DNA of 64,000 nucleotides from Thermanaerosceptrum fracticalcis. GTDB lineage: Bacteria; Bacillota; Peptococcia; DRI-13. Shown one piece after another: positions 1 through 64,000 of this stretch. The notes beneath the pieces are model-generated. The model did not search any database. It was not told the origin of the DNA and worked only from the letters and a program-made list of their open reading frames with translations. The translations under genes were made by a program, and so were the position numbers. Location of the stretch: assembly GCF_000746025.2 (NCBI RefSeq), contig NZ_CP045798.1, forward strand, positions 372,001 to 436,000, written 5' to 3'. Numbering within the stretch: position 1 is the first letter of the stretch; every line of letters begins with the position of its first letter.

Positions 1-1322
1 AGCGTGGCTCCTGGCTTTTGCCTACATCTGCGGCCTTGCTAATCATTCAAGTTCTGCAAATCAAAATGCTAAGTTTTCAACGGAAGCTCCATTTTTACAA
101 CAACTGCTTTCCGGGCAAATCATCTCTCAAAGTGCCTTCAGCCGGTTTCTCTCCAAGCCCTTTCAGTGGCTCCGGTTCTCTTTGGGCAGATTTGCCAGGT
201 TACAAGAAAACACGGATAGCAGGCTGACCGACGGCGATATCATTGCCTTAGACGATACTAAAATTGAGCATCCTCACGGTAAAAAAATCCCCTTTCTCTG
301 TTGGCTCTTTGACAGTTCGGATAAGTGCCATGTATGGTGCATTAATCTTGTGTCGACCCTGGCTGTCTTAAAGAATGGGCTCGAATATCCTATGCTGTGG
401 CGCTTCTGGGTTAAAAATGGCCAGGAGAATGAAAAACAAACCAAGCTTGATCTTGCTAAACAGATGCTCGCAGAGGTGCGTCAGTTGAACAAGGCCAGAC
501 TCTGGGTAGCCATGGATCGCTGGTTTTTGTGTAAAAAGTTCCTGAACTGGCTGATGGGTCAAAATTTTGACTGGGTTACCAAAGCCAAACGTAACACGGC
601 GCTATTCAGGAAAATCTACGACCCGGTACTAGGAAAGGAACGCTACATTAAACTTAATCCGAAGCAACTGCTGCGAGAAGTTTATTCCCAGCTTCGGGTC
701 CTTGGCAAAGAATCGGTTCTCAGTATTCCGGACATTTACATCAAAATGCCCTATGAGACCTTAACACGCAAGGGAAAACCCATTACTAGACAACGTTTTT
801 TACCCATAGCTGCCATTGCAGCCACTTATGAGAAGCAGGCTGTCGAGGGCAGCATAGTTCTTCCGGAGGAAGAATGCCCGGCAACCTTCAAGGATGCGTA
901 TCTCCTGATAAGCAATCGCGTAGATACGCCGGAAGAAGCTGCAACTGCCTATGCTAAACGATGGAGAATAGAAGTTTTTTACCGCACCGCTAAACAGAAT
1001 CTTGGTTTAACATCTTGCTATGCTCAGTCTGAAACAGCTCATTTCGCACATGTGGAGCTCTTGTTTACAGCGAAGACCCTTCTTTGTTATGCCTCTTGGG
1101 AGTGCAATAAAGAAGGCGCCGAACAAGCCCCCTCCCTCTGCGAAGTGATAAGGTACTTCTTCAACGCCGGTTGTCGGATCCGCTGTTGCGAGCAGTTGAT
1201 CCAAGTCTATTTTGACACGGCAACCCAGCGTTTTTCAAGGCTTATTGATAAATTCTGGCCACATTCTTTGGAACTTAGGTTATGGAATTGGAAAAATTAT
1301 CCTGAAACTGCATAACTACTGT
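1..1322 (+). mobile_element. IS4-superfamily insertion sequence, 3' part (copy 1)
   Basis: Positions 1-1322 align without any indel to 45845-47166, so this is the right-hand 1.3 kb of the same insertion sequence, cut by the window edge. The right end is set by loss of identity after 1322 and by the terminal inverted repeat at 1306-1322, which matches the left end of copy 2 at 16 of 17 bases. About two dozen substitutions separate the copies, most of them between 328 and 510. Its left end and target duplication lie outside the window. Confidence 0.9.
2..1315 (+). CDS. IS4-superfamily DDE transposase (5' truncated by window edge)
   Basis: The frame opens at base 2 and matches residues 63-499 of the transposase in copy 2, so the first 62 codons lie upstream of the window. 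The DDE set is visible: ALDDTKIEH carries the first Asp, WVAMDRWF the second, and YAKRWRIEVFYRTAK carries the Y-2-R-3-E-6-K signature of IS4-like transposases with the catalytic Glu. No stop or frameshift is present, so the copy may be functional if its left end is intact. An internal ATG at 182 is not the true start. Confidence 0.92.
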   Translation, partial: AWLLAFAYICGLANHSSSANQNAKFSTEAPFLQQLLSGQIISQSAFSRFLSKPFQWLRFSLGRFARLQENTDSRLTDGDIIALDDTKIEHPHGKKIPFLCWLFDSSDKCHVWCINLVSTLAVLKNGLEYPMLWRFWVKNGQENEKQTKLDLAKQMLAEVRQLNKARLWVAMDRWFLCKKFLNWLMGQNFDWVTKAKRNTALFRKIYDPVLGKERYIKLNPKQLLREVYSQLRVLGKESVLSIPDIYIKMPYETLTRKGKPITRQRFLPIAAIAATYEKQAVEGSIVLPEEECPATFKDAYLLISNRVDTPEEAATAYAKRWRIEVFYRTAKQNLGLTSCYAQSETAHFAHVELLFTAKTLLCYASWECNKEGAEQAPSLCEVIRYFFNAGCRIRCCEQLIQVYFDTATQRFSRLIDKFWPHSLELRLWNWKNYPETA

Positions 1323-1425
1323 CACTTTATATGGTCATGTTTCATAAAATAGATACCAGGTAAGAGGATCTTACCAGAACCTCCTGAGTAGAGTAAACCA
1401 GTCGTTATCAAATGCCCCATTTCCT

Positions 1426-1458
1426 ATAGCCCCCTTCTGAAGGGGGCTATAAATTTTG
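1426..1458 (+). terminator. hairpin between IS and flavoprotein gene
   Basis: A 12-bp stem (1426-1437 with 1441-1452) has a 3-nt loop and is followed by AAATTTT. It probably ends transcription coming from the left. The rest of the 1323-1517 gap shows only a short GGTAAGA/TCTTACC inverted repeat near 1360. Confidence 0.55.
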
Positions 1459-1517
1459 CACATACTGCAAGGCATCGAATGACTATGGTAAAATTAGTAA
1501 TATGAGGAGGGGTTAAG

Positions 1518-2603
1518 GTGAGTATTCTTTTCGAGCATGTCAACATTGTTTCCATGGTGGTAAAAAACCGCTTTGTACGTTCAGCAACCCAGGACTTTCT
1601 TGGGAATGCCGACGGTACTATCTCGGAGCAGGAAATAGATCTGTACAGGACATTGGCCGCCAACGAGGTGGGATTAATTATTACAGCTCATTCATATGTG
1701 CAGCATCCATTCGGCAAAGCTAGTGTGAACCAGAATGCTATTTATAGCGATAAGTTTATTGACGGTTATAAAAAGGTGGTTCAGGCGGTACACAGTTTTG
1801 GCAGCAAACTGGTGATACAGGTTTCCCATGCAGGGAGACAGGCTCTGCCAGATGGGGGATTTACTCCCCTTGCTCCCTCTGCTGTACCTGAGAAGTCAAC
1901 AGGTATTATGCCCAGAGAAATGACGGAAGAAGAAATCTGGCAGGTCATTGAAGATTTTGTGGCCGCCATGGTACGGGCCCGAGATACGGGTTGTGACGGG
2001 GTTCAGCTGCATATTGCCCATGGCTATTTATTGGCCCAGTTTATTTCACCATATACGAACCGCCGTAAAGATATGTGGGGAGGGAGTATCGAAAATAGGA
2101 CCCGGATTTTAGAGGAAATCATGAAACGGGCCCGTTTCCAACTGGGTAGCGATTATCCTATTCTGGTCAAACTTAATTCCACCGATGGTTTTTCAGGCTC
2201 CGAATATCTCAATATAGATGATGTCCTTTATACAGCCAAGCTCTTGGAAAAATTAGGTGCTGCTGCCATTGAAGTAAGCGGCGGGATGCGGGATACCCGT
2301 AACGTTATGTCCCAACTCAATATTGTCAGGCCCGAACAGGAAGCATACTTTTTAGAAGCGGCCAAAGCTGTGAAGGAAAACGTTAATATTCCCGTTATCC
2401 TGGTAGGGGGCTTGCGCTCCCTGCCAGTGATGGAAGCCGTGGTCAGGGACCATTATATTGATATGGTAGCTCTCTCACGGCCTTTGATCAAAGAACCTGA
2501 CCTGGTGACCCGCTTTCTAAAAGGACAGGAAAGAGCAGCCTGTGTTTCCTGCAACGCCTGTTTCAATCCCAAGGGTCTTAAGTGCTATTACAAGAATAGT
2601 TGA
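1518..2603 (+). CDS. NADH:flavin oxidoreductase / old yellow enzyme family
   Basis: The 361-aa product is a single-domain FMN TIM-barrel of the old yellow enzyme family. Visible motifs include KNRFVRSAT near the N-terminus, the substrate-pocket HIAHGYLLAQF and PYTNRR with WGGSIENR after it, and the phosphate-binding VGGLRS near the C-terminus. The late Cys residues (CVSCNACFNP) resemble the Fe-S cysteines of the 2,4-dienoyl-CoA reductase branch, but the NAD-binding domains of that branch are missing. It starts at GTG 1518 behind GAGGAGGGG. It stands alone and ends in a bidirectional terminator. The substrate is unknown; family members reduce activated C=C bonds. Confidence 0.88.
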   Translation: MSILFEHVNIVSMVVKNRFVRSATQDFLGNADGTISEQEIDLYRTLAANEVGLIITAHSYVQHPFGKASVNQNAIYSDKFIDGYKKVVQAVHSFGSKLVIQVSHAGRQALPDGGFTPLAPSAVPEKSTGIMPREMTEEEIWQVIEDFVAAMVRARDTGCDGVQLHIAHGYLLAQFISPYTNRRKDMWGGSIENRTRILEEIMKRARFQLGSDYPILVKLNSTDGFSGSEYLNIDDVLYTAKLLEKLGAAAIEVSGGMRDTRNVMSQLNIVRPEQEAYFLEAAKAVKENVNIPVILVGGLRSLPVMEAVVRDHYIDMVALSRPLIKEPDLVTRFLKGQERAACVSCNACFNPKGLKCYYKNS

Positions 2604-2610
2604 AAAAAAG

Positions 2611-2640
2611 AAAAGCCCTCGTAAGAGGGCCTTATTTTTA
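2611..2640. terminator. bidirectional terminator
   Basis: GCCCTC/GAGGGC stem with a 4-nt loop, flanked by an A-run on the left and a T-run on the right. It serves the convergent flavoprotein gene (+) and the DUF4931 gene (-). Confidence 0.75.
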
Positions 2641-2650
2641 TACAAATTTC

Positions 2651-3469
2651 CTAAACAGGGGTGTTAGGGGACGGAGTCCCTTCAGTAAAATATCTTTCCC
2701 GTACATCCCGGGCCATTTCTGCAATACGATTAGACACCTGGGGAATGGAAAAACCCAAATAAATAGGCGAGGTGACAAAGCGGGGCATGATCTTGGCGAT
2801 GATCTTTTCCTCCAGTTTGTAAAAGAAGAGGTTGTAACTGTTGCAGTGATAGTCAAAGTAGTTCAAAACATAGTGAACGGCGGTCTGGATATAATCCGCC
2901 ATCTGATCAATCTGGTTTATATCACTGAGAACCACGTTAAATTCAAAAAAACCAACACGTGGTTTGGTAGAAAGGTTGAATTCCACCCCCGGGGCTTGGG
3001 TGATGACAACACCTTCAAAATCTTCTTCCCTGATATTTTCGCGGTAATCAACTTTTTTTAGGCCTACAATTTGCATATGGGGATGGAAGATGGTTCCCCC
3101 CGAAAAGGGCCCATGATTTTTGAAGAAAATAACGGAACTAAATTCACCGCTGTTTTCTATTTCCAGCCATTTTTCCACACCGAAACGAATTACGTGGTGC
3201 AGGTGTTCTTTAGAGTATATGGAAAGTTCTTCATCACAATTGTAAGTTTCTATTAACACCAGTTGAAGGGTATCTTCCAAAACCGGATATTTATTCTTGA
3301 GAAGGACGAGGGGACCTTCGGATGCCAGGATATCGACCAAACTTTCACGGTTGCAGAAAGGACAGCTTGTGTCATTTTTTTGTGCTGGATTGGGCTTTTG
3401 CCGGGCGATGGTCCTGGGTTTCTGAGCGCCCAGGTGGGAATTAAAGTGTAAATGAGTACTGGAAGACAT
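2651..3469 (-). CDS. DUF4931 / galactose-1-phosphate uridylyltransferase-like protein
   Basis: The 272-aa protein has the HIT/GalT-type nucleotide-binding signature FHPHMQIVGL (His-Pro-His-x-Gln) around residue 150, and an early CPFC pair that could bind zinc as in GalT proteins. The length fits the DUF4931 family of Firmicutes better than full GalT enzymes, so a sugar-nucleotide or nucleotidyl-transfer role is inference. The ATG at 3469 is preferred because AAGGTGAG lies just upstream; an earlier in-frame GTG at 3478 overlaps that site. Monocistronic. Confidence 0.75.
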   Translation of the reverse strand: MSSSTHLHFNSHLGAQKPRTIARQKPNPAQKNDTSCPFCNRESLVDILASEGPLVLLKNKYPVLEDTLQLVLIETYNCDEELSIYSKEHLHHVIRFGVEKWLEIENSGEFSSVIFFKNHGPFSGGTIFHPHMQIVGLKKVDYRENIREEDFEGVVITQAPGVEFNLSTKPRVGFFEFNVVLSDINQIDQMADYIQTAVHYVLNYFDYHCNSYNLFFYKLEEKIIAKIMPRFVTSPIYLGFSIPQVSNRIAEMARDVRERYFTEGTPSPNTPV

Positions 3470-3826
3470 TAATCTCACCTTAATTCACTTATGTTCTCAT
3501 AGTTATCATAACTATATTTTACAAGAAAAGCTATAGCTTTAGGATCAGTTATAATTAAAATGCGAGATATACTTACGAAGGAATTTTGTATACTACACTG
3601 AATTAAACCAGGAATTTTGTATACGACAGTTATAAAGTAATATATTGTATTCAAAAAAATCATATAAGAAAGAATCCTCATAATATAAATAATAATACAT
3701 AATACATACGTAAAAATAATTGACTTGCTAGTAAACTGTAATCTATAATGTGAAACAACAAAGCTAATACAGGCTGGATTAATTCCAACTGTATTATAAC
3801 AATTGAAATAATTAAAAATACAAAGC
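3470..3826. other. AT-rich intergenic region with 15-bp direct repeat
   Basis: This very AT-rich stretch separates the DUF4931 gene from the nif leader. AGGAATTTTGTATAC occurs twice, at 3579-3593 and 3610-3624, exactly 31 bp apart (about three helical turns). It could be an operator pair for the minus-strand gene. A 117-codon minus-strand frame here has atypical composition and is not called. Confidence 0.5.
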
Positions 3827-3894
3827 AAAGGCGCTTTTATTTTCGGGAACTCTGGCTCTTAAAAGTCAGCAGACCAGAAGATAAAAGCGCCTTT
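3827..3894 (+). ncRNA. nif leader hairpin element 1
   Basis: A perfect 14-bp outer stem pairs 3827-3840 (AAAGGCGCTTTTAT) with 3881-3894. Inside is a second possible stem, TCTGG (3851-3855) with CCAGA (3874-3878). There is no strong T-run. Together with the next element it forms a tandem pair upstream of nifH. Confidence 0.6.
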
Positions 3895-3953
3895 CACTTA
3901 ACTATAAAATTACATTCAATACAGATAACAGAGTAGTTGCTGTATTTGAGGGC

Positions 3954-4022
3954 AAAGACGCTTTAACAAGAGGAAAAGAACTGGAAACGGTGATTTTCCT
4001 GCCAGTTAAAGCGTCTTTTTCT
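3954..4022 (+). ncRNA. nif leader hairpin element 2, terminator-like
   Basis: A perfect 14-bp stem pairs 3954-3967 (AAAGACGCTTTAAC) with 4005-4018 and runs into a T-rich tail, so it can act as an intrinsic terminator about 40 nt before nifH. The base differences from element 1 are matched on both arms. An inner AGGAAAA/TTTTCCT stem (3971-3977 with 3993-3999) or an alternative AACTGG/CCAGTT stem (3979-3984 with 4002-4007) is possible; the latter would compete with the outer stem, a feature expected of an attenuator. Confidence 0.6.
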
Positions 4023-4050
4023 ATATCTATTATTTTATTTAAAAGGATAG

Positions 4051-4890
<840 letters not shown>

Positions 4891-4904
4891 GGAGGGGTGA
4901 ACTA

Positions 4905-5231
4905 ATGATAATGATCAGGGCTATTGTTAGACCGGAAAAAACTAATACCATTCTGGCTGAGCTAAACAGTGCCGGGTTTCCTGCCGTTACAAAAATAGAT
5001 GTGGTAGGACGGGGTAAGCAAAAAGGAGTAAGAATTGGCGACGTGATTTATGATGAGATACCTAAAGAAATGCTGATGATGGTAGTAGGGGATGAAGACA
5101 AGGAAGATGTAATAAATATTATTCTTAAATACGCTAAAACCGGGGAAAAAGGCAATTACGGTGACGGAAAAATCTTCGTAAGTCCCGTGGAAGAAGTGTA
5201 CACCATCAGCAGCGGCAAAAAGGGTCTCTAA
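4905..5231 (+). CDS. nifI1: nitrogenase PII-like regulator NifI1
   Basis: A 108-aa GlnB/PII-family protein. NifI1 and NifI2 of archaea and clostridia form a complex that inhibits NifDK in response to ammonium through 2-oxoglutarate and ATP binding. The order nifH-nifI1-nifI2-nifD is the hallmark arrangement. The start MIMIRAIVRPEK and the closing DGKIFVSPVEEVYTI block are PII-like. GGAGGGGTG precedes the ATG, 14 nt after nifH. Confidence 0.93.
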   Translation: MIMIRAIVRPEKTNTILAELNSAGFPAVTKIDVVGRGKQKGVRIGDVIYDEIPKEMLMMVVGDEDKEDVINIILKYAKTGEKGNYGDGKIFVSPVEEVYTISSGKKGL

Positions 5232-5242
5232 GGGGGGCCGCT

Positions 5243-5623
5243 ATGAAAGAAGTTATGGCTATCATCCGTATGAACAAGGTAAATGTTACAAAAAAAGCTC
5301 TGTCCGAAGCAGGGATAAGTTCTATGACCGCAAGGAAGGTATTGGGGCGGGGCAAAATGGTTAATGTTCACTCCATCATTGATGAACTGGCTGCACCGGA
5401 AGAGGTGGCAGGTAAAATTGCCGAAGGTTTAGCCCAGGGTAGCAGGCTGATACCCAAGAGAATGCTTAATATTATCGTACCTGATGACCAGGTACAGAAA
5501 GTAATTGAGACTATTATTAAAGTCAATCAGGAAGGCCACAGCGGCGACGGCAAAATCTTTGTTTTGCCCATCCTGGATGTAGTAAGGGTCAGGACGTGTG
5601 AACGTGGTATAGATGCAATCTAA
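5243..5623 (+). CDS. nifI2: nitrogenase PII-like regulator NifI2
   Basis: A 126-aa PII-family protein, longer than NifI1 as usual for the second subunit. It starts MKEVMAIIRMNKVN and ends with the typical GDGKIFVLPILDVVRVR block. The extended middle (about residues 35-75) corresponds to the T-loop region that contacts NifDK. It acts with NifI1 in the post-translational ammonium switch-off of nitrogenase. It lies 11 nt behind nifI1 with AGGGGGG upstream. Confidence 0.93.
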   Translation: MKEVMAIIRMNKVNVTKKALSEAGISSMTARKVLGRGKMVNVHSIIDELAAPEEVAGKIAEGLAQGSRLIPKRMLNIIVPDDQVQKVIETIIKVNQEGHSGDGKIFVLPILDVVRVRTCERGIDAI

Positions 5624-5641
5624 GCATTGGAGGGTTTAAAC

Positions 5642-7252
5642 ATGGCAATAAACGAAAAAATGCTGGATAAAATACTGGATCAGTATCCGGCTAAGGTAAA
5701 AAGAAATCGCAAAAAGCACATAATCATCAAGGACGCGGACCTGGCCCGCCAGGAGATTGAAGCCAACACTAGGACCATTCCCGGCATAATTACCAACCGC
5801 CACTGTGCCTTTGCCGGGTGTAAAGGGGTGGTGCTGGGTCCTTTAAAGGATATGGTCCATATTGTGCATGGTCCCATAGGGTGTGCCTACTATACCTGGG
5901 GTACCCGTCGCAACAAAGCCAAGAGTGAAGAAGGAAAAAAGAATTACCTCAATTATTGCGTTTCCACGGATATGCAGGAAAGTGATATCGTTTTTGGCGG
6001 GGAAAAAAAATTAGCCAATGTTATTGATGAAGTGGTGGAAATCTTTAAACCCAATGCCATCACTGTTTCTGCCACTTGCCCTGTGGGGCTGATCGGGGAC
6101 GATTTGGCTGCAGTGGCCAAAGCAGCTGAAAAAAGACACGGCATCCAAGTACTGGCTTTCAATTGTGAAGGCTATAAAGGAGTCAGTCAATCTGCCGGTC
6201 ACCATATTGCCAACAACGGCCTCATGGAGAAAGTTATCGGACAGGGGGAAATGGAGAAGGCCCCTGCCAGGTATTCCATCAATCTCCTGGGAGAATACAA
6301 CATTGGCGGAGACGGCTGGGAGATTCAAAGGGTCCTGGAGGAGATAGGTTATCATGTGATTTCCGTGATGACAGGGGATGGTTCTTACGAAGAATTAAAA
6401 AACGCCCATGTGGCGGAGTTGAACCTGGTCCAATGTCATCGTTCTATCAACTATATAGCGGAAATGCTGGAGACAAAATACGGTACGCCCTGGCTAAAAG
6501 TTAACTTTATTGGGATTCAGAACACTATTGATTCTTTGAAAAATATGGCCCTCTATTTTGACGACCCTGATTTGCTGCAGAAGACGGAAGAGGTTATTGC
6601 CAGGGAACTGGCCCGGATTCAACCGGTGATGGACCAGTACAGAAAAATTTGCCAGGGGAAAACAGCTTTCTGCTTTGTAGGGGGGTCCCGGGGACATCAT
6701 TACCAGGGGTTGTTTGCGGAATTAGGCATTGAGACGGTGCTCGCCGGTTATGAGTTTGCCCACCGTGATGATTATGAGGGTAGACAGGTTATCCCCTTTA
6801 TAAAGCCTGATGCGGACTCCAAAAACATACCTGACCTTCAGGTGGTCCCTGATGAAAAGCATTTCAGGCTGAAAATATCCCCGGCCAAGATGGAAGAACT
6901 GAAGGCGAGAATTCCCCTGAGCCATTATTCAGGTATGATTACAGAAATGAAAGATGGCAGCATTATTGTGGACGATCTAAATCATTATGAAACGGAAGAA
7001 TTTATCAAGCTGTTAAAACCTGATATTTTTGCCTCCGGTATTAAAGATAAATATGTGGTACAGAAAATGGGCATTCCGGCCAAACAGCTTCATTCCTATG
7101 ATTACAGCGGTCCCTACGCAGGTTTTAACGGCGCCGTGAAATTTGCCGAAGATGTGAGCATGGCTTTTGTCTCCCCCACCTGGAATTTCATAGCGCCGCC
7201 ATGGAAACATGAACCATTACTGGAAGGAACAATCGGAGAAGGAGTGTCGTAA
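5642..7252 (+). CDS. nifD: nitrogenase molybdenum-iron protein alpha chain NifD
   Basis: NifD (536 aa) is the catalytic alpha subunit that holds FeMo-co. P-cluster cysteines are Cys55 (RHCAF), Cys81 (PIGCAYYTW) and Cys146 (SATCPVGL). The FeMo-co ligands are Cys265 (NLVQCHRSINY) and His484 (KQLHSYDYSGPYAGF). It carries the roughly 50-residue clostridial insertion (about 370-430, including DADSKNIPD), and no anfG/vnfG delta-subunit gene follows, so it is the Mo enzyme of the clostridial type. An upstream TTG at 5627 is in frame, but GGAGG lies directly after it and points to the ATG at 5642. Confidence 0.97.
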   Translation: MAINEKMLDKILDQYPAKVKRNRKKHIIIKDADLARQEIEANTRTIPGIITNRHCAFAGCKGVVLGPLKDMVHIVHGPIGCAYYTWGTRRNKAKSEEGKKNYLNYCVSTDMQESDIVFGGEKKLANVIDEVVEIFKPNAITVSATCPVGLIGDDLAAVAKAAEKRHGIQVLAFNCEGYKGVSQSAGHHIANNGLMEKVIGQGEMEKAPARYSINLLGEYNIGGDGWEIQRVLEEIGYHVISVMTGDGSYEELKNAHVAELNLVQCHRSINYIAEMLETKYGTPWLKVNFIGIQNTIDSLKNMALYFDDPDLLQKTEEVIARELARIQPVMDQYRKICQGKTAFCFVGGSRGHHYQGLFAELGIETVLAGYEFAHRDDYEGRQVIPFIKPDADSKNIPDLQVVPDEKHFRLKISPAKMEELKARIPLSHYSGMITEMKDGSIIVDDLNHYETEEFIKLLKPDIFASGIKDKYVVQKMGIPAKQLHSYDYSGPYAGFNGAVKFAEDVSMAFVSPTWNFIAPPWKHEPLLEGTIGEGVS

Positions 7253-7253
7253 T

Positions 7254-8621
7254 ATGTTGGACAGTACACCAAAAGAAATAATAGAACGCAGCAGCGGGGG
7301 CGTCATCAACCCGGCCAAGACCTGCCAGCCCATCGGCGCCATGTACGCCGCCCTGGGCATCCACAAATGCCTGCCCCACAGCCATGGTTCCCAGGGCTGT
7401 TGCTCCTACCACCGGGCGCATTTAACCAGGCATTTTCGGGACCCTATTATGGCTTCTACCAGTTCTTTTACAGAAGGTGCCTCTGTTTTTGGGGGTGGCA
7501 GCAATCTTAAAACTGCTATTAAAAATGTATTTACCATTTATAAACCCGATGTAATGGCTATTCATACCACTTGCTTATCAGAAACTATAGGCGATGATAT
7601 CCCCAGTATTATCCGTACTGCAGAAATCCCGGAAGGGAAGCTGGTCATACATGCTAATACCCCCAGTTATGTGGGTTCCCATATCACCGGTTTTTCCAAC
7701 ATGACTAAGGGAATGGTGAATTACCTGGCAGAAGCCAGCGGGGAAAAGAAAAAGGAACAGGTGAACATCATACCTGGTTTTGTTAACCCGTCTGATATGA
7801 GAGAAATAAAGAGAATGCTTAAGTTAATGGGAATAAAATTCATTATGTTTCCTGATACCTCTGGCGTAGTAGATTCTCCCATGACCGGGGAGTTTACCAT
7901 GTACCCCAGGGGAGGGACGAAAGTGGAAGACCTGGTAGATGCGGGGAATTCCAAGCTGACCATAGCTCTGGGCAGTTTTGCCTCGGCTGATGCCGCTTTC
8001 CTCCTGGAGAAAAAATGCAATGTACCTGCTAAAGTATTGAAAACACCTATCGGGATTAGGGCTACAGATGATTTACTGATGACGCTGCGCAAACAATTTG
8101 TAAAAGAAGTTCCCTATGAATTGGAAGAGGAAAGGGGACAACTGGTGGATATTATGACGGATACCCACTTTCACTTTCATGGAAAAAAAGTGGCTATTTT
8201 TGGCGACCCCGACATCGTTCTCTCTTTAACAGAATTTGTTCTGAGTTTAGGAATGCAGCCCATTCATGTATTGACAGGCACTCCTGGTACTGCCTTCGAA
8301 AAGGAAATAAGCGAAATGTTAGCACAAGCCGGAATAGAAGGAAGAGTAAAAGCAGCCGGAGATCTCTTTACCCTGCACCAGTGGATAAAGAATGAACCTG
8401 TACACTTATTAATTGGCAATACCTATGGAAAGTATATTGCCAGAGCGGAAGATATTCCCTTTGTGCGTATAGGATTCCCTATCCTGGACAGGAGTGTTCA
8501 TACCTATCTCCCTATTGTCGGCTATAAAGGGGCTATGCGCATAATTGAAATGATCAGCAGCGCCCTCCTGGACAGAACAGACCGCGATGCTGCCGATGAG
8601 GATCTGGAGTTAGTGATGTAA
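7254..8621 (+). CDS. nifK: nitrogenase molybdenum-iron protein beta chain NifK
   Basis: NifK (455 aa) is the beta subunit that shares the P-cluster with NifD. The P-cluster cysteines are visible: Cys24 (KTCQPIGAMYA), Cys49/50 (HGSQGCCSYHR) and Cys107 (HTTCLSET). The short N-terminus is usual for clostridial NifK. The ATG at 7254 lies one base after the nifD stop behind GGAGAAGGAG, indicating coupled translation; an in-frame ATG at 7209 would overlap nifD and lacks a site. Confidence 0.97.
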   Translation: MLDSTPKEIIERSSGGVINPAKTCQPIGAMYAALGIHKCLPHSHGSQGCCSYHRAHLTRHFRDPIMASTSSFTEGASVFGGGSNLKTAIKNVFTIYKPDVMAIHTTCLSETIGDDIPSIIRTAEIPEGKLVIHANTPSYVGSHITGFSNMTKGMVNYLAEASGEKKKEQVNIIPGFVNPSDMREIKRMLKLMGIKFIMFPDTSGVVDSPMTGEFTMYPRGGTKVEDLVDAGNSKLTIALGSFASADAAFLLEKKCNVPAKVLKTPIGIRATDDLLMTLRKQFVKEVPYELEEERGQLVDIMTDTHFHFHGKKVAIFGDPDIVLSLTEFVLSLGMQPIHVLTGTPGTAFEKEISEMLAQAGIEGRVKAAGDLFTLHQWIKNEPVHLLIGNTYGKYIARAEDIPFVRIGFPILDRSVHTYLPIVGYKGAMRIIEMISSALLDRTDRDAADEDLELVM

Positions 8622-8650
8622 TGTGAATACGGGAAAATGGACGTGATAAT

Positions 8651-9985
8651 ATGCTGGATTTGGCCATCGAGGAAAGAAAGGATTTTGTTTATACCAAAAG
8701 TAAACAACGTAAAGCTTTAAAGTGTGATACAGACAGTATTTCCGGAGCGGTAAGTCAAAGGGCCTGTGTGTATTGTGGAGCCAGGGTTGTTCTCAATCCT
8801 ATCACGGATGCTGTTCATCTGGTACATGGTCCTATTGGCTGTGCCAGCTATACCTGGGACATCCGGGGAAGCCTGAGCAGTGGCTCAGAACTGTATCGTA
8901 ACAGTTTTTCTACGGATTTGAAAGAACAGGATGTAATTTTTGGCGGGGAAAAGAAGCTGACAAAAGCCATTGAAGAACTTGTACAGAAATACAGGCCCAG
9001 GTTAGTTTTTGTCTACTCAACCTGTGTTGTGGGCGTGATAGGTGATGATTTAGAAGCTGTATGCCGGGCCATGGCGGCAAAACATAATATCGAAATTATT
9101 CCTGTCCAGTCCAGCGGTTTTGTGGGGAATAAATCCATGGGCTACCGCGCTGCCTGTGACAGCCTCCTGCGGCTGATCGAGCCCCGGCGGGGGCAGAAAA
9201 TCGTGAAGAGAAAGAATTGTCTCAACTTAATGGGTGATTTCAACCTGGCGGGTGAAACCTGGATTATTAAGGAATATCTGAACCGCATGGGGTTAGCGCT
9301 TAATGTGGCCTTTACCGGTGATGCCAAATACGAGACTTTAAAGACTGCCACCCAGGCTTCACTTAATATTGTCCAGTGTGCCGGTTCTATGATGTACCTG
9401 GCCAAAAAATTTGAGGAAAAGTATGGAACACCATTTCTCCGGGTTTCTTTTGTGGGCATTGAGGATACAGTGGAATCCTTACGCAGGATAGCCAAGGCAA
9501 TTAATGACCAGTCGGTTTATGAAAAAACAGAAGAACTTATCGCGGTCGAAATGGAAAAAACCATACCGGTTATCCAGGAATATGGCAAGGCTCTCCAGGG
9601 TAAGAAAGCCGCTGTCTATGTGGGGGGTGGATTTAAGGCCATTTCCCTCATCAAACAGTTTAAGGAGTTGGGTATTGAAGTTGTCATGATTGGTACCCAA
9701 ACGGGGGGACCGGAAGATTATGCAGCTATAAATGACCTGGTGGAAGAAGGTACAGTGATCCTGGATGATGCCAATCCGGCAGAAATCGAAAGATTTACTT
9801 TGGAAAAAGGAGCTCATCTCTTGGTAGGTGGGGTTAAGGAAAGGCCGCTGGCCTATAAATTGGGGCTAGCCTTTATTGACCATAACCATGACCGGAAACA
9901 TCCTTTATGCGGGTTTGACGGGGCAGTAAATTTTGCCCGGGAAGTATACTCTACGGTTTGCTCCCCGGTCTGGAAATATGTCTAA
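8651..9985 (+). CDS. nifE: nitrogenase cofactor scaffold protein NifE
   Basis: NifE (444 aa) forms with NifN the NifDK-like scaffold on which the NifB cofactor is converted to FeMo-co. The cluster-binding region ACVYCGARVV followed by HGPIGCASYTWD and STCVVGVIGDD parallels NifD, and NIVQCAGSMMYLA corresponds to the cofactor-Cys region. It follows nifK by 29 nt. The ribosome binding site is weak. NifEN presence supports a full Mo-type cofactor pathway. Confidence 0.95.
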   Translation: MLDLAIEERKDFVYTKSKQRKALKCDTDSISGAVSQRACVYCGARVVLNPITDAVHLVHGPIGCASYTWDIRGSLSSGSELYRNSFSTDLKEQDVIFGGEKKLTKAIEELVQKYRPRLVFVYSTCVVGVIGDDLEAVCRAMAAKHNIEIIPVQSSGFVGNKSMGYRAACDSLLRLIEPRRGQKIVKRKNCLNLMGDFNLAGETWIIKEYLNRMGLALNVAFTGDAKYETLKTATQASLNIVQCAGSMMYLAKKFEEKYGTPFLRVSFVGIEDTVESLRRIAKAINDQSVYEKTEELIAVEMEKTIPVIQEYGKALQGKKAAVYVGGGFKAISLIKQFKELGIEVVMIGTQTGGPEDYAAINDLVEEGTVILDDANPAEIERFTLEKGAHLLVGGVKERPLAYKLGLAFIDHNHDRKHPLCGFDGAVNFAREVYSTVCSPVWKYV

Positions 9986-9999
9986 GGTGTGGTGCTTTC

Positions 10000-11367
10000 A
10001 TGAGTGAAACAAATACTCACTTCCGCAATGTTAATGAAAATCCCTGTAATATGTGCATGCCTATGGGAGGAATTCTGGCCTTAAAAGGTATTGAAAAAAC
10101 CATGGTCATTATCCATGGTTCCCAAGGCTGCAGCACTTATATGCGCAGGCATATCTCTGAACATTTCAATGAACCTGTCGATGTGGCTTCTTCTTCCCTC
10201 AATGAGAAAGGTACTGTGTACGGGGGGGAGGAAAACCTGAAAAAAGGGCTGGATAACCTTAGAAAGGTCTATCACCCGGATTTCATAGGTATTCTCACCA
10301 CCTGCCTGGCAGAAACCATTGGTGAGGATATTGAAAGAATTGCCCAGGAATATGTGAGAGAAAGGGACCTGTCCCAAGATTTAGTGGTAGCTGTTCCTAC
10401 GCCTGGTTATGGTGGTACTCATACCGAGGGATATTTTCTTACGATAAGAAGAATAGTTGCCAAACTGGCTAAGAAGACGCAAAAACACAGCCGGATTAAT
10501 GTAATCATCCCTAATATCAGCCCTGCTGATATTAGGGAGCTTAAAAGGATATTGAGCCTGATGGATATTGGCTATATTCTTTTACCCGATGTTTCCGATA
10601 CGTTAGACGCTCCTTATTCCAGGTTGTACCACAAAATTCCCGAAGGGGGTACCCCTCTTGCCCACATCAGGGCAATGTCAGGAGCCGTGGCTACGGTGGA
10701 ACTGGGCATAACCGTCGACGACAGCCTTTCCGCGGGAAAATACCTGGAAGAGGAATACGGTGTTCCCCTCTATAGACTTCCCCTACCCATGGGCATAGAG
10801 AATACAGACCTGTTTCTAAGGACGCTGGGAGAGATAACAGGGAAAGGTGTCCCCAGGGGCTTGGAACTGGAGCGGGGCAGGCTCCTGGACTGTATGATTG
10901 ATTCCCACAAGTATAACTTTCAGGGAAGATGCGCTGTCTTTGGGGAAACGGAACTGGTCTATGCCATATCCACTACCTGTCTGGAAAACGGTATTTTCCC
11001 TGCTGTAATTGCCACGGGCAGCAGGAATGAGAGGCTGGGTGCGCTGCTGGCCAAATCTCTGCAGGAAGGGGGCAGTAATTATGTTCTCCTCAATGACACA
11101 GATTTTGCCCATATCCGGGAGCAGTGCAAAATAATGAAGGTTAACCTGGCTATAGGCAGTTCCGAAGGCCGGTATTTGACGGAAAGAGAAGGGATACCCC
11201 TGGTGAGAGTGGGCTTTCCAGTCCACGACCAGGTAGGAGGCCAGCGTATCCTGTCCCTGGGTTACCAGGGAACCATGGCTTTTTTAGATCGTATCACCAA
11301 TACCCTGCTGGACAATAAACATCAAAATTATCGCTCTTCTCTTTACCGGAAATATTTTGTCGGCTAG
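10000..11367 (+). CDS. nifN: nitrogenase cofactor scaffold protein NifN
   Basis: NifN (455 aa) is the NifK-like partner of NifE. It retains NPCNMCMPMGGILA, HGSQGCSTYMRRH and TTCLAETIGED, the positions of the cluster ligands in this family. The ATG at 10000 follows AAGGTG with good spacing, 14 nt after the nifE stop; an earlier in-frame ATG at 9958 would overlap nifE. Its end comes just before nifB. Confidence 0.95.
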   Translation: MSETNTHFRNVNENPCNMCMPMGGILALKGIEKTMVIIHGSQGCSTYMRRHISEHFNEPVDVASSSLNEKGTVYGGEENLKKGLDNLRKVYHPDFIGILTTCLAETIGEDIERIAQEYVRERDLSQDLVVAVPTPGYGGTHTEGYFLTIRRIVAKLAKKTQKHSRINVIIPNISPADIRELKRILSLMDIGYILLPDVSDTLDAPYSRLYHKIPEGGTPLAHIRAMSGAVATVELGITVDDSLSAGKYLEEEYGVPLYRLPLPMGIENTDLFLRTLGEITGKGVPRGLELERGRLLDCMIDSHKYNFQGRCAVFGETELVYAISTTCLENGIFPAVIATGSRNERLGALLAKSLQEGGSNYVLLNDTDFAHIREQCKIMKVNLAIGSSEGRYLTEREGIPLVRVGFPVHDQVGGQRILSLGYQGTMAFLDRITNTLLDNKHQNYRSSLYRKYFVG

Positions 11368-11398
11368 TAAAGCTAATAACAGGACTGAGGTGAGGAAC

Positions 11399-12289
11399 GT
11401 GCAATGCTCATGCAAACGAAACATAGACAATAATACCGACAGTAGTAACAGTAAACATCCTTGTTACTCTTTTGATGCACAGCATAAATACGCCAGGCTC
11501 CATCTACCGGTAGCGCCACACTGCAATATCAGCTGTAATTACTGTAATCGAAAATTTGACTGTTTACATGAAAGCCGGCCAGGGGTAACCAGTGAAATAT
11601 TAAATCCAATGGAAGCTTTACTGAGATTCCAAAAAGTTAAGGAAAGAATAGAGAATCTTAGCGTAGTTGGGATAGCCGGACCTGGTGATGCATTAGCTAA
11701 CTGGGCAAATGTAAGAAAAACTATCGACTTGATTCAAAAGTCAGACCCTGACATACTTTTTTGTTTATCCACTAACGGGTTAATGCTCCCTGAGTATGCC
11801 GCAGAAATAATTGGACTGGGTTTAAAACATGTAACGGTTACTGTAAACTGCCTGGATCAGGAAATTGGGGCAAAAATTTATGAATTTGTAAACTATAAGG
11901 GCAGTCGTTACTGGGGTAAAGAAGCAGCACAGATTCTAATCGGTAACCAACTGGAGGGTATTGCTTACCTTTCACACCACGGTGTACTGGTGAAAGTAAA
12001 TATAGTCATGGTTGAAGGTATCAATGATCATCATGTTCCCGACATTGTTAGAAAAGTGAGAGATTTGGGAGCCTTCATGACCAACATTATGCCTCTCATT
12101 CCCGCTAAGGGAAGTAGTTTTGAGCATTACCCTGAGACTAATATTATCAAACTCAACGAAATGAGAAAAAAATGTCAAACTGACCTCTTACAAATGTATC
12201 ACTGCAGGCAGTGCAGGGCTGATGCCGTTGGTCTTCTGGGGAATGACAGGTCGTTGGAATTTACGGAACAGGTCCAGAAAGGAGCGTAA
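11399..12289 (+). CDS. nifB: nitrogenase cofactor biosynthesis radical SAM protein NifB
   Basis: NifB builds NifB-co ([8Fe-9S-C]), the precursor of FeMo-co, by radical SAM chemistry. The 296-aa product has the CNISCNYC (CxxxCxxC) motif, then GPGDALAN, and paired late cysteines (YHCRQCRADA). It lacks the C-terminal NifX/NafY-like domain of proteobacterial NifB and so is the compact form seen in archaea and many Firmicutes. GTG 11399 is preferred because GAGGTGAGG stands just ahead; the frame is open back to a TTG at 11357 inside nifN. Confidence 0.95.
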   Translation: MQCSCKRNIDNNTDSSNSKHPCYSFDAQHKYARLHLPVAPHCNISCNYCNRKFDCLHESRPGVTSEILNPMEALLRFQKVKERIENLSVVGIAGPGDALANWANVRKTIDLIQKSDPDILFCLSTNGLMLPEYAAEIIGLGLKHVTVTVNCLDQEIGAKIYEFVNYKGSRYWGKEAAQILIGNQLEGIAYLSHHGVLVKVNIVMVEGINDHHVPDIVRKVRDLGAFMTNIMPLIPAKGSSFEHYPETNIIKLNEMRKKCQTDLLQMYHCRQCRADAVGLLGNDRSLEFTEQVQKGA

Positions 12290-12378
12290 TAATGCGAAAA
12301 CCTAAACAGCATATTTTCGTATTATAGGGTTCCGGGATGAAAAACTTTTTAAGTAGTCTGTGAAAGGGGGGATTATTG

Positions 12379-13029
12379 ATGTCTGACGAAATCGCGGTAT
12401 ACCTTGGTGAAAATGGAGAAACAGCATCTTTGTATGAGAAAGGCAAAGTGGTTATTTATCAAAAAGAAAAGGGACAATGGCGTATTGCCAGGGAAAAAGA
12501 CTTCAGCCTGCAAGCAGTGCTTAGTATCAAGGATTTGAGGACGAAAATGCAGGAGATTATAATGTTTCTACATGAGTGCAAAATCTTTGTGGGACGTTCA
12601 ATTGTAGGTATCCCTTATTATATCCTGGAGAAAGTGCAGTGCAGTGTGTGGGAGTGCAGCGGCAAACCAAAGGAATTCCTGACAGATATCTGGCACCGCG
12701 AGGAAGAGGAAAGACGTAATAAAATGAAACGGAGAAAATCCCCCAAGAGTATTTTCCCCGTTGAGGTTTATCCGGGGGTTTATACTATTTCCCTTAAAGA
12801 GATTCAAAAAAAGGACTCAAATTTGACTTCCAAACAGGTCCTGCTGCCTTTTCTCAGAAAAGGGGAATTTGAGTCCCTGGAAGTCTTGTGTAATCACATT
12901 CCCCTTTGGTTAGAAGGGGAAATACTGGCAGGTAATTTTGACAAAGAAATTATGGAACTCAATGAACAGGAAATGAAAATCGTCATCTCCAGGAGAGTTC
13001 CTGAGAAAACATGGTCTGACAGCAGCTAA
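12379..13029 (+). CDS. AnfO-family nitrogenase accessory protein
   Basis: A 216-aa protein with the AnfO-family layout: an N-terminal EIAVYLGENGETASLYE segment, a central IFVGRSIVGIPYYILEK segment and a C-terminal part rich in Glu/Lys. AnfO was named from Fe-only nitrogenase clusters, where its role is poorly defined (heme binding or protection has been suggested). Here it lies between nifB and nifV in a Mo-type cluster with no alternative nitrogenase visible. Starts at ATG 12379 after AAAGGGGGG, 89 nt downstream of nifB. The exact function is unknown. Confidence 0.8.
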   Translation: MSDEIAVYLGENGETASLYEKGKVVIYQKEKGQWRIAREKDFSLQAVLSIKDLRTKMQEIIMFLHECKIFVGRSIVGIPYYILEKVQCSVWECSGKPKEFLTDIWHREEEERRNKMKRRKSPKSIFPVEVYPGVYTISLKEIQKKDSNLTSKQVLLPFLRKGEFESLEVLCNHIPLWLEGEILAGNFDKEIMELNEQEMKIVISRRVPEKTWSDSS

Positions 13030-13042
13030 GAGGTGAAGATAA

Positions 13043-14113
13043 ATGCCTGTAAAAGTAGGTGACCATTATTCCTTCATTATTGACAGGACTATTCCGGAAC
13101 TATTAAAAACAAACGGTGACATAACTGGTCGAGAGTTACAGAAGTTCATTTTAATACTGGCCAGGAGCGGTGTGGACTATGTTGAAGTGAACAGCTCCGC
13201 TCTGGCTGTGCTGGAGTACTTACCCAGCACTGTTAGTTTTATTTTTAGAGTGGAAAAACCTGAGGATCTGTACAAATATAAGGGTTCTCGCCTTCCTTAC
13301 TGTGTGATGGATTCTGATTTAGTACAGGATAAAACATTGGCCAAAAGGTTCAGCAGGATTAAGATGAAGGCTATTGTGGAGTTTGAATTCACCGGACCGG
13401 GTGATTTACAAAAGCTTGAGCTGATAAATGGCTGTGCAGGTTGGCGCTGGGTAGACGCAGTACGGATTTCAGGTTTAAGTCACGCGTTTCTTCCAGAATG
13501 GCACCAGGCTGTGGAGGAAGTGAGGAAGTTAAAGGTTAAAGTGGATATTTGCCCCCACAACCGGTATTATTTAGCTTCGTCAACAGCTCTGGAATTAACG
13601 GGGAAAGGCGATACAATAGATTTTGTGACCGTAGCTTTTTCGGGTATGGGCGGTCTTTATGGGTTTGCTGCTCTGGAAGAATTAGTAATGGGATTAAAAG
13701 TAATTAAAAAAGTGGAGATCCCAGGGGATACAGCTTTGTTTTCTCACCTCAGTAAGTTATACCAGGATCTAAGTAAACGATGCATTAAAAATAACAAAGC
13801 CATAATAGGATCCAGCATATTTAAATATGAATCAGGTATTCATGCCGATGGTATTGAGAAGAACCCTTTAACATATGAACCATTTGACCCCGGGATGGTG
13901 GGGCAGGCAAGAAAACTGGTACTGGGCAAACATTCCGGATCAAGATCGGTAATATCCAAATTAAAGGAATTAAACCTGGAGATTCCTGAGGAATATACCT
14001 CACTCATACTGGAATGGGTCAGGAGCAGCAGTGCTCAACTGAAGAGGGAAATCTATGATTATGAACTGGCCCGTCTTTGCCAGCGCCTCACTAACGGTCT
14101 GCCGCTCATATAA
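13043..14113 (+). CDS. nifV: homocitrate synthase omega subunit NifV-omega
   Basis: A 356-aa HMGL-like protein corresponding to the omega half of the split clostridial homocitrate synthase. The core barrel is diverged (no DxTxRDG start; IDRTIPELLKTNGD instead), while KYESGIHADGIEKNP and LGKHSG mark the LeuA/NifV C-terminal part. It works with NifV-alpha to make homocitrate, the organic ligand of FeMo-co. GAGGTG precedes the ATG. Its 3' end is 13 nt from the nifV-alpha start, so a two-subunit enzyme is expected. Confidence 0.87.
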   Translation: MPVKVGDHYSFIIDRTIPELLKTNGDITGRELQKFILILARSGVDYVEVNSSALAVLEYLPSTVSFIFRVEKPEDLYKYKGSRLPYCVMDSDLVQDKTLAKRFSRIKMKAIVEFEFTGPGDLQKLELINGCAGWRWVDAVRISGLSHAFLPEWHQAVEEVRKLKVKVDICPHNRYYLASSTALELTGKGDTIDFVTVAFSGMGGLYGFAALEELVMGLKVIKKVEIPGDTALFSHLSKLYQDLSKRCIKNNKAIIGSSIFKYESGIHADGIEKNPLTYEPFDPGMVGQARKLVLGKHSGSRSVISKLKELNLEIPEEYTSLILEWVRSSSAQLKREIYDYELARLCQRLTNGLPLI

Positions 14114-14126
14114 ATATGGTGAAATT

Positions 14127-14936
14127 ATGGAAATAAGGATTATTGATACAACTCTTAGAGATGGGGAACAACAACCTGGTTTGGCGCTGGATTTTAATGA
14201 TAAAATCGAAATTGCCAAGCTGCTGAACAGTATTGGCATATATCAAATTGAAGCAGGAATACCTGCTATAGGCGGCGAAGAGAAAAAAAGTATAGAAAAG
14301 ATGGTCGAACTAAAGCTCAATAGCAGGATTTCAGCCTGGAACAGGATGAATATCAGTGATATCCAGCATTCCATAGATTGTGGAGTGGATATTATTCATA
14401 TATCAGTACCGTCTTCCGACCTCCAGATTGCGGCCAAGCTAAAAAAAGACCGGAAGTGGATTCTTGACCGGTTGAAAAGATGTGTTTATTTTGCCAGAGA
14501 GCATGGCTTTACGGTCAATGTAGGGATGGAGGACGCTTCCCGGGCAGACTTGGCTTTTTTACTTGAGTTGTGCTCTCATGCCTTTGCCGAAGGAGCCCAG
14601 ATGGTAAGATACGCCGATACTGTCGGGATACTTTCTCCGGAAAGGATACTTGCCGAGATATCTTATCTTAAAACAGCCGTTCCTGTAGACCTGGGGTTTC
14701 ATGGTCACAATGACTTCGGCCTGGCGGTGGCTAATTCCCTTGCGGCAGTCCAGGGTGGCGCTAACTATGTGGACTGTACAATTGGCGGGATTGGGGAGAG
14801 GGCTGGCAATTGCGATTATCTCCAGTTTATGAAAGCGATAAATGGCTGTTTGCGGTTGGGGATAAGGCCTGGAATGGAAACTCTGAAATCGGTTGAAGAG
14901 GAAATAATGAAGATAATTAGTGTCCCATGGCTGTAA
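14127..14936 (+). CDS. nifV: homocitrate synthase alpha subunit NifV-alpha
   Basis: The 269-aa catalytic half of the split homocitrate synthase (acetyl-CoA + 2-oxoglutarate). IIDTTLRDGEQQPGL is the family signature with the metal-binding Asp and catalytic Arg, and GFHGHNDFGLAVAN carries the metal-binding His pair. It stops after the TIM barrel, without the regulatory C-terminus. ATG 14127 gives the normal MEIRIIDTTLRDG start; upstream in-frame ATGs lie inside the omega gene. Confidence 0.92.
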   Translation: MEIRIIDTTLRDGEQQPGLALDFNDKIEIAKLLNSIGIYQIEAGIPAIGGEEKKSIEKMVELKLNSRISAWNRMNISDIQHSIDCGVDIIHISVPSSDLQIAAKLKKDRKWILDRLKRCVYFAREHGFTVNVGMEDASRADLAFLLELCSHAFAEGAQMVRYADTVGILSPERILAEISYLKTAVPVDLGFHGHNDFGLAVANSLAAVQGGANYVDCTIGGIGERAGNCDYLQFMKAINGCLRLGIRPGMETLKSVEEEIMKIISVPWL

Positions 14937-15086
14937 TCAAGGGCAGCAAGCATTCCCGGGACTGCATTTACCGCTATTGTTATTGCTTTTTTCCTAGGTA
15001 TAGCGGCAGCCCGCTGGATGGTAGATTATCAAAAGACGGCAGCGGATAGGGGCGCGTCGTCATTAGAGACGGGAGGTGTTGACTTT
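14937..15086 (+). pseudogene. possible permease C-terminal remnant between nifV and modC
   Basis: Directly behind the nifV-alpha stop, and in the same frame, about 50 codons run open into modC. They encode a hydrophobic segment (PGTAFTAIVIAFFLGIAAAR) followed by a polar tail. No start codon or binding site serves it. It could be the end of a ModB-like permease left after a deletion that joined nifV to modC, but identity cannot be proven at this length. Confidence 0.35.
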
Positions 15087-16157
15087 ATGCTTGAGGTTAA
15101 TATCAAGAAAGAGCTGCCAGGTTTTTCCCTGGATGTAGCATTTTCTATTGAACGGGAGATTCTTGCCATTCTTGGTCCTTCGGGCTGTGGAAAGAGTCTG
15201 ACTATACAGTGTATAGCAGGTCTGGTGCGGCCTGACCAAGGTCGGATTGTTCTTAACGGCAAGGTTTTATATGATGGGCAGTTAGGAATTAATCTTCCGC
15301 CCCAGAGCCGCAAAGTTGGACTTGTTTTTCAGAATTACGCTCTCTTTCCCCATCTTACAGTTGGTGAAAACGTAGCCTTTGGTATACAGCACCTGTCAAA
15401 AGCAGAAATTAAGGATAAGGTTACTATTCTCCTGCAGAAAATGAAGCTGCAGGGGCTGGAAGGGCGTTATCCCCATCAGTTATCGGGGGGGCAGCAGCAG
15501 CGGGTAGCCCTGGCTCGTGCTTTGGCTCCCGAACCGGAGCTGCTGCTATTGGATGAACCTTTTTCCGCCCTGGATACCCAGGTCAAGGAGCAGCTTCTGT
15601 ATGAACTGTATGAGCTCCACAATTATTACAGAGGCAGTGTGCTTTTCGTTACCCATAACGTTGCCGAAGCCTACAGTCTTTGTTCTAAAATGGCAGTGTA
15701 TGGGGGAGGAAAACTTCTGCAGTTTGGGGGCAAGCAAGATGTAGTTGAGGGGCCAGCAACGTTAGAAGCAGCTAAACTGCTGGGGGTAGAGAACTTCCTG
15801 CAGGGGATTGTGACCTGGCAAGAGGGGAATGAAGTGTGGGTACTGGTTAAGGGGTTGGACCGTGAGGTAAAAGCAGTAGTAGGGGATAACAAAAAAATTG
15901 CAAAGAACCAACCTGTTATCCTGGGCATACGTTCTGAATTCCTACGGATTACGGCTTCATCCAGCGAAAATACGTTTTCAGCCACCGTCAGCCAGGTAGT
16001 AGAGGAAGTAACGAATTATACCTATTGCTTTAATTTTCCTGATGTACAGGATTTACATCTTGTAGCAAGAATTCCCAAGCAGGAAGGGGCACTACTTAAT
16101 CCGGGGAGTGCGGTTTATCTTAATCTTCCTCAGGATAAACTTTTCATTATAACGTAA
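15087..16157 (+). CDS. modC: molybdate-type ABC transporter ATP-binding protein ModC
   Basis: A 356-aa ABC ATPase: Walker A GPSGCGKS (residues 30-37), signature LSGGQQQR, Walker B LLLLDEPFSALD, His switch VTHN. About 110 C-terminal residues form a TOBE-like ligand-sensing domain as in ModC. Molybdate import fits its place behind nif genes. GGGAGGTG precedes ATG 15087; the frame is open further upstream into the remnant. No modA or modB is in the window, so it must pair with a permease elsewhere or be orphaned. Sulfate or tungstate cannot be excluded. Confidence 0.75.
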   Translation: MLEVNIKKELPGFSLDVAFSIEREILAILGPSGCGKSLTIQCIAGLVRPDQGRIVLNGKVLYDGQLGINLPPQSRKVGLVFQNYALFPHLTVGENVAFGIQHLSKAEIKDKVTILLQKMKLQGLEGRYPHQLSGGQQQRVALARALAPEPELLLLDEPFSALDTQVKEQLLYELYELHNYYRGSVLFVTHNVAEAYSLCSKMAVYGGGKLLQFGGKQDVVEGPATLEAAKLLGVENFLQGIVTWQEGNEVWVLVKGLDREVKAVVGDNKKIAKNQPVILGIRSEFLRITASSSENTFSATVSQVVEEVTNYTYCFNFPDVQDLHLVARIPKQEGALLNPGSAVYLNLPQDKLFIIT

Positions 16158-16235
16158 ATGTAAGTTTCTTTATCACATTATATTTTTCGCCGTGAGGCAT
16201 AATATTGGATAATACAAGCTGAGTGGAGGGTTAGC

Positions 16236-17513
16236 GTGACAACTCTAACTTACGAACAAATCTTTAAAGATTTGGTTAAATCGGCCTATGACGGGAAACT
16301 GGCTGAAGACATAGAAAAATTAAAGAGCCTGGGTGATGATGACATCAACCATTATGTTGACTATGCTACCGGCAGGGGAGACCCGGACAAAGTGGTTTTC
16401 AAGGTTAAAGATTGTAAGGATAATGCGGGATGTGAAGAAAGAAAGTGTGAGGTAGCCTGCCTGTTTGAAGCCATCCAAAGGGATGAGAAAGGTAATGTCA
16501 TTATCAAACACAATTATTGTGAGAGCTGTGGTGCCTGTATTGAGGCCTGCGATTATAAGCATTTGGTAGACAGAAAGGAATTCATTCCTTTGATAGAGGT
16601 TTTAAAAGACCGGAGTGTACCGGTTTTTGCTATTGTAGCTCCGGCTTTTTTTGGCCAGTTTGGTCCTGATGTGACACCAGGGAAACTACGGGCTGCGCTA
16701 AAGCATTTAGGGTTTTACGGCATGGTGGAAGTGGCTCTGTTTGCTGATATTCTTACGCTAAAGGAAGCACTGGAGTTTGATACCCATGTCTCTAAAGAAG
16801 GAGATTTTGTTCTCACTAGCTGCTGCTGCCCCATGTGGGTAGGTATGGTGAAAAAAGTTTATACCAGACTCATTCCCCATATCTCTCCTTCTGTATCGCC
16901 TATGGTAGCCTGCGGGCGGGGGATAAAAAAGCTTCATCCTGACGCTAAAGTAGTATTTATCGGTCCCTGTGTGGCCAAAAAGGCTGAAGCGAAAGAAGAG
17001 GATGTCAAGGATGCTGTGGATGTGGTGATTACTTTTAAAGAATTGCAGCAGATTTTTGAGGCTGTAGAGATTAACCCGGCAGAAATGGAAGAGGACGAAA
17101 GCGAACATTCTTCCCGGGCCGGCAGGATTTATGCCCGGACGGGCGGGGTTAGTAAAGCGGTAGCCGATACTTTGAAAAGGTTAAGGCCGGAAAAACCAAT
17201 CCAGATTGTTTCAGCCCAAGCCGATGGGGTAAAAGAATGCCGGAAGATGCTCCAGGATGCCTTGGAAGGTAAAATTGAAGCCAATTTTTACGAAGGCATG
17301 GGCTGCCCGGGGGGATGCGTGGGAGGGCCCCAGGTGCTGATAGATCCGGGTAAAGGGAGAGAACTGGTTAACCGCTACGGTGAAGAAGCCGATAGCCTTA
17401 CTCCTGCCGATAATGAGTATGTGCTGGCTTTATTGAAAAAATTAGGATTTGCAGAGATTCCTGAATTATTAGAAGGAGAAAAATCCAATATGTTTAAGAG
17501 AGAATTTTCCTGA
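16236..17513 (+). CDS. [FeFe]-hydrogenase-like protein (group D-like)
   Basis: A 425-aa protein with two N-terminal [4Fe-4S] sites (Cys60/66/71/75 and Cys95/98/101/105) and an H-cluster-type domain. The three signatures are non-standard: L1 is TSCCCPMW at 194-201 with an extra Cys, L2 is GPCVAKKAE at 243-251, L3 is GMGCPGGCVGG near 355-364. These fit the small, poorly characterised group D rather than catalytic group A enzymes. GTG 16236 follows GTGGAGGG. Its place after nif/mod suggests a redox or H2-sensing role during nitrogen fixation, which is inference. Confidence 0.8.
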   Translation: MTTLTYEQIFKDLVKSAYDGKLAEDIEKLKSLGDDDINHYVDYATGRGDPDKVVFKVKDCKDNAGCEERKCEVACLFEAIQRDEKGNVIIKHNYCESCGACIEACDYKHLVDRKEFIPLIEVLKDRSVPVFAIVAPAFFGQFGPDVTPGKLRAALKHLGFYGMVEVALFADILTLKEALEFDTHVSKEGDFVLTSCCCPMWVGMVKKVYTRLIPHISPSVSPMVACGRGIKKLHPDAKVVFIGPCVAKKAEAKEEDVKDAVDVVITFKELQQIFEAVEINPAEMEEDESEHSSRAGRIYARTGGVSKAVADTLKRLRPEKPIQIVSAQADGVKECRKMLQDALEGKIEANFYEGMGCPGGCVGGPQVLIDPGKGRELVNRYGEEADSLTPADNEYVLALLKKLGFAEIPELLEGEKSNMFKREFS

Positions 17514-17532
17514 TGGACATTTGTGCATAACA

Positions 17533-17568
17533 AACAGACAAGTATACTGTATACTTGTCTGTTTTTTT
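17533..17568 (+). terminator. intrinsic terminator after hydrogenase-like gene
   Basis: A perfect 14-bp stem (17533-17546 with 17550-17563), 3-nt loop and a T-run. It ends the nif-modC-hydrogenase stretch. Confidence 0.85.
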
Positions 17569-17632
17569 GTTACACACTGCCGGATTTTATGCTATATTAA
17601 ATAATTATATGAGCGAGGGGAGTTAGAAGTCT

Positions 17633-18814
17633 ATGGAGCATTTATATGCAAAGAGGGTGCAAAAATCCGGAAATTCCGACCTGGCGGAGTTATTCAAACT
17701 TTCCGAGCAGCCTGATATCATTTCCTTTGCAGGGGGGTTCCCCGACCCCAGATGGTTTTTAGATGAGATAGAAGAGATAGCCCACCAGGTCTTAACCGAT
17801 AAAAAAGACATTGCTTTACAGTACGGTCCGGTGCCGGGCTTTACCCATGTGCGGGAATTTGTGGCGGGGAGAATGCAGGAACAGCAGATGAAGGTAACCA
17901 TGGAGAATATTCTGATCACCAGTGGTTCCCTGCAGGGGCTGGACCTGATCTGCCGGGTATTTCTTGATCCCGGTGACCTTATTGTTTTGGAAGCTCCTAC
18001 GTATCTGGGAGCTATCACTACATTTGTTTCCTATGAAGCGGAGATTGCTTCTATTCCTGCCGATGAGGACGGGCTGCAGGTGGACCAGCTGGAGATTTTT
18101 CTGAAGAATACACTCCGGAAACCTAAATTTATTTATGTGATACCAACTTTTCAAAACCCCACAGGCCGGGTGATGAGTCTGGAGCGGAGAAAGAAACTGA
18201 TTGAGCTGGCCAATGAATACCGGGTGCCGGTCATTGATGACAATGCTTATGGGGAATTGCGCTTTAGCGGGGAAGAGATCCCCTCCATCAAGGCCCTGGA
18301 TACGGAAAATATGGTGATTTACTTGGGGACTTTTTCTAAAATATTTTCTCCAGGAGTAAGGTTAGGCTGGATTGCCGCTGATCCCAAACTCATTGAAAAA
18401 TTAATTCTCTTCAAGCAGGGATCAGATCAGACATCATCCTCTTTAAGCCAGCTCCTGGCTTATGAAGCAGGTAAGCGGGGGCTCATTGAAAAGCAGATAG
18501 CTGTTACCTGTGCCGGACTGAAACAAAAAAGAGATCTGACTATCAGTGCTTTACAGAAATATTTTAAGGACAGGGCCACATGGAATGAACCCGAGGGTGG
18601 TTATTACGTGTGGGTACAGTTAAAGGACCAGGTGGATACTTTGAAAAGGCTGACCCCAGCCGTGATTAATCATAAGGTGGCTTATGTGGCCGGTTCCTCT
18701 TTCTACCCTGACCGGCGTGGGGAAAATTGCCTAAGGGTTTGTTACAGCTTAGCCAAAGAAAGCGATATCGATGAAGGCATCAGACGGTTGGCCCAGGCCT
18801 TTGTCAATGCCTGA
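17633..18814 (+). CDS. PLP-dependent aminotransferase, class I/II (LysN/2-aminoadipate type)
   Basis: A 393-aa fold-type I aminotransferase of the branch related to MocR C-terminal domains and 2-aminoadipate aminotransferase. Visible are ISFAGGFPDP at the N-terminus, the NPTGR substrate loop, the pyridine-nitrogen Asp in VIDDNAYGELRF and the Schiff-base Lys in GTFSKIFSPGVRLGW. Substrate is not fixed by sequence; aromatic or branched amino acids and 2-aminoadipate are typical. It is monocistronic, with GGGGAG upstream and a strong terminator behind. Confidence 0.88.
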   Translation: MEHLYAKRVQKSGNSDLAELFKLSEQPDIISFAGGFPDPRWFLDEIEEIAHQVLTDKKDIALQYGPVPGFTHVREFVAGRMQEQQMKVTMENILITSGSLQGLDLICRVFLDPGDLIVLEAPTYLGAITTFVSYEAEIASIPADEDGLQVDQLEIFLKNTLRKPKFIYVIPTFQNPTGRVMSLERRKKLIELANEYRVPVIDDNAYGELRFSGEEIPSIKALDTENMVIYLGTFSKIFSPGVRLGWIAADPKLIEKLILFKQGSDQTSSSLSQLLAYEAGKRGLIEKQIAVTCAGLKQKRDLTISALQKYFKDRATWNEPEGGYYVWVQLKDQVDTLKRLTPAVINHKVAYVAGSSFYPDRRGENCLRVCYSLAKESDIDEGIRRLAQAFVNA

Positions 18815-18840
18815 AACTTATAGTATATTGGACATCTACC

Positions 18841-18878
18841 AGGACTTCTTGCAAAGTGGCAAGAAGTCTTGTTTTTTT
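18841..18878 (+). terminator. intrinsic terminator after aminotransferase
   Basis: 12-bp stem (18841-18852 with 18859-18870; one G-T pair) and a run of T. Confidence 0.85.
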
Positions 18879-18981
18879 ATAACTAAATTACCAATGGTTT
18901 ATACTTCTTAATCCCCATACATTAATCAGGGTAAAGGGGCCAACACTATTCCTAAGCTGATTTCAGAAAGGAGTACGAAAG

Positions 18982-19251
18982 ATGACACTCTTAGAGAAAC
19001 TAAAAGATATAAATGAACTTACGAGGAAGGGGAAGAGGGAATTATCCCGGGAGGAGATTCTGGAGCTTTGCGATATTGTAAGGTGCCTTACCGAAAAGAA
19101 CCGGGTTGAGGTCTATGATTACCTGATTGAAAACGACCTGGTCCTGAGCAAAAGGGTAGAGCATGAAACGATTAACTGGCTTAGTAATATCTTCCAGCAT
19201 ATCTCGGAGGCAGAAGGGGAAGGAAACGGTAAACCCCGTATTGTGCATTAA
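18982..19251 (+). CDS. small hypothetical protein, 89 aa
   Basis: The frame has a good AAAGGAG site and ATG, and a highly charged, helical-looking product without Cys, signal peptide or membrane segment. I do not recognise a family. It stands alone between the aminotransferase and the cyclophilin gene. Confidence 0.65.
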   Translation: MTLLEKLKDINELTRKGKRELSREEILELCDIVRCLTEKNRVEVYDYLIENDLVLSKRVEHETINWLSNIFQHISEAEGEGNGKPRIVH

Positions 19252-19353
19252 AGGTTGGTGGACCCTCTAGTTGTATTTTTCCCCTAACTTTTTGCACGGG
19301 CAGTAAGTATTGGTTATAATAGCATTAACGTGTAAAAAGAAAGGAAGATAACC

Positions 19354-19875
19354 ATGGGCAAGAATCCGCTGGTTACCATTGAGATGGAGAACGGGGCTAA
19401 GATTAAGGTCGAATTATATCCGGAAACAGCTCCTAACACAGTGAATAACTTTATTGATTTAGTACAAAAAAGGTTTTATGACGGTGTGATTTTCCACAGG
19501 GTTATACCCGGGTTTATGATTCAGGGAGGAGACCCTGAGGGTACTGGAATGGGCGGCCCGGGTTACAGTATTAAAGGGGAATTTACCCGGAACGGCTTTA
19601 CCAATAACTTAAAACACGACCGTGGGGTCATTTCTATGGCCCGGAGTATGCTGCCAAACTCCGCTGGTTCCCAGTTCTTCATTATGGTGGAGAAAGCTCC
19701 CCACCTTGATGGCCAGTATGCCTCTTTTGGCAAGGTGACTGAGGGAATGGAGGAAGTGGACCGTATTGTCAATGTATCCAGGGATATGCGTGACAAACCA
19801 AGAGAGGACCAGCGGATGAAGAATGTAACCGTAGAGACTTTTGGCGTGGAGTACCCCGAGCCGGAAAAGTTATAA
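19354..19875 (+). CDS. peptidyl-prolyl cis-trans isomerase, cyclophilin type
   Basis: A 173-aa single-domain cyclophilin. FHRVIPGFMIQGGDPEGTGMG contains the catalytic Arg and substrate-pocket residues, and NSAGSQFFIM and LDGQYASFGKV are the other conserved blocks. There is no signal peptide, so it acts in the cytoplasm as a protein-folding helper. A start at ATG 19354 follows AAAGGAAG. Confidence 0.93.
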   Translation: MGKNPLVTIEMENGAKIKVELYPETAPNTVNNFIDLVQKRFYDGVIFHRVIPGFMIQGGDPEGTGMGGPGYSIKGEFTRNGFTNNLKHDRGVISMARSMLPNSAGSQFFIMVEKAPHLDGQYASFGKVTEGMEEVDRIVNVSRDMRDKPREDQRMKNVTVETFGVEYPEPEKL

Positions 19876-19889
19876 AGTAACTCCCGTTA

Positions 19890-20279
19890 TTATTGCCCCG
19901 AAATATCCACTTTCCAGCCTGAGGCTTCCTTGAAGGCTTTCATTTTTGTGTCTTTTGCTTTGCCTCCTAGCTGTAGTTCTACCAGGACCAGGGCATTTTT
20001 CTCGTCCAGCAGTTTTACCTGTTTGACAACGACCTTATCTATACCCTTGGCCATACTGCTGCCCAGAGAAAGGATGTCTTTTGCTGTCAGTAACTGTTCC
20101 GGTGAAGCTTGATCCGTACCTTTGGTTAAGGTGAGGGCTTTATCCAGGTCACCTTTTTTCATAGTCTCATAAAAAGTTCGGACTACGTCGGCAATTTTCT
20201 TTTCCTCGTTGTTTTTGCAGGCGGTTAAAAGAAGAGAAAGGATTATAAAGGCCATTATAAGTAAACTGGTTTTCTTCAA
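19890..20279 (-). CDS. small lipoprotein, DUF4878-like
   Basis: A 129-aa exported lipoprotein: MKKTSLLIMAFIILSLLLTACK is a signal peptide ending in the lipobox LTAC, so Cys21 would be lipidated. The remainder (RTFYETMKKGDLDKALTLT and a late beta-rich part) resembles the NTF2-like DUF4878 fold. Function unknown; membrane-anchored. Monocistronic, convergent with the cyclophilin gene with only 14 nt between them. Confidence 0.75.
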   Translation of the reverse strand: MKKTSLLIMAFIILSLLLTACKNNEEKKIADVVRTFYETMKKGDLDKALTLTKGTDQASPEQLLTAKDILSLGSSMAKGIDKVVVKQVKLLDEKNALVLVELQLGGKAKDTKMKAFKEASGWKVDISGQ

Positions 20280-20354
20280 AATTTATTCCCCCTTTGTCTA
20301 GACCCATTTCATATTCTACATGATTGGGGCTTTTACCTTTTGGTAATTAACACT

Positions 20355-20394
20355 AAGAAAGAAAAGAAGAGGGCTCCGAAAGGAGCCCTCTTGG
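20355..20394 (-). terminator. terminator of the liv/CBS gene group
   Basis: 11-bp stem (20367-20377 with 20382-20392). On the minus strand it is followed by a pyrimidine-rich TTCTTTTC tail. Confidence 0.7.
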
Positions 20395-20396
20395 TG

Positions 20397-21050
20397 TCAG
20401 GCATTGGTTTGCTGAACGGATACGACGCTGTAGCCTTGTTGATTTATGGCAGAGATGATACTATCTACATCGCCTTGATTAATACGAAATACAATAATAG
20501 AGTTTCCGGAAGCGTTCACAAAACTGGTAGTGTGGGTAATATTACCGCCACAGGAGGCAATGGCTTTGGTGATTTCCGCCAGGACACCGGGACGGTCTTC
20601 GCCCAGTTTGATGGTAATACGGTAGCCCGCCTGCTTGATACCCATTATATCAATAAAGGTGTCAAAAATGTTAGTTTCGGTAATGATGCCTACCAGTTTG
20701 CCATCATCCACAACAGGGATACCGCCGATTTTGTTTTCGCGCATTAATAAGGCGGCGTCTTCCACAAAGGCATCAGGGCTTATGATAATTAGCTTTTTAT
20801 CCTTGGGGAGAATGTCGGCGATTTTGGTCTTAGCCAGTAGATAATTCAGTTCAAAGATACTTAGAGTGGTAGCGGGAGACGGACTTACTTCCAATAAATC
20901 ACGGTCTGTGACAATACCGATGAGTTTATCCCCTTGTACCACAGGAAGACGACGTATTTTGTTATCGCGCATCAGCTGCAGGGCAGTGGCAACTGTGGTT
21001 TGTGGTGTGATGGTAATGGGGTTGGGGGTCATACGCTCTTTTACTAACAT
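20397..21050 (-). CDS. CBS-pair plus ACT domain protein (AcuB-like)
   Basis: A 217-aa protein with two CBS domains (about 1-58 and 72-130: MTPNPITITPQTTV, GIVTDRDLLE, GIPVVDDGKLVGIIT) and a C-terminal ACT domain (about 140-212). CBS pairs bind adenosine nucleotides or S-adenosylmethionine; ACT domains bind amino acids. Its position right behind the branched-chain amino-acid transporter suggests that it senses amino-acid or energy status. AcuB of Bacillus is the closest named analogue by layout. Confidence 0.82.
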   Translation of the reverse strand: MLVKERMTPNPITITPQTTVATALQLMRDNKIRRLPVVQGDKLIGIVTDRDLLEVSPSPATTLSIFELNYLLAKTKIADILPKDKKLIIISPDAFVEDAALLMRENKIGGIPVVDDGKLVGIITETNIFDTFIDIMGIKQAGYRITIKLGEDRPGVLAEITKAIASCGGNITHTTSFVNASGNSIIVFRINQGDVDSIISAINQQGYSVVSVQQTNA

Positions 21051-21090
21051 TCTTAATTCCCACCTTTCATTACTATTTTTACACTATTGC

Positions 21091-21795
21091 TTACCCCCCC
21101 AGGTAAGCCTTTTTAACCTGTTCACTTTCTGCCAGTTCTTTGGCAGGTCCTTCCAGTACTATTTTACCAGTCTCTAATACATATGCGTAGTTAGCAATAG
21201 ATAGAGCCATATGGGCATTTTGTTCTACCAAAAGAATCGTGGTACCGGACTGATTAATTTCTTTAATGATGCTAAAAATTTCTTTTACCAAAAGAGGCGC
21301 AAGACCCATGGAGGGTTCATCCAGAAGCATTAGGCGGGGCCTTGACATCATAGCCCGGCCTATGGCCAGCATCTGCTGTTCCCCGCCGCTTAAAGTTCCT
21401 GCCAGTTGACTGATTCTTTCTTTAAGACGGGGAAACTTTTCAAAGACCTTTTCCATATCTTCTTTGATCTGGGCTTTGTCTTTACGGAGAAAGGCACCAA
21501 GCTCCAGGTTTTCCAGCACTGACATGTTGGCAAATACCCGACGCCCTTCCGGCACCTGACATACCCCTGAACGCACAATTTCCTGAGCTTCCATGGTATT
21601 GAGTTTGTTGCCCTCGTAAATGATTTCCCCTGTTTTGGGCCGCAGGAGGCCGGAGATGGTTTTAAGAATAGTACTTTTGCCGGCACCATTGGCGCCAATC
21701 AGGGTGACGATAGCTCCTTCTTTAACTTCCAGGCTGACGCCCTTAATGGCATGGATTGCACCATAGTAAACATTAATATTATTGACTTTAAGCAT
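21091..21795 (-). CDS. livF: branched-chain amino acid ABC transporter ATPase LivF
   Basis: A 234-aa ABC ATPase with Walker A GANGAGKST, signature LSGGEQQM and Walker B LMLLDEPSMGLAP, the last typical of LivF. It is the smaller of the two ATPases that energise LivHM. Its start overlaps the livG stop, so the genes are translationally coupled. It is the last transport gene of the operon. Confidence 0.95.
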   Translation of the reverse strand: MLKVNNINVYYGAIHAIKGVSLEVKEGAIVTLIGANGAGKSTILKTISGLLRPKTGEIIYEGNKLNTMEAQEIVRSGVCQVPEGRRVFANMSVLENLELGAFLRKDKAQIKEDMEKVFEKFPRLKERISQLAGTLSGGEQQMLAIGRAMMSRPRLMLLDEPSMGLAPLLVKEIFSIIKEINQSGTTILLVEQNAHMALSIANYAYVLETGKIVLEGPAKELAESEQVKKAYLGG

Positions 21796-22561
21796 GGGCT
21801 ACCTCCTCTCCAAGATAAGCTTCGATAACCCGGGGGTTAGACTTGATCTCTTCGGGAGTACCATGGGCAATAATCATACCATATTCGAGAACGTAAATGC
21901 GCTCACACGCTCCCATGACTAAGGACATGTCGTGCTCAATGAGGAGAATCGTCAGCTTAAATTCGTCCCTAATCCATTTAATGAGGTTCATGAGTTCATG
22001 GGTTTCCTGGGGATTCATCCCGGCGGCAGGTTCATCCAGGAGAAGCAGTTTGGGTTTGGCAGCTAAGGCACGGGCAATCTCCAGACGGCGCTGCTCACCG
22101 TAAGGAAGGTTTTTGGCAATTTCATCTTTTTTCCGGTCTAAATTGAAGATATGCAGGAATTCTATAGCTTTCCTGGTCATTTCCTCTTCTTCTTTAAAAT
22201 AGTTACCCAGGCGCATTACAGCCGAGGTCAAGCCGTATTTAACGTGGGTGTGGTAGGCAATTCTTACATTATCCAGAACAGAGAGGTTGCTGAACAGCCT
22301 GATGTTTTGGAAGGTTCGGGCCATACCGCGCTGGGTTATTTCATAGGGTTTTAAGCCCACGATACTTTCATTGTTGAATTGGATGGTTCCCTCGGTAGGT
22401 TCGTAGACACCGGTCAGCAAGTTAAACACGGTAGTTTTGCCTGCGCCGTTAGGACCGATGAGGCCCACCAGTTCGCCGGGGTGAAGCTCTATATTAAAAT
22501 TGCTGACAGCACTTAAACCGCCAAAGACTTTGGTCAGGTTATTTACTGCTAACAGAGCCAT
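21788..22561 (-). CDS. livG: branched-chain amino acid ABC transporter ATPase LivG
   Basis: A 257-aa ABC ATPase with Walker A GPNGAGKTT, the LivG-type NLPYGEQRRLEIARAL signature and LLLLDEPAAGMNPQET. ATG 22561 follows GAAGGGGTG; a GTG at 22570 lies inside that site. It overlaps livM by a few codons on the upstream side and livF on the downstream side. Confidence 0.95.
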   Translation of the reverse strand: MALLAVNNLTKVFGGLSAVSNFNIELHPGELVGLIGPNGAGKTTVFNLLTGVYEPTEGTIQFNNESIVGLKPYEITQRGMARTFQNIRLFSNLSVLDNVRIAYHTHVKYGLTSAVMRLGNYFKEEEEMTRKAIEFLHIFNLDRKKDEIAKNLPYGEQRRLEIARALAAKPKLLLLDEPAAGMNPQETHELMNLIKWIRDEFKLTILLIEHDMSLVMGACERIYVLEYGMIIAHGTPEEIKSNPRVIEAYLGEEVAHA

Positions 22562-23504
22562 GTTTTTCACCCCTTCCCAGTCTCTCCAAGATGTTCAAAC
22601 TTAATTCTTTATTGCCCATTAGCCCCTGTGGTCTAAAGAGCATGATGACAATAAGGAGAAGGGCATAAATCACCATACGTATTTCGGCAAAACGCTGCAG
22701 CAAAGCGGAGATAATTGTCAAAGCAGTTGCAGCTAAAACCGAACCCGTAATACTTCCCATGCCGCCCAGGACCACCATCACCAGGTAGTCAATAGACTTT
22801 AAGAAGTTGAAGGTATTGGGCTGGATGATATAAAAGTAGTGAGCATAGAGGGCCCCGGCAGTACCGGCAAAAAATGCCCCTATGGTAAAGGCCATAACTT
22901 TATATTTGGTGGTATTAATACCCATGGTTTCGGCAGCAATTTCGTCTTCTCGTATAGAGATGCAGGCCCGACCGTGAGTGGAATTAATGAAGTTCTTAAT
23001 AAAAACTACGGTGAATACAGTAAGGAAGAAAACCCAGCTCCAAGTAGTGACATGGGGAATACCATTTAAACCGCTGGCACCACCAACGTACTCGATGTTC
23101 ACGAAAAGAACCTTAATAATTTCGCCAAAGCCCAAGGTAGCAATGGCTAGATAGTCCCCCTTAAGGCGGAGCGTAGGCAAGCCAATGAGAAAGCCGATAA
23201 TAGCGGCGGCTATGGAACCGGCCAGGATAGCCAAGGGGAAAGGTTGGTGAAGTTTTAAGGTGAGAACAGAAGATGCATAAGCACCAATGGCCATAAAACC
23301 GGCGTGACCGATTGAGAATTGGCCTGTGAACCCATTGATAAGGTTTAAACTTACCGCCATTATGATGTTAATCCCAATCAAAAGGAGGTTAATTTCATAA
23401 TAAGGATTGAGTTTACCCTGGAGAATAACTGTTTGGATGGACCCATAGAGAAGTCCTAACACAATTATGATGAAAATTGTACGCTTATTCAAAAGTTTTT
23501 GCAT
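22539..23504 (-). CDS. livM: branched-chain amino acid ABC transporter permease LivM
   Basis: A 321-aa polytopic membrane protein with about eight to ten hydrophobic segments. GFTGQFSIGHAGFMAIGAY and YVGGASGLNGIP are typical of LivM. Either GTG 23513 or ATG 23504 can start it; the ATG is better spaced from AGGTGAG. It forms the channel with LivH. Confidence 0.93.
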   Translation of the reverse strand: MQKLLNKRTIFIIIVLGLLYGSIQTVILQGKLNPYYEINLLLIGINIIMAVSLNLINGFTGQFSIGHAGFMAIGAYASSVLTLKLHQPFPLAILAGSIAAAIIGFLIGLPTLRLKGDYLAIATLGFGEIIKVLFVNIEYVGGASGLNGIPHVTTWSWVFFLTVFTVVFIKNFINSTHGRACISIREDEIAAETMGINTTKYKVMAFTIGAFFAGTAGALYAHYFYIIQPNTFNFLKSIDYLVMVVLGGMGSITGSVLAATALTIISALLQRFAEIRMVIYALLLIVIMLFRPQGLMGNKELSLNILERLGRGEKHGSVSSK

Positions 23505-23513
23505 GGGTCTCAC

Positions 23514-24407
23514 CTACACTTTCTCCCGGATATTTGAACCGAAGATACCGGAGGGTTTGATTATCAAGATAAGGATGAGAATGCCGAAGGCTACGGCATC
23601 CCGTAAAGTAGAACTCCAGTAACCGCTGACCATTGCTTCAATGATACCCATTAAGAGGCCACCTACAGCGGCTCCAGGAATAATGCCAATGCCGCCCAGG
23701 ACCGCAGCGATAAAAGCTTTTAGGCCGGGGATTATTCCCATGAGTGGGCTTATAGAATTGTAGTACACGCCAACCAAGACTCCACCAGCGGCAGCCAGGG
23801 CGGAACCGATAGCGAAAGTAGCGGAAATTGTATTGTTAATATTTATACCCATCAACAGGGCTGCATCTTTATCAAAAGAAACAGCACGCATGGCTTTTCC
23901 TGTTTTAGTTTTTTGGACAATGAATTGAAGGAGGAACATAAGAATGAGGCTTACTATGAAAATAACAATTTGCTGGTTAGTCATATAAACAGCACCGTCA
24001 AAAAAATCTATCTTAGTTTGAGGAAAGACTTCGGGGAAGGCCCGGGGCTGAGGAGTAACTATTAGCATGCCACCGTATTCCAGGAGAAGAGACACGCCGA
24101 TAGCCGTGATAAGGGCGGCAATTCGCGTGGCATTTCTCAGGGGTTTATAGGCCAGGCGTTCAATAATTACCCCCAAGATGGCACAGGCGATCATGGCGGT
24201 AATCAGTGCGGGTACGAAACTCATATTCAATTTGGTTATGGCAAAAAATCCAATATAGGCTCCTACCATGTAGACATCACCATGGGCAAAGTTGATTAAC
24301 TTAATTATCCCATAGACCATTGTGTATCCCAGCGCGATGAGGGCATAAATGCTACCTAAAGAGATTCCGTTAATAAGCTGTTGAATAAAGGTGTACAAAT
24401 GTTCCAT
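23514..24407 (-). CDS. livH: branched-chain amino acid ABC transporter permease LivH
   Basis: A 297-aa polytopic permease with the characteristic YALIALGYTMVYGIIKLINF near the N-terminus and FIAAVLGGIG in the second half. ATG 24407 follows GGGAGTGG. The gene abuts livM. Confidence 0.93.
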   Translation of the reverse strand: MEHLYTFIQQLINGISLGSIYALIALGYTMVYGIIKLINFAHGDVYMVGAYIGFFAITKLNMSFVPALITAMIACAILGVIIERLAYKPLRNATRIAALITAIGVSLLLEYGGMLIVTPQPRAFPEVFPQTKIDFFDGAVYMTNQQIVIFIVSLILMFLLQFIVQKTKTGKAMRAVSFDKDAALLMGININNTISATFAIGSALAAAGGVLVGVYYNSISPLMGIIPGLKAFIAAVLGGIGIIPGAAVGGLLMGIIEAMVSGYWSSTLRDAVAFGILILILIIKPSGIFGSNIREKV

Positions 24408-24492
24408 ATAGGCCACTCCCATTCTAGAAGTATAAAGGAGAAGAGGGGGGACGAGTCCCCCCTGTGAGAAAGTTTGTTGTTACAGTTCAGGT

Positions 24493-25692
24493 TTAGGGAT
24501 TAACCTTTTCTTTGAAGACGAGCTTACCGTCTTTATCAAAGCTCAAAACAACAGCGCCCTTAACAGGATTGTGCTTCTCATCTAAGGAAACATTTCCTGT
24601 TACACCGGAAAAGCCCTTAGTAGCAGCTAAAGCATCCCTAATTTTGGCGGGTTCGGCGGAACCGGCACGCTTGATAGCATCGGCCAGCAAGTAAGCTGTG
24701 TCGTATCCCAGGGCGGCAAGAGCGTCAGGAACAGAATTGTACTTAGCTTTGTAATCGTTGACGAACTTCACAACTTTAGGATCAGTATCTTGAGCGGAAT
24801 AGTGGTTTACGAAGTAAACTTCCTGCAAAGCTTTGGCTCCGGCAATCTGCAGGAGTTTGTCGGAGTCCCAGCCATCTCCACCTAAGATGGGGTTAGTATA
24901 ACCGAGTTCGCGGGCTTGCTTGGCAATGAGTCCGTCTTGCTCATAGTAAGCGGGAACAAAGAGAACATCAGGCTTTGTGGCTTTAATCTTGGTTAAGGTA
25001 GCGCGGAAGTCTTTGTCATCGGTAGTAAAGCCTTCTTTGGCAACGACTTTGCCGCCTTTTTCAGTAAAGGTTTTCTCGAATACTTCAGCCAGTCCCTTAC
25101 TGTAGTCGCTGTTCTTGTCAATGTAAATAGCGGCAGTTTTAGCTTTTAAGGTATTTAAAGCGAAGTTAGCAGCAACGAAACCCTGGAAGGGATCAATGAA
25201 GCAGGTACGGAAAGCCCACTCTCTAGTTTTTCCACTGTCATCAACGGTAACCTTGGGGTTGGTTCCTGAACTGGTAATGATAGGAACTTTAAATTGAGTG
25301 GCTACAGGGACAGCCGCTAAAACGTTAGTACTTGTTACAGGACCTAAAAGAGTTACCACTTTATCCTGTGTAACAAGTTTGGTTGCAACGTTGGTAGATT
25401 CTCCGGAGTCTGACTTGTTGTCACCTTTAACTAATTTTAGTTGTTGTCCAAGAACACCACCTTTGGCATTAATTTCGGCAAAAGCCATTTCAATACCGTT
25501 AACGGTGGAAACGCCGAAAGTGGCAACGTTGCCTGTTAATTCAAAGTTCGCACCTATTAAGATTTCCTTGGGTTTTTCCGGAGCGGGTGCAGGTGCTGGA
25601 GCCGGTGCAGGCTTAGAACCGCCGCAGCCGCCTGCGATGGTTACTAAAAATGCCAATACCAGAATTAACGCTAATTTTTTACTCAATTCCAT
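24493..25692 (-). CDS. livK: branched-chain amino acid ABC transporter substrate-binding lipoprotein
   Basis: A 399-aa periplasmic-binding-protein type I (Leu/Ile/Val-binding) lipoprotein. The signal peptide ends in TIAGGCGG with Cys24 as the lipid anchor, followed by an Ala-Pro linker and the ILIGANFELTGNVATFG start of the ligand domain. It delivers substrate to LivHM. First gene of the minus-strand operon; ATG 25692 follows AGGAGGG. LivK-type proteins also bind amides or urea, so the ligand is likely but not certain. Confidence 0.92.
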   Translation of the reverse strand: MELSKKLALILVLAFLVTIAGGCGGSKPAPAPAPAPAPEKPKEILIGANFELTGNVATFGVSTVNGIEMAFAEINAKGGVLGQQLKLVKGDNKSDSGESTNVATKLVTQDKVVTLLGPVTSTNVLAAVPVATQFKVPIITSSGTNPKVTVDDSGKTREWAFRTCFIDPFQGFVAANFALNTLKAKTAAIYIDKNSDYSKGLAEVFEKTFTEKGGKVVAKEGFTTDDKDFRATLTKIKATKPDVLFVPAYYEQDGLIAKQARELGYTNPILGGDGWDSDKLLQIAGAKALQEVYFVNHYSAQDTDPKVVKFVNDYKAKYNSVPDALAALGYDTAYLLADAIKRAGSAEPAKIRDALAATKGFSGVTGNVSLDEKHNPVKGAVVLSFDKDGKLVFKEKVNP

Positions 25693-26080
25693 CAATTTCT
25701 ACCCTCCTAAAGATTAAGAATTTTTAGTATTCCACCCCGATGTTACAATATCCTCCCCCGTATCACCTCCGTTAGAACAGGGCAAACTGTTATGCAATAA
25801 AATAATGAATGTTGGAATTATTATATAATTAGCTAGTACAGTTGTCAATGTGTGAAAGACAGAGATGTACATGTATACATAATAATTACAATTCAATTCA
25901 CAAGACATTTCTTTCCAGGCTTGAGAGCTATCCATAATAAGTCCGTATTGTGTACATACACCAAAAAGATCATTTTGAATAGATTAAGTTACAAATCTAT
26001 GACTGATAGTGGAATACCGGCGGAGGTGGGTAAAAACTGTACCACTATCAATGAACACTCATTTTAGGAGGGAAAGCAGT
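25693..26080. promoter_or_regulatory. divergent control region between liv and NMT1-type transporter
   Basis: About 390 bases separate the two divergent transporter operons. The livK side has a long purine-rich leader. The right-hand side carries a perfect 9-bp inverted repeat (26004-26012 with 26042-26050) enclosing a 29-nt G-rich loop, 30 nt before the next GTG start. I see no T-box, TPP, SAM or guanidine motif. Confidence 0.5.
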
Positions 26081-27079
26081 GTGAAAAAGTGGAGTTTAAT
26101 GTTGATCTTACTTCTTGTCTTTAGTTTGGTTGCTACCAGTATGATGGGCTGCGGCCAGCAGAAATTGACTAAGATTCGCCTTAATGAAGTCACTCATTCT
26201 ATTTTCTATGCGCCTCTGTATGTAGCCCTTAACCAGGGATTCTTTAAGGAAGAAGGTCTGGAAATTGAATTAACCAACGGGGCCGGGGCCGATAAAGTGA
26301 TGACGGCCGTTCTCTCCGGCCAGGCCGATATTGGCTTTATGGGCCCGGAAGCCACGATTTACGTCTTTAATCAGGGTAAAGAGGATTATGTCATCAATTT
26401 TGCCCAGCTGACCCAAAAGGACGGTTCTTTCCTGGTCGGCCGCCAGCCTGATCCAAACTTTACCTGGGATAAGGTAAAGGGCAAAACCATTATCGGCGGC
26501 CGTAAAGGCGGCATGCCTGAAATGACACTGGAGTACGTTCTTAAAAATAAAGGGATTATTCCGGGCAAAGACGTGACCGTTCTTACCAATATCCAGTTTG
26601 CCCTGATGGCGGGAGCCTTTACCGGGGGAACAGGGGATTATGTAACCTTGTTTGAACCTGTGGCTGCTACCCTGGAAAAGGAAGGAAAAGGCTTCGTTGT
26701 TGCTTCTGTTGGTAAGGAAGGCGGGGAAATCCCCTATACCGTTTTTTCAGCCAAAAAGAGTTATATCGAAAAGAATCCTCAAATCATCCAGAAGTTTACC
26801 AACGCTATTTATAAAGGACAGCGCTGGGTACAATCCCACACCCCGGAGGAAATTGCCAAGGCTATTAAGCCTTCCTTCCCCGATGCCGATGAAAAGATTC
26901 TGGCTACAGTTGTAAAGCGGTACCGGGACCAGGATACCTGGGCCAAGAGCCCTGTCTTCACTAAAGAAGCCTTTGAACGGCTGCAGGATATTATTCAGGA
27001 AGCGGGAGAGCTCTCCAAGCGGGCTCCTTATGAAAAACTGGTGACAAACAAATTCGCAGAAGAGGCTGTAAAAAAATAA
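26081..27079 (+). CDS. ABC transporter substrate-binding lipoprotein, NMT1/SsuA family
   Basis: A 332-aa lipoprotein: signal peptide with lipobox SMMGCG, then an NMT1/SsuA-like domain (IFYAPLYVALNQGFFKEEGL, GQADIGFMGPE). Such proteins bind sulfonates, nitrate, taurine, pyrimidine thiamine precursors and related small molecules; the ligand cannot be read off here. GTG 26081 after AGGAGGG is the start; the open frame reaches back to 26009 but would bury the signal peptide. It is followed by its ATPase and permease genes. Confidence 0.85.
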   Translation: MKKWSLMLILLLVFSLVATSMMGCGQQKLTKIRLNEVTHSIFYAPLYVALNQGFFKEEGLEIELTNGAGADKVMTAVLSGQADIGFMGPEATIYVFNQGKEDYVINFAQLTQKDGSFLVGRQPDPNFTWDKVKGKTIIGGRKGGMPEMTLEYVLKNKGIIPGKDVTVLTNIQFALMAGAFTGGTGDYVTLFEPVAATLEKEGKGFVVASVGKEGGEIPYTVFSAKKSYIEKNPQIIQKFTNAIYKGQRWVQSHTPEEIAKAIKPSFPDADEKILATVVKRYRDQDTWAKSPVFTKEAFERLQDIIQEAGELSKRAPYEKLVTNKFAEEAVKK

Positions 27080-27107
27080 CTAAATGAGAAACAGGAGGGG
27101 GGTAATG

Positions 27108-27878
27108 ATGGAAGCAAAAGTCATCGTTGAAGCGAAAGATTTAACAATGAATTACCATACTTTAGATGGTGAAACCGCAGCCATCAAAGATCTTAACTTG
27201 CAGGTCTATGAAGGAGAATTTGTGAGTATTATTGGTCCAAGTGGTTGTGGCAAATCGACCTTACTTTCTTTAATTGCCGGTCTTCTCACACCATCTAACG
27301 GTGCTGTACTGGTGAAAGGAGAAGTTGTTAGTGGCCCCAATCCCAACGTAGGCTACATGCCGCAGCGAGATCAGCTTTTTCCCTGGCGTAATATTCTAAA
27401 CAATGTCTTGATAGGCCTGGAAGTACAGCATAAGTTAAACGATGAGACGCGGGAAAAGGCCAAGGAACTTCTCTCCACTTACGGGCTAGGAGACTTTATA
27501 CATCATTACCCTAATCAATTATCGGGTGGTATGCGCCAGCGTGCAGCCCTCATCAGAACCTTGGCTATTAACCCGGAAATACTTCTTCTCGATGAATCTT
27601 TTTCAGCACTGGATTATCAAACGAGACTAGCTGTTTCTGATGAAGTAAGAAGTATAATTTACAAGGAAAAAAAGACAAGTATCCTGGTGACCCACGATAT
27701 TGCTGAAGCCATATCCATGTCTGACAGGATTATTGTGCTCACCAAACGTCCGGCTACGGTCAAAAATATTCACGAAATCCGGCTCTCCTGTGATGACTTG
27801 TCTCCTATCAAAAGAAGGGAAGCACCAGAATTTAGGAATTATTTTAATCAGATCTGGAAGGAGCTGGACGTAAAATGA
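27108..27878 (+). CDS. ABC transporter ATP-binding protein, SsuB/TauB family
   Basis: A 256-aa ATPase with Walker A GPSGCGKST, Q-loop PQRDQLFPWRN, signature LSGGMRQR and Walker B ILLLDESFSALD. The PWRN-type Q-loop is normal for SsuB/TauB/NrtD proteins. Start ATG 27108 (or 27105) follows GGAGGGGG. It overlaps the permease gene by four bases. Confidence 0.9.
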   Translation: MEAKVIVEAKDLTMNYHTLDGETAAIKDLNLQVYEGEFVSIIGPSGCGKSTLLSLIAGLLTPSNGAVLVKGEVVSGPNPNVGYMPQRDQLFPWRNILNNVLIGLEVQHKLNDETREKAKELLSTYGLGDFIHHYPNQLSGGMRQRAALIRTLAINPEILLLDESFSALDYQTRLAVSDEVRSIIYKEKKTSILVTHDIAEAISMSDRIIVLTKRPATVKNIHEIRLSCDDLSPIKRREAPEFRNYFNQIWKELDVK

Positions 27879-28684
27879 TCAACGGTAACCCACATATTTC
27901 TCGCGAGCATCAAGCTTACCTCCATGCAGTGAAACTGGAACAAATGAAAATCGTGATTTCCAGGTTGGCTATCCTGGTACTATTTATTGTGGGGTGGGAA
28001 CTGGCAGCTCGCTGGAAAGTGGTAGACCCTTTTATTACCAGTCAGCCTTCCCGTATTTGGGCTACCTTAGTAAACCTTCACAGGGAAGGGCTTTTGTATC
28101 ACCATATTGGGATTACAACCACAGAAACAGTAATAGGTTTTGTCTCCGGTACGATCATAGGTACATTCCTGGCTGTGATCTTATGGTGGTCGAAATTTCT
28201 TTCCAAAGTGTTAGACCCTTACCTGGTTGTTCTCAATGCCCTGCCCAAAATAGCCCTGGGGCCCATTCTTATTGTTTGGATTGGCAACGGTTCCCCGGCT
28301 ATTGTGACCATGGCCCTTTTGATTTCACTTATTGTTACGGTTATTTCCGTACATTCCGGTTTTGTCCAGGTAGATGAAGCCAAAATAAAACTGCTCCGGA
28401 CTTTTGGTGCTACCAAGTGGCAAATCCTGCAGAAAGTAATTTTACCTGCCAGCGTGCCCACGATTGTGTCAGCACTAAAAATCAACGTGGGGCTTTCCTG
28501 GGTAGGGGTTATCGTAGGAGAATTCCTGGTGTCTAGGGCCGGTTTGGGCTACTTAATTGTGTACGGTGGGCAAGTTTTTAATCTTGATCTGGTTATGACC
28601 AGCGTTATGATTTTAGCTATCGAAGCGGCTCTCATGTACCAGGGGGTTATCTATTTGGAGAAGTCCCTGGGTAAATGGCAATAA
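27875..28684 (+). CDS. ABC transporter permease, SsuC/TauC family
   Basis: A 269-aa membrane protein with about six hydrophobic segments. LNALPKIALGPILIVWIGNG is the EAA-loop region typical of SsuC/TauC permeases, and GLGYLIVYGGQVFNLDLVMT is the conserved C-terminal block. ATG overlaps the ATPase stop (ATGA), giving a coupled three-gene operon closed by a terminator. Confidence 0.9.
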   Translation: MINGNPHISREHQAYLHAVKLEQMKIVISRLAILVLFIVGWELAARWKVVDPFITSQPSRIWATLVNLHREGLLYHHIGITTTETVIGFVSGTIIGTFLAVILWWSKFLSKVLDPYLVVLNALPKIALGPILIVWIGNGSPAIVTMALLISLIVTVISVHSGFVQVDEAKIKLLRTFGATKWQILQKVILPASVPTIVSALKINVGLSWVGVIVGEFLVSRAGLGYLIVYGGQVFNLDLVMTSVMILAIEAALMYQGVIYLEKSLGKWQ

Positions 28685-28694
28685 CGCTAAACTG

Positions 28695-28726
28695 AAACTG
28701 CTGCAGGAGAAAGCAGCAGTTTTTTA
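28695..28726 (+). terminator. terminator of NMT1-type transporter operon
   Basis: 10-bp stem (28695-28704 with 28713-28722) followed by a T-run. Confidence 0.85.
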
Positions 28727-28744
28727 TTATTTAAGTTACCACCA

Positions 28745-29843
28745 AGCCGGGATCCCAAAAGTCCGGATAACCGCATCATCCAGGTTTGTAAGGGATTAGC
28801 CGGGGAAGGTGAAAAGGTCTTTCTTGTTACCAAGGATATATTTGAACGTATTAAAGCGGATATCCTGGAGGTAGAAGCCCAGGATTACCGTAATGATCAC
28901 GTTCCCTCCTATGATGATCAGTATAAGGGCAGGCAGGAAGTTTACGTGGAGGGGGAATTATTAGACAGGTTTTATCAAGACAAAACTCCTATACAAGGAA
29001 GAAGAGGTGCGGCTCATAAAAGAATGGGGAGGAGTGTTTACCCCTCGTTTTGTAACCAACGAATTTGTCCTTCTCCGTTCCTCGCAAAATCCCAAACAGT
29101 CCGCTCTGGGTAAATTTAACGGGAAAGAAATTGTACCCTTAAGATATAGTGGGATAAGGCCTTTTGGTATAGCACCCAAAAGCGTAGGGCAGAAATCCCT
29201 GCTGGAGGCCTTACTGAGTCCTCCCCATGAAGCTCCCCTGATTATTGCCAAAGGGGCCGCAGGCACCGGTAAAACGCTGTTGGCCCTGGCAGCCGGTCTC
29301 CATCGCCAAATGGGGAAAGATAAATGGTACAGGCGTATTCTGGTCTTACGGGCCAGTATCACCATGGATGAACAGATTGGCTTTTTATCCGGTGATGAAC
29401 AGGCGAAGATCGATCCCTTGATGCGCCCCATTAGAGATAATCTAGAAGTACTGATTGATAACGATGAAGAGATGTGGTATGTTAACGAAAAGGAATTGGC
29501 AAATAAAGTTGAAGAACTCTTTGAGAGAAAGATTGTCACGACAGAAGCTTTAGGTTCCATGAGGGGGCGTTCCCTTGTGAAAATGTACGTGATAATCGAT
29601 GAAGCCCAGAACTTGAAACCCATACAGGTCAAAGGATTAATTACCCGGGCGGGTAATGGTACTAAGATTGTTCTCCTGGATGATCCTGAACAGAGTGACC
29701 ATCCTTTTTTGGATGCCCGGAGCAATGGTTTATGCTATGCTTCGGAAAAAATGAAAGGAAGCAGTCTCTGTTATCAGGTCACCTTAAATGATGAAGAATG
29801 TGAAAGATCGGAGTTGGCCGCAGAAGGGGCGAGAAGGCTTTAG
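28745..29843 (+). pseudogene. PhoH-like PIN-ATPase, truncated and frameshifted
   Basis: Two frames together spell a PIN-PhoH protein. The first (about 28751-28985) contains DNRIIQVCKGLAGEG and VFLVTKDIFERIKAD, the second half of a PIN domain; its first 90 or so residues and a start are missing. One extra A in AAAA near 28980 shifts the frame. The second (from 29007, 278 aa) is the PhoH ATPase with Walker A GAAGTGKT and Walker B YVIIDEAQN, otherwise intact. A GTG at 29007 could still give an ATPase-only protein. The intact family member is about 440 aa and links RNA cleavage to an ATPase. Confidence 0.8.
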
Positions 29844-29854
29844 CTAAAACTTAC

Positions 29855-29893
29855 AAAAGTTGTGGGGTGGTGATTACCACGCCAACTTTTTTG
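29855..29893 (+). terminator. terminator after phoH remnant
   Basis: AAAAGTTG/CAACTTTT outer stem with inner GTGG/CCAC pairing and a T-run. Confidence 0.75.
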
Positions 29894-29949
29894 TTTGACT
29901 TGTGATTATTACCCTGACCTGCTATGCTTAATACCGGGAGGTACATGAG

Positions 29950-30048
29950 ATGGATAAACAAAAAAGGAACGATTGGATATTCTTAATCGTAAGCATCAGC
30001 ATTTTAGCGGCATTGGTTAATTGGGTTTTAAATACTTTTATAAAATAG
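29950..30048 (+). CDS. 32-aa single-pass membrane miniprotein
   Basis: MDKQKRNDWIFLIVSISILA starts a 32-residue protein with a charged head, one 20-residue hydrophobic helix and a short Lys tail. GGGAGG stands 9 nt ahead of the ATG and a terminator follows at once, so it looks like a real monocistronic gene. No family recognised. Confidence 0.6.
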   Translation: MDKQKRNDWIFLIVSISILAALVNWVLNTFIK

Positions 30049-30050
30049 AG

Positions 30051-30073
30051 ACCGGTTTCACCGGCTTTTTTTT
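30051..30073 (+). terminator. terminator after miniprotein gene
   Basis: CCGGT/ACCGG stem with a 3-nt loop and an eight-T run. Confidence 0.75.
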
Positions 30074-30167
30074 GCATTTTCAGCCAGAATTAGGAGATGG
30101 CAGATTCAGTTTATTTCGAATATAATGACATTAACTTTAGTGAATACAAATGAGAGGGAGGGGTAAG

Positions 30168-30398
30168 ATGGCTTACTGGATGAATAAAAAGCCATGCTGG
30201 GAAATTAAGAACTGTAGTCCTGAAAAAAAAGAAAACTGTACGGCGTTTCATAACCAGACCCTCCCCTGTTGGGCAGTGGGCGGGCGGCATGGAGGGACGT
30301 GCCACGACACCGAAAAATGTAAAGGATGCCAGGTATATCTGCAATATGGTAAAGGGCGGCCCATTCTGGTATATGTTGATGAAAAAACAAATGCCTGA
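30168..30398 (+). CDS. small Cys-rich protein with two-CW-type motif
   Basis: A 76-aa protein with eight cysteines: PCWEIKNC and LPCWAVGG (two CW pairs), then TCHDTEKCKGCQVY. This spacing matches the small two-CW domain proteins of anaerobes, probably a metal-binding or redox module of unknown role. GGGAGGGG precedes ATG 30168. Its stop overlaps the start of the terminator stem. Confidence 0.75.
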   Translation: MAYWMNKKPCWEIKNCSPEKKENCTAFHNQTLPCWAVGGRHGGTCHDTEKCKGCQVYLQYGKGRPILVYVDEKTNA

Positions 30399-30416
30399 AA
30401 TTTCAGGCACTTTTTG
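30392..30416 (+). terminator. terminator after two-CW gene
   Basis: 9-bp stem TGCCTGAAA/TTTCAGGCA with no loop bases between arms, then a T-run; the innermost pairs must open to form the loop. Confidence 0.7.
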
Positions 30417-30467
30417 TATTTTGGCACATAAAATAAAGAAAAGCAAAGTTTAGAAAGTGTTAAAAGG

Positions 30468-30557
30468 ATGATTATATTAATTACGCTTTTTATGATCTTT
30501 TCTTCCGCAGTCATTGGTATTTATCTGGGTTTTCTCTGGCTTACCAAAGGTATTTAG
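30468..30557 (+). CDS. possible 29-aa membrane miniprotein
   Basis: ATG 30468 opens a 29-codon frame that is almost wholly hydrophobic (ITLFMIFSSAVIGIYLGFLW) with a Lys near the end. The ribosome binding site is weak, so it may be spurious, although the composition is that of a single-span membrane peptide, like the 32-aa protein 500 bases upstream. Confidence 0.35.
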   Translation: MIILITLFMIFSSAVIGIYLGFLWLTKGI

Positions 30558-30641
30558 TCATTGGCGGACCGCTGGTACAACAGGTAATAAATACACCGTT
30601 ACACTTAACATACTCTTAAATGTAAAGGGAAAAATAGAAAT

Positions 30642-30722
30642 AGGTCGACAACGTACTCATAAGGCTAGCGAGGTTTAAAAGATATGAACCGATAGTTAGT
30701 CTTGTTGTCGGCCTAATTTTTT
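30642..30722 (+). ncRNA. structured element ending in a terminator
   Basis: A 12-bp stem pairs TAGGTCGACAAC with GTTGTCGGCCTA across a roughly 50-nt interior and runs into TAATTTTTTG. The interior can form GGTT/AACC and CTA/TAG helices. No gene stands between the preceding miniprotein and this element, so it may be an independent small RNA or just a long terminator. I do not recognise a known riboswitch class. Confidence 0.35.
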
Positions 30723-30764
30723 GTTTACACTGATTATTAAGACCACTTATTTTATTAAGACCAC

Positions 30765-32006
30765 TTATTTTATTTTTTGCATATATACCTGCTGGCTTTC
30801 TTCCAGGGGTTCGGTTAAAAAGTAAAGGATTTTGTCCTCAACAGTATTTTGCGGTAGATAGCCGTTAAAGTGTATTTTAAGTTGATTATCCTGAGTTAAT
30901 TCACAGATGGCATTATTTGATTCCTGCCAGAAAAAAAGGGTATTATCCTGGGACCACTGGAGATTGTGGATGGAAGAAAGAAGGGAAATTTTTTTATGTA
31001 ATTTATTTTCCTCAAGATTGTATGTAAAGATTTCTTCCTTTATTCCGTTGCGTATACTAAAGGCTAGGACGTTTTGTAAAGGGTGATAGGTAAGATTGGT
31101 GAGATTTTCAGGTGTAAAAATACTGCTAAAAGTATTAGTTTTGATATTCCACGCTTTGATATCTGACGTTGTCATGGATATATCGGAAAAAGTAACCATC
31201 AAGATTTCATCCTGACTAAGCCAGAAAACAGGACCTAAACAGGGAATGAGCTTTTGTATTAAAATGTTTCCTTGGATGTCAAGGATAGTTAAGGTAAAAA
31301 GGTCACTGCCTGCGTCTGGCACATCGTCGAGAGAAATCACTAAGAGCCGGTCCTCCTGAGGACTCCATTGAATACCAGTAATAATCTTAGTTAGGTCAGC
31401 GTTTTCTACACCTAAGGGGATATCAATTATTTTTTTTGTTTCTAATTCTAGGATGGAGAGACCATTTTCGGCAGCGTAGGCTAGTTTTTGTCCATCCTTA
31501 TTCCAGGCACAAAGGGAAAAAGGTGATAAATTTAAGAAGATGGCGGAATCTTTTAGATCATGAAGACTTAGCCCATCTTTATAATGGTATATGACAAATT
31601 TATGCCCGTCAGGACTTAAAGAAGCTCCATGACCCCAGGCTTTAAGCGGTATACCTGATGCTTGTTTTATGCTGTCCTGTTGATTGCGCAAGGCACGCAC
31701 TTTACCTTCTTTATTAATAAATACTTCTATAGTAATTCCTTGAGGGAGATCATCCAACCGGCCAATGGTTCCGCTATATATTCCCATAATTGCTATAAGC
31801 GGGTCGTCTTCCATAATAAGTGTTTGCCGTCTATCCTTATTGGTAAGGTAAAGCCGGTTGAGTTCATAACCCGAATAGGTTCCGGTTATCATTTTTTCAC
31901 CTTGAGTAAGTACCCAGGGGGATGAAGCATCGGCCCTTCCCATAGCAAGCAAAGATATGGCGATTAGCAGGATAGTAGAACAGATTCTATTTTTCAAAAA
32001 ATTCAT
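30765..32006 (-). CDS. secreted beta-propeller protein (TolB/WD40-like)
   Basis: A 413-aa protein with a signal peptide (MNFLKNRICSTILLIAISLL, cleavage likely near ADA-SS) and repeated propeller blades of the form SPDGHKFVIYHY, NKDGQKLAYAAE, SPQEDRLLVIS, HPLQNVLAFSI and SQDNTLFFW. It is probably exported and acts outside the membrane; ligand unknown. Its 3' end contains a tandem 18-bp repeat starting near 30737. Monocistronic. Confidence 0.75.
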   Translation of the reverse strand: MNFLKNRICSTILLIAISLLAMGRADASSPWVLTQGEKMITGTYSGYELNRLYLTNKDRRQTLIMEDDPLIAIMGIYSGTIGRLDDLPQGITIEVFINKEGKVRALRNQQDSIKQASGIPLKAWGHGASLSPDGHKFVIYHYKDGLSLHDLKDSAIFLNLSPFSLCAWNKDGQKLAYAAENGLSILELETKKIIDIPLGVENADLTKIITGIQWSPQEDRLLVISLDDVPDAGSDLFTLTILDIQGNILIQKLIPCLGPVFWLSQDEILMVTFSDISMTTSDIKAWNIKTNTFSSIFTPENLTNLTYHPLQNVLAFSIRNGIKEEIFTYNLEENKLHKKISLLSSIHNLQWSQDNTLFFWQESNNAICELTQDNQLKIHFNGYLPQNTVEDKILYFLTEPLEESQQVYMQKIK

Positions 32007-32108
32007 CCCTTCCCTGAGAAAATGTTCTACTGGTATTATTTTACAAATACCATAAAATTCCTGCTGACAGGTAAAAAAAATAAACCCTGACTAGAGGGTT
32101 TTAGAAAG

Positions 32109-32141
32109 GAAAAATATAACGCATCCACATGAGGATGCGTT
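32109..32141 (-). terminator. terminator of the tRNA-His-like gene
   Basis: AACGCATCC/GGATGCGTT stem (32118-32126 with 32133-32141) followed on the minus strand by ATATTTTTCC. Confidence 0.75.
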
Positions 32142-32146
32142 CACGA

Positions 32147-32219
32147 GGAGAAAGGTGGGAATCGAACCCACGTATTCAGGTGCCACGTACCTGAGTGCAA
32201 CCTCTACACCACAATCTCC
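32147..32219 (-). tRNA. tRNA-His(GTG), non-canonical
   Basis: The reverse strand folds into a full cloverleaf: acceptor with an extra 5' G (32219) opposite the discriminator C (32147), the hallmark of tRNA-His; D-stem GTGT/GCAC; anticodon stem CAGGT/ACCTG around loop ACGTGGC with anticodon GTG; T-arm GTGGG-TTCGATT-CCCAC. Oddities: position 33 is C instead of the near-universal U, two T-T mismatches sit in the acceptor stem, and CCA is not encoded. A consensus promoter and a terminator bracket it, so it is probably transcribed. Confidence 0.75.
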
Positions 32220-32239
32220 CTTATAACGTGCTTGTCCTC

Positions 32240-32268
32240 ATTATATCAAGGTACCAATGTATTTTCAA
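32240..32268 (-). promoter_or_regulatory. sigma-A promoter of tRNA-His-like gene
   Basis: On the minus strand TTGAAA (32263-32268), a 17-bp spacer and a perfect TATAAT (32240-32245) lie about 20 nt ahead of the tRNA. Confidence 0.8.
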
Positions 32269-32451
32269 TTGGTTGTTTTTGGACTGAGTCCATTCATTTC
32301 GGAAAAAATCGGCGAAATCTGGAGTTTACGACCAACAATAAATCCATTTCGTCCAATATCGCTGTCTGGAACAATATTTGCGTAGCCAATAATAGTCATT
32401 TGACAAAAGAGAAATCTCATCATATAATTACTTTTGTACAAAAAAATATTG

Positions 32452-32528
32452 GGGGAGTTAGCTCAGTTGGTTAGAGTACTTGCTTGACATGCAAGGGGTC
32501 GATGGTTCGAGTCCATTACTCCCCACCA
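32452..32528 (+). tRNA. tRNA-Val(GAC)
   Basis: Perfect 7-bp acceptor stem GGGGAGT/ACTCCCC, D-arm AGCTCAGTTGGTTAGAG, anticodon stem CTTGC/GCAAG around TTGACAT (anticodon GAC), T-arm with GTTCGAGTC, and an encoded CCA end. Canonical in all positions. Confidence 0.95.
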
Positions 32529-32689
32529 TTGAGTATTACAAGATAGTGTGAAGGCACTATCTTTTTTATTTTTGGAAAATGTGATAAATAAACCGGGAAA
32601 TAAAATAACAAAGAACGGCCACCAAATACAACACCATGCTGGAAGAAATGGAATGTGTTACCATAGACACAAATCCATTTCACAGGAGG

Positions 32690-33001
32690 AGTGTAGAATG
32701 AAGAGGTGGCAAATATCTTCAGCAGAGGCGCGAAGTAAGATATCAGTTTATTAAGGAAAACAGCTCCGAATTTCGCGTCAAGAAGATGTGCCTGGTCCTC
32801 AAAGTAAACAGGAGCGCTTACTATGACTGCGACATTACGTATATTCCGAAAGACGAAGGCTGGCTGTACTTAGCAGCCGTAGAAGACCTCTTTCACAAAA
32901 AGGTTGTGGGCTGGGCACTAGACAGTCGTATGATAAAACAGCCAACCATTGATGCCATTGAACAGGCAATTATTAAGGAAAAACCTGCCCAAGGACTTTA
33001 A
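32690..33001 (+). pseudogene. IS3-family transposase remnant
   Basis: A frame without a proper start reads FRVKKMCLVLKVNRSAYYD, the HTH_21 end of an IS3-type OrfB, and then jumps directly to DITYIPKDEGWLYLAAVEDL, the first catalytic Asp region of the integrase core. The domain between them and the rest of the core are deleted. It lies just behind tRNA-Val. Inactive fossil. Confidence 0.8.
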
Positions 33002-33162
33002 ATGCAAATACAAAGAATCCCTTTTTATGAAATAATGAGTAATTCTAAGAAAAGAAACAAAAAGGCACCAGGAGGTTCCTTTTTCTGTTTAATTTGACAG
33101 AAAACCCTTCGTATATAATAAGAGCTCCCTCATATAATAATGGCATGAAGGGGGTGAAATTT

Positions 33163-34050
33163 TTGCTGGAACCAATCTCCATCGGTACATATACCAGCCC
33201 TAATGTACTGTTTAACCGCTTAAACAGCGAGTTGGAATTTTTACAAAGAGAAGGTTTACCTCTTCATATTGATATAAATAAAGTGGGTAATTTTACTTTT
33301 TTAGGCTGCGAAATAACAGGAGATAATACAGGTACCAGTGAGGAAGAGGTCTTTAATATTACCAAGTTTTATATCGCTAACTGCCTGGCCGACATTATTG
33401 TCAACGAATGGGAAAGCAGGATTATTAAAAAAATAGTGCGCAACACCTACTATTACTATAATGAAGAAGAAAAACAGACCATTTTAAATAAAGCCAAAGA
33501 AATTTTAAACCCCCTTGGTTCCAACTCCTATCACCAGAATGAACGAAAAGAAAAGGTTATGGTCAAAATTTTAGAATACCTGGATATGCATAAGGAGTTA
33601 ATCCTGGAGGGGTTTGTTAATTTCCGTCTTAAGGATTATCAGAATGAGTTAGAGGATGTGGTAAATTCCGCCGTTGATGAATTCCTCCTGGAAAAAGAGT
33701 ATATGGAATTTATCCGTCTCTTACGTTATTTTGTCGATATCCAGGAGCCCCGAGTAAAAACTATCCAGGTAATTTTTAAACAGACAGGAAAATTTAATTT
33801 ACTCGATGAAAATGATAAACCGGTTAACAATGATTATTTGGAAGGTTTTGTGGTTGATCTTTTAGATAATGAAATCAACTATGAGGATTTACTGATCAGT
33901 GCCCTTATCACCCTGGCTCCTAAGGAAGTGATCCTGCATTTGGAGAATGGTGTGGTGTCAGGTGATATCGTGACCACTATCAAGAATGTCTTCAGTAATC
34001 GTGTAGTGATGTGCAGTGGCTGCAGTAAATGTAGGCATCCGGAGAAATAA
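33163..34050 (+). CDS. sporulation protein YtxC family
   Basis: A protein of about 295 aa matching the YtxC family of spore-formers: the N-terminal ISIGTYTSPNVLFNRLNSEL, a central helical Glu/Lys-rich part, and a C-terminal LITLAPKEVILHLE block. It ends in a Cys cluster (MCSGCSKCRHPEK). The start is uncertain: TTG 33163 sits 8 nt after AAGGGGG, while GTG 33154 and ATG 33145 are in frame upstream. Role in sporulation is unknown in detail; cytoplasmic by sequence. Confidence 0.82.
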   Translation: MLEPISIGTYTSPNVLFNRLNSELEFLQREGLPLHIDINKVGNFTFLGCEITGDNTGTSEEEVFNITKFYIANCLADIIVNEWESRIIKKIVRNTYYYYNEEEKQTILNKAKEILNPLGSNSYHQNERKEKVMVKILEYLDMHKELILEGFVNFRLKDYQNELEDVVNSAVDEFLLEKEYMEFIRLLRYFVDIQEPRVKTIQVIFKQTGKFNLLDENDKPVNNDYLEGFVVDLLDNEINYEDLLISALITLAPKEVILHLENGVVSGDIVTTIKNVFSNRVVMCSGCSKCRHPEK

Positions 34051-34072
34051 ATCTTATCCTTACCAATCAATC

Positions 34073-34093
34073 AAGCCCCCACGGGCTTTTTAT
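34073..34093 (+). terminator. terminator after ytxC
   Basis: AAGCCC/GGGCTT stem, 4-nt loop, T-rich tail. Confidence 0.7.
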
Positions 34094-34095
34094 TG

Positions 34096-34575
34096 TTCGT
34101 CCGGCATGTTTACTGACCGATGGGTTGAAAGAAACCCTGTCACCTAAGCAGCGGGAAGACAACCCGTAAGCAAGAGCGTCACTGCAGTTACTCGGCAACG
34201 GTGTTGGAAATACGATTGGGTGCTGGAATTCGACATCAAGGGGTTGTTTGACAATATTGGCCACGAATTGCTAATGAAGGCAGTCCGCAGGCACACCGAC
34301 AATCCATGGGTTATCCAGATGGTGTAGCGCACTGCTATAGCAAAGACCCTTGAGGAACTATACAGGATGTTCGATCCATACTCAGGGGATGGGGCAACTA
34401 CTATGGACGCTTTTACACGTCGGAAATGTACTCAGTACTCAGGCACATGAATCGAGCGCTAGTCCGTTGGGCAAGACGCAAATACAAGAAACTTGCCAGA
34501 CATTAGCGACGGGCAAATTACTGGCTCGGCTTTACCTTACTCGATTTTTACATCAAATACCAAACTGAAATTCTT
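34096..34575 (+). pseudogene. group II intron reverse transcriptase remnant
   Basis: Pieces in several frames match a group II intron-encoded RT: VTRQRCWKYDWVLEFDIKGL with FDNIGHELLMKAVRRH (RT domains 2-3), then near the end RWARRKYKKLARH and YWLG from the maturase C-terminus. In-frame stops and a large internal deletion remove the YADD region. No intron RNA domain V could be recognised. It directly precedes the RidA/B12 gene group. Confidence 0.75.
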
Positions 34576-34595
34576 ATTAAGGCGAGGTGACAGGG

Positions 34596-35042
34596 TTGTT
34601 AATTGATCCCTATAAGGTCGGCATGTTCAAAGCCAATCCTTATGCCAAGAAGACAGAGATTAAAGGGAACCTGGTGGTAGTCCTGGAGGGCAAGCTGGAA
34701 GGAAGAAATCTGCAGTTAATCACACCTATTTCCCGGGCCCTTTTAAAGGGGGAAATTCACGAATTGATTTTGACTGACGAGGAAGGGGCCAAGCCTGGAG
34801 TTAAAGTACAGGCAATAGCTTATCTGGGCTTCTTTGAAGTAACAACTGGCGGAGTGATGGTCAGTGGTGACGAGTTGTTTTTACATAATCAACTCATTGG
34901 TACCGTTGCCGGTTTTGATGAAACCCATATGCCCAACCATCTAAATATCGTAATAAAAGTGCCGGAAAGAAAAAGCGGTGTGGAGTTAGGCGCGGAGCTG
35001 GGTATGGAATTAATTTGCCGGCAGAAGAATAATCAGGGATAA
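34596..35042 (+). CDS. uncharacterised protein, 148 aa (possibly DUF6917)
   Basis: A beta-rich 148-aa protein without membrane segments. It has LLIDPYKVGMF at the start, EGKLEGRNLQLITPIS and a gently acidic C-terminus. I do not recognise it with confidence; DUF6917 is a guess. GCGAGGTGA precedes; TTG 34596 is better spaced than GTG 34587. It is the first gene of the RidA-PLP-FAD-B12 group and may belong to it, though 160 bases of repeat sequence separate it from ridA. Confidence 0.6.
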   Translation: MLIDPYKVGMFKANPYAKKTEIKGNLVVVLEGKLEGRNLQLITPISRALLKGEIHELILTDEEGAKPGVKVQAIAYLGFFEVTTGGVMVSGDELFLHNQLIGTVAGFDETHMPNHLNIVIKVPERKSGVELGAELGMELICRQKNNQG

Positions 35043-35080
35043 GCAAGGAAAACTATCTTTAGCTAGCAGTTCACAGCAGT

Positions 35081-35180
35081 TAAGTTACTAGTTATTAGTT
35101 CCTAGTTACTAGTGGTTTTCCAGTCGGACTTCAGAAGTACAGGTAGCTAGTGCAGCTAACAACTGCCAACTATCAACTAC
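35081..35180. repeat. degenerate CAACTA/TAGTTA-type intergenic repeat
   Basis: Short imperfect units of the TTACTAGTTATTAGTT and GCCAACTATCAACTAC kind fill the gap in front of ridA. Related units recur at 38.5, 43.2, 52.9, 58.6 and 61.7-61.9 kb. Confidence 0.6.
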
Positions 35181-35202
35181 TTTATTAAAGGGGGATTGAT
35201 TC

Positions 35203-35661
35203 ATGTCGTATGAAGCTAAGTTAAAGGAGTTAGGGCTAGAAATGCCCGAAGCGCCTAAACCGGTTGCTGCATATGTCCCGGCTGTAAAGATTGATAAATA
35301 CGTGTACACTTCCGGGCAAATACCTTTTGTCAATGGAGAATTGAAATACAAAGGGAAAGTAGGTGGTGGTGTTAGCGAAGCAGATGCTTATGAGGCAGCT
35401 AAAGTCTGTGCCCTTAACTGTTTAAGTGTCATCAAGGCTCAGATTGGTTCTTTGGATAATATCGAACGTGTGGTGAAAATTGTAGGGTTTGTCAACAGTG
35501 CATCCGGGTTTAATATGCAGCCTAAGGTAGTCAACGGTGCCTCAGAGCTTATCGGCCAAATCTTTGGTGATGCCGGGCAGCATGCCAGGTCAGCCGTAGG
35601 TGTCAATGAACTGCCCCTGGATGCAACCGTCGAAGTGGAAATGATTGTTAAGGTGAAATAA
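35203..35661 (+). CDS. RidA family enamine/imine deaminase
   Basis: A 152-aa RidA/YjgF protein. HARSAVGVNELPLDATVEVE contains the conserved Arg that binds the substrate carboxylate and the Glu of the active site. RidA proteins hydrolyse reactive enamines/imines released by PLP enzymes. Directly downstream, 15 nt away, comes a PLP enzyme, so this protein probably clears its intermediate. AAGGGGG precedes the ATG. Confidence 0.88.
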   Translation: MSYEAKLKELGLEMPEAPKPVAAYVPAVKIDKYVYTSGQIPFVNGELKYKGKVGGGVSEADAYEAAKVCALNCLSVIKAQIGSLDNIERVVKIVGFVNSASGFNMQPKVVNGASELIGQIFGDAGQHARSAVGVNELPLDATVEVEMIVKVK

Positions 35662-35676
35662 AAGGAGGTCTTTGAA

Positions 35677-37140
35677 ATGGCAAAATTCAAGTATAAATTT
35701 CAAATGTATAAACACCTGCAGGCCAATATCCCCAATATCTATGCTGAAGCGAAAAAAATCCCTGATGAAATAGGGATTCCTGCAGAGATCAGAGGAAAAT
35801 TTGGTCTAACGGGTGCTATCTCCGGGTGTCCTGCACCCCTGAGAGATGACATCATGGAGGCTGGCGAACGTGGCAGTAAAGAGGTTATTCCTCTGGCCAA
35901 ACTGGTCGATGAAATCCGGGAAATTGTCAAAGATGTCTATGGCGATGAGTGGGATGTGGCACCCACCAGTACATGTGAAGCTGCTCTCTGGGTTACTTTT
36001 GACTCTCTCTTTACTCCTCCCATGCTGGGAAGAGGCGACAACTACCGGGCACGGTATATTGCTCCTTATGAGAAACACCTCCATCATCAGGGTGCCTACG
36101 GCAGACCTTTTCCGGGACGGTTTAAAGATATTTTCGCCGACCGCGGCTCTACAGCCGGTGAACTGGGCTTCTATGGTAAGCGCCAGAATAACCTTGACAC
36201 AGTAATCGTACCTCTGGCCGGAGCAAAATACGAATGTCATGGTATTAAATATCACCCTGTTCCCCTTTTAACAGGTGTGGACCCTGATGAATCTATCGAA
36301 ATTTTGGCCCAGTATGCGGAAATCCACGCGCCTTACTTAACCGGTTTTACTTCCTTAGGTTATACAACCCCAGGTTACGGTTATGGTGTCAAAGATGAAA
36401 GCGGCGAGCCTTTGTTAAGCAGATATATTGCCGAATTAGCTCATTCCTATGACCTGCCTTACGTGGTAGACAATGCCTGGGGATTGCCCTTTGTGGGTTA
36501 TAATCCTACCAAGACTGGTGCCGATATTGTTGTCTATGCTATGGATAAAGCCACAGGCTCTCCGACCAGCGGTTTAATCATTGGTAAAGAAGAATATATG
36601 GTACCTATCCGCAGGGCTATGGGTATGCATGGGGACCGTTACGGTACTACTGCTTCCTATGGTAAAGCTGCTTATGTAACCTTTGACCCTGGTAAAGAAG
36701 CTCTTCTCGGCCAGATCCAGGCCTTGAAGGTATTACGTGACAGACCGGAAGTATTGACCAAACCCACTGATGACTTGTATCGCGTGGTTAAGGAAGAGTT
36801 TGACAAGATTGATCCCAAACTCCGCGACGGCATCATCATTACCAAGGCGTATAACGGTACTGCCGTAGAAGTCAACTATGAAGGAACCTGGAAAGACGGT
36901 GAAATGGGTATTCCTATCTTCTCCATTGAAGATATGTATGCCGGAACCAATATCTTCCAGACAGGAATGGGTGCCATGGGTGTTATTCCTACTGTGGCCT
37001 ATGACGGCAACATCTATCTTTCTACCGGCTTAGGTACTACTGACAACAAAGGTAATCTCATTGAAGAAGTAGCCCGCTACGGTGTGCAGGCCCTGGTAAG
37101 ACTCATTGAAATCACCTGCAAGTATGCGGGCGTGCTTTAA
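35677..37140 (+). CDS. PLP-dependent enzyme, fold type I (aminotransferase V/SelA-like)
   Basis: A 487-aa fold-type I PLP enzyme. Asp265 in YVVDNAWGLPF would hold the pyridine nitrogen and Lys291 in VYAMDKATGSPTSG would form the Schiff base; the GSPTSGLIIGKEE loop recalls SelA/SepSecS-like enzymes. The N-terminal 90 residues have no match I know. The substrate is unknown. AGGAGG sits ahead of ATG 35677. It lies between a RidA protein and an FAD oxidoreductase, consistent with amino-acid or amine breakdown. It could be a lyase, mutase partner or aminotransferase. Confidence 0.75.
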   Translation: MAKFKYKFQMYKHLQANIPNIYAEAKKIPDEIGIPAEIRGKFGLTGAISGCPAPLRDDIMEAGERGSKEVIPLAKLVDEIREIVKDVYGDEWDVAPTSTCEAALWVTFDSLFTPPMLGRGDNYRARYIAPYEKHLHHQGAYGRPFPGRFKDIFADRGSTAGELGFYGKRQNNLDTVIVPLAGAKYECHGIKYHPVPLLTGVDPDESIEILAQYAEIHAPYLTGFTSLGYTTPGYGYGVKDESGEPLLSRYIAELAHSYDLPYVVDNAWGLPFVGYNPTKTGADIVVYAMDKATGSPTSGLIIGKEEYMVPIRRAMGMHGDRYGTTASYGKAAYVTFDPGKEALLGQIQALKVLRDRPEVLTKPTDDLYRVVKEEFDKIDPKLRDGIIITKAYNGTAVEVNYEGTWKDGEMGIPIFSIEDMYAGTNIFQTGMGAMGVIPTVAYDGNIYLSTGLGTTDNKGNLIEEVARYGVQALVRLIEITCKYAGVL

Positions 37141-37171
37141 CCAACAACTAACAGCAATGAGGGGGATATAT

Positions 37172-38452
37172 ATGGTTAAAGTTGTGGTGGTGGGCGGTGG
37201 CTGGGCCGGGACGGCAGCAGCTATCACCGCTCGTAAGGCAGGGGCCGATGTATTAGTCCTGGAACGTACGGATATGTTCCTTGGTACTGGACTGGTTGGC
37301 GGCATTATGCGCAACAATGGCCGTTTTGTCGCCACGGAGGAATCCAGGGCCATGGGAGCAAACGAGTTATTTGACGCGGTTGACGAAACGGCAAGACATA
37401 AGAACATTGAATTTCCCGGACACAAGCATGCCACCCTTTATGATGTGGCTAAGATTGAGCCTGCTGTAAGACGCAAACTGGATCAGGCGGGGGTCAAATA
37501 TAAACTCCAGTGCCGCGTTGCCGATGTAAAAATGGACGGAAAGAAAATTGTGGCCGTTATCGACCAGGATAAAAACGAATACAGCGCAGATGTCTTTATT
37601 GAGACTACAGGTACGGCCGGGCCCCAGGGGAACTGTTTAAAGTATGGTAACGGCTGTGCCATGTGTATTTACCGCTGTCCCACCTTTGGTCCCCGTATTG
37701 CCCTGGCCACCAAATGTGGCGTTGAGGAGTTTGTCGGTAAAAAAGCTGACGGCTCCGTAGGGGCCATGAGCGGTTCCTGTAAACTTCACAAGGATTCTTT
37801 ATCGGAAGAAATTCAAAAGGAATTAAACACCAAAGGCGTGGCTGTAATCCCCATTCCTGCAGAACTGCAGAAAAAAGGCGCTTTGGAAACGAAGGCCTGC
37901 CAGCAGTATGCTTTAAAGGAATTTGCGGAAAATATTATTCTCCTGGATACGGGCCATGCCAAGTTAATGACACCTTTCTATCCCCTGGAAACATTACGGC
38001 AGATTCCCGGTTTTGAGAATGCCAGGTATGAAGACCCCTATGCCGGCGGTATTGGTAACTCCATACGGTATCTCGCCCTTTCACCCCGGGACAATACCCT
38101 GAAAACTCAAGGGTTAGATAATCTTTTCTGCGGGGGTGAAAAGGCCGGTCTCTTAGTAGGACATACAGAAGCCATTGTTACCGGCAGCCTGGCAGGTCAT
38201 AACGCTGTCCGTTATGCCGCCGGCAAAGACCTGGTGGAAATACCAATTGCTCTTACCATTGGCGATGCCATTGCCCATGTGAATGAGCAGATGAAAACGG
38301 AAACAGGTATCACCAAGAAATATACCTTCTCCGGTTCTGTTTATTTCGAAAGAATGAAAGAACTGGGGCTTTATACGACGGATGTTCAGAAAATCAAAAA
38401 CCGGGTAGAAAAAGCGGGAATGACAGGTATCTACAATCAAAAGGTGGTTTAA
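37172..38452 (+). CDS. FAD-dependent oxidoreductase with Cys cluster
   Basis: A 426-aa flavoprotein of the GidA/glucose-inhibited-division-like FAD fold. VVVVGGGWAGTAAA (residues 4-17) is the dinucleotide-binding motif with the Glu at the end of beta-2 (LVLERTD). GNGCAMCIYRCPTFG has Cys162, Cys165 and Cys169 in a CxxCxxxC pattern near the flavin domain, suggesting a redox disulfide or Fe-S site. FCGGEKAGLLVGHTEAI is the C-terminal FAD-contact block. ATG 37172 follows GAGGGGG, 31 nt after the PLP gene. Likely an amino-acid or imine oxidoreductase, by context only. Confidence 0.78.
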   Translation: MVKVVVVGGGWAGTAAAITARKAGADVLVLERTDMFLGTGLVGGIMRNNGRFVATEESRAMGANELFDAVDETARHKNIEFPGHKHATLYDVAKIEPAVRRKLDQAGVKYKLQCRVADVKMDGKKIVAVIDQDKNEYSADVFIETTGTAGPQGNCLKYGNGCAMCIYRCPTFGPRIALATKCGVEEFVGKKADGSVGAMSGSCKLHKDSLSEEIQKELNTKGVAVIPIPAELQKKGALETKACQQYALKEFAENIILLDTGHAKLMTPFYPLETLRQIPGFENARYEDPYAGGIGNSIRYLALSPRDNTLKTQGLDNLFCGGEKAGLLVGHTEAIVTGSLAGHNAVRYAAGKDLVEIPIALTIGDAIAHVNEQMKTETGITKKYTFSGSVYFERMKELGLYTTDVQKIKNRVEKAGMTGIYNQKVV

Positions 38453-38478
38453 AGGTCACTCTTTTCGTAAAGAGGCCG

Positions 38479-38507
38479 AAAAAGGGCAGCTTCGGCTGCC
38501 CTTTTTC
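38479..38507 (+). terminator. terminator splitting the RidA-PLP-FAD genes from the B12 genes
   Basis: GGGCAGC-TTCG-GCTGCCC with A- and T-rich flanks: an extra-stable tetraloop hairpin and a T-run. Confidence 0.85.
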
Positions 38508-38752
38508 AGTTGGTAGTTGATAGTTGTTAGTTGTTAGTTGGTAGTGATCTTTAACGTGAACCGTTAACAGTTAACCGTGAACCGAATTCCGACTGCCGAC
38601 CTCCGACTGGCGAATTCCGACAATGCTGTATTAGAACATGGACTAGGAAGCAATTAAACTCGGAAATCGGAAATCGGATATCGGGAGGCGAAGCCGTATT
38701 CGCCAAAAAAGACGTCGGATATCGGAAATCAGAAGTCGAAAATCGCCATGAG
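38508..38752. repeat. composite degenerate intergenic repeat
   Basis: TAGTTGTTAGTTGTTAGTTGG units, then TTAACGTGAACCGTTAACAG units, then CGGAAATCGGAAATCGGATATC units with an embedded GGGAGGCGAAGCCG. No coding sense was seen. The last unit type and the GAGGCxAAGCCG core return near 58560. Confidence 0.65.
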
Positions 38753-38767
38753 AAAGGACGTGAAGCG

Positions 38768-39025
38768 ATGCCTGCCGTTTTACAACAGGTTATGGATGCT
38801 CTCGATGTAGAAACCTTTTTGGTTTGCAGCTGTGAAGACGAGGGCAGGAAGCTCATCATGGAATTAATGAAAGACATAGGCTTTAAAGATATTGATGTGG
38901 TTTTTATTGAATTCATGGGGCCTGGCGTGCGGGTAAGGGCCAGGGCTTATTTACACCGGGCTGGTGACCGTTACGGTTGGCTCTTAGGCGAGGGAGGGGA
39001 AACAGAACATGAATTCAGCAAATAA
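38768..39025 (+). CDS. small protein overlapping the B12 enzyme gene, 85 aa
   Basis: An acidic 85-aa alpha/beta protein with a Cys-x-Cys in LVCSCEDEG. Its last codons overlap the start of the B12-binding protein gene by 17 bases, so translation is coupled and a subunit or partner role is likely. It is smaller than the S subunits of known B12 mutases and has no B12 motif of its own. No family recognised. Confidence 0.7.
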   Translation: MPAVLQQVMDALDVETFLVCSCEDEGRKLIMELMKDIGFKDIDVVFIEFMGPGVRVRARAYLHRAGDRYGWLLGEGGETEHEFSK

Positions 39026-40838
39026 GAAGAAGGTTCTTTTAGCACCTTTGGACCCCGTCCATGATATCGGCCTGAAGATGATCCACCGGGCCATCCGGGA
39101 AGCCGGGCATACAGCAGTGCTCTTGTCGCCGGATTTGCCGGTAGAAGAAGTTATCCGGGCCATCATGGAAGAAAAGGCTGACACAGTTCTCTTAAGCCGG
39201 ACCCTGGGCTACGGTGTGGCCGAATTACTGGCTAAATTCGTAGACTTACTGGACGCCGCCGGACTAAGGGAAAAAGTCAAAGTGGGGATAGGCGGTATGG
39301 CCATTCGTTCTGAATTGGCTGCAGAGTTAGGCTTTGATGCGGGTTTCGGCCCTGGAACGACTATTGAAGAAGCCCTGGCTTTCGTAGAGGGACGGGAGTA
39401 TAATCCCGAGGCCAATAAGGTGAGAAAAGAAAAAGTAGATCTTACGGCAGGGTATTCCTATAAATTTAAACATGCCGGTATAGCCGTGCTCTTGGATAAA
39501 ATTACTTCTCAGATTATGACCTGGTGTGAGGATAAGAGTTCGCCGGGTGTTATCAGGGCCCAGCTGCGTGATGAGTACTGGGACAAAGAGGAGTGGTTAA
39601 AAGGGACCGGCAATAAAGGATTTTATGATAAATATCCCGAGTACTGCGGTGATGTGGCCAAAGCTTATTACCTAGAGGGAAAAATCCATCCTAAAACGAG
39701 ACTGTTGACTCCCGAGGAAAGTGAAGCTTACAACAGGTATGTACAAAGGACGAAAAAACGGATGGTACTAAACAAGATCCAACATACCCGGAAACTGCCC
39801 ATTGTCTTTAACCAGTATGGTACAGGCTGTCCTATCCTGGACACGGGCCATATTAAAGTGAGTGAGGCATGGGGAGCTGACGGGGTGGTTCACTTTGACC
39901 CCTCATGGGGAGCCAGGACCGAGGGCTTTCTAGAGGGGTTTGTTGCCCATGCTGAAGACGGTACCGTCATTACACCGGAAAACATGTATCGTTTGAGCCA
40001 GGCCCGGGAAAGGTCTACCTTGTGGCAGGTTCGGGCCCACCGGGGGCTAAATACACCTGAGACCGTAGTTTTAGCGGCCAAACTGGGGGCAGATTTGACC
40101 AAGATAAACATCGCCTACGGCAGCCTGGGCGCGGGGACCGACCCGGCCAGGATGACCATCGATGGTTTCCATGCCATTAAATATGCTGCCAAGTACAAGC
40201 TTCCTTTTGATATCGTCACCAATGAAGAGCTCACAGGAGTCCCCGCCTATAAAGCTTTCAGCGGTATGCTCATTGTGGCCGCTCTGGCTTTGAAATTGGG
40301 GGCACGCCCCATTCTCCAGCCCCTTTTCTGCTACTGCCCCGAATGTATGATTAGCGGTTCCATGGAAGATAACTATATCGATTTTAATTCCACCAAAGTC
40401 TTCGCCCTTCGTCAAATTCTGGATGCACCTATTTGGCCCGGCGCTCCTATTGGCTTCCTGACCCAGACAGAAGACCGGGTCCAGTCTTCTGTAAGCACCT
40501 CTCTTCATGCCATGCTGGCCTGCTCCCTCCAGGTTGAAGCAATTTCCATTGCCTCGGCCGATGAGGCCTATGCAGGCGGACCTATCAGCGTACCGGCTAA
40601 AATCGATACTTTACGGGGTGTGGAAGAAGCCTTCCGCTTCCTGGGACAGGACGACATCAGGCCTTCCGAACGGGCTAACCAGTGGGCCCAGGAGATGGTG
40701 GAAGGTATTAAAAGGGTTTTGACTAAAGTAGCTGAACGGGATGATTTTGTTCAAACTCTCTATGAAGGCCTCCTGGGCAGTAAAGAAGAAGGTGCCTATC
40801 CGGGCCGCGCAGGAAAAGGGACGGTCATTATAAAGTAA
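39009..40838 (+). CDS. B12-binding mutase-like protein, 609 aa
   Basis: Residues 7-135 form a Rossmann B12-binding domain: KVLLAPLDPVHDIGLKMI carries the lower-ligand His18 and Gly21 of the H-x-x-G core, with Asp15 one place off the usual DxHxxG, then VGIGGMAIRSELAAELG and the GFGPGT block. Residues 150-600 look like a TIM-barrel catalytic part of the glutamate-mutase E type (KINIAYGSLGAGTDPARM, EELTGVPAYKAFSGM, a Cys-rich FCYCPECMISGS). Substrate unknown. This would be a B12-dependent carbon-skeleton mutase or aminomutase with both domains fused. Starts at ATG 39009 behind GAGGGG. Confidence 0.72.
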   Translation: MNSANKKKVLLAPLDPVHDIGLKMIHRAIREAGHTAVLLSPDLPVEEVIRAIMEEKADTVLLSRTLGYGVAELLAKFVDLLDAAGLREKVKVGIGGMAIRSELAAELGFDAGFGPGTTIEEALAFVEGREYNPEANKVRKEKVDLTAGYSYKFKHAGIAVLLDKITSQIMTWCEDKSSPGVIRAQLRDEYWDKEEWLKGTGNKGFYDKYPEYCGDVAKAYYLEGKIHPKTRLLTPEESEAYNRYVQRTKKRMVLNKIQHTRKLPIVFNQYGTGCPILDTGHIKVSEAWGADGVVHFDPSWGARTEGFLEGFVAHAEDGTVITPENMYRLSQARERSTLWQVRAHRGLNTPETVVLAAKLGADLTKINIAYGSLGAGTDPARMTIDGFHAIKYAAKYKLPFDIVTNEELTGVPAYKAFSGMLIVAALALKLGARPILQPLFCYCPECMISGSMEDNYIDFNSTKVFALRQILDAPIWPGAPIGFLTQTEDRVQSSVSTSLHAMLACSLQVEAISIASADEAYAGGPISVPAKIDTLRGVEEAFRFLGQDDIRPSERANQWAQEMVEGIKRVLTKVAERDDFVQTLYEGLLGSKEEGAYPGRAGKGTVIIK

Positions 40839-40856
40839 GCATTGCTTTGGGTTATG

Positions 40857-40893
40857 TATCCCGTTACCCGTCACCCGCCACCCGCTTCCCGAA
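40857..40893. repeat. short CCCGTxAC-type repeat
   Basis: Four imperfect units (CCCGTTA, CCCGTCA, CCCGCCA, CCCGCTT) follow the B12 gene. The rest of the 40839-41020 gap shows nothing I can name; no cobalamin riboswitch was seen. Confidence 0.45.
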
Positions 40894-41020
40894 AATTACG
40901 GGAATATGAAAGATGACATGATAAAAGTTTAACGGGACAAGCAGGAATACGCTTTCTTTTTGCATAATTAATACAGCATGCCCTTTCGGGAACAACAGAC
41001 AGAAAGAAGGCTTATGCGAA

Positions 41021-42037
41021 ATGTCGAAAATTATTGGGATTGCCGGTACAGCTAAAAACACAGGTAAAACGACGACGACTACGGCCATTATGGAGAAGGT
41101 CTACAGCCATAAACTAAAGCTGGGCCTGACCAGTATCGGCTATGACGGTGAGGTCATGGATAATGTCACGGGTTTACCCAAACCCAGGATCCGGGCGGAA
41201 AAAGGTACCGTTGTGGCTATTGCCCAGTCTTGTCTCGCCGCGGGTTCGGCGGATATTGAGGTTCTGGCAACCACTGATATCCGGACGCCTTTGGGCAAAA
41301 TTGTTATCGGTGAGGTTAAGGAGCCAGGTCTCGTGGTCATTGCCGGGGCCAACAAGAGCTCGGAAGTCAGGATCGTCAATAAGCTCCTAAAAGAACAGGG
41401 TTGTGACCTGGTCCTGGTGGACGGTGCATTAAACCGCATCGCCCCTATGGTAGAAACCCAGGGATTGATTGTGGCCACAGGTGCAGCCAGAACCACTAAT
41501 CTTCCGAAATTAGCCGAGGAGACCTCTTGTATGTCGGCTATATTGAATTTACCTCCTTGGCCGGAAAAGGAAAAAGCGACGCTGGTATCTACCTCCCTTC
41601 TTAATGAAGCCATGGTGAAAGAACTTTTACAGCGCGTAACCTCCGAAACCAGGGAAATTGTAGTGACGGGTATTATTGGGGAAAAGAGCTTCCAGGCTTT
41701 GTTAGACCTGGGGAAAGATATTTTACCGGGGAAGGCTCTGGTTCTCCCGGATCCTATCAAGGTCCTGGTGGCCGGTGCTCCGGACCTGATGTTCGAAGTA
41801 ATAGCGAGACTGGCCGACAGCGGTACACCTGTTTATGTGCAAAAGCCGGTGAAATTACTGGCTATCACCGTAAACCCTTTCTATCCCCGTTATCGTTATA
41901 CCTCCCATGATTACGAACCGGCCTATGTAGAAAAGGAAGAGTTAAAACAAAGCATCCAGCAAAAATGTAAGGTGCCTGTGGTTGATGTGGTGGAAGAAGG
42001 TATAGACCGCTTATGGGCGACTTTAGGCCTCGAATAA
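41021..42037 (+). CDS. P-loop NTPase associated with the B12 enzyme
   Basis: A 338-aa protein with Walker A GTAKNTGKT at residues 9-17 and a long, otherwise unfamiliar body (VLVDGALNRIAPMVETQG is probably the Walker B region). B12 mutases often need a nucleotide-driven chaperone that exchanges damaged cofactor, and the position next to the B12 gene suggests that role here, but the sequence is not clearly MeaB/ArgK. No signal peptide or membrane span. Confidence 0.65.
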   Translation: MSKIIGIAGTAKNTGKTTTTTAIMEKVYSHKLKLGLTSIGYDGEVMDNVTGLPKPRIRAEKGTVVAIAQSCLAAGSADIEVLATTDIRTPLGKIVIGEVKEPGLVVIAGANKSSEVRIVNKLLKEQGCDLVLVDGALNRIAPMVETQGLIVATGAARTTNLPKLAEETSCMSAILNLPPWPEKEKATLVSTSLLNEAMVKELLQRVTSETREIVVTGIIGEKSFQALLDLGKDILPGKALVLPDPIKVLVAGAPDLMFEVIARLADSGTPVYVQKPVKLLAITVNPFYPRYRYTSHDYEPAYVEKEELKQSIQQKCKVPVVDVVEEGIDRLWATLGLE

Positions 42038-42048
42038 GTACAAAGAAA

Positions 42049-42079
42049 CAAAAACGCAGCTTCAGGGCTGCGTTTTTGT
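42049..42079. terminator. bidirectional terminator
   Basis: AAAACGCAGC/GCTGCGTTTT stem (42051-42060 with 42067-42076), flanked by A- and T-runs; serves the NTPase gene (+) and the small acidic gene (-). Confidence 0.85.
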
Positions 42080-42080
42080 T

Positions 42081-42212
42081 TTAGAGGATGGGTATATCAT
42101 CTAAGTCCTCATCTGCTTTAGGTTCGTTATCAGTTTCCTCTGTGGACGGTGATTCATCCTCCAGGTAGAGAGGAAACTGGGGATCTTTCCAGTAGGGAAT
42201 AGGTTTCTGCAC
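42081..42212 (-). CDS. small acidic protein, 43 aa
   Basis: GTG 42212 stands behind a strong GGGAGGTG and opens a 43-codon frame with a Pro/Trp-containing head (MQKPIPYWKDPQFPLYLEDE) and a very acidic tail. The frame is open further upstream, but without a site. It abuts a terminator. No known family; possibly a regulatory or cofactor-handling miniprotein. Confidence 0.5.
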   Translation of the reverse strand: MQKPIPYWKDPQFPLYLEDESPSTEETDNEPKADEDLDDIPIL

Positions 42213-42380
42213 CGTTTTCACCTCCCGTTTTATTTTTATCATTCCCGGGTGGTGATGAAATAAATGAAGTTTTTTCACTATGTAAGTGATGTAAAATGAA
42301 ATAATTAAGAATAAGTATAATGAAAATGGGCAAACGATTTGCTAAAATATTTATCAATATCAACTGAAAAAAGGAAGTGG

Positions 42381-43031
42381 ATGCAATTGTCCCTCGTCAC
42401 CTTATTTATTACCGCTTTTATTATGGGTTTTTCAGGTGCCATGATGCCGGGGCCCCTCTTAACAGTCAATATCAATGAATCCTACCGGCGAGGGATCAGT
42501 GCGGGACCTCTACTGATCATGGGGCATGGGTTCTTGGAACTGCTGCTGGTTATTGGCTTGACCCTTGGTTTGGGGGCAGTCTTGGTTCTCCCTCTCGTGA
42601 AGGGTGTCATTGCCCTTGTGGGTGGGCTTGTTCTCTTATGGATGGGCTGGGATATGGTGAAGGAAGCCTGGCAGGGTGCCGTGTCCCTGGAGTTAGCGGC
42701 AGGTGGCGAGGTGAAAGGGATGCAGCCCGTGCTGGCCGGGGCGGTCGTTAGTTTGTCCAACCCCTACTGGGTTTTATGGTGGGCCACCATTGGGGTGACT
42801 TATGTAACCCTGGCCTTGCAAAAAGGTATTCTCGGTCTTGCTGTTTTTCTCACAGGTCATGTGCTTTCCGATTTTGTCTGGTATACTGCCGTCTCCCTGG
42901 CCGTTGTCAGCGGCAGAAAATTATTGAGCGACAAAGTATACCGGGGCATTTTGATCACCTGCGGCCTTTTCTTACTCTATCTGGCCATTTATTTCATCTG
43001 GTCAGGCAAGAACTTTCTGCTAGGTACTTAA
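42381..43031 (+). CDS. LysE/RhtB family transporter
   Basis: A 216-aa membrane protein with about six hydrophobic segments. FIMGFSGAMMPGPLLTVNINES near the N-terminus is the LysE/RhtB signature (PGP plus the following polar residues), and SLSNPYWVLWWATIGV is the second conserved block. These proteins export amino acids. It lies behind the B12/NTPase genes and could export a product or toxic excess of that pathway. ATG 42381 follows GGAAGTGG. Confidence 0.85.
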   Translation: MQLSLVTLFITAFIMGFSGAMMPGPLLTVNINESYRRGISAGPLLIMGHGFLELLLVIGLTLGLGAVLVLPLVKGVIALVGGLVLLWMGWDMVKEAWQGAVSLELAAGGEVKGMQPVLAGAVVSLSNPYWVLWWATIGVTYVTLALQKGILGLAVFLTGHVLSDFVWYTAVSLAVVSGRKLLSDKVYRGILITCGLFLLYLAIYFIWSGKNFLLGT

Positions 43032-43230
43032 GATACGACTTTCCGACATCCGATTTCAGTTACCTGAGATTCAGTGACCGGAGTTCGGCACCTGTGTAAG
43101 TGACCAGAGTCCAGTGTCCAGTATCCGGTATATTAAACTGGTTACTGGTCACAGGTCACCGGTCACTAAACTAAAAAGTAACTGCGAACTTTTACACTAC
43201 CAACTACCAACTATCAACTAACAACTAATT
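43032..43230. repeat. composite degenerate intergenic repeat
   Basis: CCGACATCCGATTTC-type, then GTGACCAGAGTCCAGTGTCC-type, then CACTACCAACTACCAACTAT-type units in series, filling the gap before ylbF. Confidence 0.65.
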
Positions 43231-43249
43231 CAAAAAAGGAGGTAAAACA

Positions 43250-43591
43250 ATGGTCTACGACAAAGCCCATGAGCTGGCGAAAGCCCTGAGGTTTAGTCCT
43301 GAATACAGGCAGTTTAAGGAAGCCAAAGAAAAAATTAGCCGCAATCCGGAAAGCCAAAAAATATTAGAGGATTTCCACAAAAAGCAGTTGGAAATCCAGA
43401 CCATGCAGATGCTAGGTAAGGAAATACCACCGGAGAAAATGCGTGAATATGAAAAGATGTCGGAGATCTTAAATTATCACCCCAGTGTCCGGGAATTTCT
43501 CCAGGCTGAGTATAAAATAGCCCAGATGTTCGCCGACATCCAAAAAATACTGGCCGAGGCTCTTGACCTGGAATTGCCGAAAAATGAATGA
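43250..43591 (+). CDS. YlbF/YmcA family protein
   Basis: A 113-aa helical protein of the YlbF/YmcA (Com_YlbF) family: KAHELAKALRFSPEYRQFKEA at the start and YHPSVREFLQAEYKIAQMF near the end. In Bacillus these proteins form a complex that directs RNase Y and affects sporulation, competence and biofilm. AAGGAGG precedes the ATG. Confidence 0.85.
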   Translation: MVYDKAHELAKALRFSPEYRQFKEAKEKISRNPESQKILEDFHKKQLEIQTMQMLGKEIPPEKMREYEKMSEILNYHPSVREFLQAEYKIAQMFADIQKILAEALDLELPKNE

Positions 43592-43644
43592 AAGGTATTG
43601 CCAGATTAGAACTGTTTGAATTATAATAAAAAAAACTTAATATT

Positions 43645-43694
43645 GAGTGCTAAGCGAGAGGGAGTGTGAGATCAGGAGAGCAAGCCGAGTAGAG
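43645..43694 (+). promoter_or_regulatory. NAG-triplet array 1 (TRAP-type) in trpP leader
   Basis: GAG/CAG/AAG triplets start at 43645, 43652, 43656, 43662, 43668, 43673, 43678, 43682, 43687 and 43692; most are spaced 2-3 nt apart, as TRAP requires. Confidence 0.65.
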
Positions 43695-43725
43695 TGTCGT
43701 TTGGATTTTTACCATATTAAAAGAT

Positions 43726-43757
43726 TAGTTAGTTGAGAGGAGTTTAGAAGAGATGAG
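43726..43757 (+). promoter_or_regulatory. NAG-triplet array 2 (TRAP-type) over the trpP start
   Basis: TAG/GAG triplets begin at 43726, 43730, 43735, 43740, 43745, 43750 and 43755, the last six at an exact 5-nt period. They cover the ribosome binding site (GAGAGGAG) and the ATG at 43753, so tryptophan-loaded TRAP bound here would block translation, as shown for trpP of Bacillus subtilis. Confidence 0.75.
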
Positions 43758-44352
43758 TTTACGTGATTCTTTACAGATTGCTTTATTATTGGCTGTAGGT
43801 TATATTTTGCGTTTGATTGTTCCAGGGTATGGAGCAGGTATGAAGCCCGATTTGATGCTGGGTATGCTTTTTGTGATCATTTTGATGCATCGTAACTTTA
43901 AAGTGACCATGTTAGCCGGTGCTTTAACGGCGATCATCACTGCCTTGACTACTACTTTCCCAGGAGGGCAAATTCCCAATTTGATTGATAAGCCTTTAAC
44001 AAGTCTTTTTGTTTATGTCTTAGTGATGTTGATAGTCAATCCCTTAGAAAAGTTGTTAGGCAGGACGTCTTTCACCTTTTTGGGGTTAAAAGCATCGCTG
44101 GGGACATTTTTATCCTGTGGAATTATTGGCTTTTTGGGGACCCTTTTCAGTGGTTTCGTCTTTTTGATGGCCGCTCTTGCTATTGTAGGGTTACCGGCAC
44201 CTTTTAAGGTACTTTATGCCACGGTGGTTATACCCACGGCTATAGCTAATACCGTTTCGGTCATGGTGCTGTATCCTTTAGTAACCCTGAGCAAGCGGGT
44301 TATTGCAGGGCCCCAAAGGGAAGAGGAGATAGCCTTAAATTCAAATGAATAA
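43753..44352 (+). CDS. trpP: tryptophan transporter TrpP family
   Basis: A 199-aa membrane protein with about five to six hydrophobic helices, matching the TrpP/YhaG family (GAGMKPDLMLGMLFVIIL; NLIDKPLTSLFVYVLVM; PTAIANTVSVMVLYP). It would import tryptophan across the cell membrane. The identification is supported independently by the two NAG-triplet arrays in its leader. Monocistronic with its own terminator. Confidence 0.85.
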   Translation: MSLRDSLQIALLLAVGYILRLIVPGYGAGMKPDLMLGMLFVIILMHRNFKVTMLAGALTAIITALTTTFPGGQIPNLIDKPLTSLFVYVLVMLIVNPLEKLLGRTSFTFLGLKASLGTFLSCGIIGFLGTLFSGFVFLMAALAIVGLPAPFKVLYATVVIPTAIANTVSVMVLYPLVTLSKRVIAGPQREEEIALNSNE

Positions 44353-44368
44353 TAGTTTGTGTACAATT

Positions 44369-44403
44369 GGCCAGGTAAATAATAATACCTGGCCTTTAAT
44401 TTT
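44369..44403 (+). terminator. terminator after trpP
   Basis: GGCCAGGTA/TACCTGGCC stem with an 8-nt loop and a T-rich tail. Confidence 0.8.
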
Positions 44404-44509
44404 GCAGGAAAAACCCACAACCTCTCGAAAAAAGAAGTGTAAAATTTTTTTATGAATTTCTTATGGTGTATAAATGGGACTTGCACATTAAAAGTCAGGG
44501 AGAGGGAAC

Positions 44510-45531
44510 ATGGGAAAACTAGCTATCAGCACGGTTGTAGGTTTACTGCTTTTGACGACACAGGGGGAATATTCCAGTATTCCTATAAAGACAGGACGGG
44601 ATCCTGTCACTATCCTAAAGAATAAAAGTTACTACTTTAAGAACAAAAAGATTCACGAGTTTTGGTGGACCGGAAATACTCTTTCCAGGATAGCCAATGA
44701 TACGTTGTTATAAACAAAGAGGTCAATAACCGGGAAGTATATTCCTTACGCATTAAAACCAGCAATCCCGATGCCTGGCCTGGCGTGTGAAAGAGATTGT
44801 GAATTCATTTGCTGTTTTTACCCCTCAGGGAGAAGAACTCAGCAGCTTAGCTCATGGTAAGGAGCGGAAATATCCCCTAAACCCGGCGGCACAGGAGTTT
44901 CTAGACAAGGAGTTTCCCGTCAAACAGCAGTGGGGTATTTTTGAGCCCTGGGCACCCGACGATTACCGGTCTCTTCATGAGCTGGAGCAGAAATCTGGAT
45001 TACTTGTTTAAGTATTTACTGGTCTATAGCAACATGGGGTAATCCTACCCAGGGAAAGGCTGGAAAAAGCCGGGAACGAGGGGAGATATCTGGAATATAC
45101 TTTACAGACCCTGCTGCCTGACCAGCAATTAGCTCATAGCATTACGTATGATCTTTTGGACGGTAAATATGACGAGTATCTGCATAAGTTTGCCCGGGAT
45201 ATTGCGGCCTTTAAGGAACCTGTACTTTTCCGTTTAAATAACGAGATGAACGCCGGATTGATGCGGCTACTCCGCTTATAACAGTTCGCAAGACGCTGAC
45301 CTTTATATCGCCTTCTGGCGGTACAGTACATGCAACCGGTGATTTAATAAAAGAATACTGGGCCAAAACAGGCAATATTATTAAAAAGACTATAAATATA
45401 GGCACTGTAGAGCAGAAAGTTCCCGTTGATACTACGGAAGAATTTACTAAAATTGAGGATTTTCTCGATCATGCATCCTTTATTCTGCGAGAACCTGGGT
45501 ATATTCCGGATAGTATCGCACTAAATAAAAT
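44510..45531 (+). pseudogene. secreted glycoside hydrolase (GH26-like) pseudogene
   Basis: Fragments in all three frames spell one protein: MGKLAISTVVGLLLLTTQG (signal-like), VKQQWGIFEPWAPDDYRSLH, then LHKFARDIAAFKEPVLFRLN with NEMN after it, and CGYSAYNSSQDADLYIAFWR. The RLNNEMN block is the acid/base Glu region of GH26 mannanase-like domains. Frameshifts near 44705, 44785 and 45000 and a TGA at the expected Trp after NEMN kill the gene. IS copy 2 is inserted in its last part. The intact family is a secreted polysaccharide-degrading enzyme. Confidence 0.75.
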
Positions 45532-47166
45532 ACAGGAGTTATGCAGTTGGTGGAAATAAATAGAAAATGATAACTCCAAAAATATTTTTTTAAAAAAAAG
45601 ATCCTAATTTTCGACAAAAAAGGCTTGACTTTTTCGGAAAGCCCCCATAATCGCTTTGGATGGTATTTTCTACCATCACTCTAGCGATATGGGTGATGCT
45701 GATGAAGAAACTGTGTAAACCAACTTTCGAAAAAAAGGATCACGGTCAAGGTGCCGGAATCCCGGTACTCAAGACAATTTGGGATTTATTTGACCTGTCT
45801 CTGCTGTTTTCCCAGTCCGGAATACGCAAACACTCCGGAATTCCAGCGTGGCTCCTGGCTTTTGCCTACATCTGCGGCCTTGTTAATCATTCAAGTTCTG
45901 CAAATCAAAATGCTAAGTTTTCAACGGAAGCTCCATTTTTACAACAACTGCTTTCCGGGCAAATCATCTCTCAAAGTGCCTTCAGCCGGTTTCTCTCCAA
46001 GCCCTTTCAGTGGCTCCGGTTCTCTTTGGGCAGATTTGCCAGGTTACAAGAAAATACGGATAGCAGGCTGACCGACGGCGATATCATTGCCTTAGACGAT
46101 ACCAAAATTGAGCATCCTCACGGTAAAAAAATCCCCTTTCTCTGTTGGCTCTTTGACAGTTCGGATAAGCGCCATGTATGGTGTATTAATCTTGTGTCGA
46201 CCCTGGCTATCTTAAAGAATGGTCTTGAATATCCCATGTTATGGCGCTTTTGGGTTAAAACCGGTCAGGAGAATGAAAAACAAAGCAAGCTTGATCTTGC
46301 TAAACAGATGCTCGCAGAGGCTCGTCAGCTGAACAAGGCCAGACTATGGGTAGCCATGGATCGCTGGTTTTTGTGTAAAAAGTTCCTGAACTGGCTGATG
46401 GGTCAAAATTTTGACTGGGTTACCAAAGCCAAACGTAACACAGCGCTATTCAGGAAAATCTACGACCCGGTACTAGGAAAGGAACGCTACATTAAACTTA
46501 ATCCGAAGCAACTGCTGCGAGAAGTTTATTCCCAGCTTCGGGTCCTTGGCAAAGAATCGGTTCTCAGTATTCCGGACATTTACATCAAAATGCCCTATGA
46601 GACCTTAACACGCAAGGGAAAACCCATTACTAGACAACGTTTTTTACCCATAGCTGCCATTGCAGCCACTTATGAGAAGCAGGCTGTCGAGGGCAGCATA
46701 GTTCTTCCGGAGGAAGAATGCCCAGCAACCTTCAAGGATGCGTATCTCCTGATAAGCAATCGCGTAGATACGCCGGAAGAAGCTGCAACTGCCTATGTTA
46801 AACGATGGAGAATAGAAGTTTTTTACCGCACCGCTAAACAGAATCTTGGTTTAACATCTTGCTATGCTCAGTCTGAAACAGCTCATTTCGCACATGTGGA
46901 GCTCTTGTTTACAGCGAAGACCCTTCTTTGTTATGCCTCTTGGGAGTGCAATAAAGAAGGCGCCGAACAAGCCCCCTCCCTCTGCGAAGTGATAAGGTAC
47001 TTCTTCAACGCCGGTTGTCGGATCCGCTGTTGCGAGCAGTTGATCCAAGTCTATTTTGACACGGCAACCCAGCGTTTTTCAAGGCTTATTGATAAATTCT
47101 GGCCACATTCTTTGGAACTTAGGTTATGGGATTGGGAAAATTATCCTGAAACTGCATAACTACTGT
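45532..47166 (+). mobile_element. IS4-superfamily insertion sequence, complete (copy 2)
   Basis: A 1635-bp element bounded by 17-bp inverted repeats, 45532-45548 and 47150-47166, with one mismatch. The flanks carry AAAAT on both sides (45527-45531 and 47167-47171), a 5-bp target duplication. Removing the element and one AAAAT joins the two flanking reading frames in phase. Second copy of the element at 1-1322, in the same orientation. Confidence 0.92.
45660..47159 (+). CDS. IS4-superfamily DDE transposase, full length
   Basis: A 499-aa transposase. Catalytic residues: Asp146 or Asp147 (ALDDTKIEH), Asp234 (WVAMDRWF) and Glu386 within Y379-x2-R382-x3-E386-x6-K393, the YREK signature. The true start may be ATG 45660 or ATG 45702 (MKKLCKP); neither has a good binding site, as is common for transposases. 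It ends inside the right inverted repeat. Intact, so the element may be active. Confidence 0.92.
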   Translation: MVFSTITLAIWVMLMKKLCKPTFEKKDHGQGAGIPVLKTIWDLFDLSLLFSQSGIRKHSGIPAWLLAFAYICGLVNHSSSANQNAKFSTEAPFLQQLLSGQIISQSAFSRFLSKPFQWLRFSLGRFARLQENTDSRLTDGDIIALDDTKIEHPHGKKIPFLCWLFDSSDKRHVWCINLVSTLAILKNGLEYPMLWRFWVKTGQENEKQSKLDLAKQMLAEARQLNKARLWVAMDRWFLCKKFLNWLMGQNFDWVTKAKRNTALFRKIYDPVLGKERYIKLNPKQLLREVYSQLRVLGKESVLSIPDIYIKMPYETLTRKGKPITRQRFLPIAAIAATYEKQAVEGSIVLPEEECPATFKDAYLLISNRVDTPEEAATAYVKRWRIEVFYRTAKQNLGLTSCYAQSETAHFAHVELLFTAKTLLCYASWECNKEGAEQAPSLCEVIRYFFNAGCRIRCCEQLIQVYFDTATQRFSRLIDKFWPHSLELRLWDWENYPETA

Positions 47167-47171
47167 AAAAT

Positions 47172-47268
47172 ACTATTGCAAAAAACAGGTTCATTGGAAA
47201 AGGTTACGTTTATATCAAAGGGCCTTTCCCATGAGGAATTTACGAAAATGTTGACCAGTATAAAATGA
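47172..47268 (+). pseudogene. tail of the reading frame interrupted by the IS
   Basis: After the target duplication the frame reads LLQKTGSLEKVTFISKGLSH and stops at TGA 47268. With the IS removed it continues directly from REPGYIPDSIALNKI in the left flank. Role of this C-terminal part is unknown. Confidence 0.6.
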
Positions 47269-47308
47269 AACAGGCGGCTTTCCGGAAATCCCGGTTAGCC
47301 GCCTGTTT
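47268..47308. terminator. bidirectional terminator hairpin
   Basis: 12-bp stem AAACAGGCGGCT/AGCCGCCTGTTT (47268-47279 with 47297-47308) between convergent frames. Confidence 0.75.
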
Positions 47309-47309
47309 A

Positions 47310-47705
47310 TTACTCTATGGTAATGGGATCTGAAATTGCTTCCCTGGTGTCGTTTGCGCCCGCATAAGCCTTGGAGATCACTTTGAGTCGATAAGTATAT
47401 CCTTTTGCAACATAAGCTGATCTATAGTCACTTATATAGTCCGTGTTATATACGGTTTTTTCAAAGGTGTTTACGGTGATCCAGAATGAACAGGAAAGCC
47501 GCTGCAGGTACATAGTCTGAGTAAAAGCGCTTATGATTGTACTGGTACTTGTGTCAGCCGAAAGGGCCACTAAATCGGAGCTGGCCTGGGCTATTGTTGC
47601 ATCAACGTAATGCCACCTCCATTGATTTTTCAATAATATTGAGGCGGCATTTTCTAGTTTTGTTGCAATAATGTTAATGCTGCTTACAAGTATTGCGATT
47701 TTTGC
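47310..47705 (-). pseudogene. small secreted protein, start apparently frameshifted
   Basis: A minus-strand frame of about 130 codons reads a hydrophobic stretch (FAKIAILVSSINIIATKLEN) followed by a beta-rich domain ending YTYRLKVISKAYAGA and SDPITIE. A signal peptide is plausible, but no start codon is in frame with it: the ATG at 47705 needs a small shift (as if two bases had been lost after ATGAA). A TTG at 47633 would remove the signal peptide. The domain recalls small exported proteins of Firmicutes (DUF6147-like, uncertain). Confidence 0.5.
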
Positions 47706-48043
47706 AAAGATAATTCATGAATAAGCTCGGAAAGGGTTATACCGTTTCCGACCGTTTTTTTGTTTACATATTTGCCACTTATATTTAAGGAGCGGCAGGG
47801 AAAATGTACAGAGCCAGGATAGGGTTGGGTGCAATGTTAAAATTCTATAGATTCTCACCTTATTTTTTGTAATGTATTATGGTTGGACGCGTGGTAAGAT
47901 ATATACGTGCATACAAAATTCCGGACGAAGGAAGACCATGATTGAATTAGTTTGATTAGACGAGGTGGTTATTTTCGAAAGGGTCGAAACTATGAGTGTT
48001 AAGTCTTTTAGAGAGGAACTTTTTATTACGGGGAGAGTATAAA
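47706..48043. other. intergenic region before the decarboxylase genes
   Basis: It contains a short inverted repeat AACGGT..ACCGTTT-type near 47735-47760 (AAAGGGTTATACCGTTTCCGAC) and otherwise only AT-rich sequence. I see no clear promoter or riboswitch. Confidence 0.4.
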
Positions 48044-49168
48044 GTGTTACAAGAGTTATGGATCGGAATTTTTGGCCTTACCTGGAAACATCTTGTTATG
48101 TATTTAGTAGGCTTTGGGTTAATCTACCTGGCTATCAAAAAGGATTATGAACCACTATTACTTATGCCCATTGGCTTTGGCGCAATTTTATCCAATATTC
48201 CTTTTTCCTCAGCAGTGGGTGAACATGGTCCCCTTACCACTTTACTTAAGGCCGGTATTTTAAATGAGTTATTTCCTGTTTTAATCTTCATTGCCATTGG
48301 GGCCATGATTGATTTTACTCCCCTTATACGCAATCCTCTGATGATGGTTTTTGGTGCCGCTGCCCAATTTGGCATCTTTGCCACTATTGTGGTCGCTGCT
48401 CTGTTGAATTTCCCTCTTAATGAAGCTGCCGCTGTAGGTATCATCGGGGCAGCAGATGGACCTACGACCATTTACGTAGCCAACAAGTTTGCCCGATCAC
48501 TGCTTGGGCCGCTATCGGTAGCAGCTTACTCTTACATGTCCCTGGTTCCTATCATTCAGCCACCTGTTATTAAAGCTTTAACGACAAAGAATGAGCGTAT
48601 GATCAGGATGCCCTATAAAGAGGGGGTCAAAGTATCTAAAACCGTAAGGATACTTTTTCCCATAGTTGTTACAATAATTGCGGGAATTATCGCTCCTATT
48701 AGTGTAGCCCTTGTCGGTTTTCTGATGTTTGGTAACCTGATCCGTGAATGTGGCGTAGTGGAACGTCTTAGTCAGGCCGCCCAAAACGAGCTGGCCAACC
48801 TGGTAACCCTGCTCCTGGGTATTACCATTGGTGGAACCATGACTGCTGAGGAATTCCTTAATTTAAAGACCATCATGGTAATGGCCATGGGTTTGGTGGC
48901 CTTCATTTTTGACACTGCGGGCGGTGTCATCGTGGCCAAGATCATGAATCTCTTCCTCAAAGAAAAAATCAATCCTATGATTGGTGCTGCCGGGATTTCA
49001 GCCTTCCCCATGGCTGGTAGAGTAGTAGCTAAAATGGCCCTCCAGGAAGACAGAAATAACTTTATTATCATGCATGCGATTGGTGCCAACGTGTCAGGAC
49101 AGATTGGTTCCATAATTGCGGGTGGCGTGGTTCTGGCTGTGGTCGGGGCTATGCTGGGCGTGAAATAA
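48044..49168 (+). CDS. Na+-pumping decarboxylase beta subunit (OadB/MmdB/GcdB family)
   Basis: A 374-aa polytopic protein of the membrane subunit that couples decarboxylation of a biotin-bound carboxyl group to Na+ export. IGAADGPTTIYVANKF carries the Asp needed for Na+/H+ transport, and MLPIGFGAILSNIP-like and GAAGISAFPMAGRVV blocks are typical. GTG 48044 follows GGGGAGAG. The catalytic alpha and biotin subunits are not in the window, so oxaloacetate, methylmalonyl-CoA or glutaconyl-CoA cannot be decided. Confidence 0.9.
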   Translation: MLQELWIGIFGLTWKHLVMYLVGFGLIYLAIKKDYEPLLLMPIGFGAILSNIPFSSAVGEHGPLTTLLKAGILNELFPVLIFIAIGAMIDFTPLIRNPLMMVFGAAAQFGIFATIVVAALLNFPLNEAAAVGIIGAADGPTTIYVANKFARSLLGPLSVAAYSYMSLVPIIQPPVIKALTTKNERMIRMPYKEGVKVSKTVRILFPIVVTIIAGIIAPISVALVGFLMFGNLIRECGVVERLSQAAQNELANLVTLLLGITIGGTMTAEEFLNLKTIMVMAMGLVAFIFDTAGGVIVAKIMNLFLKEKINPMIGAAGISAFPMAGRVVAKMALQEDRNNFIIMHAIGANVSGQIGSIIAGGVVLAVVGAMLGVK

Positions 49169-49183
49169 GGGAGGGACGAAATA

Positions 49184-49333
49184 ATGAGCGAAACTGTTGC
49201 GCAGGCTTTACAGGTGATGTCTATTGGTTTGCCCGTAATGTTTGGGGTTATTATTCTCTTTATGATTCTTTGTAAAGTTTTAGTGGCTCTTTTCCCAGAT
49301 AAAGGGGAGCAAGACTGGAACAAGTTGATATAA
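49184..49333 (+). CDS. Na+-pumping decarboxylase gamma/delta-type subunit (OadG-like)
   Basis: A 49-aa membrane protein: MSETVAQALQVMSIGLPVMF begins one long hydrophobic helix, followed by a charged tail ending in a Trp. The GLPVMFGVI pattern is typical of OadG/MmdC. It starts 15 nt behind the beta subunit with GGAGGG upstream. It probably anchors or stabilises the complex. Confidence 0.75.
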   Translation: MSETVAQALQVMSIGLPVMFGVIILFMILCKVLVALFPDKGEQDWNKLI

Positions 49334-49380
49334 AATTAAGTGATAAGTGTATGTTAACAATTTAAAGAAAGGGAAATATC

Positions 49381-49408
49381 GAAGGCCGGCATATTTAATG
49401 CTGGCCTT
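49381..49408 (+). terminator. hairpin after oadG-like gene
   Basis: AAGGCCGGC/GCTGGCCTT stem; the following T-run is poor, so termination is uncertain. Confidence 0.45.
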
Positions 49409-49446
49409 CTCCGCGGTGCGCCCGGCATGGGCGTTGTCTCTTCGGT

Positions 49447-50523
49447 TTACTCCCCTAACTTGATCCTGTTCACGGTACCTGAGTCCAGCGCTTTGATAAG
49501 GCTTAAGAGGAGTTTTACCATGTTTTCGTAATCATCGTAATGGAAAACGCCATAGTGGCTGTGGATGTAGCGGGAGGGGATCCCTAAGACTACAGCGGGT
49601 ACGCCGGGACCGAATTTGTGGATGGCTCCCCCGTCGGTGCCGCCCCCCATCATGGTATTGAACTGGAGGGGGATATTTTCTTTTTTGGCCGTCTCGATGA
49701 CAAAGCTGCGCAGGTTTCTGTTGCCGATCATGGAGGCATCGGCCAAGGTCAGTACTGGGCCGTCACCCAGTTTCACTTCAGCATCCTCTTTTTCCAGTCC
49801 CGGTACGTCCGTGGCGATAGCCACTTCCATGGTGAGGCAGATATCGGGCTCAATGACGTTGGCTGTGGTGGTAGCCCCCCTTAAACCTACTTCTTCCTGG
49901 ACGGTGCCTACCCCGTATACGGTATTGGGATGGGGGATATCCTGGAGGGCTTTGATGACATCGATAAAAAGGCAGCAGCCCAGACGGTCGTCCAGGGCCT
50001 TGGCCATGATCATCCTGGTACCGTTCAATACATGGAAGGTGGTGTCGGGAACAATGGGGTCTCCCGGCTGGATGCCCATGACTTCCTGGGCTTCTTCCCT
50101 GTCTTTGGCCCCTACGTCGATAAACATGTCCTTCTTTTCTACGATTTTTTCTCTTTCTTTGGCGGACATGAGATGGGGCGGGGTGGAGCCGATAATGCCC
50201 TGGATATCGCCTTTACTTGTTTTGATAATTACTTTCTGGGCCAGCATCACATGGTCCCACCAGCCGCCCAGGGGTATAAATTTTATGTAACCGTTTTTGG
50301 TGATGCTGTTGACCATGAACCCCACCTCGTCCATATGGCCGGGAAGCATGATTTTGGGAGATTCCTGGGAGCCTCTCTTCATGCAGATTAAGCTCCCTAA
50401 GTTATCCTGGCTGAATTGGGCTTGTCCTTCCAGGTGCTTTTTGATCAGTTTTCTTACTTCTCCTTCAAAGCCGGACACACCATGAGCCAGCGTTAATTCT
50501 CTGATTAACTCCAAATGTTTCAT
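49447..50523 (-). CDS. M42 family metallopeptidase
   Basis: A 358-aa M42 aminopeptidase. The dinuclear metal site is spelled by LPGHMDEVGFM, AKALDDRLGCC, TVQEEVGLRGA and MEVAI, with GGTDGGAIH near the C-terminus. Such enzymes form tetrahedral dodecamers that trim peptides in the cytoplasm. ATG 50523 follows GAGGT; an earlier ATG at 50547 adds eight residues. Monocistronic. Confidence 0.92.
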   Translation of the reverse strand: MKHLELIRELTLAHGVSGFEGEVRKLIKKHLEGQAQFSQDNLGSLICMKRGSQESPKIMLPGHMDEVGFMVNSITKNGYIKFIPLGGWWDHVMLAQKVIIKTSKGDIQGIIGSTPPHLMSAKEREKIVEKKDMFIDVGAKDREEAQEVMGIQPGDPIVPDTTFHVLNGTRMIMAKALDDRLGCCLFIDVIKALQDIPHPNTVYGVGTVQEEVGLRGATTTANVIEPDICLTMEVAIATDVPGLEKEDAEVKLGDGPVLTLADASMIGNRNLRSFVIETAKKENIPLQFNTMMGGGTDGGAIHKFGPGVPAVVLGIPSRYIHSHYGVFHYDDYENMVKLLLSLIKALDSGTVNRIKLGE

Positions 50524-50647
50524 AATGACCTCTCCTTGATACCGCAAAAGGTAACAAAATTTCTTACCAAAATATTCTATGGAAATTATATCTTAAATAT
50601 GTATAGAAGGCCAACTTTATTCTTGAAGAAAATGAGGGTATTAGGAT

Positions 50648-50671
50648 ATAATAATAGTAATAATTATTATG
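50648..50671. promoter_or_regulatory. AT-rich palindrome upstream of fur/perR
   Basis: TAATAATTATTA (50658-50669) is a perfect palindrome within a longer ATAATAATAGTAATAATTAT run ahead of a PerR/Fur-type gene; self-regulation is likely. Confidence 0.5.
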
Positions 50672-50683
50672 AGGGTGATGTTG

Positions 50684-51085
50684 ATGGAGAAAGCACAACG
50701 CATGACCAGGCAGAAAAGAGTGATCCTGGAGGTCCTGCGCGGTACGAAGTCCCATCCTACTGCCGACTGGATTTATGAACAAGCTAAAAAAATGATTCCC
50801 GACTTAAGCCTTGGCACTGTTTACCGCAATCTAAATCTCCTCAAAGAAATGGGGGAGATTATGGAGTTGAACTATGGCAGTACCTTTAGCCGTTTTGACG
50901 GCAATCCTCATAATCACTACCATTTTCAATGCCGGCAGTGCGGGCGGGTCTTTGACCTGGATTTGCCAATCCAGAACAAGTTAGAAAAAGAAACCGCCGA
51001 GGTTTCGGGACACCGGATAGATAACCACCGTCTGGAGTTTTATGGCGTTTGCCGGGAATGCCAGGCCAGTGAACCTAAGAATTAG
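50684..51085 (+). CDS. Fur family regulator, PerR-like
   Basis: A 133-aa Fur-family repressor with an N-terminal winged helix (RQKRVILEVLRGTKSHPTAD; DLSLGTVYRNLNLLKE) and a C-terminal domain with CRQCGRVFDL and CRECQ, the two CxxC pairs of the structural Zn site. HNHYHFQC is the regulatory metal region; it fits PerR or Fur. It probably senses peroxide or iron. ATG 50684 follows GAGGGTG; a palindrome overlaps its promoter region. Confidence 0.88.
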   Translation: MEKAQRMTRQKRVILEVLRGTKSHPTADWIYEQAKKMIPDLSLGTVYRNLNLLKEMGEIMELNYGSTFSRFDGNPHNHYHFQCRQCGRVFDLDLPIQNKLEKETAEVSGHRIDNHRLEFYGVCRECQASEPKN

Positions 51086-51099
51086 TTCTTTTTCATGTT

Positions 51100-51126
51100 A
51101 CCTGTGAAATTTCTTCACAGGTTTTT
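51100..51126 (+). terminator. terminator after fur/perR
   Basis: ACCTGTGAA/TTCACAGGT stem followed by T5. Confidence 0.8.
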
Positions 51127-51195
51127 CTGCCTTTCTGATTATTAATTTGAAGCAGGGTAAATGCAGGAATAGAGGAAAATAGAAAAGGAGAAAAA

Positions 51196-51894
51196 ATGGA
51201 CATTCAATTTCCACCTTTCATCAAGGGAATATTAAAAGAAAGACTCAACCGCTTTACGGCTCTGGTGGAGGTAGACGGAAAGGAAGCCCTGGCCCATGTG
51301 CCTAACTCTGGCAGGCTGAAGGAGCTTTTGCTTCCGGGAACTCCTGTCCGGTTGCAAAAAGACGAGACCAACCCCCATAGAAAGACGGCCTACGACTTAC
51401 TGCTGGTAGAAAAAGAGGGGAAATTGATCTCTATTGATTCACGGTTGCCGAATGACCTGGTGGTGGCGGCCCTGGGTAAGAATAAAATAAAACCTCTCTG
51501 GGATGTTACTTTGATTAAGCGGGAAGCGGCCTGGGGATTAAGTCGTTTCGATTTTTACCTGGAGGATTCCCGGGGGAGTATCTGGCTGGAGACAAAATCT
51601 GTTAACCTGGTAGAAGATCATATAGCCAAGTTTCCCGATGCCGTAACAAAACGGGGTACACGTCATCTGGTGGAGCTAAAAGCCTTAAAAAGACAGGGTT
51701 TACGGGCTGTGGTTTTATTCCTGGTTCTACGAAATGACGCCACCAGTTTTGCTCCTCACCGGGAACGGGACCCTGATTTTAGTCGCGCTCTCGAGGAATG
51801 TATCCGGGAAGGCGTGGAGGTTTACGCTTTTTTGTGCGATGTGCAAGAAAAAGGAATCTCTTTAGGACAGGAAATACCGGTAACCGGCAAATAA
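51196..51894 (+). CDS. sfsA: DNA/RNA nuclease SfsA
   Basis: A 232-aa SfsA-family protein. ALAHVPNSGRLKELLLPG and LETKSVNLVEDHIAKFPDAV (the Glu-x-Lys of a PD-(D/E)xK-type nuclease fold) plus TKRGTRHLVEL are the family blocks. It was named for sugar fermentation stimulation in E. coli and is now viewed as a DNA-binding or nuclease protein. AAAGGAG precedes the ATG. Confidence 0.9.
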   Translation: MDIQFPPFIKGILKERLNRFTALVEVDGKEALAHVPNSGRLKELLLPGTPVRLQKDETNPHRKTAYDLLLVEKEGKLISIDSRLPNDLVVAALGKNKIKPLWDVTLIKREAAWGLSRFDFYLEDSRGSIWLETKSVNLVEDHIAKFPDAVTKRGTRHLVELKALKRQGLRAVVLFLVLRNDATSFAPHRERDPDFSRALEECIREGVEVYAFLCDVQEKGISLGQEIPVTGK

Positions 51895-51954
51895 TTGTAG
51901 AGACGAGTCTATTTATGTTAAAATTAGTCACAGAAATGGTGGGGGTGAATCTGG

Positions 51955-52767
51955 TTGGAGGTCTATGCTTTAGTAGGTCCCAGTGGTACGGGAAAAAGCC
52001 ACCGGGCCATGGTTGTTGCCTATGAGCACGGGATTGATACAGTGATTGACGATGGGCTTCTCATAAAAGATGGGCTTAAGCTGGCCGGTCAATCGGCCAA
52101 ACGTGAAGCCACAGCTATGCAGGCCGTGAAGCGGGCAATATTTTTGGATAAGGAGCATGCCCAACAAGTTCGCCAGCGTCTCTTGGAGGAAAATCCCGAA
52201 CGGGTTCTGGTTTTGGGGACTTCTGCCCGCATGGTGGAAAAGATTACCGATGCCCTGGAAATCCCGCGGCCCAGTAAAATTATCAAAATTGAGGATATCG
52301 CCACAGAGAGGGAAATGAAGCTGGCTAAGGAACTGCGGGAAAACCACGGTATGCATGTCATACCTGTTCCTACCATTGAAGTAAAAAGGGATTTTCCCGG
52401 TTACCTTGTGGATCCTCTGAAATATTTTTTTAGTAAAAAGAACGAGCCCCGGCGGAAAATAGGAGAAAAATCCATCATCAGACCCAAGTTTAGCCTCATG
52501 GGTAAATTAATCATTACGGAACATGTGGTTGCCCAAATTACCACCTATGTTGTGCTGCAAACCCAGGGCGTTACCCAGGTCAATAAAGTCAACGTGGAGA
52601 TGCGGGAAGAGGGCGTGACGGTGCGCCTGGAAATTACGGCCCGTTATGGAGGCTTCCTGCCAGATATAGCCAGAAATGCTCAGAAGTATGTACAAAATAA
52701 TTTAGAAAACCTCACAGGTCTCATTGTCTATGGTGTGCACATCGTCATAAAATCTTTAGATGTTTAA
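51955..52767 (+). CDS. P-loop ATPase fused to Asp23/Gls24 domain
   Basis: A 270-aa two-domain protein. Residues 1-160 hold a nucleotide-binding domain with Walker A GPSGTGKS at 8-15 and VLVLGTSARM later. Residues 180-270 match the Asp23/Gls24 envelope-stress domain (VVAQITTYVVLQTQGV and a closing GLIVYGVHIVIKSLD). TTG 51955 is the start, behind GGTGGGGGTG. Asp23/Gls24 proteins usually stand alone and anchor at the membrane; the fusion suggests ATP-controlled membrane or envelope regulation. Function unknown. Confidence 0.75.
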   Translation: MEVYALVGPSGTGKSHRAMVVAYEHGIDTVIDDGLLIKDGLKLAGQSAKREATAMQAVKRAIFLDKEHAQQVRQRLLEENPERVLVLGTSARMVEKITDALEIPRPSKIIKIEDIATEREMKLAKELRENHGMHVIPVPTIEVKRDFPGYLVDPLKYFFSKKNEPRRKIGEKSIIRPKFSLMGKLIITEHVVAQITTYVVLQTQGVTQVNKVNVEMREEGVTVRLEITARYGGFLPDIARNAQKYVQNNLENLTGLIVYGVHIVIKSLDV

Positions 52768-52855
52768 TGAGTATCACCTGTATTCGAAAAGGAACGTCAC
52801 ATTCCCCTGGGAAAGCTGGTCTGGTATAATCATCTTAGCCTAGGGATTTTTAATT

Positions 52856-52995
52856 AGTTGGTAGTTCGCAGATTTCGGTGAACGGTGACCAGTGACCAGG
52901 ATCAGTGATCGGTGACCGGTGACCGGTGACCAGGATCAGTGACCGGTGACCGGTGACCAGTGACCAGTTAATAAACCGGACTCCGGACACTGGGC
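52856..52995. repeat. GTGACCGGTGACCAGT-type degenerate tandem repeat
   Basis: More than ten imperfect 7-bp units of the GTGACCR type, interrupted by GATCAGTG units, lie directly in front of the DnaD gene. The rest of the 52768-53027 gap shows nothing else. Related units occur at 43.1 and 58.4 kb. Confidence 0.7.
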
Positions 52996-53027
52996 TCTGG
53001 TCACTATTGGAAGAAGGGGGGACTCGC

Positions 53028-53966
53028 TTGAATGATATTGCCTTCAGTCAATGGCTCTTGGAAGGTGGACAAATTACCATACCCCTCCGGCTTATGGAAA
53101 ACTTGCAGAGTTTAAATTTAACTGCAGAGAATCTGGGATACCTCGTTCTGGCTTTAACACGGATGCAACAGTCCCTTACCCCTGAGGAATTAGCTCAGGA
53201 CAGGTGGATTAAATGGAGTCTTTCCGAAGGCTGGGCCCAGTGGCAGGGACAAGGAGAGAAGCGCACCATTTCTTTTCTCCCTCTTTGGCATAAACTTTAT
53301 CAAGCCTGGGAGGAAAATTTGCCAGCGAAAGATTCTGTTATTTCTAAAGAGCAGAGCGGTTTTGATTATGGTAGAATATTAAAATGGCTGGACCATACCA
53401 GGGGAAACCTGACCCTTAATCTCAGAGAAAAACAGGTTATCCAGGAGTTTAATCTCAAATACGGCTGGTCCACCGAGTTCATCCTTATTTTCCTGCAACT
53501 CTGCTTTGAAAGGGGCTTGACCCAGGTCCAGGCTTATCAACCGGTGGCCAAACGGGTTTATGAAAGCGGGATTTACACTGTTAACGATCTGATTACTTAC
53601 ATGAATGAACTTGATTGGATGCAGTACAAGGTGACGGAAGTAAAAAAATGTATCGGCCAGTATGGCGGGGTTACCAAACCCCAAAAGGAGATGTACCTCA
53701 AATGGCACCGCCAGTGGGGTTTTAGCCACGAAGTGATTATGCGGGCGGCGGCAGAGACCGTACGTACCAACAATCCAAGTTTCAGCTACATAGACGGTGT
53801 CCTCCAGAACTGGCGGGAAAAAGGAGTAAAAGACCTGAAAAGTGCGGAACTGGCACTCACGGAATTTGACCAGAAACAACAAACGAAAAGAAAATCAGCA
53901 AGTGATGGTAAACGCTACAGCCGTGCGGATAAAAGGGATTTGGAGAAAATGCTGGGCTTAGATTAG
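53028..53966 (+). CDS. DnaD-domain primosome protein
   Basis: A 312-aa protein with an N-terminal winged-helix-like DnaD/DnaB2 part and a C-terminal DnaD domain (KQVIQEFNLKYGWSTEFILI; QVQAYQPVAKRVYESGI) plus a second copy of the YxxxI-type motif (KWHRQWGFSHEVIMRAAAE). It acts in helicase loading at the origin or restart forks. TTG 53028 follows AAGGGGGG; the frame is open into the repeat upstream, which is not coding. It is coupled to the DnaC-like loader downstream. Confidence 0.85.
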   Translation: MNDIAFSQWLLEGGQITIPLRLMENLQSLNLTAENLGYLVLALTRMQQSLTPEELAQDRWIKWSLSEGWAQWQGQGEKRTISFLPLWHKLYQAWEENLPAKDSVISKEQSGFDYGRILKWLDHTRGNLTLNLREKQVIQEFNLKYGWSTEFILIFLQLCFERGLTQVQAYQPVAKRVYESGIYTVNDLITYMNELDWMQYKVTEVKKCIGQYGGVTKPQKEMYLKWHRQWGFSHEVIMRAAAETVRTNNPSFSYIDGVLQNWREKGVKDLKSAELALTEFDQKQQTKRKSASDGKRYSRADKRDLEKMLGLD

Positions 53967-53979
53967 GCGGGTGAAGAAT

Positions 53980-54939
53980 ATGGCCCTTTCCACATATGGA
54001 TTGAAAAGACAAAAAAAAATAGCTGAATGGGAAACCAGGCTAAGGCTTTTGCATGAAAAATACCCCCGTTTGCAAGAAATAGATACCCTTTTTTCCCAGT
54101 TTGCTTTGGAACTGGCTCTCCTGGAGATGGGTAAAGGCAAACTGGGCATGGGCAGGGAAGAGTTGACCAAGGCCCAGGAGGCTTTAGCCTGGGAGAAGAA
54201 GAAACTACTCAGGGAATATAACCTTCCCGATAATATTTATGAAATCTGGTGGGATTGTCCTGCCTGCCAGGATACGGGCTACGTAGAGCTGGGTAAGAAG
54301 TGCCAGTGCCTCTTACGGGAGGAAGCCAGCAGACGCTGGCAGGTTAGCGGTTTATCACCGGTCCAGGTGAACCAGACATTCGCTAATTTTTCCCTGCAAT
54401 GGTATGAAGATGCGGAACATTATAAGGGTATCCTGGAAAAGGCGCTGAACTTTGCCGAGAAAATCAGCTGCCGGCAGCCGGCGGGCAATCTCCTGCTTTA
54501 CGGGGCGGTAGGCACGGGTAAAACCCATTTGTGCAGCGCCATAGCCAATTACGCCCTGCAGGCGGGAGTCGGTGTAGTCTATATGAAAGTCGGCAGGCTA
54601 TTGGATCTTTTAAGAGAACATAAGTTTAAGCTGGATAAAAACGATTTGTACACGGGGCAAGGTTTGGAATCCCTCTACCGGGTGGAGCTTTTAATCATGG
54701 ATGACCTGGGGGCGGAAAACCTTACGGATTTTGCCCGTGAACAGCTGCTTTTGCTTTTGGATGAACGGATTAATCATAATTTATCCTGGGTCATTAGTTC
54801 TAACCTTAGCCCTAATGATATTGGGGCCATCTACGAGGACCGGATCAGCGACAGGATTATGGGAACCGCTGAAGTCCTGAAATTTACCGGAGACAGTATC
54901 CGTATCCGTAAGATGGTAAAGCAAAAAGCAAGTCCATAA
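53980..54939 (+). CDS. DnaC/DnaI-like helicase loader ATPase
   Basis: A 319-aa AAA+ protein with an N-terminal Zn-type cluster (CPACQDTGYVELGKKCQC), Walker A GAVGTGKT, Walker B LLIMDDLGAE and the DnaC-type sensor SSNLSPNDI and RISDRIMG blocks. It loads the replicative helicase on DNA together with the DnaD protein just upstream. ATG 53980 follows AGGCGGG, 13 nt after the dnaD stop. Confidence 0.9.
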   Translation: MALSTYGLKRQKKIAEWETRLRLLHEKYPRLQEIDTLFSQFALELALLEMGKGKLGMGREELTKAQEALAWEKKKLLREYNLPDNIYEIWWDCPACQDTGYVELGKKCQCLLREEASRRWQVSGLSPVQVNQTFANFSLQWYEDAEHYKGILEKALNFAEKISCRQPAGNLLLYGAVGTGKTHLCSAIANYALQAGVGVVYMKVGRLLDLLREHKFKLDKNDLYTGQGLESLYRVELLIMDDLGAENLTDFAREQLLLLLDERINHNLSWVISSNLSPNDIGAIYEDRISDRIMGTAEVLKFTGDSIRIRKMVKQKASP

Positions 54940-55020
54940 TCATAGAAAATGTGTCTATTTTTTTGGACAAGACGAATAATTGTTGGCTACATAGCCGGAC
55001 AGATCCAATTAAACTGTGAT

Positions 55021-55062
55021 GAGCCGGAAATCCCGCAAACCTGGGATTCTCCGGCTTCTTTG
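55021..55062 (+). terminator. terminator after dnaC-like gene
   Basis: GAGCCGGAAATCCC/GGGATTCTCCGGCTTC stem with small asymmetries and a T-rich tail. The rest of the gap (54940-55221) contains the acyl-CoA dehydrogenase leader and nothing else I can name. Confidence 0.7.
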
Positions 55063-55221
55063 GTTGTTTCATAATATTTTTGAAGAATTGGCATGAGAAT
55101 TGCATAAGAAACATAACACCAAGCAAAAAGGAGGCATTATTATTGTCAAAATAGGGCAAAATGTGTAGAATTAACGTAAATAGAGAAAGTGAACACAATC
55201 ACGAACCAAGGAGGATAGGAA

Positions 55222-56361
55222 ATGGATTTTGAATTAACGAAAAAGCAGGAGATGTTCAGAACATTGTTTCAGGAATTTGCCGAAAAGGAAGTAGCGCCTA
55301 AAGCCTTTGAAATTGATGAAAATGGCGAATTTCCCTGGGATACTGTGAAAAAAATGGGGAAGCTGGGTTTTTTGGGTTTACCTTTTACTAAGGAATACGG
55401 GGGAGCAGGCGCCGATACCCTGACCTACATCATGGCTGTGGAGGAAATATCCCGGGCCTGTGCAGCCACAGGGGTCATTCTTTCCGCCCATGTCTCTTTG
55501 GGCTGCCATCCTATCTACCAGTTTGGCACACCCCAGCAAAAAGAAAAGTACCTGGTTCCCATGGCTAAGGGAGAACTTTTGGGTGCTTTTGGTTTAACAG
55601 AGCCTAACGCGGGTACAGATGCAGCAGGCCAGCAGACCGCAGCGGTATTGGATGGTGATGCCTATATCCTGAACGGTACCAAAATCTTTATTACCAATGG
55701 CGGCTGTGCCGATGTCTATATTGTCTTTGCCATGACCGATCCCGCTAAAGGGCTCAAAGGAATCAGTGCCTTTATTGTAGAAAAAGGGACCCCTGGTTTT
55801 ACCTTCGGTCCTAAAGAACACAAAATGGGGATCCGGGCTTCCAGCACTACGGAATTGATTTTCCAGGACTGCCGCATCCCTAAAGAAAACTTGCTGGGTA
55901 AGGAAGGGGACGGTTTCAAGATAGCCATGCAGACCCTGGATGGCGGCCGTATTGGGATAGCCGCCCAGGCCTTGGGCATTGCCCAGGCTGCCCTCGACGA
56001 ATGTGTTCGCTATACGAAAGAACGCCAGCAGTTTAACAAGCCTTTGTCCAATTTCCAGGCCATCCAGTGGATGATTGCCGATATGGCCACGGACATAGAC
56101 GCGGCCCGTTTTCTGGTGTATCGTGCCGCTGTCCTCAAAGATAAGAAGAAGCCTTTCTCGAAAGAAGCGGCCATGGCTAAACTCTTTGCATCGGAAGCGG
56201 CCATGAAACATACGGTGAAGGCAGTACAAATCCATGGCGGCTACGGCTACATGAAGGAGTACAAAGTGGAGCGCCTCATGCGTGATGCCAAAATCACCGA
56301 GATATATGAAGGGACTTCCGAAGTCCAGCGCATGGTTATTGCCGGAAACACCCTGAAATAG
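55222..56361 (+). CDS. acyl-CoA dehydrogenase (short-chain, butyryl-CoA type)
   Basis: A 379-aa FAD enzyme. LTEPNAGTDAAGQ and FITNGGCADVYIVFA are the first two family signatures, and QIHGGYGYMKEYKVERLMRDAK with IYEGTSEVQRM carries the catalytic Glu in the short-chain position. It oxidises butyryl-CoA-size substrates or reduces crotonyl-CoA, passing electrons through the EtfBA encoded just downstream. AAGGAGG precedes the ATG. Confidence 0.93.
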   Translation: MDFELTKKQEMFRTLFQEFAEKEVAPKAFEIDENGEFPWDTVKKMGKLGFLGLPFTKEYGGAGADTLTYIMAVEEISRACAATGVILSAHVSLGCHPIYQFGTPQQKEKYLVPMAKGELLGAFGLTEPNAGTDAAGQQTAAVLDGDAYILNGTKIFITNGGCADVYIVFAMTDPAKGLKGISAFIVEKGTPGFTFGPKEHKMGIRASSTTELIFQDCRIPKENLLGKEGDGFKIAMQTLDGGRIGIAAQALGIAQAALDECVRYTKERQQFNKPLSNFQAIQWMIADMATDIDAARFLVYRAAVLKDKKKPFSKEAAMAKLFASEAAMKHTVKAVQIHGGYGYMKEYKVERLMRDAKITEIYEGTSEVQRMVIAGNTLK

Positions 56362-56375
56362 TGGAGGAATTGAAC

Positions 56376-57164
56376 ATGAAGATCATTGTCTGCCTAAAGC
56401 AAGTACCCAATACCAATGAGGTGAAGATAGACTCCAAGACAGGAACCATGATCAGGGAAGGGGTGCCCAGTATCATCAACCCCGATGACAAAAATGCCCT
56501 GGAAGCGGCCCTGCAGTTGAAAGAAGAAAAGGGAGCCAGTATTACTTTGTTGACCATGGGACCCCCTCAGGCTGATTATGCCTTGCGGGAGGCCCTGGCC
56601 ATGGGGGCTGACAGAGCCATCCTCCTGACCGACAGAGCCTTTGCCGGGGCTGACACCTGGGCCACATCCTATACTTTGGCTCAGGCCGTGAAAAAGATCG
56701 GCCAGTTTGACATCATCTTCTGCGGCCGCCAGGCCATTGACGGCGATACAGCCCAGGTAGGTCCCGAATTAGCTGAACACCTGGATATCCCTCAGGTGAC
56801 CTATGTAAAGAAAATCCTGGCTGTGGAAAAAGATAAAGTCGTGGTAGAGCGGGCTTTGGAGGATGGTTACGAGGTGGTGGAAGCCCAGTTGCCGGTGCTT
56901 TTGACCGCGGTAAAGGAATTAAATACCCCCCGTTATCCCTCGGCTTACGGCATTGTGGCCGCCTTTGACGAGAAAGAAGTAGAAACCTGGACAGCGGAAA
57001 CCATAGGCGGCAACCCTGAAAAACTGGGGCTGAAAGGTTCGCCCACCCAGGTTAAACGCTCCTTTGCGCCTAAAGCCAAGGAAGCGGGGGTCATCATCAA
57101 AGGAACGGCCAAAGAAGCTGTACAGGTTCTCCGGCAGGAACTGCTGGCCAAACATGTGTTGTAG
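56376..57164 (+). CDS. etfB: electron transfer flavoprotein beta subunit EtfB
   Basis: A 262-aa EtfB. MKIIVCLKQVPNTNEVKID is the conserved start and GRQAIDGDTAQVGPELAEHL the AMP/FAD-binding block. ATG 56376 follows GGAGG; the frame opens 15 nt earlier at the dehydrogenase stop. It forms the EtfAB dimer with the next gene. In clostridia such complexes can bifurcate electrons between ferredoxin and crotonyl-CoA; sequence alone does not prove it here. Confidence 0.95.
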   Translation: MKIIVCLKQVPNTNEVKIDSKTGTMIREGVPSIINPDDKNALEAALQLKEEKGASITLLTMGPPQADYALREALAMGADRAILLTDRAFAGADTWATSYTLAQAVKKIGQFDIIFCGRQAIDGDTAQVGPELAEHLDIPQVTYVKKILAVEKDKVVVERALEDGYEVVEAQLPVLLTAVKELNTPRYPSAYGIVAAFDEKEVETWTAETIGGNPEKLGLKGSPTQVKRSFAPKAKEAGVIIKGTAKEAVQVLRQELLAKHVL

Positions 57165-57175
57165 GAGGTAGCAAG

Positions 57176-58411
57176 ATGACAGTAATAATCGAGCCAACTA
57201 AGTGTATAGGCTGTGAAGCTTGTGTCAGCGCCTGCCCTTTTGGGGCCATTGAAATGGTAGACGGCGTAGCCAAGATCAATGATAAATGTACAGAGTGCGG
57301 CGCCTGTGTGGAAGTTTGTCCTGTAGAGGCTATCACCAGGACGGAAAGGGCTAAAACAGAAGAGGTCTCTCCGGAAGATTACCGGGGAGTCTGGGTTTTT
57401 GCGGAGCAAAGAGACGGGCAGGTTATGAACATCACCCTGGAGCTCCTGGGAGAAGGCAAGCGGCTGGCGGAAACTCTGGGAGTAGAGCTGGCGGCGGTAC
57501 TGATGGGGGATCAGGTGGAGAGCAAAGTTCCTGAACTTTTTGCTTATGGGGCAGATATCGTGCATCTTGTGGAAGACACGGAACTGAAAAACTACCGTAC
57601 AGAGAGCTACACGGCGGTACTGGCTGAACTGATTAAAAAGTATAGGCCGGAGATTATGCTCATCGGGGCCACCAATATCGGCAGGGACCTGGCACCGCGC
57701 CTGGCAGGGCGCATCGGAACCGGTCTTACCGCCGACTGTACGGAACTGGACATAGACCTGGAGCAAAGGCTGCTCCAGCAGACTCGTCCTGCTTTTGGGG
57801 GTAACCTGATGGCTACCATTCTCTGTGCCCAAAACCGTCCCCAGATGGCTACAGTGCGGCCCGGTGTCATGAAAAAGCTAATACCCGATAGCTGCCGTAC
57901 CGGAAAAATCATCAGAACTCCCTACCAAAAGGATCAGGTGAACGTACGTACTCGCATCCTGGAGGTGGTGAAAGAGGCCGGCAGAGTAGTGAACCTGGAA
58001 GAGGCCCAGATTATAGTTTCCGGCGGGCGCGGTGTTGGCAGCCAGGAAGGCTTTGCTGTACTGGAAGAGCTGGCCCAAAAGCTGGGCGGCGTGGTAGCGG
58101 CCTCCCGCGGTGCCGTAGATGCGGGCTGGGTACCCGCCTCCTATCAAGTGGGACAGACGGGCAAAACCGTTCATCCCAAGCTGTATATTGCCTGCGGCAT
58201 TTCCGGCGCCATTCAGCACGTAGCGGGTATGCAAAATTCAGGGCTCATTGTGGCCATCAATAAGAACCCTAATGCACCGATCTTTAAAGTGGCCGATTAC
58301 GGCATCGTTGGCGACTTGCACCAGGTAGTACCCCTCCTGATAGAAGCTCTGGCTGAGGAAGGAAAACCAGATCTAAGCTGCCAGGTGGAAAGTGCTGCCG
58401 CACAGGAGTAA
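57176..58411 (+). CDS. etfA: electron transfer flavoprotein alpha subunit EtfA with N-terminal ferredoxin domain
   Basis: A 411-aa EtfA with about 65 extra N-terminal residues holding two [4Fe-4S] sites: CIGCEACVSACPFGAI and CTECGACVEVCPVEAI. The EtfA body has SGGRGVGS and the C-terminal FAD block (GSRGAVDAGWVP-type; YIACGISGAIQHVAGM). The extra clusters suggest direct electron exchange with ferredoxin or another Fe-S partner. It lies 11 nt behind etfB, completing a three-gene fatty-acid/butyrate electron module. Confidence 0.95.
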   Translation: MTVIIEPTKCIGCEACVSACPFGAIEMVDGVAKINDKCTECGACVEVCPVEAITRTERAKTEEVSPEDYRGVWVFAEQRDGQVMNITLELLGEGKRLAETLGVELAAVLMGDQVESKVPELFAYGADIVHLVEDTELKNYRTESYTAVLAELIKKYRPEIMLIGATNIGRDLAPRLAGRIGTGLTADCTELDIDLEQRLLQQTRPAFGGNLMATILCAQNRPQMATVRPGVMKKLIPDSCRTGKIIRTPYQKDQVNVRTRILEVVKEAGRVVNLEEAQIIVSGGRGVGSQEGFAVLEELAQKLGGVVAASRGAVDAGWVPASYQVGQTGKTVHPKLYIACGISGAIQHVAGMQNSGLIVAINKNPNAPIFKVADYGIVGDLHQVVPLLIEALAEEGKPDLSCQVESAAAQE

Positions 58412-58417
58412 TTAAGA

Positions 58418-58692
58418 ACCGTGACCAGTGACCAGTGACCGGTGTCCGGTGACCAGTAACGCTTGGGGAACCGGAATAGTTCAGTAGAACCTTCATGCTT
58501 TTACGGCATGGGGGTTTTCTTTTTGGCGTGTAAAAAAGTATAATTGAGATTAGCAACAGGATGTTGAGATCGGACATCAGGAGGCAAAGCCGATTTGGTA
58601 CCCGGTCTATTCTGCGAACTGCCCACTGCGAACTGCGAACTTAATACTATATACTATCAACTACCAACTAACAACTATCAACTAATAATGAA
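58418..58692. repeat. composite degenerate intergenic repeat
   Basis: GTGACCAGTGACCAGTGACC units (58420-58460), a TGCTTTTACGGCATG-type hairpin with T-run near 58495-58525 that can end the etf operon, a CGGACATCAGGAGGCAAAGCCGA unit, then CCCACTGCGAACTGCGAAC and AACTACCAACTAACAACTAT units up to the next gene. Confidence 0.65.
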
Positions 58693-58703
58693 GGAGCATT
58701 GCC

Positions 58704-59633
58704 TTGAGAAAATTCCTTATCTTATTTTGCTGTTTTTTGTTGTGTACGGCTTGTGCCCGTCAGCAAACGCCTCAGCTAAAATTTGAAAGCTCCACGTCTG
58801 AGGACAGGATAGGGCAATACATAGAAGACTTAACCCATAAAAAGTTTACGGGCCGGCAGGGAGGAACTCAGGGAGAGGCACAGGCAGCTTTGTACCTGGC
58901 CCGTTTTCTAAAAAAGGCCGGACTAAAGCCTGGAGGTGATGGAGAAACATTTTTTCAGTCATTTCCTATCGGTAAATATGAACCTGTGTTGATGGAAAAC
59001 CGCATGACTTTCCGGCAGGTAAGCGGCAAAGAAAGTAACATCAGTGAAAATGTTCTTGGAGTTTTACCCGGTAAAAAAGAAGACGTGATTGTGGTGAGTG
59101 CCCATTATGATCATTTGGGTACCGTCGAAGGCAAGCTTTATCCTGGGGCCAATGACAATGCCTCGGGGGTAGCCCTTGTCATGGAACTGGTAAACAGCCT
59201 CAAGGGACAAGTCCCCCCTTATACCATTCTTTTTGCTTTTTGGGGTGCGGAGGAAAAGGGGCTTTTAGGCTCGAGTTTCTTCAGCGAAAACCCTACCATA
59301 CCCCTGGAAAAAATTAAGTGTGTGGTAAACCTGGACAGTCTTGGTAACCTTGGAGAGGATCAGGTGCTTTTAGGTTGGCCGGGGGGAGAGAATGAGATTA
59401 GCAAAGGGATTTTAGGCGAGTTTGAGCGGGAAGGCTGGAAGATTCACTGGGAAAAGACGGAAAAACACAGCAGTGATCATTTACCTTTTGCCAAAAAAGG
59501 TATTGCTGCCTTCACCCTGCTTTCTCCCCGCTGGCTGGAAAAAAACCACACGCCTATGGATACGATGGAAATCATTAATAAGTCTCCCCTGGGGAGACTA
59601 CTGATACCCTTAAAAAAGGGCCTGGTATCTTAA
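58704..59633 (+). CDS. M28 family zinc peptidase, lipoprotein
   Basis: A 309-aa lipoprotein peptidase. The signal peptide ends in LLCTAC with Cys18 as lipid anchor. The M28 metal site is visible in SAHYDHLG, GANDNASGVALVMEL, WGAEEKGLLGS, VNLDSLG and SSDHLPFAKKGI. It is anchored outside the cell membrane and removes amino-terminal residues from peptides. TTG 58704 follows AAGGAG. Confidence 0.9.
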   Translation: MRKFLILFCCFLLCTACARQQTPQLKFESSTSEDRIGQYIEDLTHKKFTGRQGGTQGEAQAALYLARFLKKAGLKPGGDGETFFQSFPIGKYEPVLMENRMTFRQVSGKESNISENVLGVLPGKKEDVIVVSAHYDHLGTVEGKLYPGANDNASGVALVMELVNSLKGQVPPYTILFAFWGAEEKGLLGSSFFSENPTIPLEKIKCVVNLDSLGNLGEDQVLLGWPGGENEISKGILGEFEREGWKIHWEKTEKHSSDHLPFAKKGIAAFTLLSPRWLEKNHTPMDTMEIINKSPLGRLLIPLKKGLVS

Positions 59634-59707
59634 GTCTCCCAGGCATTATTTTAGCTATTGTTTATATAATTTTTTTATGAACATCTAACGAAAGCGGAGA
59701 AAGAGAG

Positions 59708-60250
59708 ATGTCTACTACAGACTGGCAGATTATCCTGTTATCGGCTCTGCCGGTAACTGAACTCCGGGCTACCATACCTTTGGCCCTGGCTATGGGTATG
59801 TCGCCCCTCAGGGCTTTGACCCTGGGAGTCTTCGGTAACCTTTTGCCCATCATCCCCCTTATTTGCCTTTTGGAACCCTTGAGCCGCAGGTTGCGCCGGT
59901 ATCCTGTCCTGGATAACTTTTTCCAGAAGGTATTAACAAGGACCCGGCAGAAAGGTAGTGGAGTACAAAAATACGGAGCCCTGGGGCTTTTGCTCTTTGT
60001 AGCAGTGCCTTTACCGGGGACGGGGGCCTGGTCGGGAGCCATCCTGGCCTGGCTCTTAGGGATCAAACCCTTTTACACCTTCTGGGCTTTAAGCGGAGGG
60101 GTGATCCTGGCCGGCCTGGCTGTGACCACGGCTAGCCTGGGACTGGTGAAAATCGCGGATTTTTTATATGACATGGAGTATCTGGCAGGCCTGCTTTTGC
60201 TCCTGGGTTTTATCTATTTACTGTACAGGAAAAGAAAGAAAAAAGAATAA
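59708..60250 (+). CDS. small multi-drug export protein family (COG2426-like)
   Basis: A 180-aa membrane protein with about four hydrophobic helices: SALPVTELRATIPLALAMGM at the start and FVAVPLPGTGAWSGAILAWLLG centrally are the hallmarks of this family. It ends in a Lys/Arg tail. Transport function is only predicted. It is followed by the lipoamide dehydrogenase gene after 51 nt. Confidence 0.82.
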   Translation: MSTTDWQIILLSALPVTELRATIPLALAMGMSPLRALTLGVFGNLLPIIPLICLLEPLSRRLRRYPVLDNFFQKVLTRTRQKGSGVQKYGALGLLLFVAVPLPGTGAWSGAILAWLLGIKPFYTFWALSGGVILAGLAVTTASLGLVKIADFLYDMEYLAGLLLLLGFIYLLYRKRKKKE

Positions 60251-60301
60251 TTAATATGAAGAGGAGTTATAAAAGTTATAAATGAGATAGGGGGTTGTCG
60301 T

Positions 60302-61681
60302 ATGAGAATCACTGTACTGGGGGCAGGACCGGCAGGTTATGCTGCTGCCTTGCGGGCTGCTCAGAAAGGGGCTAAGGTCACGCTCATAGAAAAAGAACGT
60401 CTGGGCGGCACTTGCCTGAACTGGGGATGTATACCCACAAAAGTGTGGGTGGAGAGTGCCCACCGCTGGAGGGCGATCCAGGAAGTCGCCGATTTTGGCC
60501 TGGAATGTACGGCCCATAGGCCTAACCTCCAAGCTATCGTGGCCAGGAAAAACCAGGTGGTGGAAACCCTGGTGGGCGGGATCCAACAGCTCATGGCGAA
60601 ACAAAAGGTCCATGTCCTCCGGGGACGAGGAACAGTGGTGAACCCTCGTCTCGTCTCAGTACAGTTGGCAGACGGTTCCCGGGAAGAAGTAGAGAATGAT
60701 TGTTTAATTTTAGCTACCGGGTCTGTACCTGCCTCACTGCCTATTCCTGGCCTGGACCTGCCGGGGGTAATGACCAGTAAAGAGGCTCTGGATCTAAAAG
60801 AACTTCCTTCTTCCTTAGTGATCATCGGCGGAGGAGTAATAGGTCTGGAGTTTGCCAATATCTTTCAGACTTTGGGCAGTAAAGTTACGGTGGTAGAATT
60901 ATTACCGTGTGTCCTGCCGGGTGTAGACGTGGAAATTGTTCGCCGTTTAATGCCTGTTCTTAAAAAAAGTGGCCTGGATATAAAGGTATCTACTAAGCTG
61001 TTAGAAATTAAAAAACAGGATAACATGTTGGCTCTTATCCTGGAAGGAAGTAAAGGCGTGGAGACCCTGACTGCGGAAAAGGTGTTAGTGGCTACAGGGC
61101 GGATTCCCTCTTTGTCCGGGGTAGAGACAAAAGCTTTGGGATTGGAATTGGAAGGAAGGTTTGTCAAGGTTAACCCTTATCTGGAGACTAATCTTCCTGG
61201 TGTATATGCTATTGGAGATATCGTAAAATCACCGATGCTTGCCCATGTGGCAACTGCTGAGGCTGAAACAGCTGTAGAGAATATCTTCGGTAAGAGACAG
61301 GCCATGGATTACTCGGCGGTGCCTGCCGCAGTTTACATAAGCCCAGAAGTGGCTTATGTGGGGCTCACTGAGGAAGAAGCAAAAGAACAGGGGCTGACCT
61401 ATAAGGTAGGCAAGTTTCCCTTTACGGCCAACGGCAGGGCTTTGACCCTGGGAGAAGCCCAGGGTGTGGTGAAAATCATCGCCGGCGAAAACGGTAGAAT
61501 CCTGGGAGCCCATCTTTTGGGCCCGCAGGCCTCAGAACTGGTGGCAGAGCTGACCCTTGCCCTTCGCTGGGGGATTACCACCGAACAGATCAGCCACACT
61601 ATACATGCCCATCCTTCCCTGGCCGAGGCCGTGCTGGAAAGTGCCCACAGCGTTTTTGGGAAAGCGCTGCACTTCTCGTGA
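60302..61681 (+). CDS. lpdA: dihydrolipoyl dehydrogenase
   Basis: A 459-aa flavoprotein disulfide reductase. GAGPAGYAAALRAAQKG binds FAD, GGTCLNWGCIPTK holds the redox disulfide, GGGVIGLEFA binds NAD and HTIHAHPSLAEA has the catalytic His-Glu dyad. It is the E3 component of 2-oxoacid dehydrogenases or the glycine cleavage system; no E1/E2 or gcv genes are nearby. AGGGGG precedes ATG 60302. Confidence 0.92.
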   Translation: MRITVLGAGPAGYAAALRAAQKGAKVTLIEKERLGGTCLNWGCIPTKVWVESAHRWRAIQEVADFGLECTAHRPNLQAIVARKNQVVETLVGGIQQLMAKQKVHVLRGRGTVVNPRLVSVQLADGSREEVENDCLILATGSVPASLPIPGLDLPGVMTSKEALDLKELPSSLVIIGGGVIGLEFANIFQTLGSKVTVVELLPCVLPGVDVEIVRRLMPVLKKSGLDIKVSTKLLEIKKQDNMLALILEGSKGVETLTAEKVLVATGRIPSLSGVETKALGLELEGRFVKVNPYLETNLPGVYAIGDIVKSPMLAHVATAEAETAVENIFGKRQAMDYSAVPAAVYISPEVAYVGLTEEEAKEQGLTYKVGKFPFTANGRALTLGEAQGVVKIIAGENGRILGAHLLGPQASELVAELTLALRWGITTEQISHTIHAHPSLAEAVLESAHSVFGKALHFS

Positions 61682-61683
61682 GT

Positions 61684-61910
61684 TGCCAGTTGCTAGTTAC
61701 TAGTTACTAGTTCTTAGTAGGAAACACCTAATTTTATAAATTGAGGCACTTAAAAAGTCATTTATAGCACAAATTAGGCGATTGAATTCCCTAGATTGTA
61801 CTTGGGGTTTCAATCGCCTTTCTATTTTTGTGAGCTACTATTGAGTTTTTGCTAATAGGTTTTTATCTTGACTTTCTATTCACTAGTAACTAATAACTAG
61901 TAACTACTTC
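61684..61910. repeat. TAGTTACTAGTTACTAG-type repeats around a terminator
   Basis: TTGCTAGTTACTAGTTACTAG units at 61686-61718 and their complement CACTAGTAACTAATAACTAG at 61873-61903 flank the lpdA terminator. Confidence 0.6.
61776..61830 (+). terminator. terminator after lpdA
   Basis: 11-bp stem AGGCGATTGAA/TTCAATCGCCT (61776-61786 with 61809-61819) and a T-rich tail. Confidence 0.8.
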
Positions 61911-62126
61911 CATAGAGGAGTAAAGTTCACAATTACTGCAGATACCAATACTGACGGTAAACGTGTGCTGGGGATGGGGTAAAGTTATTTCTGGTAAACA
62001 CCTTTATCTTTAACAAATTTTTAACAACTCAAATCCGTCCATGTTGGAAAAACAGTTTGAGGGGGTAAAAAAAATTCTGTTTCCCCGGGAAAAAGAGAAG
62101 GAAATTTTATCCCAGGGTAGAATATA

Positions 62127-62181
62127 GTGGTATGAAGTGGTGAAAAGTGGTTGATTGTGGGTAAAAGTGGTGGTAATGTGG
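62127..62181 (+). promoter_or_regulatory. MraZ operator: six phased GTGG repeats
   Basis: GTGG occurs at 62127, 62137, 62147, 62157, 62167 and 62178, a 10-bp period, most inside AAAGTGG-like units. MraZ binds direct repeats of this kind (three or four are usual) upstream of its own gene. The first part of the gap (61911-62126) contains the promoter area but no recognised signal. Confidence 0.85.
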
Positions 62182-62192
62182 GGTGAGACAAC

Positions 62193-62630
62193 TTGTTCAC
62201 AGGTGAATACCAGCACTCCATTGATGAAAAAGGTAGGCTCATCATGCCTGCCAAGCTGCGTGAAGCTCTGGGAGACAGGTTTATGACCACCAAGGGATTG
62301 GATGGTTGTCTGTTTGTTTACCCCCTTACCGAATGGAAGTTATTAGAGGAAAAACTCAAGAATTTACCTTTTACCAATAAAGATGCCCGTGCCTTTGCCC
62401 GTTTTTTCTTTGCGGGAGCTACCGAATGCGAGGTTGACAAACAGGGGCGTGTGCTCATTAGTGCCAATTTACGGGAATACGCCGGTCTTAATAAAGACGT
62501 GGTGATTATCGGTGTAGGTACCCGCCTGGAAATATGGAGCAAGGAAGCCTGGGAAGGCTATAGCAGTGAAACAGAAAAGAGTTATGAAGAGTTGGCGGAG
62601 AAGATGGTGGATTTGGATCTGGGATTTTGA
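62193..62630 (+). CDS. mraZ: transcriptional regulator MraZ
   Basis: A 145-aa double-AbrB protein: [20 protein letters not shown] (first half) and [20 protein letters not shown] (second half). It is the autoregulator at the head of the division and cell-wall (dcw) cluster. TTG 62193 follows GGGGTGAG. The six phased GTGG repeats directly upstream are its probable operator. Confidence 0.95.
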
Positions 62631-62640
62631 GGTGAAATAA

Positions 62641-63582
62641 ATGAACTTTCAACACACACCCGTTCTTCTCCAGGAGGTACTGGATTACTTGGCCCCGCTC
62701 CCCGGCAAGATCATAGTGGACTGTACCCTGGGGGGAGGGGGGCACAGCAGTGAAATTCTCAAAAGAATCCTGCCGGGGGGAAAATTAATTGCTCTGGACC
62801 AGGACCTGGACGCCATCAAAGCGGCTGAAAAAAAATTGGAACCCTTTGGTAAAGATACTTTTATCATTGTCCACCGCAACTTTGTCCATCTCCAGGAGGT
62901 GCTCCGGGAAATAGCCGTAGACGGCGTAGATGGTATTCTCTATGACCTGGGCGTGTCCTCGTACCAGTTGGACGAAGCAGAACGGGGCTTCAGTTATCAA
63001 CATGATGCCCCTCTGGATATGCGGATGGACAGAACGAAACCGGGCAGTGCCTATGACCTGGTGAATAAGGCTTCCCTGGAGGAGTTAAGTGAAATTATTA
63101 AAGAGTACGGGGAAGAACGCTGGGCTAGACGGATCGCGCAATTCATTGTCAAGGAACGGGAGATAAAGCCGCTAGAAACCACCGGGGAGCTGGTAGAGGT
63201 TATCAAAAAGGCCATACCCAGTGGGGCCAGGCGTGAAGGGCCTCATCCCGCTAAACGTACTTTTCAGGCTTTACGGATAGCTGTCAACAGGGAACTGGAC
63301 ATCCTCCCCGGGGCTTTTGCCGGGGGAATAGAGCGGCTTAAGCCTGGGGGAAGAATGGCCGTCATCACTTTTCATTCCCTGGAGGATAGGATTACCAAAG
63401 ATACTTTCAAAGAATTGGCCAGGGGTTGTATCTGTCCCAAAGAGCTGCCTGTCTGTGTGTGTAATAACAAACCTAAAGTGAAAATTCTTACCGGCAAACC
63501 GGTTTTACCCGGTGAAAGAGAACTAAGAGACAACCCCCGGGCACGCAGTGCAAAATTACGGGTGGTGGAGAAGCTTTCATAA
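62641..63582 (+). CDS. rsmH: 16S rRNA m4C1402 methyltransferase RsmH
   Basis: A 313-aa SAM-dependent methyltransferase (MraW). [15 protein letters not shown] binds [23 protein letters not shown] is the catalytic block, and [15 protein letters not shown] and [10 protein letters not shown] are conserved C-terminal blocks. It methylates N4 of C1402 in 16S rRNA. GAGGTGA precedes ATG 62641, 10 nt after mraZ. Confidence 0.96.
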
Positions 63583-63611
63583 GTTCTAAAGGAGAGAGAA
63601 GGTGAATACCC

Positions 63612-64000
63612 TTGATACTAGCGACCAAACGGGCTGTCGGATCTGATTATGCTTACCAGCCTTATTACCGGGAAAAATTTGAGCAACAGAAACAAACAAA
63701 AGTCAGGATTAAAAAACGTCCTTCTCCCCTCTTAGTTGTAGTTTTGGGGATTTCTCTTATTGGTATCATGTTTTTCACCGGTCTGTCCTACACCTATCTG
63801 AAAGCACGGATAGCCCATCTCAACTGGCAAATAAGTCAGGGTAAAAAGGATATTGCGGCTATGCAAGTGCAGAATGAAAAGTTAAAATTAGAGATAGCAA
63901 GGCTTAAGTCTCTGGATCGTATTGAGAAAGTAGCTACTACTCAGATGGGTATGATTAAGAATCCCGGAGTAGAGTATCTGGCCATCAAAGCCACTACCAC
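63612..64000 (+). CDS. ftsL: cell division protein FtsL-like, 3' end outside window
   Basis: TTG 63612 behind GGAGAGAGAAGGTG opens a frame that runs off the window (129 codons seen). A basic N-terminus of about 45 residues (KVRIKKRPSP) precedes a single membrane helix (LLVVVLGISLIGIMFFTGL), then a coiled-coil-like part (NEKLKLEIARLKS) and TTQMGMIKNPGVEYLAIK. Position behind rsmH and this layout identify FtsL, a bitopic divisome protein partnering FtsB/DivIC and FtsQ/DivIB. Confidence 0.88.
   Translation, partial: MILATKRAVGSDYAYQPYYREKFEQQKQTKVRIKKRPSPLLVVVLGISLIGIMFFTGLSYTYLKARIAHLNWQISQGKKDIAAMQVQNEKLKLEIARLKSLDRIEKVATTQMGMIKNPGVEYLAIKATT

Follow-up and report, generated by a model that had tools for sequence, protein, structure and literature searches.

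The nitrogenase operon of Thermanaerosceptrum fracticalcis is preceded by a leader in which two long and similar hairpins stand ahead of nifH, and the question raised by this locus is what kind of element these hairpins form. A sequence-only reading of the 64-kb window (the whole stretch of 64,000 nucleotides analysed here) took them for two copies of an RNA regulator or attenuator of nitrogen fixation that could not be assigned to a known class. The notion of an attenuator is well supported, with homologous structures present in other nif leaders, and the class can be named: the elements resemble ANTAR dual-hairpin antiterminator/terminators. Judging from sequence features, we consider it highly likely (probability about 0.88) that the leader contains two ANTAR-type transcription attenuators in series, which would control nif expression under nitrogen limitation.

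Architecture of the nifH leader

The leader features and nifH all lie on the forward strand. nifH (4057–4890; TIGR01287, 468 bits) is the first gene of nifH-nifI1-nifI2-nifD-nifK-nifE-nifN, and its start is more likely ATG 4063 than 4057, given the spacing from the GGAGG at 4050–4054 and the usual N-terminal sequence. By sequence, a sigma-A type promoter for the operon, TTGACT-18-TATAAT, occupies positions 3720–3749 (TTGACT at 3720, TATAAT at 3744), and its position puts the presumed transcription start near 3756. The leader RNA spans about 3756–4062, and both stems are located between the promoter and nifH. By eye, we also noted an IS4-type transposase-like gene at 182–1315, upstream of the nif cluster and ~2.4 kb from the hairpins, as well as two overlapping homocitrate-synthase-like frames of the split nifV type (13043–14113 and 14055–14936) followed by a modC-like ABC ATPase.

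The stem of the first element (unit 1) pairs AAAGGCGCTTTTAT at 3827–3840 with ATAAAAGCGCCTTT at 3881–3894, and that of the second (unit 2), separated from the first by 59 nt, pairs AAAGACGCTTTAAC at 3954–3967 with GTTAAAGCGTCTTT at 4005–4018. The sequence-only reading had described both as perfect 14-bp stems, and this description is confirmed. Inverted repeats reaching 14 bp were absent from three shuffles of the 64-kb window, so such long stems are not expected by chance; compared with shuffled sequences, the folding z-scores were −8.2 and −6.5 for the two units and −9.3 for the whole leader. The two stems differ at positions 5 (G-C in unit 1, A-T in unit 2), 12 (T-A, A-T) and 14 (T-A, C-G), and all three of these pairs are changed on both arms, in agreement with the compensation claimed before. 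The T-run reported about 40 nt ahead of nifH is likewise present (4014–4020), and it makes unit 2 a predicted intrinsic terminator (3954–4018). The terminator-like hairpin of unit 1 (3827–3894) has a poor U-run (CUUUCACUU), its 3′ tail consisting of three U followed by CACUUAACU.

ANTAR-type hairpins in the two units

Targets of ANTAR proteins follow published rules: two hexaloop hairpins (P1 and P2) whose loops have A as the first and G as the fourth base (A1/G4), a linker of 5–12 nt, and a P2 that overlaps a terminator (PMC3369931). In unit 2, a P1 hairpin at 3926–3939 (hexaloop AGAGUA, closing pairs AC/GU, stem of 4 bp) is followed 9 nt later, inside the published range, by a P2 hairpin at 3949–3964 (AGGGC[AAAGAC]GCUUU, stem of 5 bp), and both hexaloops are A1/G4. 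This P2 overlaps the 5′ arm of the terminator, with the U-run behind it, and the two folds are mutually exclusive. On sequence grounds, unit 2 is a complete predicted ANTAR dual hairpin overlapping a terminator with a U-run.

The canonical pair of hairpins is not found in unit 1, where a P2-type hairpin (3822–3837; AAAGC[AAAGGC]GCUUU, also A1/G4) is present and no A1/G4 P1 occurs at the expected place. We regard unit 1 as a probable second unit that is weaker or has partly decayed. In both units the 5′ arm of the terminator begins within the hexaloop hairpin GC[AAAGRC]GC, which carries the A1/G4 signature. The three hexaloop hairpins had been overlooked in the sequence-only reading, and the arm sequence AAAGRCGCTTT common to the two units is explained by the small hairpin lying across the 5′ arm of each. 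An identical 7-bp stem, AATACAG/CTGTATT, stands ahead of both units: at 3766–3795 it forms a 5′-end hairpin (P0 of unit 1) that has no A1/G4 hexaloop, and at 3918–3946 it extends the P1 region of unit 2, which is capped by UAAC[AGAGUA]GUUG.

The leader matched no Rfam family at the gathering threshold, and the best permissive score, 22.3 bits, falls short of the cut-off of 47. For a covariance model, R1, dual hairpins were taken from the nif leaders of other families, with the sequence of this genome excluded. All linkers in R1 were set to ten bases by trimming or padding, since a MAFFT alignment with the real linkers was misaligned. In an unfiltered scan of both strands of the 64-kb window, unit 2 ranked first (19.0 bits, E = 0.0027) and unit 1 second (12.7 bits, E = 0.19); R1 is short, its E-values are rough, and its seeds were chosen by the ANTAR rules. 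The top match listed in the scan of the whole genome was the glnA leader (27.8 bits, E = 4 × 10−4). The nif site is missing from that genome-wide list and was probably skipped by the fast first pass of the scan, because its score in the unfiltered window scan exceeds that of the second-ranked listed match. Genome matches scoring 17 to 18 bits were regarded as chance matches, and the ones inspected lie in or over coding frames.

Related leaders and alternative readings

In this genome, a gene for a receiver-ANTAR protein lies immediately ahead of glnA, amtB and glnB. PF03861 matches were obtained at 226272–226430, together with a receiver domain, and at 111043–111159, whereas ANTAR proteins were found in none of 14 control genomes. 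The latter match (G000:C1:111043–111159; 3457–4047 on the minus strand of locus L122) comprises only the C-terminal ANTAR part, with no recognised receiver domain, and adjoins a TauE-like transporter gene. The leaders of glnA and amtB in this genome contain the same dual hairpin and terminator as unit 2; in the amtB leader, UGCCAC[AAUGAU]GUGGUA is followed by a linker, AAGAAC[AAGGGC]GUUCUU and the terminator.

We surveyed 79 nifH leaders, 43 from Bacillota and 36 from other phyla as judged by record titles. A P2-type hexaloop over a terminator was detected in 34 of the 43 Bacillota leaders, 18 of which have two or more, and in none of the 36 leaders of other phyla; the terminator pairing is imposed by the search, and the independent evidence consists of the loop letters and the counts only. 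In the controls, 2 of 79 reverse strands and about 2 of 79 shuffled sequences gave a hit. When no constraint was placed on the loop letters, 70 hexaloops overlapped a terminator, and 58 of them begin with A or G and carry G at position 4.

The nearest relative, a leader of the same genus (L039), is identical from 3843 to the start of nifH. Upstream of 3843 there are about eight differences, some of them in unit 1 and its first hairpin, and the apical part of the 3766–3795 hairpin is not conserved. A leader from the same class and another family (L012) has a TTGACT-17-TATAAT promoter in the same place, a 5′-end hairpin ATATAACAG/CTGTTATAT at the same position and similar to the AATACAG/CTGTATT hairpin, and two serial units, which were the two best matches of R1 at that locus. 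Each unit of L012 shows one fully matched change (C-G to T-A at position 6 of unit 1, T-A to A-T at position 10 of unit 2); its unit 1 has two further changes from G-C to G-T, and its unit 2 has one broken pair. The Sporomusaceae nifH leaders (L040, L044–L048, L051 and L054) mostly contain two serial P2/terminator units of the form AAGC[AATGRN]GCTT. They have no A1/G4 first hairpin, and some have a loop that starts with G; another rule may apply to the first hairpin in this family. An A1/G4 P1 is missing in many Sporomusaceae units, as it is in unit 1 of T. fracticalcis. The survey as a whole suggests that Bacillota commonly carry ANTAR attenuators in series ahead of nifH, including sites that do not have a canonical first hairpin.

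Among the alternatives, the hairpins could be plain tandem terminators or mRNA-stabilising hairpins outside ANTAR control, insulating nif from upstream transcription or protecting the 5′ end of nifH. Strong stems, one of them with a U-run, and the lack of a canonical P1 in unit 1 would fit this scenario. We nevertheless regard it as improbable, as the location of the promoter upstream of both hairpins places them inside the leader, unit 2 has a complete dual hairpin, the P2 loop rule is enriched across nif leaders, and the dual hairpin is common to the glnA and amtB leaders of the same genome.

Another alternative is a new riboswitch-like attenuator that would switch by RNA alone through AACTGG/CCAGTT, the alternative pairing proposed in the sequence-only reading. 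The inner CTGG/CCAG words do occur in both copies as described, but their pairing is absent from the minimum-energy folds of both units, and forcing it costs 8.4 kcal/mol in unit 1 and 13.4 kcal/mol in unit 2. Forcing AACTGG/CCAGTT costs 13.8 kcal/mol, the CTGG/CCAG pairs are not seen in L012, and the loops enclosed by the arms show no conservation. According to these folding calculations the inner pairs are probably irrelevant, and what competes with the terminator is the P2 hexaloop hairpin overlapping its 5′ arm; we consider a switch of this kind very improbable.

A repeat of the MITE or REP type, mobile or spread through the genome and inserted here twice, to which the two similar palindromic units with their similar flanking AATACAG/CTGTATT stems and the transposase-like gene about 2.4 kb upstream might point, is largely refuted and hardly credible, as the 3.8-Mb genome holds no further copies of the hairpin elements and the same layout is kept at nifH in L012. 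The exact 13-mer AGCAANGRRGCT has six scattered matches in the genome, which are uninformative.

Predicted mechanism and known systems

In folding of the growing transcript, P1 and P2 are the best structures until the 3′ arm of the terminator emerges, after which the terminator wins by 17.6 kcal/mol (−44.8 compared to −27.2 kcal/mol for the P1/P2 fold). As P1 and P2 form first and the terminator prevails later, a protein that holds P2 would decide between termination and read-through. Under nitrogen excess, the long hairpins would form and RNA polymerase would halt ahead of nifH. When nitrogen is limiting, the receiver-ANTAR protein from the gene next to glnA would become activated, bind the emerging P1/P2, hold P2 and block the terminator, and the nifHI1I2DKEN operon would be transcribed. 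That the glnA-adjacent protein acts on the nif leader under nitrogen limitation is proposed by analogy with known ANTAR systems and with NitR (PMC6316151). The proposed switch, in which an RNA-binding response regulator would act on nif and probably on glnA and amtB as well, offers a concrete and testable mechanism by which nif genes of the nifHI1I2DK type could be switched without NifA/sigma-54 in anaerobic Bacillota.

One could speculate further that the units act jointly, with the P1-less unit 1 or the AATACAG/CTGTATT hairpins recruiting an ANTAR dimer or handing it to unit 2, and with two successive antiterminations needed. We consider such joint action rather unlikely; if true, the serial units would make the nif response steeper than that of single-site ANTAR targets.

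Known ANTAR targets include eutP/eutG of Enterococcus faecalis (EutV), nasF (NasR) and amiE (AmiR) (PMC3369931, PMC8934654). Like these, unit 2 has two A1/G4 hexaloops, a 9-nt linker and a P2 over the terminator 5′ arm, and the AGCAANGRRGCUY-like core is shared, the unit 1 version being AGCAAAGGCGCUU. Linkers of 5–12 nt were seen in eut genes, and closing pairs matter in eutP (PMC3369931), which the AC/GU closing pairs of P1 in unit 2 recall. Unlike these targets, the nif leader has two units in series before one gene, the first of them with no canonical P1; its terminator loops measure 37–40 nt, and P1 of unit 2 is extended by the AATACAG/CTGTATT stem.

Our literature search on ANTAR and nif returned only a 2012 prediction and general ANTAR papers. 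In that work, Ramesh et al. predicted ANTAR targets before nitrogenase genes of Pelobacter carbinolicus and an ANTAR regulon of nitrogen genes in Desulfotomaculum acetoxidans, with 13 sites in six transcription units (PMC3369931). As in those predictions, an ANTAR target and a terminator precede nitrogen-metabolism genes here, with several sites per transcription unit; the lineage is different, the present genome being Peptococcaceae-like. NitR, an ANTAR regulator of GS/GOGAT genes in Clostridium saccharobutylicum (reviewed in PMC6316151), differs in that the predicted targets in T. fracticalcis also include nifH and amtB; as with NitR, the receiver-ANTAR gene adjoins glnA and the glnA leader has an ANTAR site. 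The type of switch is therefore known, was predicted in 2012 and is common before nif genes, and the site described here is most likely an ordinary one of its kind.

Follow-up and report, generated by a model that had tools for sequence, protein, structure and literature searches.

Organization of the gene row and revision of its gene calls

Which pathway is served by a row of genes for B12- and PLP-dependent enzymes in Thermanaerosceptrum fracticalcis that lies in a window of 64,000 nucleotides (the whole stretch analyzed; contig NZ_CP045798.1, positions 372,001 to 436,000)? An earlier note, made from the sequence alone, had described eight same-strand genes, and all eight open reading frames were confirmed on the plus strand, in the order given there, between positions 34587 and 43031 of the window: DUF6917, RidA, PLP enzyme, FAD oxidoreductase, 85-aa protein, 609-aa B12 protein, NTPase and LysE-type exporter. 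Its domain assignments for the RidA, B12-binding, LysE, Cys-rich FAD and P-loop NTPase proteins and for an unusual PLP protein hold in profile searches. The first gene, which had been left unnamed, encodes a DUF6917 protein of 151 aa (34587..35042; Pfam PF21891, E 1.5e-47) and starts with GTG at 34587 and not at 34596. It is followed by the gene of a RidA/YjgF enamine-imine hydrolase of 152 aa (35203..35661; PF14588, E 6.8e-23, and PF01042, E 1.7e-18), and the row ends with the LysE-type exporter (42339..43031; PF01810, E 1.2e-32). The gene of the 85-aa protein (38768..39025) and that of the B12 protein (39009..40838) overlap by 17 bases, so the translational coupling that had been claimed for this pair is plausible. 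A search for a cobalamin riboswitch or another RNA upstream of the genes detected two tRNAs only.

Conservation of the cassette in Bacillota

Gene neighborhoods were counted at 62 loci of the B12 protein, on the same strand and within 10 kb. The gene for the 85-aa protein was found beside the B12 gene at 60 of the 62 loci, and the PLP gene (55/62), the NTPase gene (48/62), the FAD gene and the DUF6917 gene (42/62 each) were found near it, as was the RidA gene at 32 loci, being missing near about half; RidA copies in other full cassettes are 66-79% identical. Such grouping is far beyond chance. The core cassette comprises seven genes, namely those for DUF6917, RidA, the PLP enzyme, the Cys-rich FAD flavoprotein, the 85-aa protein, the 609-aa B12 protein and the NTPase. 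The LysE exporter, counted by the earlier note as part of the island, adjoins the B12 gene at only one of the 62 loci besides those of the same genus and was rejected as a member. The mre-min-rodA genes beside one arrangement were likewise discarded as partners, reflecting a conserved chromosomal position.

Among 399 sampled Bacillota genomes, 39 (about 10%) carry the B12 protein, and the PLP enzyme is present in 39 of these 39 (Fisher test, 4e-52). A few genomes possess the PLP gene without the mutase (G094; L208-L210), which suggests that the two enzymes may not act strictly in sequence. Profile searches against Pfam and NCBIfam placed neither the B12 protein nor the PLP protein in a characterized pathway, and the open-access literature searched yielded no publication about DUF6917 or a cassette of this composition. 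The view that these are conserved B12/PLP genes not described so far, combining a mutase, its reactivase and PLP chemistry, is borne out by these searches and by the strong co-occurrence, and we found no described pathway that explains the gene set.

Relationship of the B12 protein to lysine 5,6-aminomutase

The 609-aa protein consists of a B12 domain (residues ~1-130; PF02310, E 1.7e-14) with the motif DPVHDIGLK ... GG and of a barrel (residues ~138-609). The His-on cobalamin motif D-x-(x)-H-x-x-G ... GG of the B12-binding fold is present in 63 of 63 family members. Profile comparison detected similarity both to KamE (hhalign E 4.2e-18), to which the B12 domain is 36% identical over 112 aligned columns, and to KamD (E 4.6e-6), and with the AlphaFold model (mean pLDDT 78.8) the best Foldseek matches were the KamD-fold structures 8t0v_A and 1xrs_A (E ~1e-16). 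The 85-aa protein corresponds to the N-terminal domain of KamE as a stand-alone chain (hhalign E 1.4e-5, score 32.6, whereas 60 shuffled sequences reached at most 17.7). Sequence and fold comparison together show that the 609-aa and 85-aa proteins are permuted, split-and-fused relatives of lysine 5,6-aminomutase (KamD/KamE; PDB 1xrs, 8t0v, 9q1a). The opinion that KamD/KamE signatures are not recognizable here has to be revised accordingly, the more so as the NTPase scores above the cut-off for KamB. Full membership of a known family is not indicated by the profiles: the KamD family PF09043 has no match in the 609-aa protein or anywhere else in the genome, and the scores of the protein for the KamE equivalog NF052385 (54.6 bits) and the OraE equivalog NF040743 (36.3 bits) stay below the cut-offs of 280 and 800, respectively. 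D-ornithine 4,5-aminomutase (OraS/OraE; PDB 3kow-3kp1; fold match E 2e-10) likewise unites B12 domain and barrel in one chain accompanied by a small subunit, but its B12 domain is C-terminal, whereas that of the 609-aa protein is N-terminal.

If the B12 protein were instead a carbon-skeleton mutase like glutamate mutase (GlmS/GlmE), converting glutamate to methylaspartate or acting on a close analogue, it would likewise be expected to work without PLP. The normal DxxHDxGxK loop, of the type found in glutamate mutase and methylmalonyl-CoA mutase, would fit such an enzyme, and the invariant barrel arginines R303, R342 and R345 could bind carboxylates. However, neither Pfam nor NCBIfam gave a match of the 609-aa protein to the GlmE family, KamD and OraE lead the PDB fold matches with no GlmE subunit among the 50 matches listed, and no methylaspartate or mesaconate genes were recognized in the cassette, which makes a glutamate mutase improbable.

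Loss of the PLP determinants

In lysine 5,6-aminomutase, seven side chains are listed as PLP contacts, and Lys144 of the B12 domain forms the imine with PLP (PMC3958899). The PLP-lysine loop motif of KamE, present in 12 of 12 KamE controls, occurs in none of the 63 members of the 609-aa family, the loop aligning to a gap in the 609-aa protein, and the PLP-phosphate loop RTxGQS of KamD is likewise found in 0/63 members as compared to 11/11 KamD controls, with Ser238 of KamD aligning to Arg345. The barrel alignment to KamD shows only 22% identity, so that a residue may be paired with one a few positions away from its true counterpart; of the seven contacts, only the stacking tyrosine is kept in the alignments (Tyr263 to Tyr370). 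Judged from the alignments, the 609-aa enzyme has lost both loops and seems to be devoid of a PLP site, so its substrate is probably rearranged without PLP of the mutase's own.

The alternative that the protein is a PLP-dependent class III aminomutase whose substrate is some other amino acid and whose PLP is bound elsewhere, for instance by a barrel lysine instead of the KamE lysine, we consider unlikely, if still worth serious attention. Overall kinship with KamD/KamE, the retained tyrosine and the KamB reactivase shared with lysine 5,6-aminomutase speak for it, as do the invariant lysines K365, K415 and K463 in the barrel; the absence of known PLP motifs is no proof of absent PLP. On the other hand, a single one of seven listed contacts is kept and both loops are missing throughout the family, while ornithine aminomutase, rearranged as well and 30% identical to KamD, retains both the listed contacts and the PLP loops that the 609-aa family lost. 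Whether the family represents a new class of AdoCbl mutases that arose from PLP-dependent aminomutases, shed its own PLP and now relies on a second, dedicated enzyme for PLP chemistry, in a so far undescribed amino acid or carboxylate pathway of many Bacillota, appears to us evenly balanced.

Role of the KamB-type NTPase

The NTPase of 338 aa (41021..42037) is by score a member of the KamB reactivase family (NF052386; 225.9 bits, cut-off 210), and its P-loop, GTAKNTGKT, has a counterpart in 55 of 55 homologues. In a sample of 300 genomes, all 79 KamB-positive genomes carry either KamD or the 609-aa family, and the 19 that have KamB without KamD all possess the B12 protein (Fisher test, 1.6e-28). 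A class-level survey detected KamB in 12 of 12 B12-positive genomes, even where the genes lie far apart. This genome distribution suggests that KamB serves a second client here, and family membership and perfect co-occurrence suggest that it reactivates or reloads the cobalamin of the 609-aa mutase.

Automatic annotation would be steered by the KamB score to lysine 5,6-aminomutase, and a divergent form of the known lysine or ornithine fermentation was considered for this reason. It was rejected as highly improbable, since KamD is absent and the PLP determinants are lost: the genome encodes no Lys-AminoMut_A protein, the search for a dedicated KamC partner detected MutS and MutS2-sized proteins only, and the other cassette genes belong to neither pathway. 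Moreover, several genomes hold a true KamD and the 609-aa family side by side, each with a separate KamB, while OraE-only genomes of the sample are without KamB. KamB genes of this kind are likely mis-annotated as evidence for lysine fermentation, and their correction would follow.

Accompanying enzymes and proposed pathway

The cassette mutase also differs from lysine 5,6-aminomutase in always occurring with a separate PLP enzyme, and its neighbors differ from those of the lysine pathway. This enzyme (487 aa; 35677..37140) matched no Pfam or NCBIfam family above cut-off; SelA, DgaE (E 3.6e-11) and Cys-Met matches were sub-threshold. Its model (pLDDT 83.9) matched SepCysS, Cap15 and SelA in Foldseek (E ~1e-13 to 1e-12), and aminotransferases were also matched. 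The nearest structural matches are in the group of SelA, SepCysS and D-glucosaminate-6-phosphate ammonia-lyase (DgaE), but identity in structural alignment is only 10-16%, and the protein forms its own unnamed family of predicted fold-type I, in which the predicted Schiff-base lysine K291 and D265 are invariant. The FAD oxidoreductase (426 aa; 37172..38452, most likely starting at ATG 37172; PF01134, E 3.6e-36) has an MnmG/GidA-like fold, MnmG/GidA being the top of the PDB profile search, and the pattern of its invariant cysteines, C155-x6-C162-x2-C165-x3-C169-P, is likely a [4Fe-4S] site. For DUF6917, no usable relative was found in the PDB.

We propose an AdoCbl radical mutase that shares a common ancestor with KamDE, in which the counterpart of the KamE N-terminal domain is the separate 85-aa subunit and that of the KamE B12 domain is fused ahead of the KamD-like barrel. 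The mutase, maintained by KamB, would rearrange some amino acid or carboxylate; after or before this step, the fold-type I enzyme would eliminate or transfer the amino group, RidA would hydrolyze the released enamine or imine, and the flavoprotein would catalyze a redox reaction, perhaps together with a frequently neighboring NAD-linked protein (see below). We hold it to be rather probable, and prefer it to the other readings, that the locus encodes such an undescribed AdoCbl mutase without PLP of its own, which is kept up by KamB and has the fold-type I enzyme, RidA and the flavoprotein as its partners. To our knowledge, AdoCbl mutases are few and each has defined a pathway; if the proposal is true, the family adds a reaction to B12 biochemistry and shows interconversion of PLP-dependent and PLP-independent radical mutases. 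One conceivable activity is that of the AdoCbl-dependent leucine 2,3-aminomutase, which was reported long ago without a gene.

The neighbors of the cassette are too varied to settle the substrate. An FCD-domain GntR regulator and an NAD-linked protein of a sulfide/dihydroorotate-dehydrogenase-like family often occur near it, and a transporter family with 11-12 helices, which matched nothing above threshold in Pfam, NCBIfam or PDB, is present at 22 of the 62 loci. A class III aminotransferase lies beside the cassette at four loci, a dihydrodipicolinate-synthase-like aldolase at two and peptide ABC transporters at two, and one locus (L165) is flanked by genes for an acyl-CoA ligase, a type III CoA-transferase and a TRAP transporter.

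Gene content and conservation of the cassette

Eight genes lie on one strand at 34587-43031 of the window (bases 372001-436000 of a 3.8 Mb genome in a single contig, C1), beginning with DUF6917 and RidA. Next come a PLP enzyme of 487 aa, an FAD protein of 426 aa whose gene starts at 37172, and an 85-aa protein whose gene overlaps that of the 609-aa B12 protein by 17 bases; a P-loop NTPase and a LysE exporter complete the series. The earlier note had read these genes as a possible undescribed B12/PLP pathway island, and its gene list was borne out, the sole gap being the first gene, left unidentified there, which is DUF6917. The grouping of the B12 gene with its partners also proved meaningful: 40 of 62 B12 loci carry the whole set of 85-aa, PLP, FAD and NTPase genes. 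Counted on the same strand and within 10 kb of the B12 gene, the 85-aa gene was present at 60 of these 62 loci, the PLP gene at 55, the NTPase gene at 48, an FCD-domain GntR regulator at 45, DUF6917 and the FAD gene at 42 each, RidA at 32 and an unclassified 11-12-helix transporter at 22. In the other arrangement GntR, 85-aa, B12 and PLP genes adjoin mre-minCDE-rodA, and the NTPase gene occupies a separate site, often next to YlbF. The window genome has both arrangements, with an extra 85-aa/B12/PLP set at C1:3.09 Mb and an extra DUF6917/FAD/RidA set at C1:1.91 Mb.

Translated searches located the B12 protein in 12 of the 46 genomes from the same GTDB class and in 39 of 399 genomes of a phylum-wide sample; Sporomusa ovata and Paenibacillus sp. 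P25 are among the named carriers. The cassette is real and conserved, and apparently undescribed, as judged from a literature check limited to open-access papers. Single genes read as two ORFs, through a possible frameshift or sequencing error, in S. ovata (B12 gene, L051:9998-11819) and Paenibacillus sp. P25 (DUF6917, L048:9300-9766).

A permuted branch of the B12 aminomutases

Residues 1-130 of the 609-aa protein form a B12-binding domain (PF02310, E 1.7e-14) closest to that of the lysine 5,6-aminomutase subunit KamE (36% identical across 112 aligned columns, hhalign E 4.2e-18). The remainder matches the profile of the other subunit, KamD (E 4.6e-6), with a score of 52, where 30 shuffled profiles reached no more than 29 and the reversed profile 17. 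When an AlphaFold model (mean pLDDT 78.8, 23-sequence alignment) was compared with the PDB, KamD structures took the first three places, with E from 1e-16 to 8e-15 and a TM near 0.6 by target, followed by IcmF and the D-ornithine 4,5-aminomutase subunit OraE. For the 85-aa protein the counterpart is the N-terminal domain of KamE (E 1.4e-5), with a score of 32.6 where none of 60 shuffles exceeded 17.7. KamD and KamE have thus been re-cut in this family, with a free KamE N-domain and the KamE B12 domain fused ahead of the KamD barrel, which makes the central enzyme a new, permuted lineage within the B12 aminomutase superfamily.

Lysine 5,6-aminomutase contacts PLP through Lys144 of the B12 domain and Arg184, Ser189, Ser238, Tyr263, Arg268 and Asn299 (PMC3958899). 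Of these residues the profile alignment retains Tyr263 alone, as Tyr370; Arg184, Ser238 and Arg268 are replaced by Asp297, Arg345 and Ala375, and the positions of Lys144, Ser189 and Asn299 fall in gaps. Alignment-free motif searches found the RTxGQS loop in 0/63 members of the B12 family vs 11/11 KamD controls, and the NMKG lysine loop in 0/63 vs 12/12 KamE controls. The B12 loop reads DPVHDIGLK, and its axial histidine is present in all 63 members. OraE, which is only 30% identical to KamD and so shows what divergence by itself would do, retains the same barrel PLP contacts in the same type of alignment. The main rival reading is that the mutase binds PLP after all, in a novel manner. Searches of the window genome found no KamD gene, and for KamC-like proteins only MutS-sized ones. 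The missing PLP contacts and loops and the lack of KamD in the genome set the 609-aa protein apart from lysine 5,6-aminomutase.

Co-distribution and partner proteins

The PLP family was present in all 39 B12-positive genomes of the 399-genome sample and occurred without the B12 protein in just two of the 399; one of these two cases is a fragment of 77 residues where a contig ends. The FAD family is wider, with 115 positive genomes among the 399, most of which lack the B12 cassette. The cassette NTPase scores above the NCBI cut-off for KamB, the lysine 5,6-aminomutase reactivase, an assignment that, taken alone, would mislead annotation. In a 300-genome sample all 79 genomes with a KamB-type NTPase had KamD or the B12 protein, and among KamD-free genomes the KamB and B12 protein sets coincided (19/19; Fisher 1.6e-28, a P-value assuming independence that related genomes do not have). 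Where KamD and the B12 protein co-occur in one genome, two KamB genes are usual. In the window, the NTPase gene is followed 3' by the LysE-type exporter and a YlbF gene (42339-43591), and the YlbF neighbourhood is a recurrent home of the KamB-type gene even with the B12 gene elsewhere (L095, L096, L098, L099).

The PLP enzyme resembles SepCysS, Cap15 and SelA in fold, with K291 and D265 invariant; DgaE/SelA matches were sub-threshold only. The FAD protein is MnmG/GidA-like and carries an invariant C-x6-C-x2-C-x3-C-P motif that reads like a putative [4Fe-4S] site. A second subfamily of this Cys-rich protein (L203:9938-12205, L216:9585-11868) adjoins a sulfide/dihydroorotate-dehydrogenase-like FAD/NAD protein (NF004470, E 1e-124). 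RidA proteins hydrolyse enamine/imine products of PLP enzymes, and RidA adjoins the PLP gene even without the mutase, at L209 and L210. Such mutase-free, divergent PLP-enzyme relatives lie at L209:7994-10611 (with RidA and DUF6917), L210:8350-10214 (with RidA), L204:9050-10564 and L208:7881-9347, the last alone next to PrpD-like, M19 peptidase and class V aminotransferase genes.

Gene content, conservation, kinship, lost PLP signatures and co-distribution are demonstrated, and the mechanism proposed here goes beyond them. AdoCbl homolysis and radical rearrangement would take place inside the barrel without local PLP, KamB would drive cofactor exchange, the PLP enzyme and RidA would carry out deamination, and the flavoprotein would provide a redox step. 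The FCD-GntR regulator and the transporter suggest that the substrate is an amino acid or carboxylate imported from outside. The 11-12-helix membrane proteins (about 460 aa; L040:7188-8591, L165:3844-5232 and L165:14839-16227) often lie inside the cassette, at times on both flanks; they had no above-threshold match in Pfam, NCBIfam or PDB and apparently form an unclassified transporter family.

Other features of the window

Between ytxC and the cassette, a degenerate reverse-transcriptase remnant at 34110-34480 (YDWVLEFDIKGLFDNIGHELLMKAVRRHTDNPW, then a stop) looks like a decayed group II intron; in L050, a locus of the same genus, a Ca/Na-antiporter gene stands in its place directly 5' of DUF6917. 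The intergenic stretch at 35059-35138 holds a short, AT-rich repeat resembling ACTAGTTATTAGTTCCTAGTTACTAGT, with similar copies near 38660-38754 and 43197-43220, more than 40 further matches dispersed through the genome and related degenerate repeats in other intergenic gaps of the window. A few kb 3' of the cassette, a 390-aa ORF (47996-49168) reads like a putative sodium-pumping decarboxylase beta subunit, and its order is retained in the same genus (L045).
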